64,000 bases of DNA, taken from Gonapodya prolifera JEL478 (taxonomy: Eukaryota; Monoblepharomycota; Monoblepharidomycetes; Monoblepharidales; Gonapodyaceae). Below the pieces are notes generated by a model. The model had not been told where the DNA came from and ran no database searches. It worked only from the letters and a program-made list of their open reading frames with translations. The position numbers were made by a program, and so were the translations under genes. Positions 1 to 64,000 of the stretch are shown here, in pieces. The stretch's first letter is position 1; the number at the start of each line of letters is the position of its first letter. Location of the stretch: positions 17,602 through 81,601 of the forward strand of contig KQ965844.1 of assembly GCA_001574975.1 (NCBI GenBank). Reading direction: 5' to 3'.

Positions 1-204
1 TTTTCCGCGGGGAGGAATGTTATTGGGGACCGGAGGTCCCGTCTTGGACCTGTAATGATTAGAAACTTAATGTTATTAAAGAAGTGGAAGCAGGAATATC
101 CAGAATTAATGTGTATGAAGCGATAATTTATTAAGTTGGGACTTTACGTTTGTAACATTGTAACTCCGAATATATTTTTTTTTTACATTTAGCCTGCTTT
201 TTAA

Positions 205-405
205 CCTGCAAGTTGTAACCGAGTCAACTCGCGGAGTTCGGAGTTGACTCCCATATGAGGGAGCGAGTTCGGAGTTTGTGAATCGTCGATGGAGCAAGTT
301 CGGGAGTTGAGCAACAACCGAGGGAGCGAGTTGGGAGTTGACTCGCTTCGAGGGAGCGAGTTGCGAGTTGGACCTTTTTGAGCGAGTTACTCGCTCCCTC
401 GTAAC
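205..405. repeat. Imperfect short-period repeat cluster
   Basis: The 13-mer GAGGGAGCGAGTT starts near 257, 320 and 350, and its inverse (ACTCGCTCCCTC) lies near 389-400. Between them run variants of GAGTTGGGAGTTGACTCG. The last inverted copy can pair with the third, giving a potential hairpin. No coding frame is convincing here. The first 200 bases show nothing recognisable. Confidence 0.7.
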
Positions 406-652
406 ACTACACGTGACAAGCGTAGGCAAGAGAAGGGCAAGAAAGAATGCATGAGCGAGTATTCAGTCATTGTGGATAACGTGAAAATCGATTCACTTTG
501 GAGAGTTCGCATTTCCTCAATGTTGTGAACAATCCACAACACATGACAACGAACATCACTCCAACTGCAGCCAATAAAATGAAAATGTAGATTGATATCC
601 ATGCAAAATGGTTCTTCGTGACTAAAGTATCCATGAATTCATCAAAGCAAGA

Positions 653-765
653 TTTTGCACAAGGGAGATGGGAACATGCCTTACGCAAGGGCAGTTGTGA
701 ATCTGGGAGAGGATCGCACCAGTCAGGAGTGCAACAAATGTTATCATGATGGAGTTCCGAAAATA
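653..765 (+). pseudogene. Relic of a Fanzor C-terminal zinc-finger region
   Basis: The translation of this short stretch (HKGDGN, RAVVNLGEDRTSQEC) is nearly the same as part of the Fanzor protein encoded at 15838-18139 on the minus strand, and the DNA is also closely similar over about 110 bases. It covers the last RuvC-II region, the alternative catalytic Glu (GEDRTS) and the first zinc-finger Cys pair (CNKC), then similarity stops. No other Fanzor part is seen upstream or downstream, so this is a fragment and not a gene. It shows that at least one other Fanzor copy once sat in this genome region. From 766 to 965 nothing is recognisable. Confidence 0.75.
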
Positions 766-965
766 GGCATAAATATCCTGGTCCTCAATCTCAGTGGCGC
801 AGTTTCCTGCGCTGCGGTGTGGCGGAGGGGTCCGGGGAAACGTGCAAGTACTTAAACTGACCAATTTTTTCATTCCACCACAAACAATTCCAGGTTGATG
901 CTGCTTCCTTTAGTTTCACAGGGGACCAGCAACGCTATAAGGATGTTGTCCGTAACCCAAAATGT

Positions 966-2860
966 GTGTTGATGTTGCTACTTCTTTTAGGTACGTTTAC
1001 AAATCTTTTCTGTGTGATTTGGAAGACTCACCTCTCATCCTCCCTTTTAGACCTGTCCACATTCATACTCACCAGCACAGTTGTTCCTTTTCGGAACAGT
1101 TGTGGTAGCCACCTCCAACTAGCCGGATCATGGTGTATGCCAATTGATTACTCAAACTGCGATGGTCAGGGGGGTAGTACATGTGGAGAGTGAGTTCATG
1201 TAAAAGGATAGAGTTGAGACTCTCGTGTTTACTTATTGCTTTTTTAGTGCTGCTTGTATAACTAATAGCACCTGTGAAACATGCTCCAACTCGGAATGGA
1301 TTACCCGCTGTCCAAATAGTCAAGGAACGGTCAAGATATGCAGGAATCCTGATACGGATTACGGCGCAGTGCGTTGTCATGAATTAAAAAGAGCAACTTT
1401 TCAATCCACTTACATAATGGGTAACAAAGTGTGGTACAGGATGTGTCGATTGTCCCTCAGCCTTTCCACAAGGGACTACCAATGCCTGGCCTTACTGCAA
1501 CGCTGGTACCTGTACGTTTGGTGAGGAATATGCAAATCGTTGTATCACTACAAAGCAATCTTCATGTGTTTGGCTCTACGAATGCTATCCAGGGTACATT
1601 TGATCAGCTGGCACTTGTGTTTGTGAGTTATATTTTTTTTCTTTGTTACAATGGTCTTCCTAAAACAAGTATTTTGGATTTTAGTCCCTTCTCCTCATTC
1701 ACCTCTCCCTCCTCCACCAACACCTCCTCCCTCTGTACCACCACCACCACCACCGCCACCGCCACCTCCACCTCCTCCCTCTCCACCTCCTGCAACACCA
1801 CCACCACCTCCGTCAGCTAACCCTTATACATCAATCGTTTTTTCACCTTTATTGTCATCGCTACCATCAACAGCTTCAACCCTGTCACCCGGTATATCGA
1901 TAACCAGTACCTCACTGAATCGCAGCAACATCACCAAATCATCAAACATGACCAATCTCGTTCCCATTATTGGTGCTGTCGCTGGTGGAATAGTAGTGCT
2001 TTGTCTGGTTGTTTTTTTCCTTATCAGGTACGTTCATTTCTTTGACTCCCGTTACTCACGGCGAATCATAATCATCTTTCCTGTAGACGGAGGAGATACA
2101 CTGGTGGCTTCAACAAGACTGGGCGTGGAAACGAAGAGCATTGGCAGATGCAATCTCTCTATCCGCCTGCATCAGGAGCTTTACCAAGATACCCAGATCC
2201 AACTTATTCAGCTTATTCAGATAATAAACAAGAGGAAATCCAACGTCTGGAGTTCTAAGCTCCTTATGCGGTGGCAGTGGTTATGTAGCTCCTCCCATCT
2301 CTCAGGCTCTCAGCAGCTCCTCCACGTTGTCTCAACCGCAGTGAGTTTCAAATCCCTCTCCATTCTGTGTTTTGGAAATAGGAGTGATTTATTACCCTTC
2401 ATAATAGGTGGTTCTTTATGCAAGTGGCCAGAGACACGAATGCCAATTCTGTACCTTACCAAGGTCAACTGATGTTTGTGGCTACACAGGTGACAAAACA
2501 TCAACAAATATTGATCTTTAATGTAACTCTAACCCTCTTTTGATTACAGCATTCCCCCAGTGAAGCAGATGAAATCGCGGTGTTTAAAGTGAGGAGACCT
2601 TTGATGTAAATTTTTCCTCTTCTTGACCAACATTCCCTTCCTACAGGGGCAATATGTAGAAGTCCAGGAAGTCTTTTGTGACAGTTGGGCCACCGGTCTT
2701 AAATGTGCGTATGACAGAACTCTTCTATACGTCTGCAGTTTCTGATTTGCGCACTGGGCCTTGTCAGCAAGACACTGGAGCCTTCGGAATGTTTCCACTT
2801 GACTGTCTTCAGCTTCATGATGTGATGACCAATATCAGCTACTTTGCGGGAATGGTGTAG
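966..2860 (+). CDS. Receptor-like membrane protein: Cys-rich ectodomain, Pro stalk, TM, SH3
   Basis: Multi-exon gene; the true start is not certain because 5' exons are unclear. Ectodomain exons about 1100-1192, 1246-1384 and 1424-1627 carry many Cys (for example CETCSNSEW, GTGCVDCPSAFPQG, CNAGTCTFG), like EGF/TNFR-type modules. Exon 1685-2027 encodes a long poly-Pro stalk, a Ser/Thr-rich linker and a hydrophobic transmembrane helix (IIGAVAGGIVVLCLVVFFLI) followed by basic residues RRRR after a 59-nt intron (2028-2086). Exons 2408-2489, 2550-2588, 2647-2704 and 2739-2860 join to an SH3 domain: MFVATQHSPSEADEI, VEVQEVFCDSWATG, then GAFGMFPLDCL, all in frame with GT-AG borders; stop TAG at 2858. 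Such a layout suggests a surface sensor with a cytosolic adaptor domain; ligand and pathway are unknown. Oddities: an in-frame TGA at 1601 after CYPGYI, and a frame conflict near 2255, so it may be decaying or misread. Confidence 0.6.
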
Positions 2861-3732
2861 TCCAGCGCTTTGAGTCCAGAAGCAATATCGCAACATCCAA
2901 GGTGTTTTCAAAGCACCAGGAAATGCACAAAATGCCGTCTCATGGAGGTTCTATCAGTCTCATTGAAACCTAATTCGAGAAGTTATGGAAAAGGAAGAGA
3001 TGAGACTGTAAAATTGAAAATGATACTGAAAATGCTGCTAAAAAATAAGATTTGAGACCAAAAAAGTACTGTTGAGACTGAAAGAAGGTGATAGACTGAT
3101 GAGACTGAAAAAGTGAGGTTGAAGAGATGCTAAAAATGAAGCCCCAACCACAAAAAAACAACAAACAACTAAACCTGTGAAATCGAAATTGTGCACTTTG
3201 CTCCATATGAAGCATATGATCAGGATATCGGTCTCAACTGTCTCATACGCTTATTTTCAGTCTCATCCGTACTATTTCGGTCTCAAGAACACTGAAGAAG
3301 GGTCTCATGGAGGTTCTATCGGTCTCATTGAAACCCAATTCGAGAATTTATGGATAAGGAAGAGGTGAGACTGTAATTTTGAGGTTGATACTAAAAATGA
3401 CATTTAAACATAAGAGATTGATCCTGCTATAAGGGGCGATAAACAAGTGCTGTAAAACACAACAATGTGCTAAGATGAGCATTCTAGTACACCTGGAAGT
3501 GCACAAGGAAACCACCCAGGCTCAAGCAGCGCTGACACAGTCTCATGTACAACCCTAGGGGGCAGCGATGTTGTTGAGGATTTCAGGGGAGGGAGGGCAT
3601 AAAATGGGGAGGATCAAAAAAAGGGAGATATTTTATAAGAGAGAGGGGGTAGGGAGCACAGCTACTGATAGCGGCGATCTGCTGCAATGGGGATGAGCGA
3701 GGTTGGCTGGGAGTTTTGGCGGTCAGAGAACC
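2861..3732. other. Intergenic stretch with no recognisable gene
   Basis: No convincing coding frame. It contains one pair of direct repeats (2939-3022 and 3302-3385, listed separately) and purine-rich text around 3590-3660. Nothing else is seen. Confidence 0.5.
2939..3385. repeat. Pair of ~80-bp direct repeats
   Basis: The stretch beginning TCTCATGGAGGTTCTATC at about 2939 recurs at about 3302 with few differences over about 80 bases, 363 bases apart. The spacer is rich in GAGACTG/TCTCA words. No target duplication or transposase is visible. Confidence 0.75.
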
Positions 3733-4860
3733 GTGCGGTGCCACAATTTATTGTACAATTTTCCCAACAATCCCCGAACACCCCCGATGGCTGCTGCAAA
3801 GCCATCTCTCACGCAATGGACGTCATCACAATCTGCCGATGCTTTGTTTCCCACTCCTTCCGCCTCAAACCGTGTTCGTTGATTCTTCCTCCGTCCCATT
3901 CAACCCCATGATGCACCAGAACGGGTCTGAAAACCAATAGGAAACTCTCCCTCATCTTTTAGATCGATCTTTAGCGCTGCGAAAAATGTGGTCGGGAAGG
4001 TGTTTCGTCCATCCCCGCACTCGCGGTATTCGCTCATCACGCAACGGACTGCCCCTCCACATGCCTCACCCGATGCCCCACATCTTGAACCTGTGAGAAC
4101 TGCTTGTTTTACTTTCGGCGTCTGTTCATCTCTGATGTCGCGTTTTTCAGTGCTCCACGACGGAAAGATGTAACACCCCGGAACCGCCGCCATCAGCTTC
4201 TGACATGAACAGCTCAATCACCGTCGTCAATACTGCTTCTGTATCTACCTCTCTGAAACATACATTTTGGGATTTGGAAGACCATCACGCGGATCAGGCG
4301 AATTATGGGGATCACGAGGATCATGATCTCAAATTCGGGAGGGATGTTCTGATTGAGGCACTGGTACGTCTTCACATCTTACACCGCTCTTCTTCTTCAT
4401 AGCTAAGACGTACTACGCGTGCAGTCCGTTTTGATGACAAACTCTTCGGCATCCCAACTCCCTCCAGAAATACTGGAAATGATTTTTCACTACATCCACC
4501 TGCGAGAATGTTACTCCACTTTACGATACGTCTGCTTGTCATGGCGCTGTTTAGTCATGGGGGGTCCCGTCCCCAGTCTCATAAACATTCAAATTGTCAA
4601 TGGGTTCGCGTGTCCTTCCCCTGTCGATCTTGAGAAAATGAAACCAGGTTTCAACATTGTCACCGCAAATCACCAACTCTTTGCGCACAACGGCTCTTGT
4701 GTTCCTCAACATAAGTACAAGCTCCAAATCAAATACCGCAATGACAACACAGTCCATCGAGGGAACTCGAGCGCCAATGGATCCCAAACGACGATCTCTC
4801 CAAGCCACTGTATTGTGTGCCTAATCATATCGTTGATCTTGAGAATGAGGCGTACACGTT
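3733..4860 (+). repeat. Segmental duplication, copy 1 (F-box gene and upstream region)
   Basis: From GGTGCCACAATTTATTG at about 3735 through the F-box coding sequence the DNA matches 22239-23458 at high similarity, with small indels. The duplicated block thus includes about 450 bases of upstream DNA, which could hold the promoter. Copy 2 holds an extra ~110-bp internal segment. The two copies lie about 18.5 kb apart in the same orientation. Confidence 0.85.
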
Positions 4861-5260
4861 TCTACGTTATGAGGATCCAAACTTTCCACTCCGCGCAGGG
4901 AAAAGTGTTGAATGTGGAATTGCCGTATGTCTCAGTTTATATTTCAACGAACCTGGACCGGGTGAAGAAGTGGTTTGGTTGGTTTGTGATCTTCAGGAGT
5001 TTTCAGTTCGTGCACTTGAGAAGGAATTTAGGCAACGTGTTTTTGGACGCTTATGCAAGATCGGGCTGCCAGACTGGAATAATCCTCAAATGTTGTTGGA
5101 CATTGCCTTTTTTACAACAACTGCAGTTGAGATAGGTAGTTCGGGCCACTGTGATTACTTTCGTGAACATTTATGGCGGTCCATAGCGGCTGATGGTATT
5201 ACATGTGAAATGTGGATGAATCATCCAGTACAGAAGTATAGAAAGCGAACACTCTATTGA
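4205..5260 (+). pseudogene. F-box protein gene, copy 1, frame broken
   Basis: Exon 1 (4205-4363) joins by a 61-nt intron (4364-4424) to exon 2, which begins with a clear F-box: QLPPEILEMIFHYI followed by TLRYVCLSW. F-box proteins bring substrates to SCF ubiquitin ligases; the substrate here is unknown. Compared with copy 2, about 7 bases are missing near 4753 after the residues DNTVH, which shifts the frame; the family sequence then resumes in another frame (WIPNDDL, PNHIVDLENEAY) and runs to TGA at 5258. So the domain is complete but the gene is split in two frames: MQSV... up to about 4753 and the remainder to 5260. Either a recent pseudogene or an assembly error. The end abuts an LRR-array fragment. 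Confidence 0.75.
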
Positions 5261-5261
5261 A

Positions 5262-5570
5262 GACCTGGCCTGGTCCCCCTTTTTCTCCAACTTCATGTTA
5301 CAGACAACAAAATTGGTGATGAAGGGGCGCGCGCTGTCGCCGAGGCCCTCAAGGTCAACAGGACGCTCACGGAGTTGTGGCTGAGAAGTGAGTGTGTGTG
5401 TTGAGTGGATAGTGGTGAGAGTGGTGTTGACGGTCGAACCAAACCTGGCCTGGTCCCCTTTTTCTCCAACGTAACGTAACAGAGAACTTGATCAGCGATG
5501 CTCAGAGGCGAGCCCTTGAGGCACTTGAGGCACTTGAATCAAGCACATGGTCCATCTACGTGTAGCAGGG
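5262..5570 (+). pseudogene. Orphan fragment of the LRR exon array
   Basis: One complete 84-nt LRR exon (5304-5387, residues IGDEGARAVAEALK and LTELWL) with its usual GTGAGTGTGTGTG donor and the CCTGGCCTGGTCC-type intron is followed by a second, decayed LRR exon from 5483 (ENLISDAQRRALEALEAL). No kinase or Sel1 coding lies upstream: the fragment begins inside an intron sequence directly after the F-box gene stop. It matches the array at 11472-12441. It is best read as a displaced copy of the 3' end of that gene, since its 3' flank is shared too. Confidence 0.8.
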
Positions 5571-5654
5571 TCCCTTATCTTTATCCGACGCAACTTGTGG
5601 TTCGTCAAGAGCTTACCTACCACCCCACCTTGGTTCTCGCATATTTACGGGAAG

Positions 5655-5790
5655 ATAATGTAATGGGCTTTATGGCTTGTGATGCCTCGAAATCAATCTG
5701 ATCAACTAGAATCAAATCACAAAGCAATCACAAACACCGTCAAATTTTCAATGACCCAGAAGTTGAACCTAACCAATCCAGATTGGGCTG
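5655..5790. repeat. Shared 3' flank of the LRR gene (copy 1)
   Basis: GATAATGTAATGGGC...CAATGACCCAGAAGTT (ends quoted) matches about 12638-12765, downstream of the complete kinase-Sel1-LRR gene. Around it are many TGATC words (5705-5900), such as GTGATCTGTGATC, which recur near 15340-15500. From 5790 to 6078 only this TGATC-rich text is seen. Confidence 0.75.
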
Positions 5791-6078
5791 TGCCGCATCC
5801 ACTTGATCTTCAGTCCTTGATCAGATGTGATCCGTTATCCGTGATCTGTGATCAATGATGCAAACCACAAATAACCGGATCCACTTGGGTCAAATCAGAT
5901 CAGATCACAAAAAACGAACACAAACCACTGAAAATTGCAATGGCACCTAACCAATCCAATTTGGACCCCAGCAGTCCAATGTGAACCCAACCAAAAAACC
6001 AGATTCACAGCGATCTAGGATGTTTTGTACTCACCTGTTTTTTTTTTTTTCAGTTTCTTCTGTGTATGTAAGAAAGAG

Positions 6079-6474
6079 ATGAAGTGGGGACTTGTTGTGG
6101 TGTTGTGCTTTGGAGCACTGGCACTTTCCTTCACAATATACTTGATCACGGCGAAGACACCCCACATGCAGACAACGCCCGCTGTTACAGTAGGAGAAAG
6201 TCAGTGTGTCACGGAGCGAACAGGTAGATATGGCAGCAAAAGTGTTGTATGCTACAGCGATGTGGTCTATGAGGTTGCAGGGAAGTCATACAAGTGAAAA
6301 ATTAAGGGGGCATTCAAAGCAGAAGCAAAAATCAACATCGAGTACAACCCGAATGACCCCACAGATATCTCAGACAAGGAGGTCACGCAAAGTACCGTTG
6401 TAGGGTGGCTTATGATCGTTCCTGTGATGTTGCTAACGATAGGGTCTTCCATATATTTCTACAGGCAGAAATAG
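6079..6474 (+). CDS. DUF3592-like small two-TM protein, interrupted by in-frame TGA
   Basis: The frame starts with a hydrophobic helix (VVVLCFGALALSFTIYLI), then a soluble part with VVYEVAGKSYK and INIEYNPNDPTD, and ends in a second helix (VVGWLMIVPVMLLTIGSSIY) and TAG at 6472. The order TM, then Y-x-V-x-GK-x-Y and V-x-Y-x-P-x-x-P, then TM is that of DUF3592 proteins, whose function is unknown. A TGA at 6295 stops the frame just after SYK. It lies in a 12-base stretch between two AAG triplets; the family pattern (GKxYxG) would continue directly at GAFKAEAK beyond it, so the stretch looks inserted. The gene may be a pseudogene, or the stop may be a sequence error. An intron 3' end (TTTTGTACTCACC...TTTCAG) lies just upstream at 6024-6053. 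Confidence 0.55.
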
Positions 6475-7815
6475 ATTTCTGAGTTTTCACGGGGCACCAC
6501 GCACATTTGTGTAAAGTCAAGTCGTTTACAATCCATTGAAGGAGGTGCAGCTTTGAGGTTCCAGGTCACGTGGTTTGACACAGCCACTAGGGATCCCACA
6601 AGTGCTCCGCTACAGATTGCCGGCAAATAAAACCACATCCACATTCAATCGCACCGTGACCTTCGACAATCCATCTGGAAGCATTCACAAAGGTGAATAC
6701 AGCGTCTTCCACCCCAGTATCTGGACAGAGAGCGGGTCCTCCGTGTCGGCGCCGCAAAACCGACACGCTCGGCAGAATCAACAACGGTGGAATCGGAGGT
6801 CCAAACTCACTCACATCGCGCCGGAAGAGTCTTCTGGACTTGTTTGATGTTTTTCAGGACGTTCTTTCGATGCCTGTTCTGACTCCGCTCTTGTCTCCCA
6901 AACAGCCCACAACTGCTCCCCTCCACTTTCTTCACTTTCATCACTAATAAACAAGCGAAAGATGAACAACGATGCAACGGAAAGTCAAGATGTACGTTGT
7001 CTCACCACTCGAGGTCCACTGAGTGTCCGCAGGATTGGATGTCGCGGTGCAACTTGAGCCCGCTCTTTATCTCGCTTCATCGAATGTTTTTATATCGTAC
7101 CTTTGCTTTGTAGAAACATTCGACGAAGCGAGGCAGATTTCCTGGTTCTTGTTCGTCATCCGAGAGCGAGGCAGAGGTCCCCTGAGTAACCAAAAAAAGG
7201 TGAACATCGCGTCCGTTCAGTTTTCATACTTTGTACTCACCCTCCTGTTTTTACTGCAGTAAAAGAGGAAAGAGCGAGCGTCGGGATGAACAAAGAGGTC
7301 CTTCTCGGGATCAACGTAGACGTGCACGCATTCTTCGTGATACATCCTCCAAGGAAACCCCAAAAGGTGAGCAAGGAAGGTGGAAACGGAGTCCAGACAT
7401 TTGGATATTCCAGCACTGTGACTGGGCGGATGTGCGCGTGCGTAGCTTTGCATGGGGAAATCCTATGGGCGCATGTCGCTCGTCATCGTGCAGCGATGAC
7501 ACACACACGTGACTGTTGACCAGGGTTTGTAAACCGTATCATGATGTGAATAGCTCATCTCTCGATTATGGAGCCCTGTGTATTCACATTGTGACGCGTG
7601 AAACTGCGGACAGAAATCGTATCGATTTGTGTGAAATTTACATCGCATAGAGAGACGCGTGGTCCAGTGTCGTAATTCGTAGCATGTGTGTGCGCTTTTC
7701 TGTCCGTGTTCTCCTGAACATTAGAATAGGAAGCGTTGAAAACCCGTTTTTTCCGGGGGTTCATCATCGCTTTATGTTCAGTGTTCATACTTTATGCTCA
7801 CCATTCTGTTTTAGG
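6475..7815. other. Region with possible decayed exons, no gene resolved
   Basis: Two intron 3' ends of very similar sequence are visible (about 7218-7260 and 7774-7816: TCATACTTTGTACTCACC and TCATACTTTATGCTCACC, each followed by a CTGTTTT tract and AG). After the first, a basic stretch (KRGKSERRDEQ, RRRARILRDTSSKETPK) runs to a GTGAGC donor near 7369. These look like exons of one or two genes related to the neighbours, but I could not link them to a start or a domain. Confidence 0.35.
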
Positions 7816-7816
7816 G

Positions 7817-8639
7817 CAANTTGGAAATACCAAACCCCGCGGCCAGTTAGCATCTTTGTCTGATGGACGACCAGTTCCTTCTCGAAACCAACAGCCACTA
7901 AATATCCGGCTCCAACAGTCTACTATAACAACAGCCGTTCAACCAGAAGCCGAAGCTGAACCTCAACCTGCAAAGATACCATCACAAGTCAATCTTCAAG
8001 TCGATTCGTTCGCAGACAAGCTTTTCGAAATTTTCCAGCAGCGTTTGAATTTCAATCCCCAGCTTCTGGACCTTCAGCGAGAAAATGCACGTTTATGGGA
8101 ACTGTCGGAAAACCAAGCTCAACTGTTGGAGGCTAAGACTCGGGAGAACGAGAATCTTCAGAAAAAAAATCAGATTCTTTTGACGCGCATGCAAAATGGG
8201 GATCGCACCAACTGGCCTTTGCTTCGCAAGGGGTACAATGATGCTGTGAAGGAGCTGAAGGAAGCGGAAAAGACCCTCCTTGCTGAGTTTCCAGAGATTC
8301 ACGCATCCTCAGCGGACAACGACCTCCTCCACACTCGACTTAGACAGTGGCAATCGCGCTTCTTCAATGCTCATCGGAAGAAGATAGAAGCAGTGATATT
8401 GTAAGTGTGCTTCTATTCGCTATTGTATTTGCATACCATGACCGTTCTTTTTGTCAAGTAATCGTCACACCGAAGAACAGTTGCGACTTGCGAACAAGAA
8501 GTTAATGCAAATGGGGTCAGCACCTTATGTGGTGTTCGGACCGGAGGAAGTTGAATTATTCGAAACCTGGGTGGGAACACCAACGCCTTCGGATGCGTCT
8601 GGTGAAGTCAGTGATGACGGCCGTGAGATTGTTGTTTGA
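7817..8639 (+). CDS. Coiled-coil protein of unknown function (partial 5' end)
   Basis: Two exons are supported: about 7817-8400 and 8459-8639, joined by a 58-nt intron (8401-8458, GTAAGT...AAG) in phase 2; stop TGA at 8637. The upstream reading continues to an ATG at 7736, but a typical branch site and acceptor (GCTCACC...TGTTTTAG) lies at 7789-7816, so the first coding exon is probably upstream. The protein has a Gln/Pro-rich N part, then heptad-like stretches (DLQRENARLWELSENQAQLL, NENLQKKNQIL, ELKEAEKTLLAEF) predicted as coiled coil, then an acidic Ser/Glu tail. No catalytic motif is seen. Base 7820 is N. From 8640 to 8924 nothing is recognisable. Confidence 0.5.
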
Positions 8640-8924
8640 ATTGCGAGATAGATCGGGGTTTATAGAGTATCCGGCGATGTGATTAAGGAAGAGATGGTAG
8701 GGCGTGAGGGAATATGAAATGGGAGAGAAATAGTTACTTCTGTGCTCTTTTGGATTGATTTGACAATAAATGGTCTGTGCAAAACTTGGATGATTCTTGG
8801 AGAAACTAATAGTTGAATCTTTTTACAGGTACAAGAACAGCTTTATCAGGACTACGTTGAACTCGATGGAACAAGGTTCAATCGAGAAACTGGTTCTACA
8901 CTTTGATACTAGACTTTGATAGTA

Positions 8925-9386
8925 TCAAAGACGAGGCGAGTCTTCCCCGTCTGGGACTTCTTCATAGTCGTGGTCATCATCAACGGAGTCCGAGTCGGAG
9001 ACCGAGTCGCCATCGGAGTCGGAATCTTCATCCATAGCTTCCATATCATTGTCATCGTCATGGTCGTCGTCGTTGTCCGATTCCCACATTTGATCAGCAT
9101 CATCATCGACGGCGGCATCATCATCATCATCGAGAGCGGCATCAAGGTCGGCGAGATTGTATATGCCAATCGCGAGGTTAGATTGGAAGGAGGAGCAGAG
9201 GGGGAATTGTGATGGAAGGACGGATTGATCGGCCATTGCGAGGGAATAGGCGATCAGGAGGTCATTGAAGCAGCGGAGGAATTCTTCAGAGTGGAGAGAG
9301 GAAGAGACATCGACAATAACAGAGATTTTGAGAACATTTCTCCACTGTACAAACAAGTGCCATGACCAAAGCATCCGAAAACCCAC
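8925..9386 (-). CDS. Acidic-tailed hypothetical protein
   Basis: Single open frame on the minus strand ending in a long Asp/Glu/Ser tract (DDDDDAAVDDDAD, DSDSDGDSVSDSD) and the ending EVPDGEDSPRL. No domain is recognised; the true start may be the downstream Met of MADQSVLPSQF. What supports it as a gene is that its last about 90 bases, including the stop, occur again at 15551-15670. The acidic tail is common in nuclear chaperone-like proteins, but nothing more specific can be said. Confidence 0.35.
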   Translation of the reverse strand: MGFRMLWSWHLFVQWRNVLKISVIVDVSSSLHSEEFLRCFNDLLIAYSLAMADQSVLPSQFPLCSSFQSNLAIGIYNLADLDAALDDDDDAAVDDDADQMWESDNDDDHDDDNDMEAMDEDSDSDGDSVSDSDSVDDDHDYEEVPDGEDSPRL

Positions 9387-9499
9387 CTCGTGGTCCTCTC
9401 CACTCTGTGACCGAACTCGTCGTCTGCGACATCAGAAAACTCGTCGCGGCGGCTGAATCGTTTCTTTCATGTCCTCATCATCCCGCAATCCCTGACCAG

Positions 9500-12441
9500 C
9501 CACAACAAACAATGTCTGAGTTATTTCCCCACTGGACATCAACTCCGCTGAGGATGTTGCCGATGGCGGTTTTGGGATCGTACAGAGAGCCAAATGGAGA
9601 GGGACAGTAGTTGCAGTAAAGATGCTGAAACGTGACATGATGCAATATGCTCAGGTACGTGAGTGCGTTGCCCTCGGTGCCACATGTTCTCAAATGCAAC
9701 TCTCAAAAAGATATTTGAGAGTGAAGCCAACGTCTGGTGGAACTTGAAACATCCCACCATCCTTCCGATGTACGGGATTCTGCGTAAGGGGGGAACAAGA
9801 ACGAACCCACCAAGACCCGGAATAGTATGTCAATACGCAGCAAATGGCTCAGTTCTTGACTTTTTGAGAGAGTTGCAAGAATCATCTGGACGTGTGGAGC
9901 CAAGAGTGAAGTTTCAACTAGTGAGTATGCAGTCTAATTGAACATTTTTGTCTGACCCTACACCATTCTCTCGAGATGCTCGACATTGCAGACGCAGTAG
10001 CGTACCTTCACGAAGAAGGAATCATCCATGCTGACCTAAAACCTGAAAATGTCCTTGTTGGCGCAGAGGGAAACGCACTTGTCACAGATTTTGGCTTTTC
10101 CGTACTTGTGACTCAAAATAATAGTCAAACCGGAGGAACTTCACGCTACAAGCCTCCGGAACTTTTGAGAGACGAACTTGTAGACTCTTCTCGTGCATTG
10201 GCAACGATTGAAGGTGATAGATACGCCTTTGCGTTAGTTTGCTTTGCAGTAAGTATACATTGCTACAATATCTTTCACTACTACTCTGAAGACTTAAGCT
10301 TATTTACAGATATGGACAATTGAGCGTCCATTTGCCGGGCAAGGTTGGGATGAATCCCTTCGGGAAGAAATCATGAATGGACTTTGTCCTGAACACCCAA
10401 GTCTTCATGAGATGCCAAGGGATCTATTGAATCTATTGCACAAGGGTTGGAATAAAGATCCTGATAATTGTCCGGAGTTGAGTCAATACTGCACTGTTCT
10501 CCCAAAGATACTTGAAAGTTTCTACCCTGATGAAAGTGCGGAAGACGAAGAAGAAGCAGATGCTCTTGAGGCACTCACACTTGCCAAAGGCTATGAACTT
10601 GGTACAGCTCCACTTCCCAAGAATTCCAGTAAAGCACATGGGTACTTCCTCAAGGCTGCTGTGATGGGAAATCCGGAGGCACAGTTTTGGATGGGAGAGT
10701 TTTCGTATTTTGGAGAAATGGATTCTCAGATGGACATTGTCAGGGCAGTCAAATGGTTTGAGCAAGCTGCAGATGGAGGTGTCGCAGGGGCAAAGCGGTA
10801 CTTGGCTTGGTGCTACGATGAGGGTGTTGGTGGGGTGCCGCAAGATCCAGTTCGTGCAGTTAACCTAGATCGCGAAGCTGCGGAGCAGGGCGACATTATT
10901 TCCCAGTTCTCACTTGGTCTGGCCTATGCAAATGGCAAAGGAAGTCTTCCAAAGAATCCTCAACAAGCGATTCACTGGTGGACAATTGCTGCAAATGGAG
11001 GCTCTGCCGCTGCAGCATTCAACCTTGGAAATTTATATGAAGATGGCCTGGAGGGAGTGTCAATCGATGAACGCCAGGCAATACAGTGGTATGAGAAGTC
11101 AGCTGATATGGGGAATTCAGACGCCCAATTGAAAATCAGTGTTGCCATTGCAAAGGGAATGGGCAGGATGCGGCCCAACCCAGAAAGAGCTGTTGAGTTT
11201 TGGAGAAAGCTGGCTAATCTTGGCAATCCTGAGGCTCAAGTAGAGCTGGGCAAAGCTTATCGCGACGGATACGGAGGGCTGTCAAGAGATATTGCACTAG
11301 CACACATATTGTTCGAGCGAGCTGCAGCACGAGGATACTTGGAGGCCGAGGAGCTGCTATCTGAACCCAACATACCACGTGAACTGCCTCTATATATTCA
11401 AGAAACTCTCCGGGAAATGTACAACCAGGCGCTAACAGTGCTGGATCTCGGTGGTAAGTTACACGTAACAGGGTATGATATCGGTGCTGAAGGGGCGCGC
11501 GCTGTCGCCGAGGCCCTTAAGGTCAACACCTCTCTCACTGGGTTGGATATGGAGAGTGTGTGTGTGTGTGTTGAGTGGAGAGTGGTGGAGTGGTGGTGAC
11601 GCTCGAACCGAACCTGGCCTGGTCCCCCTTTTCCTCCGACGTAACAGGGAACAATATCGGTGCTGAAGAGGCGCGCGCTGTCGCCGAGGCCCTCAAGGTC
11701 AACAGGACGCTCACAGAGTTGTCGCTGAGATGTGAGTGTGTGTGTTGAGTGGAGAGTGGTGGAGAGTGGTGGTGACGGTCGAACCGAACCTGACCTGGTC
11801 CCCCTTTTTCTCCGACGTCACGTAACAGACAACAATATCGGTGATGAAGGGGCGCGCGCTGTCGCCGAGGCCCTCAAGGTCACCAGGACGCTCACCCACT
11901 TGTATCTCAGACGTGAGTGTGTGTGAGTGTGTGATTGGGCTGACAGTCGAACCGAACCTGCCCGAACCCGACGAATCCTGGGCTGGTCCCCCTTTTTCTC
12001 CGACATCACGTGACAGGAAACAATATTGGTGATTCCAGGGCGCGTGCTGTCGCCGAGGTCCTCAAGATCAACACCTCTCTCACTAAGCTGGAAATGAGTG
12101 GTGAGTGTGTGTGTTGAGTGGGGAGTGGTAGAGAGTGGTGGTGACGGTCGAACCGAACCTGGCCTGGTCCCCATTTTTATCAAACGTAACAGAGAACAAA
12201 ATTGGTGATGAAGGGGCGATGGCTGTTGCCGAGGCCCTCAAGGTCAACAGGACGCTCACTGAGTTGTGGCTGGGATGTGAGTGTGTGTGTTGAGTGGAGA
12301 GTGGTGGTGACGTTCGAACCGAACTCGAACCGAACCTGACCTGGTCCCCCTTTTTCTCCGACGTTGACAGGCAATGATATCGGCGAGCTCAGAAGCACAT
12401 TTACGTGTAGCCGGTTGGGCTCACATTGTGTCGTTCGTTAA
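9500..12441 (+). CDS. Protein kinase - Sel1 repeats - LRR fusion protein
   Basis: A large multi-domain protein. First exon (5' end not resolved; to 9654) has the glycine loop GGFGIVQRAKW and the lysine of VVAVKML. Exons 9711-9920, 9976-10248 and 10310-11555 follow with good splice sites, all phase 0. Kinase motifs are complete: HADLKPEN (HRD-type loop), TDFGFS (DFG), KPPE (APE-like), so an active Ser/Thr kinase of TKL-like type is likely. After it come about six or seven Sel1 repeats (for example AVKWFEQAADGGVAGAKRYL, AIQWYEKSADMGNSDAQL), helical scaffolds like TPRs. The C-terminus is an array of ribonuclease-inhibitor-type LRRs, one per exon: 11472-11555, 11648-11731, 11829-11912, 12017-12100, 12193-12276, each exactly 84 nt and phase 1, then a truncated one from 12371 to TAA at 12439. 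By analogy with NLR and receptor-kinase proteins it may sense a ligand through LRRs and signal by the kinase; that role is inference. Confidence 0.75.
11454..11471 (+). other. 18-nt intron-like remnant in the LRR gene
   Basis: GTAAGTTACACGTAACAG sits exactly where the other LRR units have an intron of about 90-105 nt. It keeps a perfect donor and acceptor but has lost the middle. Its length is a multiple of three and it has no stop, so the frame reads through (KLHVT). Introns this short are not spliced in known fungi, so it is probably now coding. Confidence 0.6.
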
Positions 12442-13070
12442 GAGCTTAACACCGCATTTATTCACGGGAAGATGAATTCATAAAATTACGTTACTACTAC
12501 GACGAGTGCAATATGTGTACCAATGGGTGTCAGTTTGTATTGATGTGCAAAAGTGTCTTAGTGTCACCCCTTCCACCTCAGTGACGTGACCTGGCATGAC
12601 CACGCCGCACCCGCAATTTCCCGTCTTTCGAGTTGATAATGTGCGTTATGGCTTGTGATGCGACAAAATCAATCAGATCACATCAGATCAAATCACAAAT
12701 TGATAACCAAAAAGAGTATCAAATTTCCAATGACCCAGAAGTTTGACCTAACCAATCGGGACCGGACGCCCCCTTCCTGAGAGTCAGAGATGAAAAACGG
12801 GGAGTGAGAAGCTGAAAGTCAGTCAGACATTATTTCCGGACCGCTGACAGTGGATCTGAGCGCCGCGATACGAGCGTTACAGCAAAAAACGATTTTGAGA
12901 TTGACATTGGTGACACATGGTGATTGGTATGTGATGAGAGGGGATGTGAGTGTAATGAGAGTACTAGGGAAGGGAGACATCGGATGCGACCCAACAAATC
13001 CAAGCACCCTATGAGCAGATTCTGAGCGTGTTTGAAGATACAGTAAGTAACACCTTGTTTACACTTCAGG
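12442..13070. other. Intergenic, contains shared 3' flank of the LRR gene (copy 2)
   Basis: About 12638-12765 matches 5655-5790, the flank of the orphan LRR fragment. The rest shows no coding signal. Together the two flanks indicate that a block of LRR exons plus 3' DNA was copied about 7 kb away. Confidence 0.65.
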
Positions 13071-14619
13071 TCACTTCAAGACGACCGAGACATTCGGGAG
13101 TTGGTACTTCAACGCGCCGTAGAGCTGCCTATTTCTCTCACTGTCCCATAGAACAATGGTGTTCAGACACTCATGTGCATTCGCCAGAGAGATGTCGACC
13201 GCATCTGGCTGCCCGCGAAACCTGGAAATCTCCACGTACTCGAGACGAGGGAGACGGCGAAGCAGTTCGTTCACAATCTGCTCGCGAACCTCGTAATCCA
13301 GAAACTGTAGTCGCTGTAGCTTCAAACAGTGCAGAATAGCGCGCATCAGGGTGGGGGTGGGGTTGACAGCCACGAAAGACTCGAGGGCTTGCATCGCGGG
13401 AAGGTGGTCCCATGCAGAGTTTTCGCAGCGAGACATGGAGAGATGCCGTATGTTTGGGTGGCTTTTGAGCGCGTCGAGGAACGGTTGCCGACTGCCAGTC
13501 GTGTGCAGGTCCGAAACTTCAAAGTTCTCCAAAGCCGGCGCCCCGCACAGTATCTCGGCGGCCATAAGTGGCAAAAGACCTTGAATCTTTGCGCGGGCAA
13601 GACGAGGCATGGTGAAATCTCCACTGCTATCTCCGCATGCAAAGATTTCCGGTTCAGCGGAACTATCCAAGTATATTCTCAGGTTGACACAACCTGAGAA
13701 TATTCGCATCAGGCGACCGGAGGCGGGAGACGGAGGAAGCGACCCCTGGAATGGATTGTAAGAAATGCTGACGGTGGGGGTCGTCAGGGCCAGCGGACTC
13801 CCGGCGAGGAGGTGGACCGATTCTGGAGAGAACTCCCGCAGGTCGAAACTCGTCGCGTCGACGTTTGTTCGGTTGCGCGCAGCAACGATGGGGTGGATAG
13901 GAGGGCACACGTTCCCGTTGAATCCACAGAAGAGTTTCCGAGCATTCACGCATTGACGTATAATCTGTTCCATCCGGTGAGCGCTGTCTTCGTTCGTGGT
14001 TATTGTCAGCCAACGCACGCCGGGAAACTTTGAATTGATGACAGGCAAAGCCAGCACGGCAGCAGTGGAGCATTGTCCCGGCAGATCGATCACGATGAGT
14101 GTGGATATCGTGTAAGGGAAGGGCGGTGGGTCTTGGGGAAAGAGGGGTTCATGATGTCCTCGCGGTTGAGACGGTCGAAGAAGACTGCCCCTGCGTATCT
14201 CGTGGATCTGCTGTAGGCAGGAGATGGGCAGTGGGGTCGGCAAGGTGCTCGAAAACAGAAGAAGAACGAGAGGATGGTGCTCACCATGTCAGCGCCAGAT
14301 TCAATACGGTCCTGAACGCGAGTTCGCGCACAGAAGAGAATTCGTGGAGGTGGTTGGTAGTGTAGGCGTACCGCGCGATGCGCCAAACGAATTCGGGGGG
14401 GACATTGAGTGGCGTCCTCCTCACAGTGACAGAGCCGGACGTGCTAGAGGCGGAGGTAGCAACGCTCGATCCAGGGGCTGGGCGACGAGGACGACGCGCG
14501 AGAGGTCGGGAGGCTCCCCAGCCGGACGCCCTCGGACCACTCGATGCGGGGACTTGGAGACGAGGGCGACGATGGCGGAGATTGTAGTGAGAGCGCGGAG
14601 ATTCCCCTTTGGTTGGCAT
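13071..14619 (-). CDS. F-box/LRR-like protein
   Basis: Exon 1 (14619 down to about 14286) encodes a basic, Pro-rich lead and then LNVPPEFVWRIARYAY and LAFRTVLNLALT, an F-box-like pattern. A GTGAGC donor there and a CTACAG acceptor near 14208 remove an intron; the joined text RSTRYAGAVFFDRLN suits the usual F-box continuation. The large second exon (to 13071) has Leu-rich text with repeats such as CVNARKLFCGF, APALENFEVSDL, HPNIRHLSMS, LPRLEYVEISRF, typical of the LRR-like part of fungal F-box proteins, and ends VVLK. The reading frame of the first part of exon 2 (AVFFDRLN) differs from that of the rest (TISTLIVIDLPG), so a second small intron or a frameshift must lie near 14110-14150. Role would be substrate choice for an SCF ligase. 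Confidence 0.6.
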
Positions 14620-15550
14620 AGTTCCGGCAGAAAAAACGTAGGGAGAAGGCAGCTTGTTCGTTCGGCAGGTGATTCGATTGTGGTCAACATGAAGGTCACC
14701 GATCGATTATATAGGGGAGAAGGGGGGCGCAGCGGGACCGAGGTTGAGCTGGGGGAGGGTGAGATCAGCGGCGATGGAGGGAGAGGCGATGAGGCTGTGC
14801 TTGGGAGGATCAAATAAAAGGGGGGGAGGGAAGAAGGCAAGCGTAGTGCGTGCACGGAACCTTGACCACAACACTTCCTTTTTCTCTCGAACCAAATCTA
14901 ATCCAATACCAAATCCAATGTAATCTTTTTGAAGCTTATAAACGTTGGCTTTCAATCAACGGGCCGGAAGAGTTGACGAATGTTCAACCCCAAAATATGA
15001 GAAATCTACCCAAGAAAATTTACGATGGAACTTCTGGTATGGGTTGAAAAGTAGAGTGCACAAAAGTGTTGACAGGGATTGATGAAATGTTGCAAACATG
15101 CAAAAAGTGTTGTGCGAAATAGACTCTGATATATTCTAACTTCAAGGCTCCGCAACGGCCACAAGGTTTGGAGGGACCAGGAGAGCGTTCCGACATTTTT
15201 GGGTTTGGTGTCAAGTCGGAATGCCCCACTATATATTTTGTTAGACTGACGAACAGTGGGCCTTCTGTGAAGTGTAGGCAGTGATGGTGGCAGTTGAGGT
15301 AGAAGTGATGAAAAAACCCGACACTTTTCAGGAGATCACACTTGTGATCTGTGATCCGTGATCTGTTCGAAAAGTGACTGAAGTGATATTTACATTCCAA
15401 TGGGTATTATTGTTTGCAGTAGTTCGAGGAGTGCAAAGCAGAAAAACAGACACTATTTTGAGATCCCAAGTGTGATCCGTGATCCATGATCTGTGATTTG
15501 AGATTTTTGAAAGAGAGTATTTGATTTGATAGTACTTTTGATAGTACTTT
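14620..15550. other. Intergenic with TGATC-rich text
   Basis: No gene recognised. The left part is a G-rich/C-rich probable promoter of the minus-strand F-box/LRR gene. Around 15330-15500 there are repeated words GTGATCTGTGATCCGTGATC like those at 5800-5900. Around 15520-15560 TTTGATAGTAC repeats. Confidence 0.5.
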
Positions 15551-15670
15551 TGATACTACACTTTGATACTAGACTTTGATAGTATCAAAGACGAGGCGAG
15601 TCTTCCCCGTCTTGGACTTCTTCATAGTCGTCGTCCTCATCCATATCATTGTCATCGTCGACGTCATCGA
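15551..15670 (-). pseudogene. Copy of the 3' end of the acidic-tail gene
   Basis: About 15563-15625 is nearly identical to 8904-8966, covering the stop and the last codons of the acidic ORF (EVPDGEDSPRL), followed by a shortened Asp/Glu tract. It ends at the TA that flanks the transposon, so the element sits beside, or inserted into, this copy. No matching continuation is seen right of 19320. Confidence 0.8.
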
Positions 15671-15672
15671 TA

Positions 15673-15693
15673 CGGCGTTGGTCATAAATAATG
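15673..15693 (+). repeat. Left terminal inverted repeat
   Basis: CGGCGTTGGTCATAAATAATG directly after TA at 15671-15672. It pairs with 19298-19318. Ten of its bases (GTTGGTCATA, 15677-15686) are also inverted at 15790-15799, so this end has a second, internal copy of the terminal word. Confidence 0.85.
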
Positions 15694-15837
15694 TAACTAG
15701 ATAGTCATTCATTACTTGTACCCACTGTAGGGGGACTCTAACCCCCATACCCTTTGTTCAGGGTATCCCGTTCGACCTCCGCGTCGCAATATGACCAACA
15801 ATGGAGCCAACAGGATTGTATTGACTTTAAGAAAGTC
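15673..15837 (-). ncRNA. Candidate Fanzor guide (omega) RNA region
   Basis: The 165 bases between the Fanzor stop codon and the element end are non-coding and highly structured. An outer 10-bp perfect stem (15677-15686 with 15790-15799) encloses two hairpins that touch each other: GGGGG/CCCCC (15730-15734 with 15742-15746, 7-nt loop) and ATACCC/GGGTAT (15747-15752 with 15761-15766, 8-nt loop). In TnpB and Fanzor systems the guide scaffold is transcribed from this very place, the 3' end of the nuclease gene running to the element end, with the guide taken from flanking DNA. Position and folding fit; transcription is not shown by the sequence alone. Confidence 0.55.
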
Positions 15838-18139
15838 CTAAGCTGGATGCCCTCGATAACCCCGCACAAAGTTCCCTGGTCTCATTCCATTGTGTGAGTT
15901 CCCGAAAAGCCAAACAGATCGAATATTCAGCGCAGCACAAATGTCCCTGTTCCAGTAGGTCTGGCATTGGGCACATCTTTTGATACGCCAAATCTTTTTT
16001 CCGTCAATGTGCACATCTGTCAACACAGTTGGTACTCCATGATGATGACAGTTGTTGCACTCCTGACTGGTCCGATCCTCTCCCACATTCACAACTGCCC
16101 TCACATAAGACCTGTTACCATCTCCCTTGTGCAAAATGCTACACAGTAATTTGAGCAGCATGGTTGTTCCTGATATTCCTTGTCGTTCAGGTGCACTCAA
16201 ATCACTAGTAACAAAAACAATATCCCGCCGCTCGGGTTCCTGAACTGGTTCTCGGTGAGAGGATTTCCGTCTCCGACGTACACGATTTGAATTCCGAACA
16301 AAATCAAAGTCCTGTCCCTTCTCGTCACGTTGTCCAAGATGCGATATCCGACGTGCAAATCTATGCAGAACTCGGTTCCTCGCAACAGAAAAATTCCAAT
16401 TGTCTTGGGTGCAAGAAGAATCTCGATAGGCTACCAGAAGTTCACGTGCCACAAGACTGAACTGTTCTAGTCGTTTTAAAGCATCTCTGTAGTTGGTTGT
16501 TTTCGCTGTTGGTAATGAAGATTGCATCGCTTCCCATCCTCCCGTTTTCAGGTACCGTTTCAGTCTTCTAGCTGAAGCCCTAAGCCCAGTGGAATGGTAA
16601 TATTCATTCCGAGACACATCAAAACAGTAACTCGGTTTGACTCCAGATTCTGAAACAGGACCTCCAGCTACTGTTCCTCCTGGCTTGTTGGGATCCATAG
16701 CCACAACAATAGTATTGTCATTGAGTTCGACACTCTCGAATGAAGGTCCGTCTCCAGAACTGTTGTCAACACGTGGAATCCTCATGATTTTTTGGATGCA
16801 CACCTTGAGACCATTGGTAGTCAAGGTTCCAGCAAATTGCTTCGCCTCAGAAAGGTTTTCAACCGCACGGACATTGAATATTTGTCTAATGTGGAGTTCT
16901 TCAGCCGGAATCCTCCTGTTCCCCAATTGCACATGCAGTGAGTGCAAGTCTCTACAACCACGCTCGTCAAGCATGATATGATGAGGTTTGAATCCATAGA
17001 TCGGAGCCAATGAAAATTTTCTAGGAGGTCGAGGATAACTTTTTCCTTCTGCAACAAGGATTGATGTCCTTGCTTCGAGATCAGAAAGTAGGAAACGAAG
17101 CGCTTCGAGGTAATGAGGCCATAACTGGCAATTCTCATCCCACGAGGATTTTGAAATAGGATTCTCAATCATTGAGAGAATTGGCATAGCTGATCGAAAA
17201 GTGAGAGCAAGACCTCTGATAAACCTTTTGTAATGATCATCCAATTTGGAAGCTGTAACGGTAAAAAATGTATCAAAGTGTCATTGGAAGTGCGACCATG
17301 CAGTTTTTCGATCGTTCAAAGAAATATTTGGAAATCGAAGTCGAGTAAGCCATATGACGTGATTCTTGAGTCGATTGGCAAAATTGAAGACCACATTATT
17401 GATGAACATGGTCATGTACCCATCACACGCGAATCTGAGAGGATTGTAAAGTCGGAATGGCCATTGGTAGTTTGATGGAACAGTCTGAGATAAAGTATTC
17501 CTATACCGAGTGATCGAGGGATATGATGTTAGTGCTATTCAAGAAGCATTAATCTTGAAAGAAATCATAGTTAGGACATTGGTTTGGAGAAGTGGATTCC
17601 AGACTACTTACCCCCAAGTCTGTGACAGGTTGGAGACGTGGTTTTTGACTAGTTACTGAAATCTCCGATGCAATTTGCCAAATGAAATCGGAATTTATTT
17701 TAGAAGCTTGTTGCAAATAGGCTGGGTTTGGGTCCGATGGAACGATGTCAAGAGTACAGAGGGTTGTATTCATAATTTCAGAGACTGCTTTCATAATTGA
17801 TGTTTGATCTAAAACTGCTCGTTGAATTGTCTGTAGTAGTTCGGGTTGAAGAAGAACTCGACTGATATTGAAACAGGATGTCCGCGTGACTGTTTCCATT
17901 GGAATTTCTGAAGTTTGGAGAGCCTTGACCTTTCTCATTGCGGCAAGTTTAGTCTTTTCGACATATTTGGGACATAGTTTCAATGATGAGTGTTGGTGGT
18001 CAGTTCCTTTGCATTTTGGACAAGGTTTGGTTTTGGGATCAGGAGGTTTAGGTGGTTTAGGTGGTTTAGGTGGTTTAGGTGGTTTTGTTTGTTTAGCGGG
18101 TTTGGTTGGAGGCCGTTTGGCTTTTGGCTTTGGTGGCAT
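15838..18139 (-). CDS. Fanzor (eukaryotic TnpB-like RNA-guided nuclease)
   Basis: Exon 1 (18139-17612) encodes a Lys/Pro-rich lead with KPPKPPKPP repeats and a zinc-knuckle CPKCKGTDHQ...LC, then a helical part. A 127-nt intron (17611-17485, GTAAGT...CAG, phase 0) leads to exon 2 starting TVPSNYQWPFRLYNPL and running through VVFNFANRLKNHVIWLTRLR. The last exon (about 17250-15838) is 468 codons long. Numbered in that exon: RuvC-I Asp184 in VVAMDPNK; the canonical RuvC-II Glu place holds Ser347 (VTSDLS); an alternative Glu389 lies 42 residues on (GEDRTSQEC); zinc-finger Cys396/399 and Cys424/427; RuvC-III Asp434 in WNRDICAALNI. This rearranged site is the mark of Fanzor versus TnpB. Fanzors cut DNA guided by an omega RNA. 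The join between exon 2 and the last exon (about 17250-17300) is uncertain: splice sites there do not give a clean frame, so a small intron or a frameshift is possible. Confidence 0.88.
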
Positions 18140-18260
18140 TGATAGGGATGATGAATGAGAGAGAATTGGGGTGTTTATAAATTGGAGATTGAAGATCTTG
18201 CTTGAGTGTGATTTCTAACACATGATTGTGATCTCCATCACAGGATGACGATCTAAAAAT

Positions 18261-19244
18261 CTAAGCAAAGGAACGTAGTGGGATCAATGATTTCAAAAAA
18301 CAATGATCAAAAATACGTTGTACCTTAGAACTAGTCAGGGTGGCAACCAAATTTCTGATGGAATTTATAAGAGCTTCTAGCGTTTTTGGACGATATTGAC
18401 GAACTCTTCCCTTGATTATAGAAAATAAATGTTCAATTGGATTCATAAATGGTGAATATGGAGGAAGAAAGAGTATAGAATTGTTCTTTTTAGAAACAGT
18501 TTGCTGTATGATTTCGAGGTTTTGTTTCTTGAGTACGTTTGAAGCGTGGTGGACACGAAGATTGTCCATGAGTATGGTACAAGATTTGAATCTCTTTGAC
18601 ATTCTTTCAAGAAAACTTTGAAAGGAAACAGCATTGAGAGCGCTTTCGCGGAGTTCCCAGTACAAATGCGATTCATCAGGGTGGTTTGGAGAATATTTCG
18701 CAGCCAAGATCAGTGTATAGGATTTTGAAGACAATGTGGATAGAGGGGGTGGAGGTCTTGATCCACTCTTGACAAGAACTTTTCGAGAAAGATCATTGAG
18801 TTTGAAACAGGATTCATCAATGGCCACCCAATGATGACAGGCTATTTTTTGTATTTTATCTCTTACTTTTTGGATCTCAGCTTCATCAGCTTTCTTTTTT
18901 AATTTTGAACGTCCTACATAAGAGCAACCATGATGTCTGAAGATTCGACCAATTGATCGTCTTGATAAGTAAATATTTGATTCTTCCAACTGTTTACTCA
19001 AAGCCAGTTGAGTCAGTTGGCCATTGGAAACAATAGCTGCATTGCAAATTTCAATTTCTTGTTGAGGAGTATATTTTCTGGGACGACCAGCAGGCTTGCG
19101 ATTGTACAGGTGTAAACCATGACACCAACGCCATATTGTGATTGCAGAAACTTTGAACACTGAACAGAGATTTTTTAGCAGGACCCCTGATTTCAAAAGT
19201 GCTACACACGCAAGTTTTGATGCGCTTTCAAGGTGCTTAGTCAT
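18261..19244 (-). CDS. Tc1/mariner (IS630-like) DDE transposase
   Basis: A single 327-codon frame. The N-terminus has a helix-turn-helix (GVLLKNLCSVFKVSAITIWR) and an AT-hook-like GRPRKYT, then a second winged-helix part (LTQLALSKQLEESNI). The catalytic DDE domain shows Asp in WVAIDESCF, Asp in ILMDNLRVHHA and Glu in PFMNPIEHLFSIIK; LPPYSP before the Glu is the family hallmark. About 43 residues separate the second Asp and the Glu. It would cut at the terminal inverted repeats and insert at TA. Length is that of a full-length family member and no stop interrupts it. It precedes the Fanzor gene on the same strand with a 121-base gap. Confidence 0.92.
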   Translation of the reverse strand: MTKHLESASKLACVALLKSGVLLKNLCSVFKVSAITIWRWCHGLHLYNRKPAGRPRKYTPQQEIEICNAAIVSNGQLTQLALSKQLEESNIYLSRRSIGRIFRHHGCSYVGRSKLKKKADEAEIQKVRDKIQKIACHHWVAIDESCFKLNDLSRKVLVKSGSRPPPPLSTLSSKSYTLILAAKYSPNHPDESHLYWELRESALNAVSFQSFLERMSKRFKSCTILMDNLRVHHASNVLKKQNLEIIQQTVSKKNNSILFLPPYSPFMNPIEHLFSIIKGRVRQYRPKTLEALINSIRNLVATLTSSKVQRIFDHCFLKSLIPLRSFA

Positions 19245-19297
19245 TTCTATTGAAAACGTAGAAAAACAAATTATTTCATATTATTATGTATCATTTT

Positions 19298-19318
19298 CAT
19301 TATTTATGACCATCGCTA
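19298..19318 (-). repeat. Right terminal inverted repeat
   Basis: Read on the minus strand this is TAGCGATGGTCATAAATAATG, matching the left end in 18 of 21 positions, followed outside by TA (19319-19320). It lies 54 bases upstream of the transposase ATG, so it also bounds the promoter region of the element. Confidence 0.85.
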
Positions 19319-19506
19319 TATCTACGCACAACTGGTGCCTGTTTGAATGACGTGAGTGAACTTGGGAAGGTTGCTCGGCTCAAGTACTGGTGGAACAATC
19401 CATTCTGGAGATTCAGATACTTGAGATTTTCAACTAAGATTATCCCAAAGTAAACTTTGGACAATTATTTCCATTTATTGTTGCCAATTCCCCAGTAGGT
19501 ATTCAA

Positions 19507-20729
19507 ATGTGTTCGAAGTACATTGACATGGAAGAGCGTTATAATTTGCTGAAGATTGCGTACCTAATTAAGTTTTTGATGGAGGCTGCGCCACTTTTGA
19601 GGCCTTTCCTGATCTTTGGGGCAAACAAGGACTGTGGCGCAGCCGAAGATGATTTAGAAAGAGATGGAAAGACATTGAAAAAAAGGATGGATGATGAACC
19701 AAGTGAGTTGATATTATCATGTCTTTCAAAATAAGGCATAATAGTTGAACTCTACGAAGTGGATTTGGTGGACGAAGTGGCGGAGAAGAGAGGGAGACTT
19801 GAACCAAACTCTCCCATCATACGCATTAATGTCCTTACGGAGAAGGATAACGACAAGGATTACGAGGATAGTGAGTTCATAGCATGTCATTCAAAAAAAA
19901 TCATTAACCGCTCATTGAAATTTGCAAAGTGGATTTGGTAGACGATGTGACAAGGAAGAGTGTGAGATTCGATGAAAAACCTCCCACCATACACATTTGT
20001 ACCCTTCCTGAGTATGGTAACGACAAGGAAGATGACGAGGACAAGGACGAGGAGAATAAGAATACCCCGAGCCTCACTCAACCCGTCAATTCGGATATCA
20101 CTCTGGTCTTGCTCGCTCAGGCTCCAGAGCCTCCAATCACACTCATCTATCCCACGGCTTTGACTGATGTTCTTGACATCACAATCGATGAAGCATTGTC
20201 ATCCCAAGAAAATGTTGAAAACATAATCAGGGATGCAGGCAATGGCAACGCTCTCATAGCACTCATGAATACGTTCGCATCTCCGGTCATTAGGATGATT
20301 GATACGGAAGCAACCTACAAGAAAAACAAAACCATCATCCGCATCTTGATCGCGAAGGCAAGAACTCAGGTCGCGCGTGGAAATGTGACTCCGCAAGTGA
20401 AAACACTCTTTCAAAGATTCTTAAGCCCATGGATGAAGGATTCAAGAACGTTGACCTACATTATTTGTCGACAACTCTCTCAATCGTCAGGACATGACAG
20501 GCGGTTCGGTCTCCAGCTAATGTGGACATTTTATGCAGAGAACACATTATTTGAACAGTTGGCTGTCCCTTTTTATCGTTCTTCCTTCACCCCTGCATCG
20601 ATCCTGACGCTCTATTGTGGTCGTTATTACCCAACTTTGAGTTCTTGCTATTTTACCCACGAGGATGCCATGAACGTGGTTTTTTCTGTTTGCAATTCAT
20701 TCACACCCAAGAAAGTCGCTAAAATTTGA
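19507..20729 (+). CDS. Hypothetical protein with tandemly duplicated exon
   Basis: Exon 1 (about 19507-19702) is joined to exon 2 (19760-19870) and exon 3 (19930-20729), each starting TGGATTTGGT after AAG and in phase 1. Exon 2 (MDLVDEVAEKRGRLEPNSPI) and the start of exon 3 (MDLVDDVTRKSVRFDEKPPT) are clear duplicates, and the introns before them share words such as ATGTC(A)TTTCAAAA. After an acidic Lys/Glu/Asp tract comes a 200-residue helical part (IDEALSSQENVENIIRDAG, LFEQLAVPFYRSSFTPAS) of no family I recognise. KSVRF resembles an RVxF phosphatase-1 docking motif, a weak hint only. Stop TGA at 20727. The gap to the transposon (19319-19506) holds nothing recognisable. Confidence 0.5.
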
Positions 20730-20933
20730 CTTGATGTGTTAGAGCCCGAGAGGTTGGAGATACAGAGTGCGTTTGAAATTAAGAGAATTGACGAGAATTG
20801 GTACCTAAACCCATTGAGAATTGGGATCAAAAATCGGGATAGGGTGTTTGTAGATAGAACACTCAAATGGGTGTTTAGTTTTGATCCGACATGCAATTTC
20901 AAATAATGTGCTTTTATTTTTTGTATCGGTGAC

Positions 20934-22025
20934 ATGTTTGGTAAAAGGATCACAATGATATGCGATCTCTCAAATTCTGAGTTTGATAACCTCGTATCGG
21001 AACTTTCTGCAAAAAATAAAGTCATTCTTTTGTTTGGAGCTGGTGCGTCAGAAGCGAGTGGAATACCAACGTTTTGTAACAACAGCAGATATACACAAAG
21101 CCTGAAGGACGCTATGTCGTACAGCAATCTAAGTAGCCCTGCCGGAGTGGAACATCATCTTGAAACAATGTCAAAAATGAAGGAAGCGTCAATGAACGCG
21201 AAACTCACAAAAGTACATTATTGGGTAGAGAAACTTGCAAATTTAAATTGTCTACTACGTCTCTACACAACCAACATAGATGGTATTGCAGAGAAACTTC
21301 ACTTGGGAAAAGATCACTTGGGTAAAAACAAGTTGTACGAAATGCATGGATCATTGAACAGACGTTGCTGTACATCATGTAAAGAGGTAACACCATGGCA
21401 TGATATATCTACCAATAGACCTCCGTGTCTGGGATGTGAGACGCGGGCAAGAATACCTTGCGTCTCTGGCACCAAAACTTTGAGGAAGCTAGACAGCAAA
21501 GGTGTTCTCATGCCTGATATTGTCCTATACGGACACGCTGACCAAGAAGAATTCTCTGCTAGTTTGATGGAAGCAGTCAGGGAGGACATTTCGCAGAGAC
21601 CAGATGCGCTGGTTGTGGTGGGGTCTTTGTTGAAAACCAACAATGTAAAATCCCTTGTTGCAGACTTCAGTAATGTCAAAGGAATCTTGGTTGTTTTTGT
21701 TGATACAAGAATATCCCCTGAGCACACATCCATAATAAACAAGCTCCGTCAGAAAAATATCGATGTTCGTTTCGTTAAGAGTGACGCAGACTGCTTTGCA
21801 AAAATCGCAGGTTTCCGCCTTCCTAGTATTGAAAACCGTGGGACCAAAAGACAGTGTGTTATTGAATATATCAGTGATTCTGATGACAGCGATTCTGAAA
21901 ATGACCATGTCAATGAACGCCAAAAACCACGGTTCTGGAGCCAACATCGACCACAACAGCAACAACAAGACCCTACACTCAATGGCAGCAGCTACGATAG
22001 CGATGAGGATTGGAATAATCTGTAG
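20934..22025 (+). CDS. Sirtuin (Sir2-type NAD-dependent deacylase), Hst3/4-like
   Basis: Intronless 363-codon gene. NAD-binding motifs: LLFGAGASEASGIPTF, TTNIDGIAEKL and VVVGSLLKTNNVKSL; catalytic His in EMHGSLNRR; zinc ribbon Cys in CTSC and CLGC; substrate loop around PDIVLYGHADQEE. Sirtuins remove acyl groups from lysine using NAD; the PDIVLYG motif with short core suggests the Hst3/Hst4-like nuclear group, which acts on histone H3 in yeasts. The tail is acidic and Ser-rich (ISDSDDSDSEND) and Gln-rich, as in nuclear proteins. Substrate is inference. Start: ATG 20934; a second Met lies seven codons on (20955). The gap 20730-20933 has nothing recognisable. Confidence 0.85.
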   Translation: MFGKRITMICDLSNSEFDNLVSELSAKNKVILLFGAGASEASGIPTFCNNSRYTQSLKDAMSYSNLSSPAGVEHHLETMSKMKEASMNAKLTKVHYWVEKLANLNCLLRLYTTNIDGIAEKLHLGKDHLGKNKLYEMHGSLNRRCCTSCKEVTPWHDISTNRPPCLGCETRARIPCVSGTKTLRKLDSKGVLMPDIVLYGHADQEEFSASLMEAVREDISQRPDALVVVGSLLKTNNVKSLVADFSNVKGILVVFVDTRISPEHTSIINKLRQKNIDVRFVKSDADCFAKIAGFRLPSIENRGTKRQCVIEYISDSDDSDSENDHVNERQKPRFWSQHRPQQQQQDPTLNGSSYDSDEDWNNL

Positions 22026-22238
22026 TCATGCACATTGCTCTCATACACAATTCTCATTATCAAAGCCATATGGAACGCTCATTGAGGGCACATACTTATA
22101 TCGGTACTGAGGGAAGTTGAAGAGGCAGAGCCTAAAACAAACGTGAAGGTCAGCAACACTGTAAAGAGCTCAAAGAGATGTGGGAGCGGCCATAACGACT
22201 CTTTGCAGAATGTGCCCCAGGCACGAGACACTGAGCGG

Positions 22239-23458
22239 TGCCACAATTTATTGTACAATTTTACCAACAATCCCCAAACAGCCCCAATGGCTGCTGCGAA
22301 GGCATCTTTCACACAGAAAACTTCATCACAATCTGCCGATGCGTTGTTACCCACTCCTTCCGCCTTAAACCGTGTTCATCGATTCTTCCTCTGTCCCACT
22401 CAACCCCATGATGCACCAGAACGGGTCTGAAAACCAATAGGAAACTCTCCCTCATCTTTTAGATTGATCTTTAGCACTGCGAAAAATGCGGTCGGGAAGG
22501 TGTTTCGTCCATCCGGGCGCTCGCGGTCTTCGCTCTTCACGCAACGGACTGCCCCCCCACATCTCTCGCCCGATGCCCCACCTCTTGAACCTGTACCTGT
22601 CACTGTGAGAACTGCTTGTTTTTCTTTCGCACCTGTTCCACAACTGATCACCGATTCAAGTGTTCCACAATGGGAACTCGTGTTCCACCAGAACCGCGGC
22701 CATCAGTCTCTGACATGGACAGCTCCTTCACCGTCGTCAATACCGCTTCTGTATCTACCTCTCTGAAACGTACAATTTGGGATTCAGAAGACCATCACGC
22801 GGATCAGGTGAATCACGGGGATCACGAGGATGATGATCTCAAACTCGGGAGGAATGTTCTGATTGAGGCACCGGTACGTCTTCACATCTTCCACCACTCT
22901 CCTTTATAATAGCTAAGACGTACTGGCGCCAGTCCGCCTTGCTGATAGGACTTTCGGCCTCGCAACTACCTCCAGAAATACTGGAAATGATTTTTCACCA
23001 CATTCCCGTGCGAGAATGTTACTCCACATTACGCTATGTCTGCTCGTCATGGCGGACTTTTGTGATGGGCAGAGGAATACAGAGCCGCATGGACATTTAT
23101 ATCAATGACGGGGTCGTGCATCCTTCTCGTACCGACATTGCGCGTATGTTGGCATTGGGAACAGGCATACCGAGTATCATAAACATACAAATTGTCAACG
23201 GATTTGCGCACCCTTCTCGCACCGACCTCGAGAATATGAAACCAGGGTTCAACTTCGTGACTTCTCAACACAATCTCTTCGCGTCTGACGGATCCCCTGT
23301 CCCACAGTACATATATAGGCTCAAAACCGAACCCTGCGGTGACTACACAGTCTATCTGAGCCCTAGGAAACTCGATCGCCAATGGATCCCGAACGACGAT
23401 CTCATCAAACCTTTGTACCGGGTACCTTATCATATTATCGATATCGAGAATGGGGCGC
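22239..23458 (+). repeat. Segmental duplication, copy 2
   Basis: Matches 3735-4860 (upstream region plus F-box gene). Compared with copy 1 it holds an extra internal stretch of about 110 bases, itself a duplication, and stops sharply at about 23458, where a piece of the SDR gene begins. Confidence 0.85.
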
Positions 23459-23600
23459 GTCATGGAAGATCACATACGACGGCGCGGGGAAAGGAAGCAC
23501 ATACCTGCTGTCTCTCCTCCTCTGCCTTTTTGAGATTGCGGCATGCCATGATGACGGTAGCGCCGAGCTGTGCGAGGTTGGCCGTTGTGTACTGGTGACG
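22714..23600 (+). pseudogene. F-box protein gene, copy 2, chimeric and truncated
   Basis: Exon 1 (22714-22873) and exon 2 (from 22933, after a 59-nt intron) encode the same F-box as copy 1: QLPPEILEMIFHHIPV, TLRYVCSSW. An internal duplication gives two related segments, YINDGVVHPSRTDIARM and IVNGFAHPSRTDLENM. The frame stays open through the place where copy 1 is shifted (WIPNDDLIKPLYRVPYHIID), but at about 23459 the F-box sequence ends and antisense SDR exon sequence follows, adding about 47 unrelated codons to a TGA near 23598. The C-terminal two fifths known from copy 1 are thus missing. The product, if made, is a truncated F-box protein. Confidence 0.8.
23459..23598 (-). pseudogene. Antisense copy of SDR exon 2
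   Basis: About 139 bases nearly identical (one or two differences) to 25888-26026 in reverse. They hold all of exon 2 of the SDR gene (25893-25979) with 5 bases of intron 1 and about 47 of intron 2. The near identity points to a recent copy. Confidence 0.9.
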
Positions 23601-23699
23601 TGTACCTTCCAACTTGCAACAGTTCACTTCAACAGTTCAATTTTGACCAAGCCACCTCCTGTCTTATGAGCGGAGCTCAAGCCTCTGCAGAGCGTGACA

Positions 23700-24331
23700 A
23701 CAAATCCAACATCAATGTCGGAGAGAAAAAGCGAGTATGTATATTTGCAATCGTGTATACCTCTGGGCAAAAGGGATCCACGGCATACCGCCTCGTGTGA
23801 ACATTATCCCCCCATCAGACCGAACTTTCCCCCCTCCCCTCACCAACCCAAACTCAACAAAACTATACTAACCCTTACAAATTTCATCTTTCACCTAGTT
23901 GCCGTGCTATTTTTGACCAAGACATCATTCTTTCTCGTGAAAGGAGCTCAAGAGTTTTATTCGCGATATTCCTCAAGATAATTCGAAAGATAAGCGTGTA
24001 TATTCGCAATTGTGTACGCATGTGCGGTGTGCGCAAATGAAAGACGTATCACGAGCTCATTCACACATCACCTGATTGTTCACTGTTGCCAATCTTGACA
24101 ACGCAATAAATGTAAATTTTGACCGAAACATCCCCCGTTCTCATGATGGGGGCCATGCTTTTGTTCTATCGGAAGACTCGAGACAAGTTTGAAAGAAACG
24201 CGTGTATATTCGCAACCATCTACACCTCTTTGCACAAACGTAAAACCCCTACATACGTCTCACCCATTCACAGACGCAACCCGTGCACCAAACCCCACAT
24301 CAAACCCACCCTCACCAACCCAACTCATCCC
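23700..24331. other. Intergenic with repeated GTGTATATTCGCAA words
   Basis: Three related stretches start near 23733, 23993 and 24201 (GTATATTTGCAATCGTGTA, GTGTATATTCGCAATTGTGTA, GTGTATATTCGCAACCATCTA), with matching CGAAAGA/GACCAAGACATC text upstream of two of them. They lie downstream of the minus-strand RRM gene and may be duplicated 3' flank. No gene is seen. Confidence 0.55.
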
Positions 24332-25486
24332 TTAGTACCTATCCCTCCTTTCCCTTCCACCGTCACGATCGTAACCCCCACGGTCACCACCGCGCCTGTC
24401 GTCCCTATCGTACGACCTGCCGCCTCCACGGTCGCCTCCTCCGTACCGGTCCCCGCCGCGCGACGGGTAGGGGTCCCGCTCGCGGTCGCGGTCGTAGCGT
24501 GGGCGGTCCCCGCCGTATGCGCCACCTCCGCGCCCCCCGCCCCCACCGCCGCGGGAGCCGGAGCCGCCGCGGGAGACTTCGACTTTGATGTTGCGGCCGT
24601 CGACTGGTGAGGAGTGGGAAGACGGGAAGAAGTGGGAGAGAGGAAGAAGTTGTAAGAAGTCGGAGCAATGAAGAAGTTAAGAAGGATGTGATTGGTGCGG
24701 GCTGCAAACGCAAGATGCCAAAGACTCACGCTCGGCCTCGTTCATGCCCTTGACGGCGGCGTCGGCGTCGGCTTGGGTTCCGAACGTGACGAAGCCGAAG
24801 CCCTTGGATTTGCCTGGCGGTTATGGGCGGTGTGCAAGGAAGCGGTGCCAAGAGCAGGAGCAGAAGGAGGAGAAGGAATATGTGCAGAAGAGGGAGTAAT
24901 GGAACATGGCGTTGAACAGGACGGAACGGAACAGGAGCGGCTCGGCGAGCGAGCGAGTACAAGCCGGGTGGCAAGAACGAGAACGAGAACAAGAACGGGG
25001 GGTACGAAGAAAGGNAACGGAGCAAAGAACAAGAACAGGAATATGGGTTCCCTGATACGACACAATCCGGTGTGTGGCGCTGATTTGACTCTTTTTCGTG
25101 AGCAGCGGCAAAGACCACAGACGGCACGCTAGAGCATTGGCCAGACNNNNNNNNNNNNNNNNNNNNNNNNNNNNNNNNNNNNNNNNNNNNNNNNNNNNNN
25201 NNNNNNNNNNNNNNNNNNNNNNNNNNNNNNNNNNNNNNNNNNNNNNNNNNNNNNNNNNNNNNNNNNNNNNNNNNNNNNNNNNNNNNNNNNNNNNNNNNNN
25301 NNNNNNNNNNNNNNNNNNNNNNNNNNNNNNNNNNNNNNNNNNNNNNNNNNNNNNNNNNNNNNNNNNNNNNNNNNNNNNNNNNNNNNNNNNNNNNCTGCCG
25401 AACGAGTTGAACGCCTCGCGCAGAGAGTCCTCTGTGGTGCGGAACGACAGCGACCCGCAGTAGACCGTCACTTCGCCTTCAGACAT
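24332..25486 (-). CDS. RRM and Gly/Arg-rich RNA-binding protein, split by assembly gap
   Basis: Start at 25486: MSEGEVTVYCGSLSF, then TTEDSLREAFNSFG, the first half of an RRM (RNP2-like). The middle is lost in the N run (25147-25394). Exon 24813-24730 gives the RNP1 motif SKGFGFVTF and ADADAAVKGMNEAE; the last exon (24603-24332) gives DGRNIKVEVSRGG and then a tail of RGG, GDR and YDRD repeats ending RDRY with stop TAA. This is the glycine-rich RNA-binding protein layout (one RRM plus RGG tail); such proteins bind mRNA in nucleus and cytoplasm and often respond to stress. Introns are of usual fungal length except the one holding the gap. A similar gene lies at 49740-50806. Confidence 0.8.
25147..25394. 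other. Assembly gap (run of N)
   Basis: All bases are N. The gap falls between the first and second halves of the RRM in the flanking minus-strand gene, so it hides at most one small exon and intron sequence. Confidence 0.99.
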
Positions 25487-25723
25487 GGTGTGTGTGTTGA
25501 CGGGAGAGAAAACAAAGTGGAACCCTGGAAACGCTGTGCCTCCTTTGCCACACCAGCCAAGCCAAAAAAAAAAAGGAAAGCGTATATAATCTTTTTTACG
25601 AACAGTCAATTTCATCTCGTGAATAAGATTGTCCGATATAAAAGCACTCGCTTGCAATCATGCATGTCGCATCCTGTCTGCATAACCAGAGATCCCATCA
25701 ATTGAAATTTCAACCTCGAACCG

Positions 25724-27183
25724 ATGCCCGGACTCGAACTTCTGAAACTCCCGTTCCCCAAAGTCGACATTCTCGGCCGCGTGGTGATCGTTACCGGTGC
25801 AAACAACGGAGTCGGTTTGGTAAGCGAAATTCTGTTTGTTGCGTGGCAGTTGGCCGTTGGTTGGGCATGCTGAATATCGTTCCCTTCACCAGTACACAAC
25901 GGCCAACCTCGCACAGCTCGGCGCTACCGTCATCATGGCATGCCGCAATCTCAAAAAGGCAGAGGAGGCGAGACAGCAGGTATGTGCTTCCTTTCCCCGC
26001 GCCGTCGTATGTGATCTTCCATGACAATTGAGGTCCGGCTCCGACTTACCACGATCGCAAGGTCATCGCAACTGTCCCCGACTCAACATCCCGAATCTTT
26101 GTCCGTCACCTCGACTTGTCCGACTTTTCTAGCGTGAAGACGTTCGCGACAGGCGTGATGAAGGAGTGGGACACCGTTGACGTTTTGGTGAGTTCAAGAT
26201 CCTCCTCGAATTTTCGCTCTCTGGCCTCAATCACTGGCCAACCTCGCGCGACCTTTGTCGTCTCAGATCAACAACGCCGGAATCGTCGGTCAAAAGACCC
26301 GAGAAACGACTGTAGACGGTAAGCTCTCTAGTCTCTCAAAAGTCACCTTCGCATCCTCCATTCCAACCTCCGCAACCCCACACAGGAAACGAAGTCTCGT
26401 TCCAAACAAACCATCTCTCGCACTTTCTCCTCACCAACCTCCTCCTCCCGGTCCTCCAACGGAGCACCTACCCTGCACGAATCGTGAGTTGTGTCTGTTG
26501 TTGAGGTCAAGTCAGGGGTCACTCCCGTCTTTCGGTCCTCACCTGTTCCCCACCGCCCTCACCCCGTTATCGAAATTCAACGACAATACAACAGGTCAAC
26601 GTGGCGTCCATGGCCGCATACCCGCTCACCAAACTCAACATCGACGACCTGAATTTCGAGAAGCACTACCCGGACATCTTTGAGCTGTACCCAAAGACAA
26701 AGGTACTTCCTCACCCTTCTTGCTCCTCCTCTCCACTGTCTCACCCGCCCATTTCACGTCTCACCTCAAACCTCACCCCCACAATCCCCGTGCACGCACG
26801 CACACCAGCTCTCCAACTACGCCTTCACCGCCGAGCTCTCCCGCCGGCTCGCCACCTCCCCCTCCCTTTCCCACATCTCCACATCCACCGTCTGCCCCGG
26901 CTTCGTCATAACCGGTCTGGGAGTCAACGTCGACGAAGCCGCCATCACCGCCATTCGCGAAAAAGGCGGCGCCCGCCCTGGTCACGAGGGCGCGTTCTCG
27001 AGCGTGTACGCTGCGTGTTCGGTCGAGGCGGGTGAGGCGCCAAAGGGGGAGTGGAGGTTTTATGATACATATGCAGTGAAGCAGGAGCTGCATCCGGTTG
27101 CGAAGGATGAAGAGGTTGGGAGGAGGTTGTGGGAGGAGAGTAGGCGGTTGGTGGGGAGGTTTGGAGGGGAGGTGACGCTGTGA
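25724..27183 (+). CDS. Short-chain dehydrogenase/reductase (retinol dehydrogenase-like)
   Basis: Seven exons, all with GT-AG borders: 25724-25819, 25893-25979, 26062-26187, 26267-26318, 26386-26483, 26595-26702, 26809-27183. The joined protein of about 310 residues has the Rossmann motif TGANNGVG, GATVIMACRN, the structural INNAG, the Ser region VNVASMAAY and the catalytic YxxxK as YPKTK, split by intron 6 right after the Lys; PGFVITGLG follows. It should be an NAD(P)-dependent oxidoreductase; substrate unknown. Its closest look is to the WW-oxidoreductase/retinol-dehydrogenase-like SDRs of fungi. All key residues are present. A piece covering exon 2 is copied in reverse at 23459-23598, and its 3' flank (27226-27303) has a relative near 29047-29133. 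Confidence 0.92.
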
Positions 27184-29693
27184 TGGAATTTATTATATTC
27201 GACACGCAAAATAGAACTTCGACTTTGACTTTGAGTGTGCTCCAGTCTTTTCTCCTTTGATTTCACCACACATCGGACGGTCATTGATTATCGCGATATG
27301 AAATGCTGCGGGGAATAGCATCTCCGGCCACTGCGCAGTGGTTGTGATTGACGGACGAACAAAGGATTTGGATCATGCAAGGTAAACCGTGACCCCGAAG
27401 AACTTCGGAATTTTATTGAGGACGAGACATTGTTCGGAAAACGCCACGCGGAGGTCGTCCACTTGAGGAACGACGAAGGAGAAAAGAAACAAGATCAAAG
27501 ATTCACAGCAAAGCACTCCGCAATTCACAAGGATTGGTAGCCTTTGAGTTTTGCAGATGCGAAAACATATTTGGAGAGTTGCATGTTCTTTGATCATTAA
27601 GGCTTCTCATTGTGGCTGATACAACAGAGAAATTCATCCTCAGGTGCACTTCCGAATCAGTAAATATGGTTTGGAAAAGATACTCTTGCAAAAACAGAAG
27701 CGCTGGTTGGGTCAGCTACCATAATGCATTGTGGGGGGTAAGGGCCAAGAATGAAAGAAAGGAAGATAATAAGGGGAAAATTGTCATCAGGTAATGTCAA
27801 TGCAATGACTCTTGTGAGACAACCTGGACATATTCACACACACAGGTTTAATCATCACAGAAACTACTCAAGACACATCGACTTATACACAGTGAATTAC
27901 AGATTGTTGTGGTGTTTGAAAAGTTATGAATTGTTCATAACTGCAACGTCATATCTCGGGCTTCATAAAATCCCACAGGGCCAGCGACTAGGTATCACCA
28001 AACTTCGTTTTGAACAAGGCAGAAGCGGGTTACGTCCCTCGTATGGCATTGAGGGCTCTAATTCAAGTGTGTTGTCACTTGTCAGTTGGTTAAGAACGGA
28101 AGATCATGACGACTATCACATGAATTGTGTGCTCACCGCAAAGCCAAGGCACGTCGGTAAAGCGAGTGTGCAATTTAATTTTACAGTTGCAGATGCCAAA
28201 ATGGATTTAGTCTCATACGTTCCCTTACGAACACGTCATTCCTTGTTAACTCGCGTCACAGCTCTCCGCGGGTGAAGAGTGCCTATATCTTTACAATTTA
28301 GTGTGTTTCAAAATTGGTTTCCGAAAAGGTTTGGTCGCGACAAACATAACCGGGCGGCGATGTCGGGGATAACTGTGAAATCAACTGCACTATCACATCA
28401 AAGGTGTCCATAACGACCTGATACTGGGACATGATGCCGGAGACCATATCATCCACTGTTTGCAGGCTCCAAACAAAATCATCTTGTGTCCCAGTTGTGG
28501 CGGTCTTGTACTTTCGGGTGACGTCAGCCTGTTCTCAACGAATGGTCAGATACAAATCCAAAGTTTGCGGGGCCTTTAGCAGTAGAGGGACATGGTACTC
28601 TCATGAATACGTGTATTGGGACGGGCAGGGGTGGAGAAAGGGGATGGCGAGAAGGAGTTTCGGAAGAAGTAGGCATGGATGGAATCGTAACTTGTGTACA
28701 AAGCTGTCTGTGCCTCATCTACTCAACTGGCGCAACCCTGACCTACCTCTCGGGGACCCCATTGGAAGACCCTGACTAACTCGTTCCATTCTCCACATGG
28801 CGCATCCTCCTCCTCACGGTTATTCGCGTCTCTCTCCCGAATATGACGACAACTATCTTCCTCAGGTAAGTTTGTGAACTGTGAACGCCGGAGGCCCCCA
28901 CCTCCTTTCCCTTGCTACATCGTTCTACGAATGCTGGCGGCGACAGAGGAGACGTACCTACCTCGCCCAGTCGACGTCTCAGAGGAGCTGCCGGGGCGTC
29001 ACAGTAGATTCACTGTTGTTCTAGGCGATATTCAGAATAAAGCTACGACTATCAGTGTGCTCCAGTCGTTTTGTACTTTGAACTTTGATTTCATCACAAA
29101 TCGGACGGTAGTTGATTCTTTCGATATGAATCCGAAAAGGGCCATTGAAATTGATCATTACGTACGTGTCGGGGGTCCTCAAAGTTATGTAGACAGCCGC
29201 ACCGGTCATCACTCAAGTGTGCTCCCTTATGAGTACGTACGCCTATCAAGATCTGATGAAACAGGTCCCAATCGGAAGTCCAGTTCCAAAAAACAATGAA
29301 CAGATTACGCCCAACACTTCAATTTTGATGCAAGCAAAGATGACTATTTGAGAAGCGAAAAAAAAAGTAAAGAACGCTTGTCTAGGAGCCGCGCGTGAAG
29401 GTCGTGGATGACGTCAATATATTCAGAAGAGAGACCGGATCGGGGTGCGAGAGAGCTCTGTTCATCCATCCACAGTCACACTTGTCACTTTATATGTGCC
29501 AAAATGTGGACGAATCTGTCTACGATTATCCCCTTGGCAAATGGCGCAATCAGAAAGCGCTCCACAAGAGCTGAACCTGGAAACCTGTGCATATACACAT
29601 GAGGTAAGCAATGTACCCTCGCAAAAGAAATATGTTGGTTGGGATGACCATAGTTGGTGAAGGGCGGTTGAGAAGGCAAAAAAAAAAGCTTTG
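27184..29693. other. Gene-poor stretch with decayed fragments
   Basis: About 27226-27303 and 29047-29133 are diverged copies of each other (GTGTGCTCCAGTC..., ...ATCGGACGGT). A possible lone first exon lies at 28798-28866 (MAHPPPHGYSRLSPEYDD then GTAAGT) but no partner exon was found. About 28555-28680 and 30507-30640 share diverged text (TGGTACTC.CAT..ATACG). No complete gene is seen. Confidence 0.45.
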
Positions 29694-29939
29694 TTAGTAG
29701 GTGCTTGGCACTGCAAGCTGTAGTGAGATATCCTGGTAATCTTGGATTGTGATGTTGGAATAAAGGTATCTTTCAATTCTTTGTATTGTGACGTTGTTGC
29801 TGACCACCGTCAGTCCGGTGACATCCTTCCGTTGAGTTAAAGCCTGAATCAGATTTTCTTGGATTCCACAAAGCCCGAAACCTCCAACGAGCAGTGTCTG
29901 GTTCGCACCGATATCTCTGGATTCGTGAAAGTCCCTCAA
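29694..29939 (-). pseudogene. Fragment of a 3-oxoacid CoA-transferase gene
   Basis: One minus-strand stretch reads [53 protein letters not shown] and GLTVVSNN are hallmarks of the N-terminal part of succinyl-CoA:3-ketoacid CoA-transferase (SCOT). The rest of the enzyme (about 450 more residues) is not found on either side, and the sequence changes sharply after SNN. It is therefore a captured or left-over gene piece. Confidence 0.65.
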
Positions 29940-32554
29940 ACCAGTGATTTGACGTCACCAAAACTAATTTAACACTAAATCTAACGAGGTAAGGTGATCC
30001 TATGTGGTTTTAGGGGTCTTAGGTGGTGATTAACTCGCTTGCAAAAGAAATGGAGTTATCATGAGTCGTGACCAAAAGAGTCAAAAGGACAGTGCGCACT
30101 GCAAAACCAAATCGCCGCAGCGTAAAGAGTGCGGCTTATTTTGTGAGCACCAAAGCGTGTTTAGTCTATTGTGTCGCGACTTTTACGGAAAACGGATTAG
30201 TGCCTCAATTCGCAGCGAGTCCAGGGCGCCGTTGAGCTCGCAATTTAGTATATCTAGCAATCAGTATTGAGTAGATACAGTTTTGAAAAGTGACTTTTGC
30301 AAATGGTGTTGGTAGCGTCGCAAAACGATGAAGCCGTCATCAGACTGGTGCGTCATGCCAGCACAAATTCACAATACTCCAGAACACGCAACTGGAGGAT
30401 CTTTCTTTTGCAGTGTGTAAAAGTCAAAAAGAAAATTAGTTCTCCAGATATTGCTGACTCATCTTTTTTATTACGTCACGACGTACCACATTGACCACGA
30501 CATAAACATCGGGGGATTTCGTTGCCTACAGCGACAAACGAGACTGGTACTCGCATATACGTGGATGGGTACAGGTGGTGGCAGGTTGTGGTGAGAAGGA
30601 AGTTTGGGGAAAGTGCTACGATCAGCATTCTGCCGGATGTGCGCGCTCTGTTTTATACGACATTTGCTGCGTTGCGAGGCTGCAGGCGCCAAATATTTGA
30701 AGCGTCACCGCTTGCCCTCGCCCGCTGAGGATTCACTTTTTGTGCTTTGCAGAGTGTCCGGTGGCGTATAAAGAGTACGACGCATCTATCTGCATTCTCG
30801 ACACCCTGATCCCACTCAACACGTGTCGTGTTTCTAAGGCGCAATATTCCCACGCTCACAGTACTGCTTGCCACTGCCCACACTCTGTCACATCTAGTTC
30901 GGGTTGCGTCAACCTCGGCTTCAAAGAACAAACAGAGCTGTTGTATCACCAAAAGTAGTTTTAACAGTAGGTGTGTCTGTTTCCTACATCAGCTTTCGCG
31001 CCGATGTGGCGAATGGCTGTAAACCACCCCATCACATACGGATAGGTCGATGCAAATAGCCGGCAGCTCCAAGACTGCACATTGCAAAACTGGACACACC
31101 AATGGTGGCGAGGTAACCTCATATTTGGAAGTGTCAAAGAAAGTTTTGCTCGAGCGGCTGTGCATTTATCTTTTTAGCAGGCGCCACTCTCACGTGTCGG
31201 CCACGAGAGTACTTCAGGAACTGGTCATAAGACCAATGTGAGACTCGGAGCTCCAGCAACGTATCTCGGTTGATGAGAGCTGTCGGGGTAGGTCTGGGTA
31301 CGTGCGCAGGGTCATTGCGGAATATCGCTGCGAACGCTGTACACTGCGAAACACGAAACACAAAACGCCCAGCAGGCGCATTTGCGTTCGATTTTGCAGG
31401 AGCCAAAAGAAAGTAGTTAGGCGCGTCTGATGAAAGTGAGCGCGTCATTCCCACTGGAGTAATTGCTTCATGATTCAGCACCCCACCAGTCCATAACGTG
31501 ATGGACCTCGAAACAAGCTGATTGCACACTGGAACGCTGTGAGCAATGCAAACTACCAAATTGGTTGAAAAATGGAGGTGAAAAGATACAAGAAGAACGT
31601 ATGATCAGTGAAAGGCATACTAGGAGGAGAAAATTATGGAGCAATCCATAAGACTCATCTGTATGGGTTGAAGGATCAGCATGGAGCCTGGTTTCCTTGT
31701 CAAATATCAAACCGGAAAAGCCGGCATCAGAACCGGCAAATTGTGCAACCATCGCAACCAAAGGATGTCTGCATCCGCGACAGACCGAAACGGTCGATCG
31801 CTCATGTCTCCTGAAAACCACTGCCGTACTAAACTTGTCGGAGTGGACATTCCTTCACGATAACATTTGGCCCCTCCGCCATTTCGCCAGTTGTATCGCC
31901 CACTCCCTCTTTGAGCCGTGCAGCTGGTGCCACAACATGTCATACAGTGTTCTTTTCCATCTTACACAGATTGAATTGAGACGACAAGGGGACCGTGTTG
32001 GGACATTGGGTCATCACGCGGATGTCATCACACCGACACTGGCCCGGCAGACCTGCGGGCTCCTCGCCACAACACCTCTAGGCGCGGCGCTGGCTGATCG
32101 GATCGGCCAGGATGTGGAAACGTTGAAAGAGATGGTGGACCGCGCCATTCTGAATCGTCAGCTTTTGTCCAAACTGGACTTGAAAAAATCTTGCTGGACA
32201 TGTACTATGTGATGTCGACGCCCATGGCCCTTGTCAAAAGTAATTGGGACTTTACCAATTTTATGTATCGCACGAGATGGATATGCTGGATATCCTTTGT
32301 GAAGCAGTTCTGGTCCTGGATTGCGATTCCACTTTTCACAATCCGCCAAGTGAACACCACTCATTAGCACCACTTGCATCCTTGGAACACGAAGTACTTG
32401 GATGCGTTATTTTCCTGCTTCGCACGTCAATTCGGGAGGCCAGTGTGCGAATGCAGGTGCAAAACCTCAATCGCATCGCGATCAACGGAGGGTTCCCACC
32501 TAAGATCCTCGAGCGTGCTACCACACACAAGACGACACCGGCACATACAGAACG
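29940..32554. other. Gene-poor stretch; possible decayed frames
   Basis: Several short frames exist but none has a domain. Between about 31900 and 32420 moderately long frames (for example LKEMVDRAILNRQLLSKLDL, and WDFTNFMYRTRW in another frame) may be decayed exons of the MYND gene that follows. Otherwise nothing is seen. Confidence 0.4.
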
Positions 32555-33085
32555 ATGTCCGAGTTGGTCCTTTTTGAAGATCGCGATTCGTGGTATCACC
32601 AGCGGGTCAAAGCGCAGTACAATTTTCGGGGTCCCAAAGCCTCGGCGTCTTGTTTGTGGCTACAGAAAGTGTCTCAGCACTGCCAAGATCCCAGTGACAG
32701 CCAAGCACTACGTCGCTGTAAGGGCGGCGGATTGGTGCGGTACTGCAATCTGGATTGTCAGAGATGCGACTTGGTGGATCACAAGATCTTCTGCACCAAG
32801 AAATTGTCGTTCGGATCTTTGAAGGAGGCTGCTTGGGTACCACAGTGTGCTAGAAAAGATCATTTGTATCACAGCGTCTACCAAAATCTTCCCGCAATAT
32901 TCTGCTTTTTCTCAAGTGAAGGGGAGCGTGTGGGCTACTTCTACGAAAAAGAGATGATTGGACACCCGGTTGGCTTGCTCAGGGAACAAGGGAACAGAGA
33001 TACTGAATTTAGACACGAATATGGTAATAATTTCGCCATTGTGCACGGGAGTGAATGTACACAGGGCGTTCTCGGAGCGAAATAA
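32555..33085 (+). CDS. MYND-type zinc finger protein (probably partial)
   Basis: The frame shows ALRRCKGGGLVRYCNLDCQR followed by HKIFC, which is the second half of a MYND finger (C-x-x-C...YC-x3-C...H-x3-C), a protein-protein interaction module common in fungal proteins. The first Cys pair is not in the usual place in this frame (CLWLQKVSQHC), although a CGYRKC occurs in an overlapping frame, so a frame break or an intron near 32660 is likely. The C-terminal part (FCFFSSEGERVGYFYEKEM) is unrecognised. Upstream frames may be further exons. Function unknown. From 33086 to 33628 nothing is recognised except the likely promoter of the next gene. Confidence 0.45.
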   Translation: MSELVLFEDRDSWYHQRVKAQYNFRGPKASASCLWLQKVSQHCQDPSDSQALRRCKGGGLVRYCNLDCQRCDLVDHKIFCTKKLSFGSLKEAAWVPQCARKDHLYHSVYQNLPAIFCFFSSEGERVGYFYEKEMIGHPVGLLREQGNRDTEFRHEYGNNFAIVHGSECTQGVLGAK

Positions 33086-33628
33086 CGACGTGCTCGAGAG
33101 ACTGGAGTTGTGGGAAGATTGAAGTGAGCCGCGGCAGCAGAGATAGGACGCCTGTGCTACAAAAATCACAGCGGCCGGTATATATGTCCACGTAGTTAGC
33201 TTAAAAGTGCCAAAAATAAGGGGTGAAACACGCTCTCTTTTTGTTCATCCTTTTTTTTGGGCTGCTGCGCCACCGTCTCACTGATCAGACAACCTTGAGA
33301 ATTCAAAGAGCTTGGACTTGGAAGACGAGGATTGAACCGTGAACGTGCCGCAGATCACGCTTAGCTCTTATTTGCTTGGAAGGGCACGGGATAGGTCGAG
33401 CGTGAAGGCGGTAGAGCTACGTGCTGTGTCAGGAGACGAGCTGGACGCTGAAGGACTCGCTCATTGGACAAAGGGCTGAAGACGTGAGTCGTGCACGCGG
33501 CGAGTGCAGGTGGGTTCTATTTCAACTCCCGCGACTCCTCCCATCGACGACTTACGTATGGATGGTCACCTTGACTGCTGCCGCTATCTAGAACCACCAT
33601 ACACGATTTCATTCACCGCCACAAACTA

Positions 33629-36600
33629 ATGTCCAACGTCGAATCCGAACACATCGAGTGGCCGAGCGTGGCGAACGGTGTGGGCGCGAGTGGGAGTCTA
33701 CCTGGAACACCTGGAGCAGCTGCCGCGGCGATTGCGCACAGACAGGGAACAGCAGAAGTCTACAGACCAAACTCGCCATCGCAAGTGCGGCGCGCGACGG
33801 TCACGCACTCAGCGCACACACACCCTCTCTTCCACTCGCTCTCCAGGTCAAACTCACACTCGCTACCATCTCTCCCTCTCTCCCTCTCTGACGACACACC
33901 GACCCCCGGACTGTCCTCTCCTCTCCCACCGCCTCTTGTCTCTCCCCAACACCAAAGCCTCGCCCTCCCACTCGACCCGATCCTGTCTGCTCAATCCGCC
34001 GAATCCCTTCTCAAGTCCCACTTCCCCACCGTCTCAGCCGCCATACCTTCCATCTCGGACCTCCCCGCATTAGACGCCTACATTGAATCCTCACCCACAA
34101 ATCTCGTCCAACTCCTCCCGGACATTTTCGGGGCCATCGAGCGATTCGTCCTGGACGACCCGGACCAGTGCTCCGCGACATGGGCAGCACTGCGTCCACT
34201 CGTGGCGGACTACACGTCCCGCTTGGCGCACCTCACGACGGTCGTTCACTCGCCACCCACCCGCCCGCCGTCACCCGTGTGCCCGCCACGCCGCACGACA
34301 TGGACGAACGCACACGGCGACGAGTGGCACGACGACTACGCACACCTCACGGACCGGGAGGATCCTAGCGTAATAGCTCATATTGGCGCTGAGAACGCGT
34401 ACGCCCGCGCTGTGATGAAACCCGCCGAACCCCTCCAAAAGCTGCTCTACAAGGAGTTCGTCTCCCGCATCGACGAGACGGAAGCCACGCCTAGGGTGCA
34501 ACTTGGGGACGGGTTCTGGTACTCCTCTCGGAAAGTGCCGGGAGCCGAGTACAGAGTTCATTGTCGAGCACGGGACGCACAGGGCACGGGAGAGGAAGTT
34601 TACCTAGACGAGAACGCGCTGGCGGAGTCGGACGAGTTTGCAAATGCGGCCTACTTCAGGCTTGGGTTCCTGCGTCACTCGCCGGATGGAAAACTTGTTG
34701 CGTTTGGTGTAGATACAACGGGGAGTGAGAGGTGAGTTGTTTGTTGCTTCTGTCCGTTCGGCTATCCATCACCCACTCACTTCCACTTGCCGCAGATACA
34801 CAACCCTCTTCGTCTCGCTCGAGCCTTCTCCCACCTCCGACACGCCCACCTTTTCGATCCTTCCGCACCGCATTCCGGACGTTTACGAGCACTTTGAGTT
34901 CTCGGCCGATGGGAAGTGGGCGTACTATACCCTCCTGGATGGGTACGAGAGGAGTGAGAGGTTGATGAGGTGGAAGGTGAGTTCGCCAATGATTCGAATC
35001 TAGGTTCATGACTACCTTTCTTTGAACTGACGGCCGCTCCCTGTACCCAAGATCGGAACCCCAATCTCGACCGCTACACTGCTCCACCATGAGCCGGACG
35101 ACAAGTTCTACGTTACGCTCACCAAGACTGCTTCCTCTGCCTACTTTCTCGTTTCTGTCACCGCTCAAGTCACCTCTGAAATCCTTTACCTCTCGGCCCA
35201 CGACACAACAGACACCCCGCACGTCTTGTTCCCCAAAACCGAAGGTGTCCAAGTCTCGGTTGAGCACCACGGTGGGCACTTCTACACCCTATCGAACCGT
35301 GAAGGGGCCAAAAACAATTGGATCTACCGTGTGCCCGTGCCTACCCTTCACGAGGACGGGGTGGATTGGACCGAGGAGGAGCTCATGAGCAAAGCCCAGA
35401 CCGTTATCGCCGAGAGGGAGTTTGTGTTGATCGAGGACATGCAGGTCCGACACAGCCACCTTGTGGTGTTCGAGCGCTCCAACTGCCTCCAAAACGTACG
35501 AATCGTGTACTTGGGCGACTCGGACGCTTGCCGCGCTCGTGCTCTCTCCGCCAACCCCCCCGCGCCGGACTTTTCGACGTACCATTACATATCGTTCTCG
35601 GATCCCGTATACTCCGTCTTTCCATCCTCTGTAGACGAGGAGGTGGCCGACTTGAGCAAGCAGTCGCTGTGGGGGACCACGACGCTGAGGTTCCAGTACT
35701 CGAGTTTCGTGCAGCCGAAGCAGGTGTTGGATTATGATATGGAAAGGAGAGAGGTGGTCGTGGTGCATGAGGAGGGCGTGGGGGGAAAAATGTGAGTTGT
35801 ATGCTCCGCTGCGACTAGAGTAGGGTCGCAGTTGGGTGAGGACGCTGGTTTGGAGTGACTGCAGTGACTGATACGACTTGATTGGTTTGCGACACACAGG
35901 TACCCCTACGACCGGACATTGTACTCATCCAGACGACTTTTCGCGATCTCACAGGACGGGACACCCATTCCGGTGTCGCTCGTGTACAGACGGGAGTGAG
36001 TTCCTGATGATAGTGCTACTGGCGTGTCTTTTTGGGCTCACGGGGTACGAACGTCTCACTCGCCACGAAGCCTCCTCGGGATGAACATGACCCCACCCCA
36101 ACCGAACCCCTGCCTCCTGCACAGTTACGGCGCCTACGGGGGCTCCACCAACCCCATCTTCTCCCCGCACCGGCTCTCGCTCCTGGACCGCGGGTTCGTC
36201 TACGCCATCGCCCATGTCCGCGGAGGCGCCGAGATGGGTAGCGCGTGGTACGAGGGCGGCAAGCTTGGCGAGAAGATGAACACGTTTTGGGATTTCACGG
36301 CCGTAGCGGAGTATTTGTGTAAAGAGGGGTGGACGAGTCCCCAACGGTTGGCGATTTATGGAAGGAGTGCCGGTGGGCTTTTGATTGGAGCGAGTGTTAA
36401 TTTAAGGCCGGAGTTGTTTAAGGTGGCTTTGACGGAGGTGAGTTCGGGGATTGGGAGATTGGGATTGCGTGGTGGAGGTACTCACTGGTCGAATTTTTGT
36501 GTGCCTGGGATTGTAGGTACCCTTCGTGGACGTGGTCAACACCATGTTCGACTCCACCATACCTTGGACGGCGTTCGAGTACGAGGAGTGGGGCAATCCG

Positions 36601-37743
36601 AGCGATAAGGCCATTTACGATGCAATGTGAGTTCACAGGGGCGAAGGAAGGAAAGTTGACAGAGAGCTGATGCGGGGTTCTTGGTTCAGGAAGTCGTATT
36701 GTCCATATACGAATTTGAATGGAGAGAAGTTGGCGAGGAATCAGTGTGAGTGCCAGCTTTCACGACTCGTGCCCCTTGAATGCGTGCGTGATACTTCCGC
36801 GGTACCCAGACCCTAACATGCTCGTCATCGGCGGCATGAACGACCCCCGTGTCGCCTTCTTCGAGCCGCTCAAGTACGTGTCCAAGATGCGCAACGAGCG
36901 GCGGAAGGCGCGGGAGGAGATACGAACGCGATGGGTCGAGGAGAAGAAGGCGCAGCGCAGGAGGAGGAGAGGTGGAGGGGGGAGGGGGGACCATGAGGGG
37001 AGCACTCCGGACTCGGACGCGACGAAGCATGATGGACGGGTTCTGAGCGGTGGTGGTGGGCCGTACGAGTCGATTTTGGAAAATCATGGAGTGATGCCGG
37101 CTGTTGACTACGACGGGGATACTGAGAGTGAGGGCGAGTCTGAGGCAGAGGACAAGGATCCAGTGCCTGATGACGCGGAGCTGTTCGGGTCGGAAGAGCG
37201 GCTCACTCTCTTACTGTTGGACGACGTGGGACACGGCGGCAACTCGGGCGTGTACAGCTACCTCGAGGACCTCTCGTTCGAGTACTCCTTCATCATTTCG
37301 TGCCTTGAGGCGCCGTTCAAGCCGATCTTGCAGCCTGGCGCGACGAACGCGGCTGTCACGGCTACCGCCACGGCGTCTGGTGGACAGTCGTTTGATGCAG
37401 TGTTGGCGTCGGCTCCGGGAACACCCGCGGTTGCGTCGCTGTTTGCGAGGCCTGGGGCAAGTGTAGGTGTCCCGTACCTACAGTCCCCAACCCGATTGGT
37501 CGGCGCAGCGAAGGACGGGTACGACCCAGAGTCCTCGGACGACGAAGGCGGCGTGTCGAGGAAGAGGGCTAAGGCTGCGGGAGGTCCGTTCGAGGATGTG
37601 TACAGGACGGGAGGGAAAAAGAGGGGTGATAGGGCGCAGAATAAGCTGTACCAGGTGAGTGTGGGACCGACCAGGGCGGTCTGATGTAGCGCGCTTGGCT
37701 AACGTGGTGGCGTCATCTGCAGTGGTTCGCTACATGGTTTTGA
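33629..37743 (+). CDS. Oligopeptidase B (prolyl oligopeptidase family S9A)
   Basis: Nine exons: 33629-34731, 34796-34976, 35052-35791, 35900-35995, 36071-36437, 36517-36626, 36690-36745, 36810-37654, 37723-37743. A seven-blade propeller region ([53 protein letters not shown]) precedes an alpha/beta hydrolase. The catalytic triad is visible: Ser in [11 protein letters not shown], Asp in [16 protein letters not shown], His in [13 protein letters not shown]. The enzyme cuts small peptides after Arg/Lys in the cytosol. Oddities: an N-terminal extension of about 220 residues (Ser/Pro-rich, then helical) not present in bacterial enzymes, and a charged insert of about 100 residues between the Asp and His ([15 protein letters not shown], then Glu-rich). 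The C-terminal tail is also long and the last exon is only 21 nt (WFATWF, TGA). Confidence 0.92.
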
Positions 37744-38009
37744 TCGGGCACGACATGTTTTTATTTGATACCATCATGTCGCCATTCGTCGTATTGGCTC
37801 AACATGAACCTAAACTACTCGCACTTGCTCATGTAACGTATATTGTAGCATATAAAGCCAACGGGAAACATTGCCTTCTGCCTCGCAACAAATGTCATGT
37901 TTGCCTTAATATTCGGGCCTACCTTGCGGGCCGTATCTTTCGGTGGGACGGTTGCCACAGTTGCCGAATAAATTCCCAATAAAAACCATCGATTGCCAAC
38001 GATCCCCCC

Positions 38010-38964
38010 ATGTCTTCCGACGCTCCGAAACCGCATCAAGTTGGCGAGTACCTGCCTGGCGACGGAGCCATCAACCGTGTGCGCAGGCTTCAGGAGCGGG
38101 CAAGGTATGCTTCCCTGGAACAATGTGGAATTTTCCCATCACGGCCTTCCGCATGGACAACGATACTGACCTGGCCGTTCTCTGTCGTCGTGGAACCGTA
38201 GGTACGACCAGGAAAACGTCTTCAAGATCCTGGACGCGGGTCTTGTCGCCCATGTCGGATTCGCTGTGGAGGGACAGCCCTTTGTGATTCCGATGGTCTA
38301 TGGGAGGAAAGACGATACGGTGTACATTCATGGCTACGTTTCGTGAGTATTGTGGTGGCTGGAAATGGTTACTAGGACGATTGTCGACCTGAAATCCCGA
38401 CACTCCGCATCGACTTGGCAGTGCTCGCATCGCGAAAGCTCTTCGTACTGGAGCTCCCGTCTGCATCAACGTCACGCTTATCGATGGTCTTGTTCTCGCT
38501 CTCACGCCCTTCCACCATTCTGTAAACTACCGTGAGTTCAGACATTGACTTCGACTTCAATCCCACCCTCGCTCATCACCCCACACACACCGCTTCTTCA
38601 TCCAGGCTCCGTCGACGTCTTCGGCCACGGCCAACTCGTCACCGACCCCGACGAGAAACTCGACGCCCTGCGCCGCGTCACCGACCACGCCGTCAAGGGC
38701 CGCTGGGACGACACCCGCCCACCGAACAAGATCGACCTTCAGAGCACCTCCGTGATCCGGGTCGATATCGAGTCGGCGAGCTGCAAAATGAGGACCGGAC
38801 CGCCGAGCGACGAGGAGGCGGATACGAGTAATGAGGAGCTGACGAGTAAGACGTGGGTTGGCGTGTTGGGTGTCGAGACTAAGTTCACGACGACGGTGAA
38901 TGCCGGGTATGGCGCGAAGGATGTGCCGGAGTATATCAAAGTGTTAGAAAACACGACTCGATGA
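38010..38964 (+). CDS. PNPOx-like FMN-binding split-barrel protein
   Basis: Four exons: 38010-38104, 38202-38342, 38422-38531, 38606-38964, joined in frame (AG/G, TC/T, C/GC). The protein (about 235 residues) has RLQERARYDQENVFKILDAG, HVGFAVEGQPFVIPMVYGR, VYIHGYVSSARIAKALRTG, VCINVTLIDGLVLAL, HHSVNYRSVDVFG. This is the pyridoxamine 5'-phosphate oxidase-like/NimA-like flavin-binding family; members bind FMN or heme and their role in fungi is mostly unknown. Starts at ATG 38010, 266 bases after the oligopeptidase gene. Complete with no broken motifs. The stretch after it, 38965-39330, is the shared 3' side with the convergent GATA gene and holds nothing else. Confidence 0.85.
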
Positions 38965-39330
38965 AACTTGTACTCGTACTCCAGTGTTTATTGATTGTGG
39001 CGCGATACTTGTCATCAACGTCAATACAAAGCAATTGACTGCAAAGTGTATACTTGTGTCCCAGTGGTCCCATAGATCAAATGTCTGTCGACTGCGCGAG
39101 CATCTATTCCGTTCATTGATCTATCAATTTTTCTTTTTTTTTAAATTCGTGATTATTGATACAGATGATAAAAAATCTCATAAAAAAATGATGGCAAAGA
39201 GAACTCGGAAAACGGAATTAACTGCAACAGTGTCAAAATATCACCCAAAAGAAGGGAAAACTTCTAACGCCCAAAAATCCCAAATGGTCGTCCATCCAGC
39301 GACCACTTACACCAGTACCTCCAACTTCAA

Positions 39331-41254
39331 TTATCGTTTGTCATTCAAAGGCGACCCCATAGTCGAAAGACTCGTACTCGACCCCGTCCTATGCGCCCCT
39401 CCACCTCTGGCGTTCTTGCGCGCGTACCGAAGCCCACACGCGTTGCACAGCCTATTCACGGAACAAAACGTGCACATTGCGCCGGTCAATACGCGATCCC
39501 TCACCTAATCGCACGAAGAACGACCCAAACTCACGTCTTCATCCCGCTCGGCCCCTTCCGCCACTCCGGACTACTCGTGATCCCACACTCCTCGCATCCA
39601 TGTACCGGATCGTCTACACTGCCTTGCCGCGGTTTGCGCGTCACGGCGTGTGCGAGGAGCGACGCCACCGCTGGGTTGTTGGCGCCGCCACTCGCGGAGG
39701 CGCCGGTGCCCGTGGAGGTTTTGGGCGATTCGCAGAGTGTGGAAAGAGACGACCCGAGTTGAGACGGCGTGCGGAAGACGTCGGATGGGTTGACGGCTCC
39801 CTGGGAGGGAGCGGCGGGTGTGGAGATCGGAAGGGGCAGGGATGAGCGGGGGAGGGATGTGGATGTGGAGGCGTGGGCGGGGAAGGATGTGCCGAGAAGG
39901 GAGATGGATGAGGGGGAGTGGGTGAGTGAGCTGGTGCGGTGGGGAAGTGGGAGGTGTCGGTTAGTTGGGTGATCAAAGTCTTGTGACGTTGTGAAAGAGA
40001 CAAGATCGCTCACCTTGTAGAAAAATGACCTGCAGATCCACGTCCTAAGATCGAATCCGCAAACCCGCCTCCGACCGACGGCGACTTTGTCGGAATCGCC
40101 ATGGGTTGCGTCGCCACGCTCGCAAGCGACCCCATACCCACACCCATCCCGTTCACGAGCGCGCTCAGTTGGGACTCTGGCGATGCCATGGAGTTCAGCA
40201 GGCCCTCCATGGCGTCCGAGGTGTAGTTGAGGAGGGGAGACGCGAGGTCAGGAACGTTCGGGGGTGTGCGTGCGCGGTCTTTCTTCACGCCGGGCTTTCC
40301 GGACGTGGAAGCGACAAACGCGTCCAACATCCCCGACAACGGCTGCACGGGCGTCCTCTGCCCCCCGAGGAGTATATCCGCCGTGCTCATCGCCAGCTCC
40401 CTCACGCGCCTGTCCGAGTCCACAAGGAGGGGTTGCAGGAACGGCATACCCACAGCTCGCAGTGTTTCGACGCAAGCAGGGTTGAGCGCCAGTTGGTGGA
40501 ATGCGGTGGCGAGCGCGAGGCGGTTAGAGTAGTATGAGGCGAAGGTTGTGGCCAGGTGGTGCATGAAGGATTGGGTTGTTGGGTCCGGTGTGGAGTGGGT
40601 TCGGTGGGGGTGAGGGCGGGAGGGGAAATTGGGGCGCGGAGGTGGCGGGTTGTGAGGGTAAGGCCCGGCGAGCGTGGGAGTGGCTTTACGTGCGATGGCG
40701 TCGAGGCGTTCGGTGGGCGTGGGGCCGGTCATGTAGTCGAATGTGGTGTTGGGAGCAGCAGTAGAGGTGGGTGCAGGAGCAGAGGTGGAAGCAGGGGTAG
40801 ACTCAGGAGCAGGAGCAGCAGCAGGGCCTTCGCTGTATGCTGTTGCGTCGCTGAGTGTGAAGTACAAGTCGTCCAAGTCCATCCCATCAGCGTCGCCTGC
40901 CCAGTTTTTCCCTGACCCCGCGGGTGCACTCGAAGCGTACCCGTCCCATGCGTCTAGGGCAGAGTCTCCCACATCTCCGTGCGCACCGTCCAGCCCAACG
41001 CCCGCACCGTCGCCCTCGGTGTTCTCCGAGACCACCTCCCTGGTTTCGCGAAGGAGGACCTTTTCGATTGTGCCCATGAACTGGCGATAGGGTGCCGTTT
41101 TGGGCGCCCGGCGGGCGATGGGCGCGGCCATTGCGTGGTGGCGAGAGCGGCCAGGTAGACTGGATGGAATGGACATTGGTTCCGTTGACATGGGTTCTGG
41201 GAAGAAGAGGTGAGGGGCGCCCTCGTCTGCAGGCTGAGAGGAGAAGGTGTTCAT
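39331..41254 (-). CDS. GATA-type zinc finger transcription factor
   Basis: Three exons supported: 41254-40014, 39930-39535 and 39451-39331, with 83-nt introns at 40013-39931 and 39534-39452. The finger is split by the second intron: CEECGITSSPEWRKGPSGMK then LCNACGLRYARK, spacing C-x2-C-x18-C-x2-C, so it is of the fungal white-collar/ASH-like class with an 18-residue loop. It binds GATA sites in promoters. The N-terminal 400 residues are low in complexity (Ala/Pro/Ser/Thr) with one helical part (FASYYSNRLALATAFHQLAL) of unknown role. The ATG at 41254 (MNTFSSQPADEG) was chosen because upstream residues look non-conserved, but the frame is open to 41560. No light-sensing LOV domain is seen. Confidence 0.85.
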
Positions 41255-42185
41255 TGCGACCGGCGCAGAAAGTGGAACAGGCTCGGGCTGGACAGGGTGA
41301 GCCAACTGCGCTTCGGTAAAAGTCGGTCCGCATACCTTGGATGCTGCCTCGTTGCAGAGTGGCCGTCTGCCAGACCTTGAAGACGGGAGAGCAGAGAGCA
41401 GAAAACCAGCGCAGAAAATGAGGCAGAAGCGTCGTGCGAAAGAGAAAGTGAAGGAATCTGAGATGTGGGGGCGGCCTCGATAAGCTGCGCCACGGGCGCT
41501 GTGGCCACGGCAGCACAATCTTCGGAATCCCAACCTGGCACGTGAGGGCGGAACAAGCATTTCGCCGTTGGTAGCGCGGGAGCATTTCTACTTGGAAATG
41601 TTCCATCGGAGTATCGTTGTAGCAGAGGTCAGAACTCTTTCCGTCGCATGTAAAACAAAACAAAGGGAGACAGCAAGACGAACGACGTTTTCATGATTGT
41701 GCTTTGCATTATCATAGCGTGAATATCAAGCGATTGCGAGCGCATGCGGTTGAACAGGAAAAAACAATTGGACAAAAAACCTGTAAGACGTTTGCAGACT
41801 GTCGCTGCTTTCGAACGCCCAGCGCATGTTCCCAAATCACTCTCAGCTGCCTTCAAAGCTGTCGGGGGCAAATAGGGCAAAATCTCCAACGCACAAAGTC
41901 AGAGGGAAGGGAACGCTCCGGGAAGTGCGTTGTTCTCTGGATCAATCGACGAGGCGAAATCCAACGTCTATCCATCGTCCAACTCGAATCATGTCCTGTC
42001 AGAGTGAAGCTCGATGAAAAACGTGCTTCTTTTAAACACAAAAGTACGCTCATCTCGCCGTATAGCAGGGGCACCTTGACCCATAAATGGAAGGATTCCT
42101 GCGACCGAAGGAGGGAAGGGAAGCTGTTGTGCGGTGGAACCGCCACCAGAGATGTACAACTAGTACGGTAAGTCTATCACACAAA
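41255..42185. other. Intergenic, no gene recognised
   Basis: Likely promoter of the minus-strand GATA gene at its left edge (open frame to 41560 may be 5' coding). The rest has only short frames without domain. Confidence 0.45.
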
Positions 42186-45120
42186 TCGAAACGTTTATTC
42201 ACTGCGAGCCATGCTGCATTTGCACAGCACTTATCGGTGAGTACAAAAACTGGGACGAATTTGCGAGCATTTGAAGAACACACCATCAATCAATCGGTCG
42301 TGACAAAACGATTTCGGACCCAATCATTCTGGTGATCCCCCAGTGCTATCTCATTCTTGTATGCTCCAGGTCGACGCATGAGGCAAACGTTCTGCAACCG
42401 GATCTGTCAGATGATTTACATGTCGGTATGGACTTCAAACTTCCAAATGACGTCAGGCGCGAGACATTTGGTGTGGAGGCATACCGGTGGGCAGAAATAA
42501 AGTTATCAGTCACAATGACATGTTGGGTATAGCTCACATGGATTTGTTAAAATATACCCTGTTAAGCAAAGGCAGGTCAATATGAGCAGTCACTTGGTCT
42601 CACAAACAACCTCTCCAGAGCTTCACAGATGTCCGTTGTGTGCTGTCAAGCTTCCCACACATGTAAAGGCGGAAAATCTAGGCTGCATCGCACCGTGCGC
42701 AACTGGCGCCGAAAGTATCAGTTGGGTCAGAAGAATGCCAAAATCTCCTGCGACAAGGAGCCTTTGTACATAAGAATTTCCAGTTCAAGGAGGTGACTTT
42801 CTCTGGAGTTCCTTTGTTTAGAGGGGCAACAGTTGTAATTGGCCCCGGTAAGAATGATTTGAGTGAATCATTGCCACGATCACACACTGACAAATGACGT
42901 CCATCAAAATAATAGGCAGGAAGACCACGAAAGGCACCATCAATCTATCACCACTTGATTGCCATTGGGTCTGACGTAAGAAGTTCCTATCAATTCTTCA
43001 AAAGTTCACTCCTGCTTAGTACGCCGGCTTACACCGGCCGCCGAGGCAATGGCGAACGACAAAAAAGGCGCTACAATTGGTAGAGCCACTACCAACACAA
43101 CAGATTGACACACATCGTGGAACGCTGGTGGGCGCGAACCCAACCTTAACGAAAATGGAGTTCGATGTAACGCTTCGACTTTTTTTTGGTGGATACCAAA
43201 GAGCAAACTAACCTGAACGCACAGGGTTTATTCATTTCGAGCTATGCCATTTTTAGCTAACATCATATGTTCAGTGAATTCAAAAACTGGGACGAATTGC
43301 GAGCATTCGAAGCACGCGCCATCCATCAATTAGTGGTGACGAACAAATTTGAACGCATTCACTCTGGCGAACTCCCTGCACCATCTCGCAGTCCTGCAAC
43401 AAAACGCACAATCAGGTTTGCCCGAAGTTATGACTAAGTCTTCACGAACAGACTTTTGCACAGTTCCACAGTTGCCTTGTGTGCCGTCAAGGCTCCCAAA
43501 TATATACAAAGAGCAGTACTGAAGGTCACTGGATTATGATACACGCGACTGTTGATGAAGTATCAATTGTGAGAAGAATGCCAAAACAAATATTGCGGCA
43601 TGGAGCCTTTATATATAAGAATGCAAACAAAATGTCATGCGGCCGATCTCATGTCCAGGTTTGCTCGTCGTTGTGGACTTCCAACTTCCAAATGACGTCA
43701 GTGAGTCATTGACTTCCACAGTTATCTGTTATGTGCCATCAAGGCTCCGACATATGCAAAGAGCACAACCAATTTCCTCTGCATTGCACGGAACACGACT
43801 GAACCTGACATTATCAGCTGGGCAAAGAATGCCAAAATCTCTCGATACAATGGTTTGTTCACACATGAGAACTTCTAGCTTAAGGCGGTGTCACATGTTC
43901 TTTGTGTTGATAGTTGACAGCAGCAATAAGCAGTCAAAACAACGACGAAGATTTAAATAAATCATTACCGCGATCAGTACACAGGCCGCGGAGACAACGA
44001 ACATCCAACAAAAAGCTCGTGACGATGCCAAGAAACATTTATTCTCAAAGGTGGTGCTAGCCCGGCAAAGGAGCGCATGTGTTGGCAATCGCGATCCAGG
44101 GAGCTCCCAGAACCAGCAGCTGTGGTTTGTTATCACAGCACTTGTCGGCGCATACAAAACCTGGGACGCTTTGGGGGCTTTGGAAGAGCACCCCGTCCAC
44201 CAAGCAGTTCACAGGTCTGACAAGCGATTTCGGCCACATTCACTCTGGTGAGCACCCTGCGTTATCTCATGCTGGTACATTCCAGCGCCCATAAACCAAA
44301 TGCCCTGCGGTTGCAATAATCACGCGATTTAACCAATCACCGTGTCATGTTGGCTGCAGTTCGAATTGATTTCTACTTATAGGCCCCGTTTGGAGAAGTC
44401 ATTTTTGTAAGAAAATTAACTGACAAAATGTAAGAGGAGTGGCATGGTCATGGCATGTAAAGCACTCAAATGGCGCAATATCAGTTCCGCTCCCCCTCAC
44501 ACGGTAAGTATCAGTGAGGCCTTTGGCAATGAACGCAAAATTCTCTTGCTAGACGAACATTTCGCATTCTTAGATAATAGGATTCCCAACAAAAGGTGGT
44601 CTTGTGTGTTCTTTTGTGTTGAGGAATGACCCTGAATAATGCCCACGATTTGAAACGATCATTACCACAGACTGTTCGCCGAGACAATGTCATCCGACAA
44701 AAAAGCGCAAGACGCATACTAGGGACACCATCAAGAATCTCCCACCAACAATGGCACCGGGATGACGAATAATTTCGAGATGCGATTCGTCATTCGAACC
44801 AATCATAACCACTATCTGACTGACTACCGAGACAATGGAATTCAACAATACTACAAGAAAGCCACTGAACACGGCAGCAAGCTTTCGATGCCGGCGCGAA
44901 GAAGCGCAGGATTTGTGTGCTCTTTTGGTCTCCATTCAAGGAACTCAGACCTGACGTAAGAATTACTTATCAATTGTTCAGATGGAGACCTCTGCATAGC
45001 TCGACCCAAGTAGTGTCCAATAGGTGCTGGTACGGTTCTTATTCTGAAAGTTGCAGTCGCCTCCACCCATACTGTATGGATCAGTTTGGCAATTATGTAT
45101 GCAAAATATCATGATACATT
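42186..45120 (+). repeat. Degenerate tandem array of ~0.8-1 kb units
   Basis: Related stretches start near 42190, 43220 and 44040: GTTTATTC...GCATTTG, then ACAAAAACTGGGACGAATT / TCAAAAACTGGGACGAATTG / ACAAAACCTGGGACGC, then CATTC(T)GGTGA.C.CCTGC. Each unit also has GAAGAATGCCAAAA-type text (42730, 43575, 43825). A third element recurs near 43032, 43990 and 44685 (GCCGAGACAATG.C.TCCGACAAAAAA and variants) and resembles the first codons of the WKF gene at 45228 (GACGAGACAACGACGTCCAA). The units are diverged and no frame stays open, though short frames read GAYKTWDALGALEEHPVHQ and GEFKNWDELRAFEARAIHQ in parallel. They look like repeated copies of an ancestral gene plus the 5' end of the next gene. 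Confidence 0.6.
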
Positions 45121-45227
45121 GGGTCTTCGCCTGACCTCTTCCCAAAGAGAGCTCTTGTGTTGAGGGCGTTTAGTAAATGGTTTCGTCGATGTTGCCTTCC
45201 GATATTTGAATCTGTGTTATCACGATC

Positions 45228-46423
45228 ATGCCAACCGACGAGACAACGACGTCCAACAAAAAGCGCAAGTCAACTACGAAAGATGCCGCCAAACCGTCCC
45301 CGACCGACGATGGCTCTGTGAAGAAGAAGCGCAGGACAGCAAAGGAAGGAGAAGGAGAAACGGAATCTGAGATTAACCGACGCGGGGATGATTCAAAAGT
45401 TGTTTCCGGTGGAAAACAGAGCAAAAGGAAGGACGATGGTGATGGGGGAGTGGAGGATGGTAGTGCAAAGGGTGCGGGGAAGAAGGTGAAGAAATCAAAA
45501 CGGGAGGAGAACGCGCAATCGGACTCCATCGCCACCCAAAGGGAGGATGGAGAGGCGGAAAATTTGAAATCCTCAAAGAAGATTTTGAAGTCTCTCCGAA
45601 AAGGGCCAAGCGCGCACGAAACGGCGGACGATAAGCCTTCGGAAGAAATGTCCATCAAGAAAAGCGAGAAGGCCAGTCGCAAACAACGCGGCGGCGATAG
45701 CGAAGAAACGGATGAGGAGGTGACACCTGCGGATGACGGGAAGGAGGATGGTGGGGAGGGAAAAACGAAGCGATCCAAGAAGGGGAACAAGGAAAAGAAG
45801 GACGAAGGAAACGACCAAGAAGCAGACCCCACTGAAAAGACCGATGATGTGGCGGGTGGTTTGGAGGAAGCAGAATCTGGGACGAAGGAAAAGAAGAAAA
45901 AGAGTAAGAAGGAGCCTTTGAAAAACCAATCTAAAGGTGAGAGAAATCATTCCTGTGCTCTCTACTCCTGTTTTAAACTATAGGATGCCACTGCAGCCTT
46001 TGAGGAATACACAGACTCAGTGTCAACTCCGGCTGCCACGTCGGAGCTCAACCCGCAACGGGATCTTGCCTCCGCTTACCTCCACACCTTCGTCCACGAC
46101 CGCCCCCATTGGCGATTTGCCAAAGCCCGTCAGATATGGATCTTGAAACACATGTGGGACTCTGAGCAGGTGAAGTGACAGTGTGCTTCCCGTGACGTCA
46201 CCCACACTGAAAGCCTGTTTGGGCGCCGCAGGTCCCCGACAGTGACTTCGAGCTTGTGTGTAGCTACGTGAAGGATATGAAAGGCGCGGCGAGGGACCGG
46301 ATGGTGGAGCAGGCGGAGAAACTGGTGGACGGGGGGAGCATAGATGCTGATGCCGACGAGGGGGAAGTTGTCGACGCCAAGAAGTGTGAGAGGGCGACGA
46401 AGTTATTGAAAGTGCTCAAGTGA
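45228..46423 (+). CDS. WKF-domain protein (C7orf50-like, probably nucleolar)
   Basis: Exons 45228-45936, 45997-46169 and 46232-46423; TGA stop at 46421. The first 236 residues are Lys/Glu/Asp-rich and disordered (NKKRKS, KKKRRTAKEGEGE, GTKEKKKKSKKE), with many nuclear-localisation-like runs. The C-terminus is the conserved part: ASAYLHTFVHDRPHWRFAKA, RQIWILKHMWDSEQVPDSDF, YVKDMKGAARDRMVEQAEK, which is the WKF domain of human C7orf50 and its fungal homologues, linked to ribosome biogenesis. The acceptor at 45995 (CACTGCAG) rather than 45983 keeps the frame. Its first codons seem to be repeated in the degenerate array just upstream. Confidence 0.82.
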
Positions 46424-46700
46424 AGCGATAGTTATGTGTTTTGTGGGAGCGATACTTTTGTGTCTTGGAGGGTGGCCTTTGACCAGACGTTCTTGGTGCC
46501 TCGAAACCATCACGAACCCCGAAAAGATGACACGGTCTTCGCAACCAATATCGCATTACCTCCAAACCGATCACGTACCCTACCCTTCTTCAAGCTTTAA
46601 GTGAGTGTTGCTCTTCGATCCCTTCCTCGAGATGGACGTAGCACTGTTGTGACATCCTGATGCCTTTCCACCTGCCTGATCGCTATTGTGACCCAGCACG

Positions 46701-48871
46701 ATGAACTCCTCTTTCCCAACGTACCCTCCAGCGACTTTCAACGTGGTCCCTGGAAGGTTCCAACATTCACCCCGACACGAGCGTTACGCAATACAGTAGT
46801 CGAGCATTGAGCTATCAGCGGAACGACGACGGATTACTCCAAGGCGTCGCGAATGGTGCTCCTGCACCGAGTCACTTATCACTCCTCGACAACGGTCCTC
46901 CCCACACCGCAGCAGCACTTCCCTCAGTGTCGGACTCGTTCTTAAACCACCCAACGCCTTGTTTTGACCGGAACTCTTCAGAAAGTAGCCAGCTCTTGTC
47001 CCGCTCGCTTCTTGGGCAGGAAGGTGGAAGTTCCCTGGACACCGCACGCTTATCAGCCATTGAACAGCAAGCACCACCTTTGGCACCAGACCGACGCTAT
47101 CTGGTTAGCCTTCCGCTCCAGAGCCCGGAGAACGGGACCGGCAATGCTTCGTGCTCACCTGAGAGTTTCGCTCAACGATTCCAGAATTGGTACTGCCAAC
47201 GTCAGAGTCTCGCTGGCGGCGCACCTCGGTTCTCTAGATCCAATGGAGAGTTTGAACCGCGACTTCCGGAGGGCAGGAGATCAATCCATGTCGGAAATTT
47301 TCGAGGGACGTTCTGCTCGGCTTCTGATCTCCAGCTCCGTGCATAAACATCACCGTCTCTTAGCTGTTGAATAGCGCCTCTCTCCACGGAGACTCTCTTG
47401 ACTATCCCAACTTCACAACACCACCGCGAAAGCCAAACGCCTTGCCCAGTCCATTATCGCCCGGGACCTTGCCCCGAAGTACTCCCCCATCCCAATTCTT
47501 CCCGAGACAGTACCATCTGAACCCCTGCGACAGTGTGCTCCTCCACTCCCGCCTCGGACAAAACTCGTGTCGTATCCAACCGCCGTCTACCTCTCGTACA
47601 TTCCTCCAGTGTTTGGTGACGGCCAGGTGCTGGGTGGAGGTGTTGACTCTGGCGCAGTGGAGCAGCCCTCGTCGGCGAAAGGGGATTCGAACCAGATTGA
47701 TTGGTGGGTCCGAAGCCGTTACGACCTCACGACTCTACCTCCATGACCCTTACTCCCTCTTCAGCAGGCTCGACGACCTTCTCCGCATATTCGACACCGA
47801 CGCAACCGCCAGTACACTCGCTCAAGCAGCACGACCTCCTCCTCCTCCTCCGCAATCTCAGCCCCATAAATCTCGCCCCCACGAACAACCACAAGAGCAG
47901 AAGACGAAAATAGTACAGGATTCGTCCCCAACGGCGGGACCGGGACTGGTAGCAGGCCCCATGTGTTGCCTGATTTGCACCCACGGTGTCGGGAATGTGG
48001 GAAGACGTTCGGGAGGCGTGCGGAGCTTAATAGACATATGAAAGTGAGCAGAGTTGTTGTGTGTTGTTTTCGCTGCGCTGTGAGAAGCTGATCGTCGACC
48101 GAACTGTAAAATCAGATCCATACAAACGACAGGCCTTACATGTGCCAAGCTGCGGTGGCGTGAGTAGGAAGCTTGCAGTCGTTTTGAGTGTTAATGTCAC
48201 TCACGTATTCCGATTGAAGGGATCACGTCAATGGCGGGGTGCGAGAGTATGGTAAAAGGTGGGTCGCACTTGGCGATTGTCATTTTTACTTTATGTAACT
48301 GACATTCGGAATCGCTGACGTTTTCTCGAATCAGATTCATTCAGGTGAGACACAGGTGCAGCTGATTTCTAAAACTCCGGATCAAAGTTCACGCTACACC
48401 ATTCCGCTCCAACACAGCGGAACGCGTGGTTGATCAAAGAACACATTCTGGAGTGTGAGTATCCCAAAATCACTTTTCTACGCGACCGATGTGTTTTAAT
48501 GAGGCGTTTCTGCTCCCTTACGCAGCAAACCGTTCCGCTGCGATTTTCGTCAACGGGGATTTGTTGATCCGTCTGCGGTAAGTCAAACATTCACGTGTCT
48601 GGTGGGTGTTGCATGCGCTGACTTATTGCTGGACGATAGTGTGCACGTCACAAACGCACGCATACGGAAGAGAAGCCGATCGAGTGTCCAGAGTGTGGCG
48701 AACGTGAGTGTGCGGTGGGGCTTTTTTGAATCATGAGATTTGAGTTTGGACGTGTGCGCTCCTGCGACGATGGACACAGGCTTTTCCAGACGGACGTCGC
48801 TCCGGTTTCATCAGGATACACACGCGGATGCGCATGTGCTGCTGGACGATCAGTCGGTGATGTCGTGGTAA
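46701..48871 (+). CDS. C2H2 zinc finger protein with degenerate inner fingers
   Basis: The C-terminal exons are clear: finger 1 CRECGKTFGRRAELNRHMK (to 48043) continues in exon 48115-48159 with IHTNDRPYMC; last finger CPECGERFSRRTSLRFHQDT is split between exon 48640-48703 and 48780-48871 (stop TAA at 48869). Both fit C-x2-C-x12-H-x3-H. Between them exons near 48210-48600 read FRLKGSRQW, IHSGETQ, RTHSG and KPFRCDFRQRGF, recognisable as fingers and linkers that have lost Cys or His. The N-terminal 400 residues are Ser/Pro-rich with no domain, in at least two frames, so introns there (46700-47950) are not resolved; ATG at about 46701 (MNSSFPTYPPATF) is only a proposal. Likely a DNA-binding regulator. 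Confidence 0.6.
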
Positions 48872-49739
48872 GTTGAACTCGCAAGGGCCAAAGATAGTGA
48901 GAGGAACAGGGCGATACGCGGTCAGCGAGGAGTACGATTTTGAAGTGTAGTTTTGAAGCTTTGCGAACGACGTGTAAAATCCTTTGAAAAGGCTATTTTG
49001 GGTCAATGACGTGACGAATGAACGATGGGCCGTCCTTGCATGCAGCAGTCCCGAAGGACGGTATTTCGAAATCTCGCATTTGCACCTCGATCGGAATGTA
49101 CGTGGTGGAGAGGAGCATTCATGGAGTCGGAGGGTCGGTCGGAGTGCAGCAAAGACTGCTGTGCCTAATTTGCCGTCCGAAAAGTGCGAATGACGAAGGC
49201 ACATATGTAGAGTAAAGTTCCATGAGAGAAGAATAGCTGAAAACGAGAATTCGATTAGAGTAATAGTCAACGAATGACAGCACTGGGACCAGGCAAACCG
49301 GGAAACGACGCGGTCCTCTTGGCCGACCAAACCCACACCATTTCACACATTATCCGTCTCTATTTTTGAATAATAAACCGATATGCGTGGACCCCTGGGG
49401 CCCAATCGAAAATCCGCAGGGTTCAACTTTCGTTTTTCCTGTCGGCGGACGTGGCACAAAGATTTTCTTTCCTTCCCTGAATAAACGCATCGCAGCGCGG
49501 ATCGATTCCACCCCACCGCGGCCCAATCCATCCCTCTGTTTCCATCTCTTCCAACCGCTTCCCTCCGTGCCGTTCTCCCGTCTCCGCCAATGAGCTCCAG
49601 CATTGCTCGCACCATTTTGGGGAACCCGCTCCGCCACTTGTGGCAGAGTCCTGCCCTAAAACCCAGCCCGTTTTCTCCTTCTCTTTCCATCCGTCCCCTA
49701 TCTTTCTCTCATCACCCCCTCGCTCAAGCTCCAACTGAT
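48872..49739. other. Intergenic, promoter side of RRM gene
   Basis: No gene recognised. The last 200 bases before 49740 are C/T-rich (for example TCTTTCCATCCGTCCCC), as in strongly expressed fungal promoters and leaders. Confidence 0.5.
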
Positions 49740-50806
49740 ATGGGTACCAAGGTCTTTGTCGGAAACCTCTGTGAGTACATTCTCTCGCGTCCCTCGCGGC
49801 ATATGCCGTCCTCCCGTGGCGACAGACTGCTTTCTTGGCGAGGGGGAGACCCATCAAAGGGGACGAGGTCGATGGAAGGGTGGTTGTGATGGGTGATAAC
49901 CGAGTGTCGAAGTGGTGTCTCCCTGGATGCTCTGCCGCGTTGTCATTGTCTCCCTCCCCCTTGATTTATTGCGACACGTGCTGACCATGCTTCTTCCTCC
50001 ATCACTCTCTGATTACTCGTACTATTGTCCAATCGACTCGTGCTCTTCTCTCGATTTCCAGCGTGGTCCACCACCGATGACTCGCTCCGCGACAAATTCG
50101 CCGAGTTCGGCAATGTCGAGGAGGCTTACGTGCGTATCCTCTTCTCTTCAGCGTTTTCTTCCATTTGCGTACCAACCGTATTGTCCTCTCCCCATCCCCC
50201 CTTCCTTGGTTTCTCGTAACCAACGTCTCCTTGCACCGACTCACCACAGGTCATGAAAGAGCGCGAGACCGGCCGCTCCCGCGGATTCGGATTCGTTACT
50301 TTCTCCAACAACGACGAGGCCACCGCTGCCATTGACGGTGCCAACGAGAAGGACCGTACGTACTCTTGCCCGTCTTCGTCCTCGCAAGAAAATCCTGATC
50401 CTAATCATGAACCGAATTCCTTCACATCACAGTCGACGGACGCAACATCCGCGTCAACCTCGCCAACGAGCGCCCTGCTGGTGGATCCGGTGGAGGTGGT
50501 GGCGGCTTCCGCGGAGGCCGCGGGTAAGTCTCGCACTTTCCCTCTTCTTCACCGGTATTCTCTTTCTCATATGTCCTTTTCCTTTTCAATCCTTCTAGTG
50601 GCTACGGAGGTGGCCGTGGAGGATACGGCGGCGGTGGTGGCTACAACAACGGTGGCGACTACGGCAACGGTGGTGGCTACGGAGGTGGCGGCTACGGAGG
50701 GTGAGTTCTTCTTGCTTTCCTTCCGCCACTTCGAAAACTGACGGCTCCTCTTCTTTCGCAATCCAGAAGCGGTGGCTACCGTGGCCGTGGCCGTGGCGGA
50801 TACTAA
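49740..50806 (+). CDS. Glycine-rich RRM RNA-binding protein
   Basis: Six exons: 49740-49770, 50062-50129, 50250-50355, 50433-50523, 50599-50700, 50767-50806, all joining in frame. One RRM with RNP2 KVFVGNL, DDSLRDKFAEFGNVEEAYVM and RNP1 RGFGFVTF, DGRNIRVNLANERP, then a tail of GGYGG, GGRGGYGGG and RGRGRGGY ending in TAA. Small proteins of this kind bind mRNA, may act as RNA chaperones in cold or other stress, and move between nucleus and cytoplasm. Compared with the minus-strand gene at 24332-25486 the RRM is similar in layout but the tail is Gly/Tyr-rich rather than Arg/Asp-rich. A pyrimidine-rich leader precedes it and a C/T-rich 3' region follows. Confidence 0.93.
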
Positions 50807-52243
50807 ACCATCTGCTCTCGGTTGACAAGGATTTTCTCTTCCCCCTCTTTGGTTTCTTTCCCCCTCCCTGTGTGTGTGTTGTCCTGAACTTTGAAAACTT
50901 CCCCCCGGCCTCGAAAATCTGTCGATTGAACTGCACGTCTGCGAAACACGGTTGCCCCTTTCACGTCTCTTCTGGTCTCGCGAGTCGCCCCCTGGACTCG
51001 ACTCTGGTCGCCCTGGTCTCTGGTGTCTGGTTGCCCCTCCCCGCCGGTGATTGTTTAGATTGGCGGAGATGTATGATGTAGCGTTGTGACTGCTGTACAT
51101 AGCGATAAATGGTCGAGTACCGTTTTGTTTCTTTGATTCTCGGTGTGTGCACTGTGCCGTTCCATCGAGTGAGGGGTGCAACCGAATTTTCAATCGCTGG
51201 TGCTTTCCGACCCACGGTACAGACCTGCACAGGGGCGGAAAGCCAAAAGCGATCACAGGAAGTGCCCTGCCATCGGGCATCATTATGCTTCTAGTTTGGT
51301 CTTTGGTGTGAGCGTGGCTTTAACTATTGAGGGCACTCGGGGTGCCTTCTATATGGCTAAGGTACACAAGGGCAGAAAGTAAAGCGATGCGGTGCTGTCG
51401 GGCGCAACCGCCCACCAGCCACAGTTGCGCAAGAGACAGGACGCTAAACACAATCAAAGGAAGAGCAACGACTTCAATTACCATTAAGGTTCTATAATCT
51501 TCAGGTCTTTTGTGCTGCTTGTTCTGGTGGCACCCTCAGCAATGTGCAAACCTAATTCAAGACGCGTTTGCTTCCCAACCCATAGTGCTATCTGCATGGG
51601 AGATAGTGATAACAGATAGTACCATGGCATTGAGTACTGACTACCACATATTGTCTCTTTAAGCAGCTCTTTGACCAGGGGAGCAGGGTTAGGTAGTCTG
51701 CAATGGCAGCCTCCACCATGATATCAACAGGAATATAGCCTTTTCAGAGAATCCATGTCTCCAAAGCCAAACCTGTTGAACAAACAAAATAGACATTGCA
51801 GTGACAACAATACAGTTACAGCACAACCTCTCATGAATAGGTTGTGAAATGATGACACATGCCAGGTGTCATGACTCATAACACAACATATCCTAGAAGT
51901 CTGCAGTTTCAACCATCAGCCAGCATTATGCAAAGACCTGCGCTACATATGAGGGGAGGACTTCAAATATTGGGGTCCTCATTCATGCAAAGGCACCCAA
52001 AGTGTAAAGTAATGACGTGTCACTTTGGTCGGTCCCTAACTATGCGTGAAAACTTATGCTCTTTGCTCTTTCAGCACACGAGTGATGAGAAACACCAATG
52101 CGCGCGTTGATTGTGTTTCGCAGGGAAATGACCACCGGGTGATTTTGAATTTTATCCGAGTTTCTCGGCCGCAGCAACCACCCTCCCCTGTCGACCTTTG
52201 GCAATCCGCCCGCCACGCAGCCACCATCCACGCCACACCCGCC
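50807..52243. other. Intergenic, no gene recognised
   Basis: Begins with the C/T-rich 3' untranslated part of the RRM gene. From 51100 to 52100 only short frames without motif are seen; there are no clear repeats. Confidence 0.5.
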
Positions 52244-53304
52244 ATGCTCCGCTACCGCGATCTCCTCCCCTCTCTCCTCCCCGCACTCTTCTGTCTCCTC
52301 CTCGCATTCGTCTCTCGCAATGTGCTCGCATATTCGTCGTTCACCGTGACGCTGGGACCACGCGACCGGGCGTGTTTCTACGAGCAGATGGAGAGAGACG
52401 ATAGAGTCGACATGTCCTTTCAGGTGGCCTCGGGTGGGGATGGTGTTGTGGACTACTGGGTGAGTTGTCCAGTTGCAGCAGCTCTCTTTGGACGCAACTA
52501 ACGCCGTTTTTCGACCGGATTTCTGTCGCTCCGCACGCCTCACTTTTTCGGACACCTCCGTCACCACCCACGCGACAGGTCCAAGCCCCCGACTCCCGCA
52601 TCATCTACACGGTCTTCCGCCAATCCACGACCACATTCGGCTTCAACGCCGACCAGGCCGGCCGCTTCACGTACTGCTTCTCCAACCAATTCTCCGGTGT
52701 CGACAAGGTCCTCACGTTCACAATCCAGAGCCGTGAAGAGCGCGAGAGTCTCGAGAAGAAGTTCCGCGTGGAGGCCGGGCAGAAGCTTGACGAGGAGGCG
52801 CAGAAGGTGGATGAGGAGATTAGGTCGCTGGCGAATAATTTGAGGGTCATTAGGGACGAGCAGGCGTACATGTCGGCGAGGGAGGCCACACACCGAAAAA
52901 GTGAGTGAGGTGAGGTCTGCGAGGTCTGGAGTGCGAAGCACGGAAGACCGAGCCCCGCAAGCGCAGCGAGCTCGAGGCCTAAGCGCCGCTAGGCGCTGAC
53001 CGAGGAGTCCGCCGGAGGCGAATGACCCCGCGAAGCGGAATGACCCCACGCGGAGTGACATTGTAGTCGACTTGTCGCTGGCGAGAGGCCCACGTGCCAC
53101 TCTCGACGTTCTCACACTCCATCCGCACTACCGTCACCGTCCCCTTCATTGCGATTACTTCCGTCGTCCTCCCGCAAAGCCGCCGAATCCACAAACGCCC
53201 GAGTGGTCATCTGGTCCCTCTCCGAAACGGCCCTCCTCATCGCCGTCTGCGCGTGGCAGGTCTGGTACCTCAAGAGCTTCTTTGAGGTCAAGAGGGTGGT
53301 TTGA
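52244..53304 (+). CDS. p24-beta family cargo receptor (Emp24/TMED2-type), copy A
   Basis: Exons 52244-52459, 52579-52900 and 53180-53304; stop TGA. Signal peptide (LLPALFCLLLAFVSRNVLAY), GOLD domain with the two disulphide Cys (DRACFYEQM and FTYCFSN), a coiled coil (EEAQKVDEEIRSLANNLRVI), then a membrane helix (LSETALLIAVCAWQVWYL) and the short cytosolic tail KSFFEVKRVV. The FF and the basic end bind COPII and COPI coats; the FFEVxRVV tail is that of p24-beta. Such proteins cycle between ER and Golgi and help pack GPI-anchored cargo. A very similar gene follows 424 bases downstream. Intron 2 is long (279 nt) and holds a GC-rich repeat also seen in the eS26 gene. Confidence 0.92.
52926..53050. 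repeat. GC-rich intronic repeat (p24 intron 2)
   Basis: Contains GTCTGGAGTGCGAAGCACGG, AAGACCGAGC and GAGGCCTAAGCGCCGC, which recur at 63515-63580 in intron 2 of the eS26 gene. It also has short inner palindromes (AGCGCCGCTAGGCGCT). Likely a small dispersed element or its fragment. Confidence 0.75.
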
Positions 53305-53727
53305 ATTCTCGGGGGCGTTTCTGGAGGGATTTACGCCAAGGTCGATTTTGGACGTTTCGTTGGGCACGCGGTGCTCCGCTTCTGGATGACATTGTAGCGT
53401 GTATAGGACGCCATTCGATATTTCTTTTAAGAATTGTAGATTGGATATTCACTCACCGTTTCACAGCGATTTAAAACATGTCGACTGTTTTCAAACGGAT
53501 GCGAGTAAAAAGGAAAGAGAAGGAGAGAGTAGCAAAGAGAGTTTGCGAGCTTGGACGACTTCGCTTTTCGCTACAAAGCCTATTTCATCTCCCGTTTACC
53601 TGTGTTACCTTGCCATTTTACATGAAGATCGCCGTGCCAGCACACCACCAACCCCACACCTTCCGCACACCTTCCCGCGCAAACCAACACCGACCCTTCC
53701 ACCCATCTCCCGTCCACGATTCCACCC
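53305..53727. other. Intergenic between the two p24 genes
   Basis: Holds the 3' end of copy A and the C-rich promoter/leader of copy B (CCACCC/CCGCAC words from 53630 on). No other gene is seen. Confidence 0.5.
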
Positions 53728-54848
53728 ATGCAAACCCCACCCAGCTTCCTCACCTCTTTCCGCCTACCTCCTATCCTCCTCCTCCTCCTCCTCCTCCTCT
53801 CCTCCCCAACCTCGGCATTCGTATACACAACCAACCTCCCCGGCCACGACAAGCTGTGCCTCTACGAGGACTTGAAACAGGAGCAGCATTTGGATTTGAC
53901 TTTCATGGTCGATTCGTCGGATGGGGAGTTTGAGATTGATTTTTGGGTGAGGAAGGGGGAGGGGGGAAGGGAGGGGCAGGGAGGGCGAGGGAAATGGGGT
54001 GGGGGGGAGACGGGTAGAGATGGAGAGGAGGGGCTTTTGCGTGGCGATGGGGCGGGTTATGCGTATTTGAGTGGTGTAACGAAATCAACGAGCGTCGGGA
54101 TTCTCGACACGCCCAAAGGCCCCGGATGGGTAGGAGAGGAGGTAGTGAAAAGAGACGTTTTATGTGGCGATGGGACGGGTTTCGCGTGTTGGGGCGGTGA
54201 AAAAGGCAGAGGGGAAGCAACGCGCGTTGGGATTCTTCACACGCCCGGCGGCCCCGACTCGTAGCATTCGCTTATTAAGAAACATTGCATGTCTCCCTCA
54301 CATGAGCGCTCACCACGCCCCGCCCCTACCGCACCAGGTCATGGCGCCCGGCAATCGCATCACATTCAACAACCTCCGTCAAGCCACGGGCAGCCACCAA
54401 GTCGTAGCCGAGCAGGATGGGCGGTACGCCTACTGCTTCAGCAACTACAACTATCCCTCCGCCAAGAAACTGACGTTCTCGCACTACGGTCCCGACGAGC
54501 GCGATAATAATCAGAGAAAGTTTCGGGCGTCGGTCGGGGACGAGATTAGCGAGGAGGCTAAGAAAGTGGATCAGGAGATTATGAGCCTGGCGGAGAATTT
54601 GAGGATGGTGAGGGATGAGCAGACTTATATGATGGCGAGGGAGGCGAGGCATCGAGAGAGTGAGTTGTGGTTTGGGTAGCGAGGCGGCGGGGCACGCTCA
54701 CGATCTCTGACATCAAATGACAGCTGCCGAATCGACGAACGGACGAGTGGTTATCTGGTCGCTTGCGGAGACGGCTCTCCTGATTACCGTGTGCGTGTGG
54801 CAAGTGTGGTACCTGCGGAGCTTTTTCGAAGTGAAGCGGGTCGTGTGA
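53728..54848 (+). CDS. p24-beta family cargo receptor (Emp24/TMED2-type), copy B
   Basis: Exons 53728-53946, 54338-54659 and 54724-54848; introns at the same three positions and phases as copy A, so the pair is a tandem duplication. Signal peptide (RLPPILLLLLLLLSSPTSAF), GOLD domain Cys in DKLCLYEDL and YAYCFSN, coiled coil (SEEAKKVDQEIMSLAENLRM), membrane helix (LAETALLITVCVWQVWYL) and tail RSFFEVKRVV. The luminal domains differ at many positions while the coiled coil, helix and tail are close to identical, which may mean gene conversion of the 3' exons or stronger constraint. Intron 1 is unusually long (391 nt) and holds a tandem repeat of about 115 bp. Confidence 0.92.
54045..54265 (+). 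repeat. Two-copy tandem repeat in p24 copy B intron 1
   Basis: TGGCGATGGGGCGGGTT (54042) and TGGCGATGGGACGGGTT (54166) begin two copies of about 115-125 bases that both run on to GTCGGGATTCTCGACACGCC / GTTGGGATTCTTCACACGCC. The repeat explains most of the length of this intron. Confidence 0.75.
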
Positions 54849-55012
54849 GGATAGTGTCATCTCTTTGTATGCTACATAAGTGATACCGATTTCATACGCT
54901 CGGTGTTCGTACCAATTCCACACTTTGGTCAGATGCCAAGCGTTTTCATTACATAATTCCTCCACAAGAGATTCCGATCGAATCGAACGCCCGCCTCGGC
55001 CCCAGGCTGACC

Positions 55013-56680
55013 ATGTCCACCGAGATTACCTCGAAATCGGATGAGTCCATGGTCGCGCTGGACTTCACATCGACCGAAAAAGTATCAGAGTGCGAGATTG
55101 CAAATGCTCCAGAAATCGTTAACGTCGCTGCAGATAGGAGCGCCCCCGTAGATTCAAATGAGGCAGACATTTTGTGGAAAGTCGTCATCCTCTTTGCTGT
55201 GTCCAACGCGGTGAGCTCGTGAGATGCCGAACTTATGTAATTGTTTCCAATGCGATCGCTCAGTCATGCATACCATCCCCTCGCAGATCATCATCTCGAA
55301 CTTGTAATAGCCTCTCCCCTTCTCCTTTGCGTTCACCTCGTAACCTCCCATCTAATCCACGTTCAGGTACTTGACCCAACCACTCCTCGAAGTCCTCAAA
55401 GATGCCTTTGGAGTGTACACGGCCGAGATTGGAACGATACCGACGTTCATTCAGATTGGATACGTGCTCGGACTGGCGTTTAGTCTTCCGCTGGGGGACT
55501 TGCTGCCACTAAGACAATGGGTGAGTCATCATATGTTCTCTTGGACGACCTCCATATGCCCATCGACCATACATTCTCATCTACCCAACTCAGTGATCTC
55601 CTTCACGGCCGCATGCGCCGCCGTCAGCCTGGTCCTCCCCTTCTCCCACTCCTTCCCCGTCTTCCAAACCCTAAACTTCCTCCTCGGCCCCATCCTCGCC
55701 CCCATCCACATATTCCTCCCTGCCGTCGCCGACCTCTCAAAACCATCCCACATCGGCCGAAATCTCAGCTGGGTCATCATGGGCATGATGGCCGAGATGC
55801 TCCTCTCGCGCGCAGTCAGTGGATCGCGTCCGCGTCGGGGAAGTGGGAGGCGGCGTATTGGGCCGTCAGTGGTGCGCAGGCGCTCTTGATGGTGGCGCTG
55901 TGAGTGTGGATGCCCAAGTTGGAGAGGAAGATCAAGAAGGACTCCGGGACGACGTATTGGCAGTTGCGCAAGAGTTGTGTCGTGTTGTTCGCCATCCTGG
56001 TGGGTCCAGCTCTTTCCCCATGCATCGGCACAAGGACGCCATATGACCACCGTGTAAACCATCAGAACTGCGCCAGTCCTCCGCCATGGCGTTTCTGTGC
56101 TGGCTCAGCTTCTTCAACCTCTGGAGGAGCATCACCTACCATTTAGCGGGGGAGCCGCTCAACTACTCTCCGGGAATAGTGGGGACTGTATATTACTCCT
56201 CTACTGCTACTCGCTTCACTCTTTACCGTTTCAAGCGTGGTTCTGATCCACCCCGGGCCTCATGCAGGTCGACCTGGCAGGCGCTGCAGCAATCCCGTTT
56301 GCCATGGTATTGGGTACATCACGGACCGCATAGGAGCATACCAGACGATTGTTCTGGGAGAAATCTTGGAACGTGCCGTCCCGACCGACCTTCCACCTGG
56401 AACCTCTTTCATCGCACGCTGTCACCCCCTCCCCGTTCAAACCACCCATCAGATCGCCCTGGCCTGGCTCATCTCCGCTATCTTCTCCACCTCCCTCCTG
56501 CCCTTCTTTATCTCAGGCTTCCTCATCGAACTCACCCTCCAAACCCAACAAGTCCCCAACCCAAAAGCGCGTCTTCCTCCTCGACCCCTCCGCCCGCGCA
56601 CGGATCAACAGCGTGTACATGCTGTTTGCGGGCAGTGCGACTGGCAGTGGGCTCGGTGCGCGGGCGTTCGCGGCCTAGGG
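55013..56680 (+). pseudogene. Major facilitator superfamily transporter, decayed
   Basis: Translated pieces give a recognisable MFS protein: acidic N-terminus, TM1 (ADILWKVVILFAVSNAVSSY), IGTIPTFIQIGYVLGLAF, PLGDLLPLRQW, TM pieces ISFTAACAAVSLVLPF and LSWVIMGMMAEMLLSRAV, then WMPKLERKIKK, AFLCWLSFFNLWRSITY, IALAWLISAIFSTSLL and GSATGSGLGARAFAA. The pieces lie in different frames that normal introns do not explain: shifts near 55580 and 55813, a TGA after MVAL near 55900, and a TAG inside the conserved ARAFAAxGWRGSW near 56678. The closest relatives are bacterial/fungal YgaY-like drug or sugar exporters. Probably a pseudogene; errors in the assembly cannot be excluded. Confidence 0.7.
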
Positions 56681-57352
56681 GTGGAGAGGCAGTTGGTCGG
56701 TTGGAGTAGCGGCCGCGGTGCCATGGGGAAGGATGGCTCCCCAGAAGCACGAGAGTGGCACATACCAAGCGGTCCACCGGATTCATCCACTCCCTCCTGC
56801 GACTCGTGTTGGGTCGCGTTCGTCGTCTGTGAAGTCGCCATTCTGCTTTGCGTGAAAACCTTCTACTATCTGTGGTCAGCTTCTCAAATGGTTGAAAGGA
56901 ATTTTCGTTTAGAGATTATTATTCAAACCTATTAGTTTACAATGCATGTATAATTGTGAAAGCTGGTGGAACCATGGCAAACTACCCCCTCCAAGACAAC
57001 GTCCAAGTCAAGCTGCTCGCCCTCCTTCCCTCCCAGACCCAGACTCAGACTGAGGGGTCCCAATGGAGAGTATTGCCTAGTTGAGTTGCAGCAAAAAAGA
57101 AGCAATGGGTGGTTGGTACTCGTGGTGATAAGATGACTGAATGCTGGGGCTGCAAATATCAGATTTGGCTGATATCATGGATAATAATATAACATGTGCG
57201 GTGGGTACGCTGCACTTTCAGCCGCCGAAGGAACAATTTGAAGATTGGGTGGTAGAGTATTCGGTTCGAGCGTTGCAGTTGGTCCAGGAGCGTGATGACT
57301 GTTGCCTTCTGGTTTCCTGTCAAAGTTCCAATGTTTTCGAGTGAAGGTACGG
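56681..57352. other. Intergenic, no gene recognised
   Basis: Contains the tail of the decayed transporter (WSVGVAAAVPWG to about 56720) and the 3' flank of the minus-strand ADA2 gene. A short frame from 56973 (MANYPLQDNVQVKLLALLPS) has no support. Confidence 0.45.
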
Positions 57353-59440
57353 TCATCGATCTCTCTTCCACACCCACCTAATCCACCCCCACTCCAAAAA
57401 TGCATCATAGATTGGACCGGCTTTGTTCACATCGATCTTGATGAAGTCCCTCATCTGCATCCGCCTTATGCCACCGAGTTTCACGCTCTCCTTTATGCAC
57501 TTCTCTCTGATGATGAGGTAAGGTCCGGGGGGCAAGCGCAAAGTGGAGCACAAAAGCTGCTCTGGGGGGCTGAGGAGCTCCACCCCATCGGCCTTGGTAA
57601 TATCAAGAGATGTAGTCGATGGTCGAGTGAAGCGAGGCTGCCTGAGGGTGCTCGCGGGTGCAGTCGGGGCGATGATACGAAGAATGGTCACAGAAATGTT
57701 GCTGACACTTGTGCTTGGTGGAGTGAGCTGCTGAAAACAATCCACACGACGCTTTGACAATCAAATAAATAATTGGAGGCGAAGAGACTCACTTTGTTGA
57801 CAGGAATGTTGTCATCAGTAGTGGGAGGGGAAATAAGCTGAAAACAATCCACGCGACACTTTATCAATTGAATCGACTATTGGAGGCCAAACACGATAGA
57901 CACTCACGTTCACTCCACTTCCGATAAAGCGTGGAGTGCTTTCCTTTGCCACTTTCACTCCAGTTCCCGGACCAAAATTACGTTCCAGCAGATCCATAGC
58001 CGCAGATGTAGCTATGCTATTCTTCAGAGGCCCCACGTTGAGTCTGAGACGCAGAGCATGAATGTTGTCAGCTCGCTCGACCTTGTGTGACTCGTACTGC
58101 TCGCCCTCCTCAGCTGTGCGTACTCCCATTCGGCGCCATTCTTGAAGTTGAGCAATTTGACGGCGGAGGTCGAGTTCCTCTACAGGATGATATTCGCATA
58201 GATTCATCAGCGATGACCGTTGCAGATGAAGAAAAAACATGACGGCAATAAACAGGGACGCACCGTAGAATCCTTGCATCCACTCTTCAAAGTCCGTCTT
58301 TGATATGCACCTAGCAAATACTTTTGCCCTATTGTAAACGGCCCGTTCCTCTGCCTTCCTCTGCCTTTCCAGGTTAGTCAGCTTGCCGTACTCAAGAAGC
58401 CCCATCCCCTTCACGAGTCGCTTCTGATCCTCCCGGATGTTAAGCTTTTCATTGTACACATCGAGAATCGCCAACTTGAGATCCTCGTCCGTTGGAAGAC
58501 CCAAAACCGCACCAGGTCCATCTTCGACGTCAAATGTGATATCTTTGACTATGTCCTCGGCACTGTTTTCGGGCTCGATGTCGTATTCACCACGTCCTGG
58601 CATGTAGCCGCGTATTTCGTGGACTTGACCTGGATTTGACTCGAGGGTTTTGATGGACTGGGTAGCTTTCTTCTTGGAAGGGGTAGCTTTTTACATAGTA
58701 GAGCAAAAAAGCAATCATTTGAGGTTTGATTTGGAAAGCCTCCCTGGCAATGAAAACCAGCGTCTCGCCAACTCACACAAGGTAACCTCCATCGCCTTGC
58801 GTTTTATCCTCCTTCGATTCGCCTCCTTCCGAAATTCGATCAACATATCCGGAATGGGCCAAGATGAGCTGTTGATGTACACCTCCTCGTAATGTTTCAA
58901 GCATTCCTCCTTGGTCTTGGTACACATCTGTCTGGACACTTGCTCCCAATTGCCAAGGCCGCAGTGTTCCAGGTTTTCGATCAGCAGAAGCTCCTCATTG
59001 GCTGACCAGAGAGGGTCGAATACGGCTGCGGAAGGTGGAAGTCGGTGAGTTGGTTCCGAATATTACCGCCAAGCCACGACAAAGCGCCTCATCGAGACAC
59101 TGTGAGTGCCAGTGGACTCTGCTAAATGTTTATATTCCTTTGTGGGCTACAGTATCCATGATTCCCCAGTGCTTCTGAATGCATATTGGCTCTGAGCACG
59201 TCTTTCACCCAAACTCCAAGAAACACATGCTGCCTTGACTGATTCCCCCTAACCGCTTCCATCAACTCACGGAAATCAAGCACCTCAATCACTCTATACG
59301 GATGGTCATTTCTATGATCCGGCCTCGTCGCAGGCTCTGATCCTTTTGCGAAACAAGAAACGCAAAGGTCCACATCGTCGCACGAAGCGCACGTTATGCG
59401 GACGACGTCTGTGATATCCTGGCTGCAATCATCACAGTTG
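57353..59440 (-). CDS. ADA2: Transcriptional adaptor ADA2 (SAGA complex)
   Basis: Exons (minus): about 59440-59271, 59025-58777, 58686-58264, 58179-57908, 57837-57793, 57730-57353; the first Met exon was not found. Domains in order: ZZ zinc finger ([39 protein letters not shown]), SANT ([40 protein letters not shown]), the Ada2 middle with [20 protein letters not shown] and [20 protein letters not shown], and a C-terminal SWIRM ([40 protein letters not shown]). ADA2 binds Gcn5 and raises its histone acetylation in SAGA. All domains are intact. The intron 58263-58180 is exactly 84 nt and has no stop in frame. Confidence 0.93.
58180..58263 (-). other. Stop-free 84-nt intron in ADA2
   Basis: It starts GTGCGT and ends CTGTAG on the minus strand, and removing it joins GFY to [13 protein letters not shown] as the family expects. 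Because it is a multiple of three without stop, retention would add 28 residues with a hydrophobic stretch ([12 protein letters not shown]). Confidence 0.7.
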
Positions 59441-59890
59441 TATCGACTGTCGGGATCTGTCGTGATGCGGATGGATCCGCCCCCACCGTCTCAGAACTCG
59501 AAGCCAATGCAACGAGCACCGAAGTTGCACACACCTTCCGGTCCATCCAACACATCCGCTCTCACCTGCGACTTTCGTGGACTTGCTGTCAGGGCCTCCG
59601 GCCCTGTCATTCTGCTTTGATCCTACAGAAGGTTGAAAGCTGTGGCCACGCTTACAGTTCGTTCGGTTCCCGCGAGTTGTTCCAATTACCAGAAGAAGAA
59701 GAATGCAAACGTAGATCAGTATAATGATAGAAGTACCCCCAAGGAAAACTTCCCAAATGGTTTGGCAACAGGGGAGCATCCCTCTCAAGCCAGGCATGTC
59801 CACGATCTCGCCGATACTCACAACACAGGTATCTCAATTGACGTTAAATCCTGTGAAAAGAAGTTATAATCGTTGTGTAGTCTTCTTGAT

Positions 59891-61769
59891 ATGCTCAGGC
59901 TTCTTTGTGATATTCATTTTGGCGCCCCGAGCTCTAATGCAGTTCTAGTCCCCACAGACCCAACAGCTGCCACGTTCGTCAAAGTCGTTGACGTGAAAGC
60001 TCCAGCTGTCGCACCAACCTACATCGGACCACCAATTAATCTAGTCGTCCTTGGAACGGGCCGACGAGCGACATTTCTCATCAATCTCTTGATCCGGACC
60101 ACGCGAGCCCCGATTGCAAGACTGGTTCTCGGGGATTCGACCGAGGAAGGGTTGAACAGCGGCGAACAGGAAGTCCGCTACACCCTGGAACGCTATCCTC
60201 GTGAAGGTGGAACAATCACAGAAACAGTTTTGTTGCGAGATGGAGTTGAGGGTGTGGAGGATCGCGTGAGAGCGATGGAGCTTCCCAAAAGCGTCACACC
60301 AATAAATGGAAAGTGGAACAAGTGGTGTCTCGTAGCGTCCATAAACGCACATCATCGGCGGGATGTTCTACCGGTGCTCAGCGCGGGCTACATATCTTCT
60401 GCGAGAAACCTCTCGCCACAACCATCGATGACTGCCTCGCAAATTACGAGGCGGTCCTCACCGCGCAGACACTGACACCCGCGCCTTGTTTTCTGACTGG
60501 GTTTGTCTTACGGTATGCTCGGAACACCACCGCGCATTCGGTCCCATCTCCGAGAGGAAAAGATCACAGGAAGGCTAATCACCTGCGAATTCTGTGGAGG
60601 GAGCCGGGCGAGGGTGGTTGAGCGGGTGCAAGGGCGCGTGGAGGGCGAGCGAGATATAGGCGGAGCAAGGGCAGAGCAGAGCAAGAGAGCCGAGAGGTCA
60701 AACCAAATGACCTGGGAAGCAAGCGAGGCGAGCGGAGCGAGAGCAGAGCAGAGCGAGAGACGAGTGTACGAAGACTAGCTTGTTGATGAAGAACTACAGC
60801 GTTTATAAATCGGTTAAATCTAGTTTTACGCTAGGCCACAAATGGATTCAGAGTGTGGCCTGTTCGTCGATGGCCACGCCCACAGGTCACGTGACCAGTC
60901 CCTGCCCGAGCCCCCTCACAATTCAACGAGCTCTTGGGCCGGGAGCACGTCGCATAGAAGCTTTCGCAATTGGAGACGTTTCAAAGACCTTGCCGGACCA
61001 AACATACTGGAGAAGTCGTGGATATTGAATCGATGTGCTGGCTGCTTTATGACATCCCGTCCAAGGTGGCGGCGTTCGGCGGGAAGAATATTTTTACCGA
61101 GGAAAATGTGGAGGCGGCAGAGCGGATAAAGGATGAGGTCCAGGCGAAGGGAGGACCGAGACAAACCGTGTTTCGGCATTGCCCTGTCTATCCATCCGTC
61201 GAGGATCCCTTTACTTCGGGAGGAGATGTCGAGGATAATGCCATTGCTCTGATACAGTTTCGGTGAGTGCCAGTTCGTGCAAATGTGGTAGGATGCGGGT
61301 GCGATAACTGTGACGAAACAACAATTTTCTTATTCTCCCACTATCGCTCCAGCTCAGGAGTCCGGGCAACTTTCCACCTCTCGTCTATGTGCGTGCTCGA
61401 GCAACGCCGTGTTCTCCTCTCCGGTCTCGAGGGGCCGACCTCCAGACTGGCGTTCTGCGTTCGAAAAAGGTCTCAACCACCGAGAACCACAAATCCACAG
61501 TCGCTGGCGACAGTCACGGCAGTGGTGACGAGTGGCAGATCAGGCAGTGGTGGGGTGAAATCGTCACGGTTGGGAGTGAAATGGAGGCGTCGACGTCAGC
61601 AGTTGGCGATGGTGGAGCAACTGCAGGGGAAGTGGGCCGGAAATCGCATGTGGCGACGGTGAGAGACATGCTCGTAAGCTCTGTCATGGCTTTGGCGATT
61701 GAGTCACCGTGGTTGGAAGAAAGGACGGTTGACTTAAACAACGAAATTTGGAAACGTATTGGAATATGA
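59891..61769 (+). pseudogene. Gfo/Idh/MocA-type oxidoreductase, decayed
   Basis: N-terminal nucleotide-binding fold INLVVLGTGRRATFLINLL, then CLVASINAHHRRDVLPVLSA, the family motif HIFCEKPLATTIDDC, FLTGFVLRY, IRSHLREEKITGRLITCEF, and C-terminal pieces VDIESMCWLLYDIPSKVAAF, AIALIQF-RSGVRATFHLSS (one intron 61263-61348), ERRVLLSGLEG-like text, GDSHGSGDEWQ and VVMALAIE-like text. The pieces are in order but change frame at about 60388 (just before HIFCEKP), near 60530, and near 61435. Between about 60605 and 60775 a GAGCAGAGCGAGAG-type low-complexity stretch breaks the gene. These enzymes reduce sugars or other substrates with NAD(P). Probably a pseudogene. Confidence 0.7.
60605..60776. repeat. 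Purine-rich low-complexity insertion
   Basis: GGAGCAAGGGCAGAGCAGAG and GGAGCGAGAGCAGAGCAGAG repeat 70 bases apart within GC- and AG-rich text. It lies inside the decayed oxidoreductase gene, after RLITCEF. Confidence 0.7.
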
Positions 61770-63026
61770 AAGGTGATATTGTAATTGGTATTAAATAGGA
61801 GAACAATGAATGTTTTGGGGATCGCACTACACCGTCAATCCTTCCTTCATTCCGCAATGACCAGACAGTCGTCGACACGGGGCGCGACAATGGAGCGGCC
61901 GCATCTATGTGAGGGTGAATAAAGATACTCCAGCATTCTCGAGCGTGGGGATCCGAGGGATATCAGGGCGGGTGTGGTCACCAAAAGAAGGAGGAGTCGA
62001 ACGTATTGATGGTGAATCGTCCGTGTCCGGTGACTCTGAGAGTCACAAACACGCTGCCTTCACGCGCAACCTGTGACACAAGTAGCACCTCTTCCCTCCT
62101 TCGGTGTCGACCTTGTCGACTGCGGCATCCGAGCTCAGGTATACTGTTGGGTCTGTGGGTGCATTGCTGCGCCCTCAGATTGAGCAGGCATAAGCAGCTG
62201 CTCCGATAGCAACCTTTTCATCCATTAAGCGCTGAACCCGCCGAGTGTGCCATCGAAACAAGAGTATGGGGCAGAGTCTTAGGTTGAATGTATAAGGACG
62301 TATGGGGAGTCGAGGCGGCGAGGAGAGCACGTCCAGATCCAGCTCGCCATACGTATAGATAAATATTTGCTTCTAGATGTTGTCCACCCAGTGAGGCAGC
62401 GGAGTGAGATACGAGGCGTCGCCGACAGTTCTCCACTCGAATCCAACGTTGCTTGGGCGGTCCTGGACCCATCAGCCTGACATTCTTCTTCACAGATATG
62501 GAAAGTCACATTTGCATCTCCCCTGTCTGCTCGAACTTGAAGTGCTATTGACACTAATGCCTTCGTTAAGAGACGAGGACGAGAGCTTCCTCTCTCGCGG
62601 TTATGCGCGCGATCTCAATCTCATGTAAAGGAATATGTTGCCTTGACAGTAAGCCTCCACAATCCGCGAGAGATCCGGGTTGGGTGACCTTGGGGAGTAT
62701 AAGTGCGCGAAACCCAAAAGGGGACATGAGCATTCACTCTCCATGCCACGAGCTACACTTGGCCTGACGTAAAGGATACAGTTTCGTCCGGACGCGCAGT
62801 TGCAGTTCGTGGAGAGGTTGGAGCAGTTACCTAAGCAACTTTTTTTTTGTTTCCATCTTCGAGAAAGCAGGAAAGAACCCATCCATCCATCCCCCCGTGA
62901 GTGTTCCCGATGCAGCTGCTGCGCTCGTGCCGCCTTTCTTACTTGAAACTCCGTGTGGACGCTTTTTCGGCTTGTTTGGCGGTGTGATTGCTTTCCAAAC
63001 CCGTTCTATCAGCACAGCAACCGACG
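61770..63026. other. Intergenic, no gene recognised
   Basis: Only short frames. The right end (62880-63026) is the promoter and 5' leader of the eS26 gene. A minus-strand frame at 62882-62601 has eight Cys (SCLGNCSNLSTNCNC) but no other support. Confidence 0.45.
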
Positions 63027-64000
63027 ATGGTGAGCAGATGAGAGCCGACATCAGTTGGGAACAAAAGTTCAATGAAGGATACTCTCTGGAACGGAGTACT
63101 CGGTGGAGTTTTTAGTGGGATACTTTGTTGAGGGCGGAGTGAAGCCGGACATGGATCACTGGGGCGATTGGACGAGCTCCGGAGCCTGGCTGGCTGGCGA
63201 TGTTTGCAAAATGAATTCCGGATTCGTCTTCCGTGGCGCGTTTCCCTTGTCCGCGTCGTCTCACAAAACTTCCGGATGTCCCGTCGCGCAGACCAAGAAG
63301 AGAAGAAACAATGGCCGGTCCAAGCACGGCCGTGGTGCCACCCCCATCGTCCGCTGCTCCAACTGCGCCCGCTGCGTCCCCAAGGACAAGGCCATCAAGC
63401 GCTTCCTTGTCCGCAACATGGTTGAGCAGGCTGCCGTGAGGGATTTGCAGGAGGCTTCCGTGTACAATGGTGAGTCTTCATCTCTTTGGTCGAGCCGAAG
63501 TTCTGAGACGCGAAGCGACGTCTAGAGTGCGGAGCACGGAAGACCGAGCACTGAGGCCTAAGCGCCGCGAGGCTGTCGGGCAGGGGGGAGGAGGTTGCAC
63601 TAGTTCATTCTGGATGCCTCAGAGTATTCGCGGACAGAAAGCGGACGAAGACGATCATTTTTCGTCGTGATTGCATTTCTAACAACGTCATATTTCTCTA
63701 TCTTCAGAGTACGCTCTGCCCAAACTGTACATCAAGACCCTGTACTGCATCTCGTGCGGCATCCACTCCAAGCAGGTCCGCGTACGATCCAACGAAGGTG
63801 CGTTGTATTTCCCGTTCTGCGTCTCGTACCTTCCTGTGACATCTCCCCCATCGCCGCATGTCGCCGCACTCCAACTCCCTCTCCCTCCTCATACACCCCA
63901 CCAGGCCGTCGCGACCGCACTCCCCCCGTCCGCCCCCGGTTCAACAAGGACGGAAAGCGGATCAACCCCGTTGGCGCCGGAGGTGCCCCCGTTGCCGGTA
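63027..64000 (+). CDS. RPS26: 40S ribosomal protein eS26 (3' end outside window)
   Basis: The ATG (63027-63029) stands alone in exon 1; a 262-nt intron (63030-63291) follows, then exons 63292-63469, 63708-63797 and 63905 to beyond 64000. Protein: M then [78 protein letters not shown]. The four zinc Cys (CSNC, CISC) are present. eS26 sits at the mRNA exit channel of the small subunit. A start codon as its own exon, directly followed by a long first intron, is usual for fungal ribosomal protein genes. Intron 2 holds the GC-rich repeat shared with p24 copy A. The C-terminus ([11 protein letters not shown]) is cut by the window edge. Confidence 0.95.
63513..63582. repeat. GC-rich intronic repeat (eS26 intron 2)
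   Basis: GTCTAGAGTGCGGAGCACGG, AAGACCGAGC and GAGGCCTAAGCGCCGC match 52926-53010 in intron 2 of p24 copy A. No coding. Same orientation relative to the host gene. Confidence 0.75.

What the first reader, a model, noticed from the sequence alone, without database searches (positions are those of the whole stretch)
15673..19318. A whole-looking Tc1/mariner transposon that carries a Fanzor nuclease
Seen: 21-bp inverted ends (18 matches) each flanked by TA, a full DDE transposase frame and a Fanzor gene between them on one strand. Known: Fanzors are TnpB-derived RNA-guided nucleases found as passengers in several eukaryotic transposons including mariner types; active forms have been shown from fungi, algae and a mollusc. 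Inference: the two genes form one mobile unit in which the nuclease may help the element persist at, or return to, its site. The open transposase frame suggests it is young enough to test.
Basis: partly seen in the sequence, partly recalled or inferred. Interest (0 to 1): 0.95.

Follow-up and report, generated by a model that had tools for sequence, protein, structure and literature searches.

The report
Jumping gene carrying Fanzor nuclease
A jumping gene, probably of a fungus, carries both its own cut-and-paste enzyme and a Fanzor gene, a relative of CRISPR nucleases; this pairing was already known, and the Fanzor gene in this copy appears to be broken.

Summary
The element is real. At 15673-19318 there are 21-bp inverted ends (18 of 21 match) with TA on both sides, an open 327-aa IS630/Tc1/mariner transposase with all three DDE acids, and a Fanzor1-type gene on the same strand. 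A partial copy elsewhere confirms the left border; the right border rests on the inverted repeat and TA alone. It is the only full copy found. Two other loci hold both genes, or their remains, between their own inverted ends, one with another gene order, so the pairing recurs. One correction: the Fanzor gene is not whole. It needs one intron removed and still has an in-frame TGA (17281-17283) in a stretch that is coding in relatives. Its 3' end, through the inverted repeat into the flank, folds strongly and shows one compensatory change in a stem that contains the repeat, as a Fanzor guide RNA might; support is thin. Fanzor1 with a Mariner transposase is in print since 2013 (PMC3627910), so this is a new member of a known kind, useful because the well-studied fungal element Spu-1 has no transposase between its ends.

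The parts
15673..19318 (-). Whole element, 3646 bp, IS630/Tc1/mariner type
   Evidence: left border also from the partial copy at C61
15671..15672 (.). TA outside the left end (half of the presumed target-site duplication)
19319..19320 (.). TA outside the right end
15673..15693 (+). Left terminal inverted repeat, 21 bp (beside the 3' end of the Fanzor gene)
19298..19318 (-). Right terminal inverted repeat, 21 bp (beside the 5' end of the transposase gene)
18261..19244 (-). Transposase gene, 327 aa, open; D at 18816-18818, D at 18564-18566, E at 18432-18434 (83 and 43 residues between)
17612..18139 (-). Fanzor exon 1, from ATG 18139; Pro/Lys-rich start and a CX2CX4HX7C motif at 17972-18022
17485..17611 (-). 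Predicted intron, 127 nt, GTAAGT...CTCAG
   Evidence: of 8 AG sites within 260 nt of the donor, only this one keeps the frame open as far as the TGA
17281..17283 (-). In-frame TGA inside the Fanzor coding region
15838..17484 (-). Fanzor exon 2 with the RuvC/zinc-finger half; D196 (16693-16695), E401 (16078-16080), D446 (15943-15945), four Cys; residue numbers count from 17280
15673..15837 (-). Predicted guide-RNA (reRNA/omega-RNA) scaffold: hairpins plus a stem that contains the inverted repeat
   Evidence: control end
15651..15670 (-). Predicted guide segment: host flank just outside the TA, read on the minus strand
   Evidence: Inference from other Fanzor1s, PMC10711439 and PMC10432273 (passages); no RNA data

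Best explanation
It is a nearly complete IS630/Tc1/mariner-type DNA transposon, the only full copy found in its genome, that carries a Fanzor1-type RNA-guided nuclease as its second gene. Shown by sequence: two inverted ends flanked by TA, an open transposase frame, a Fanzor gene with its D-E-D active-site motif but one in-frame stop, and a 3' region predicted to fold strongly in which the inverted repeat forms part of a stem. Inferred: the transposase cuts the element out and pastes it into a TA. A non-coding RNA read from the end of the Fanzor gene through the inverted repeat and the TA takes the next ~14-20 bases of host DNA as its guide, so Fanzor would cut chromosomes that have that site without the element, and repair from the element-bearing copy would restore or spread it. 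In this copy the second function is probably lost, or supplied by another copy, because the Fanzor frame is interrupted.
For: Borders and genes. Left border by a second copy: the match at C61 begins at the TA/repeat and the flanks beyond it differ. Same pairing elsewhere in the genome: C50 (L038), 3592 bp, ends 18 of 21 with TA on both sides, the best of 38,034 TA-flanked pairs, Fanzor and transposase divergent; C143 (L037), ~625 bp, ends 19 of 20, the best of 6,827,303 pairs with TA not demanded, transposase start and Fanzor end inside. Fanzor signature: Glu six residues before the first zinc-finger Cys, the 'alternative' position given for Fanzors in PMC10711439. Guide-RNA-like end: z -4.15 for 15650-15790 (1 of 200 shuffles as good); the C61 copy z -3.12 (3 of 200); the transposase end z +0.13 and -1.24; in the inner stem that holds part of the inverted repeat 13 pairs, 12 unchanged, 1 changed on both sides (A-T to G-C), none broken.
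Against: The right border has no second copy. No empty site was found. The Fanzor has an in-frame stop. The 141-nt stretch was chosen after seeing the hairpins; the 201-nt stretch gives z -2.74 and the opposite strand z -2.51. Over the whole predicted structure (48 pairs) the C61 copy keeps 27 unchanged, changes 2 on one side and 1 on both, breaks 5 and has a gap at 13; the first hairpin is lost (6 of 7 pairs gapped). The 3' ends of C50, C66 and C143 fold no better than shuffles (z -0.08, -0.70, +0.87). C143 has TA at one end only (TT at the other). No transcript data. The AlphaFold model was useless (mean pLDDT 32).
Confidence: 0.75

Rival explanations
1. The Fanzor gene is a passenger with no present function: the transposase moves the element and the Fanzor is simply decaying inside it.
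For: In-frame TGA; one full copy and fragments; 10 of 20 TNB matches in the genome carry stops, 9 of those 10 including TGA (two of the 20 are overlapping rows at C3).
Against: Catalytic acids, zinc finger and nearly the whole frame remain; the pairing recurs in C50 and C143; the guide-RNA-like fold remains.
Confidence: 0.35
2. Two genes brought together by chance: a Fanzor element and a Tc1/mariner element inserted next to each other, with fortuitous outer ends.
For: The right end is not confirmed by another copy.
Against: The inverted-end pair is alone, outside one palindrome, among 539,294 pairs; C50 and C143 show both genes, or both remains, inside other inverted ends; the left end matches a second copy.
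Confidence: 0.04
3. The Fanzor is functional after all: the TGA is removed by splicing, read through, or an assembly error.
For: 15 GT-AG introns of 30-250 nt and suitable phase would remove it; there is one assembly and it could not be rechecked.
Against: Each such intron would also remove residues that align with coding sequence of C50, C66 and C102 (judged by eye on that alignment, whose relatives are frames set end to end). TGA is the commonest end of ORFs of 200 codons or more in the window, 18 of 34, so recoding is unlikely, though not excluded.
Confidence: 0.15

Closest known systems
PGv-1 and PUl-1, Mariner elements with Fanzor1 and a Mariner-like transposase (Bao and Jurka 2013, PMC3627910; passages seen)
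   Same: Fanzor1 plus Mariner-like transposase between inverted ends flanked by TA.
   Different: Those are in a large virus of algae and in Pythium (an oomycete); PGv-1 has a third gene. Here the host looks like a fungus and the Fanzor has an in-frame stop. The sequences were not compared directly.
SPu-1 element / SpuFz1 of Spizellomyces punctatus (PMC3627910, PMC10432273; passages seen)
   Same: Fungal Fanzor1, inverted ends, putative TA duplication, guide RNA read from the 3' end of the gene through the inverted repeat (only predicted here); D-x-N at the first catalytic acid.
   Different: No transposase was found between Spu-1 ends, and there are many copies plus 134 'ghost' loci; this element has its own transposase and one full copy was found.
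SfAV Fanzor1 element (PMC10711439 and PMC3627910; passages seen)
   Same: Guide-RNA scaffold predicted to take in the inverted repeat and target-site duplication; RNA runs ~15 nt beyond.
   Different: 4-bp target duplications and no transposase; RNA measured there, only predicted here.
Bacterial IS630 transposase (NCBIfam NF033545)
   Same: The transposase matches above the curated cut-off (residues 24-315).
   Different: 43 residues between the second D and the E, longer than the DD34E-DD41D groups in the paper listing (though that listing also has Sailor, DD82E); eukaryotic host; carries Fanzor.

Membership tests
IS630/Tc1/mariner transposon | DDE transposase of the IS630/Tc1/mariner kind | tested here: met
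   DDE_3 64.3 bits (cut-off 28.6); IS630 model 127.1 bits (cut-off 100); D155, D239, E283
IS630/Tc1/mariner transposon | Terminal inverted repeats | tested here: met
   18 of 21
IS630/Tc1/mariner transposon | Insertion at TA with TA duplicated | tested here: inconclusive
   TA on both sides, but no empty site found in this genome
Fanzor (Fanzor1) | Zinc-finger TNB domain and motif D-X(125-275)-[TS][TS]XX-C4-X(5-50)-RD (PMC3627910) | tested here: met
   TNB 33.8 bits (cut-off 26.3); D196, 207 residues, TS404-405, C408/411/436/439, RD445-446
Fanzor (Fanzor1) | Alternative RuvC2 Glu six residues before the zinc finger (PMC10711439) | tested here: met
   E401 and C408, (motif only; no usable model)
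Fanzor (Fanzor1) | RuvC1 DPG, 'near exclusively' in Fanzors (PMC10711439) | tested here: inconclusive
   Here DPN; the proven SpuFz1 has D383 and N385 at its active site (PMC10432273), so the glycine is not required
Fanzor (Fanzor1) | Complete reading frame | tested here: not met
   In-frame TGA 17281-17283; this marks a damaged copy, not another family
Fanzor (Fanzor1) | Guide RNA from the 3' end of the gene through the element end | tested here: inconclusive
   Predicted fold and one compensatory pair; no RNA data
Fanzor (Fanzor1) | RNA-guided DNA cutting | not testable with these tools
   Needs biochemistry

The most novel reading that the evidence does not exclude
In this genome several separate IS630-type transposon lineages keep a Fanzor with its 3' end against one inverted repeat, and the repeat that the transposase recognises is also half of a guide-RNA stem. 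A change in the repeat is then matched by a change in the RNA, so the cut-and-paste enzyme and the RNA-guided nuclease evolve locked together, and the Fanzor actively maintains a cut-and-paste transposon at its site.
Probability: 0.25. Interest if true: 0.7.

Novelty: new member of a known kind. Interest (0 to 1): 0.42.

Why it matters
What Fanzors do for their carriers is open: PMC10432273 (passage) says the biological role is unknown and that no transposase was found between Spu-1 ends. An element with transposase, Fanzor and predicted guide RNA in one unit, in a genome with further such units, would allow a direct test of whether Fanzor helps a cut-and-paste transposon persist. Its worth is limited by the broken Fanzor frame and the single full copy.

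Tried and rejected
Element ends as a search pattern: 14 places with up to 2 mismatches against 9 for the reversed control; the two ends here and C61 are among the 14; of the rest I examined C96 only, which showed no other element sequence. Copies of the C50 element: the search was swamped by the ~240-bp repeat nested in it, so it says nothing about further copies. The C143 element has no second copy by DNA, only a weak 102-bp match at C37. Ends for the other Fanzors: C66 has a 33-nt inverted pair (24 of 33, TA-flanked), but at 21 nt its pairs are no better than others in that locus; C102 none. C8: transposase and Fanzor end are neighbours, but the best inverted pair is 15 of 18 without TA, so no ends are claimed. 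Viral contigs: 7 and 1 pattern matches, none a relative of transposase or Fanzor. Database proteins: 3 for the Fanzor exon and 4 for its profile, one each time the window's own; 6 distant ones (28-33% identity) for the transposase. Structure prediction with 4 sequences was too poor, so no fold search was run. Solved structures: none for the single Fanzor sequence; Guillardia theta Fanzor1 first for the profile, at E 0.011; Sleeping Beauty for the transposase at E 0.016. Paralogues of the left flank (window 8896-8981, C102) do not include the right flank, so they are not empty sites. Terms DD41E to DD45E: two unrelated papers. A 2023 Science Advances survey of eukaryotic Fanzors (recalled) is not held, so an earlier report of this exact type cannot be excluded. 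My first gene model used a wrong splice acceptor and was replaced. My note calls C143 TA-flanked; only its left end is.
Full report
What is there. The window lies in an unnamed 47.6-Mb genome of 207 contigs. Two matches to a chitin-synthase N-terminal family, over its cut-off and absent from 14 control genomes, fit a fungus (that the family is fungal is recalled); the species could not be named. Between 15673 and 19318 lie two 21-bp inverted ends that match at 18 of 21 positions with TA directly outside each. In the whole window 539,294 TA-flanked pairs 0.3-8 kb apart were scored; 4 reach 16 of 21, and 3 of those belong to one palindrome at 23477-26007. So the ends are very unlikely to be chance.

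The transposase. The frame 18261-19280 (minus) is open for 339 codons, 327 from the first Met. It matches DDE_3 and, over the curated cut-off, the IS630 family. The acids are D155, D239 and E283 (numbered in the 339-codon frame), with 43 residues between the last two. That spacing is longer than in the DD34E-DD41D groups of the paper listing, which also holds one much longer group, Sailor (DD82E); titles and starts of abstracts were seen only. A search for DD41E to DD45E found nothing relevant.

The Fanzor. The gene starts at 18139, has a probable 127-nt intron at 17611-17485, and ends at a TAG at 15838-15840. It has a TNB zinc-finger domain and the acids D196, E401 and D446, numbered from 17280, with E401 six residues before the zinc finger, the arrangement reported for Fanzors (PMC10711439, passages). 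It has DPN where Fanzors have DPG 'near exclusively', but the proven SpuFz1 has D383 and N385 (PMC10432273, passages). A profile of nine sequences hits Guillardia theta Fanzor1 first among solved structures, weakly (E 0.011); the single sequence hit nothing.

The correction. The gene has an in-frame TGA at 17281-17283. The residues on both sides align with coding sequence of the Fanzors at C50, C66 and C102, which makes an intron there unlikely, although 15 GT-AG introns of the right phase exist. TGA ends 18 of 34 ORFs of 200 codons or more in the window, so it looks like an ordinary stop. CpG is depleted in the element (0.72 of expectation; whole window 0.95), and 10 of 20 TNB matches in the genome carry stops, 9 of these 10 including TGA, two rows at C3 overlapping; both fit decay by C-to-T change. 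This copy therefore probably makes no full-length Fanzor.

Copies and borders. By DNA there is one full copy and two fragments: C61, positions 3-399 of the element, 81% identical, and C114:18253-18359, which is window 652-758, 89%. The C61 copy begins at the TA/inverted repeat and the sequences beyond differ, confirming the left border. Aligned site by site, its coding part is 84% identical (197 of 234), its 3' non-coding part 87% (110 of 127, with 17 sites gapped) and its inverted repeat 18 of 21. The right border rests on the inverted repeat and TA. The joined flanks find no empty site. By protein the genome has 18 transposase and 15 Fanzor matches, lower bounds, most of them distant.

Is the pairing a unit? 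I think yes. At C50 a 3592-bp element with ends CAGCA... (18 of 21, TA on both sides; best of 38,034 pairs) holds a Fanzor on one strand and a transposase on the other, both interrupted, with a ~240-bp repeat inside. At C143 a ~625-bp element with ends matching at 19 of 20 holds the start of the transposase (60% over 58 residues) and the end of the Fanzor (52% over 50); TA is outside the left end but TT outside the right. At C8 a transposase and a Fanzor end are neighbours without convincing ends. The families are old: C50 against the window gives 41-54% identity over the back half of the Fanzor, 34-36% over the front, and 26-39% for the transposase. In the window element and in C50, C61 and C143 the Fanzor match ends about 70-165 bp from an element end, as needed if a guide RNA is read out through that end.

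The guide-RNA reading. The minus strand 15790-15650 folds at z -4.15 (1 of 200 shuffles as good), the C61 copy at z -3.12 (3 of 200); the transposase end gives z +0.13 and -1.24. In the inner stem that holds part of the inverted repeat there are 13 pairs: 12 unchanged in the C61 copy, 1 changed on both sides, 0 broken. Of the 14 pairs that reach into the flank, 6 are unchanged, 1 is changed on one side, 5 are broken and 2 gapped, as a variable guide would allow. Over all 48 predicted pairs: 27 unchanged, 2 one-sided, 1 both, 5 broken, 13 gapped. Against this reading: only two sequences, a stretch picked after seeing hairpins (z -2.74 for 201 nt), one hairpin lost in C61, the opposite strand z -2.51, and no excess folding at C50, C66 or C143. 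In insect-virus Fanzor1s the inverted repeat and target duplication are predicted to be part of the RNA scaffold, and the RNA runs ~15 nt beyond (PMC10711439, passages); SpuFz1 needs a CATA motif and its native guide is 14 nt (PMC10432273, passages). Here the two bases before the TA on the far side are GA; they are CT in C50 and TA in C143, so no motif beyond TA can be named.

Comparison with what is known. Bao and Jurka (PMC3627910, passages) reported Fanzor1 with Mariner transposases in 2013; fungal cases there include SPu-1 (putative TA duplication, one ORF only) and MuDR-like ones. Saito et al. state that they found no transposase between the Spu-1 ends. PMC10711439 names Mariners among Fanzor1-associated transposases. 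Among papers held, 5 contain both 'Fanzor' and 'mariner' and 1 contains both 'Fanzor' and 'chytrid'. In the passages and listings that I saw there is no fungal Tc1/mariner element with both genes, but I did not read these papers whole and a major survey is not held, so I claim only a new member of a known kind.

Verdict. A real, well-bounded transposon with a real pairing of transposase and Fanzor; the pairing is known; the Fanzor of this copy is interrupted; the guide-RNA reading is plausible, thinly supported and testable.

Noticed in passing
L043 (C37) 3233-5512 and 3280-4017 (+): An IS607-type element with serine recombinase (IS607 model 144.1 bits, cut-off 110) and an open Fanzor2/TnpB frame (759 codons stop to stop; DPG and the alternative Glu seen by eye), beside a Fanzor1-like C-terminal piece at 2329-3177 (-)..
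   Followed up: partly
L038 (C50) about 3569-3809 (element positions 2161-2401): A ~240-bp repeat nested in the C50 Fanzor element: 41 of the 49 other matches listed are 96-100% identical over about its whole length (378 candidates, 40 scored); looks like a recently spread short repeat..
   Followed up: no
window 23477-26007: Inverted repeat (palindrome) with a run of N inside; three TA-flanked pairs match at 20-21 of 21..
   Followed up: no
window 8896-8981; L071 (C102) 668-912: The left flank of the element, the end of an acidic-tailed reading frame, has relatives at 97% and 77% identity; neither continues into the right flank..
   Followed up: partly
window 17972-18022; L040, L041: A CX2CX4HX7C zinc-knuckle-like motif near the start of the Fanzor, also in the Fanzors at C66 and C102..
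   Followed up: partly
window 652-829: A fragment of the same Fanzor family (89% DNA identity over 107 bp), inverted, about 15 kb from the element..
   Followed up: partly
window 19702-20041: Two adjacent ~170-bp segments about 71% alike in the right flank..
   Followed up: no
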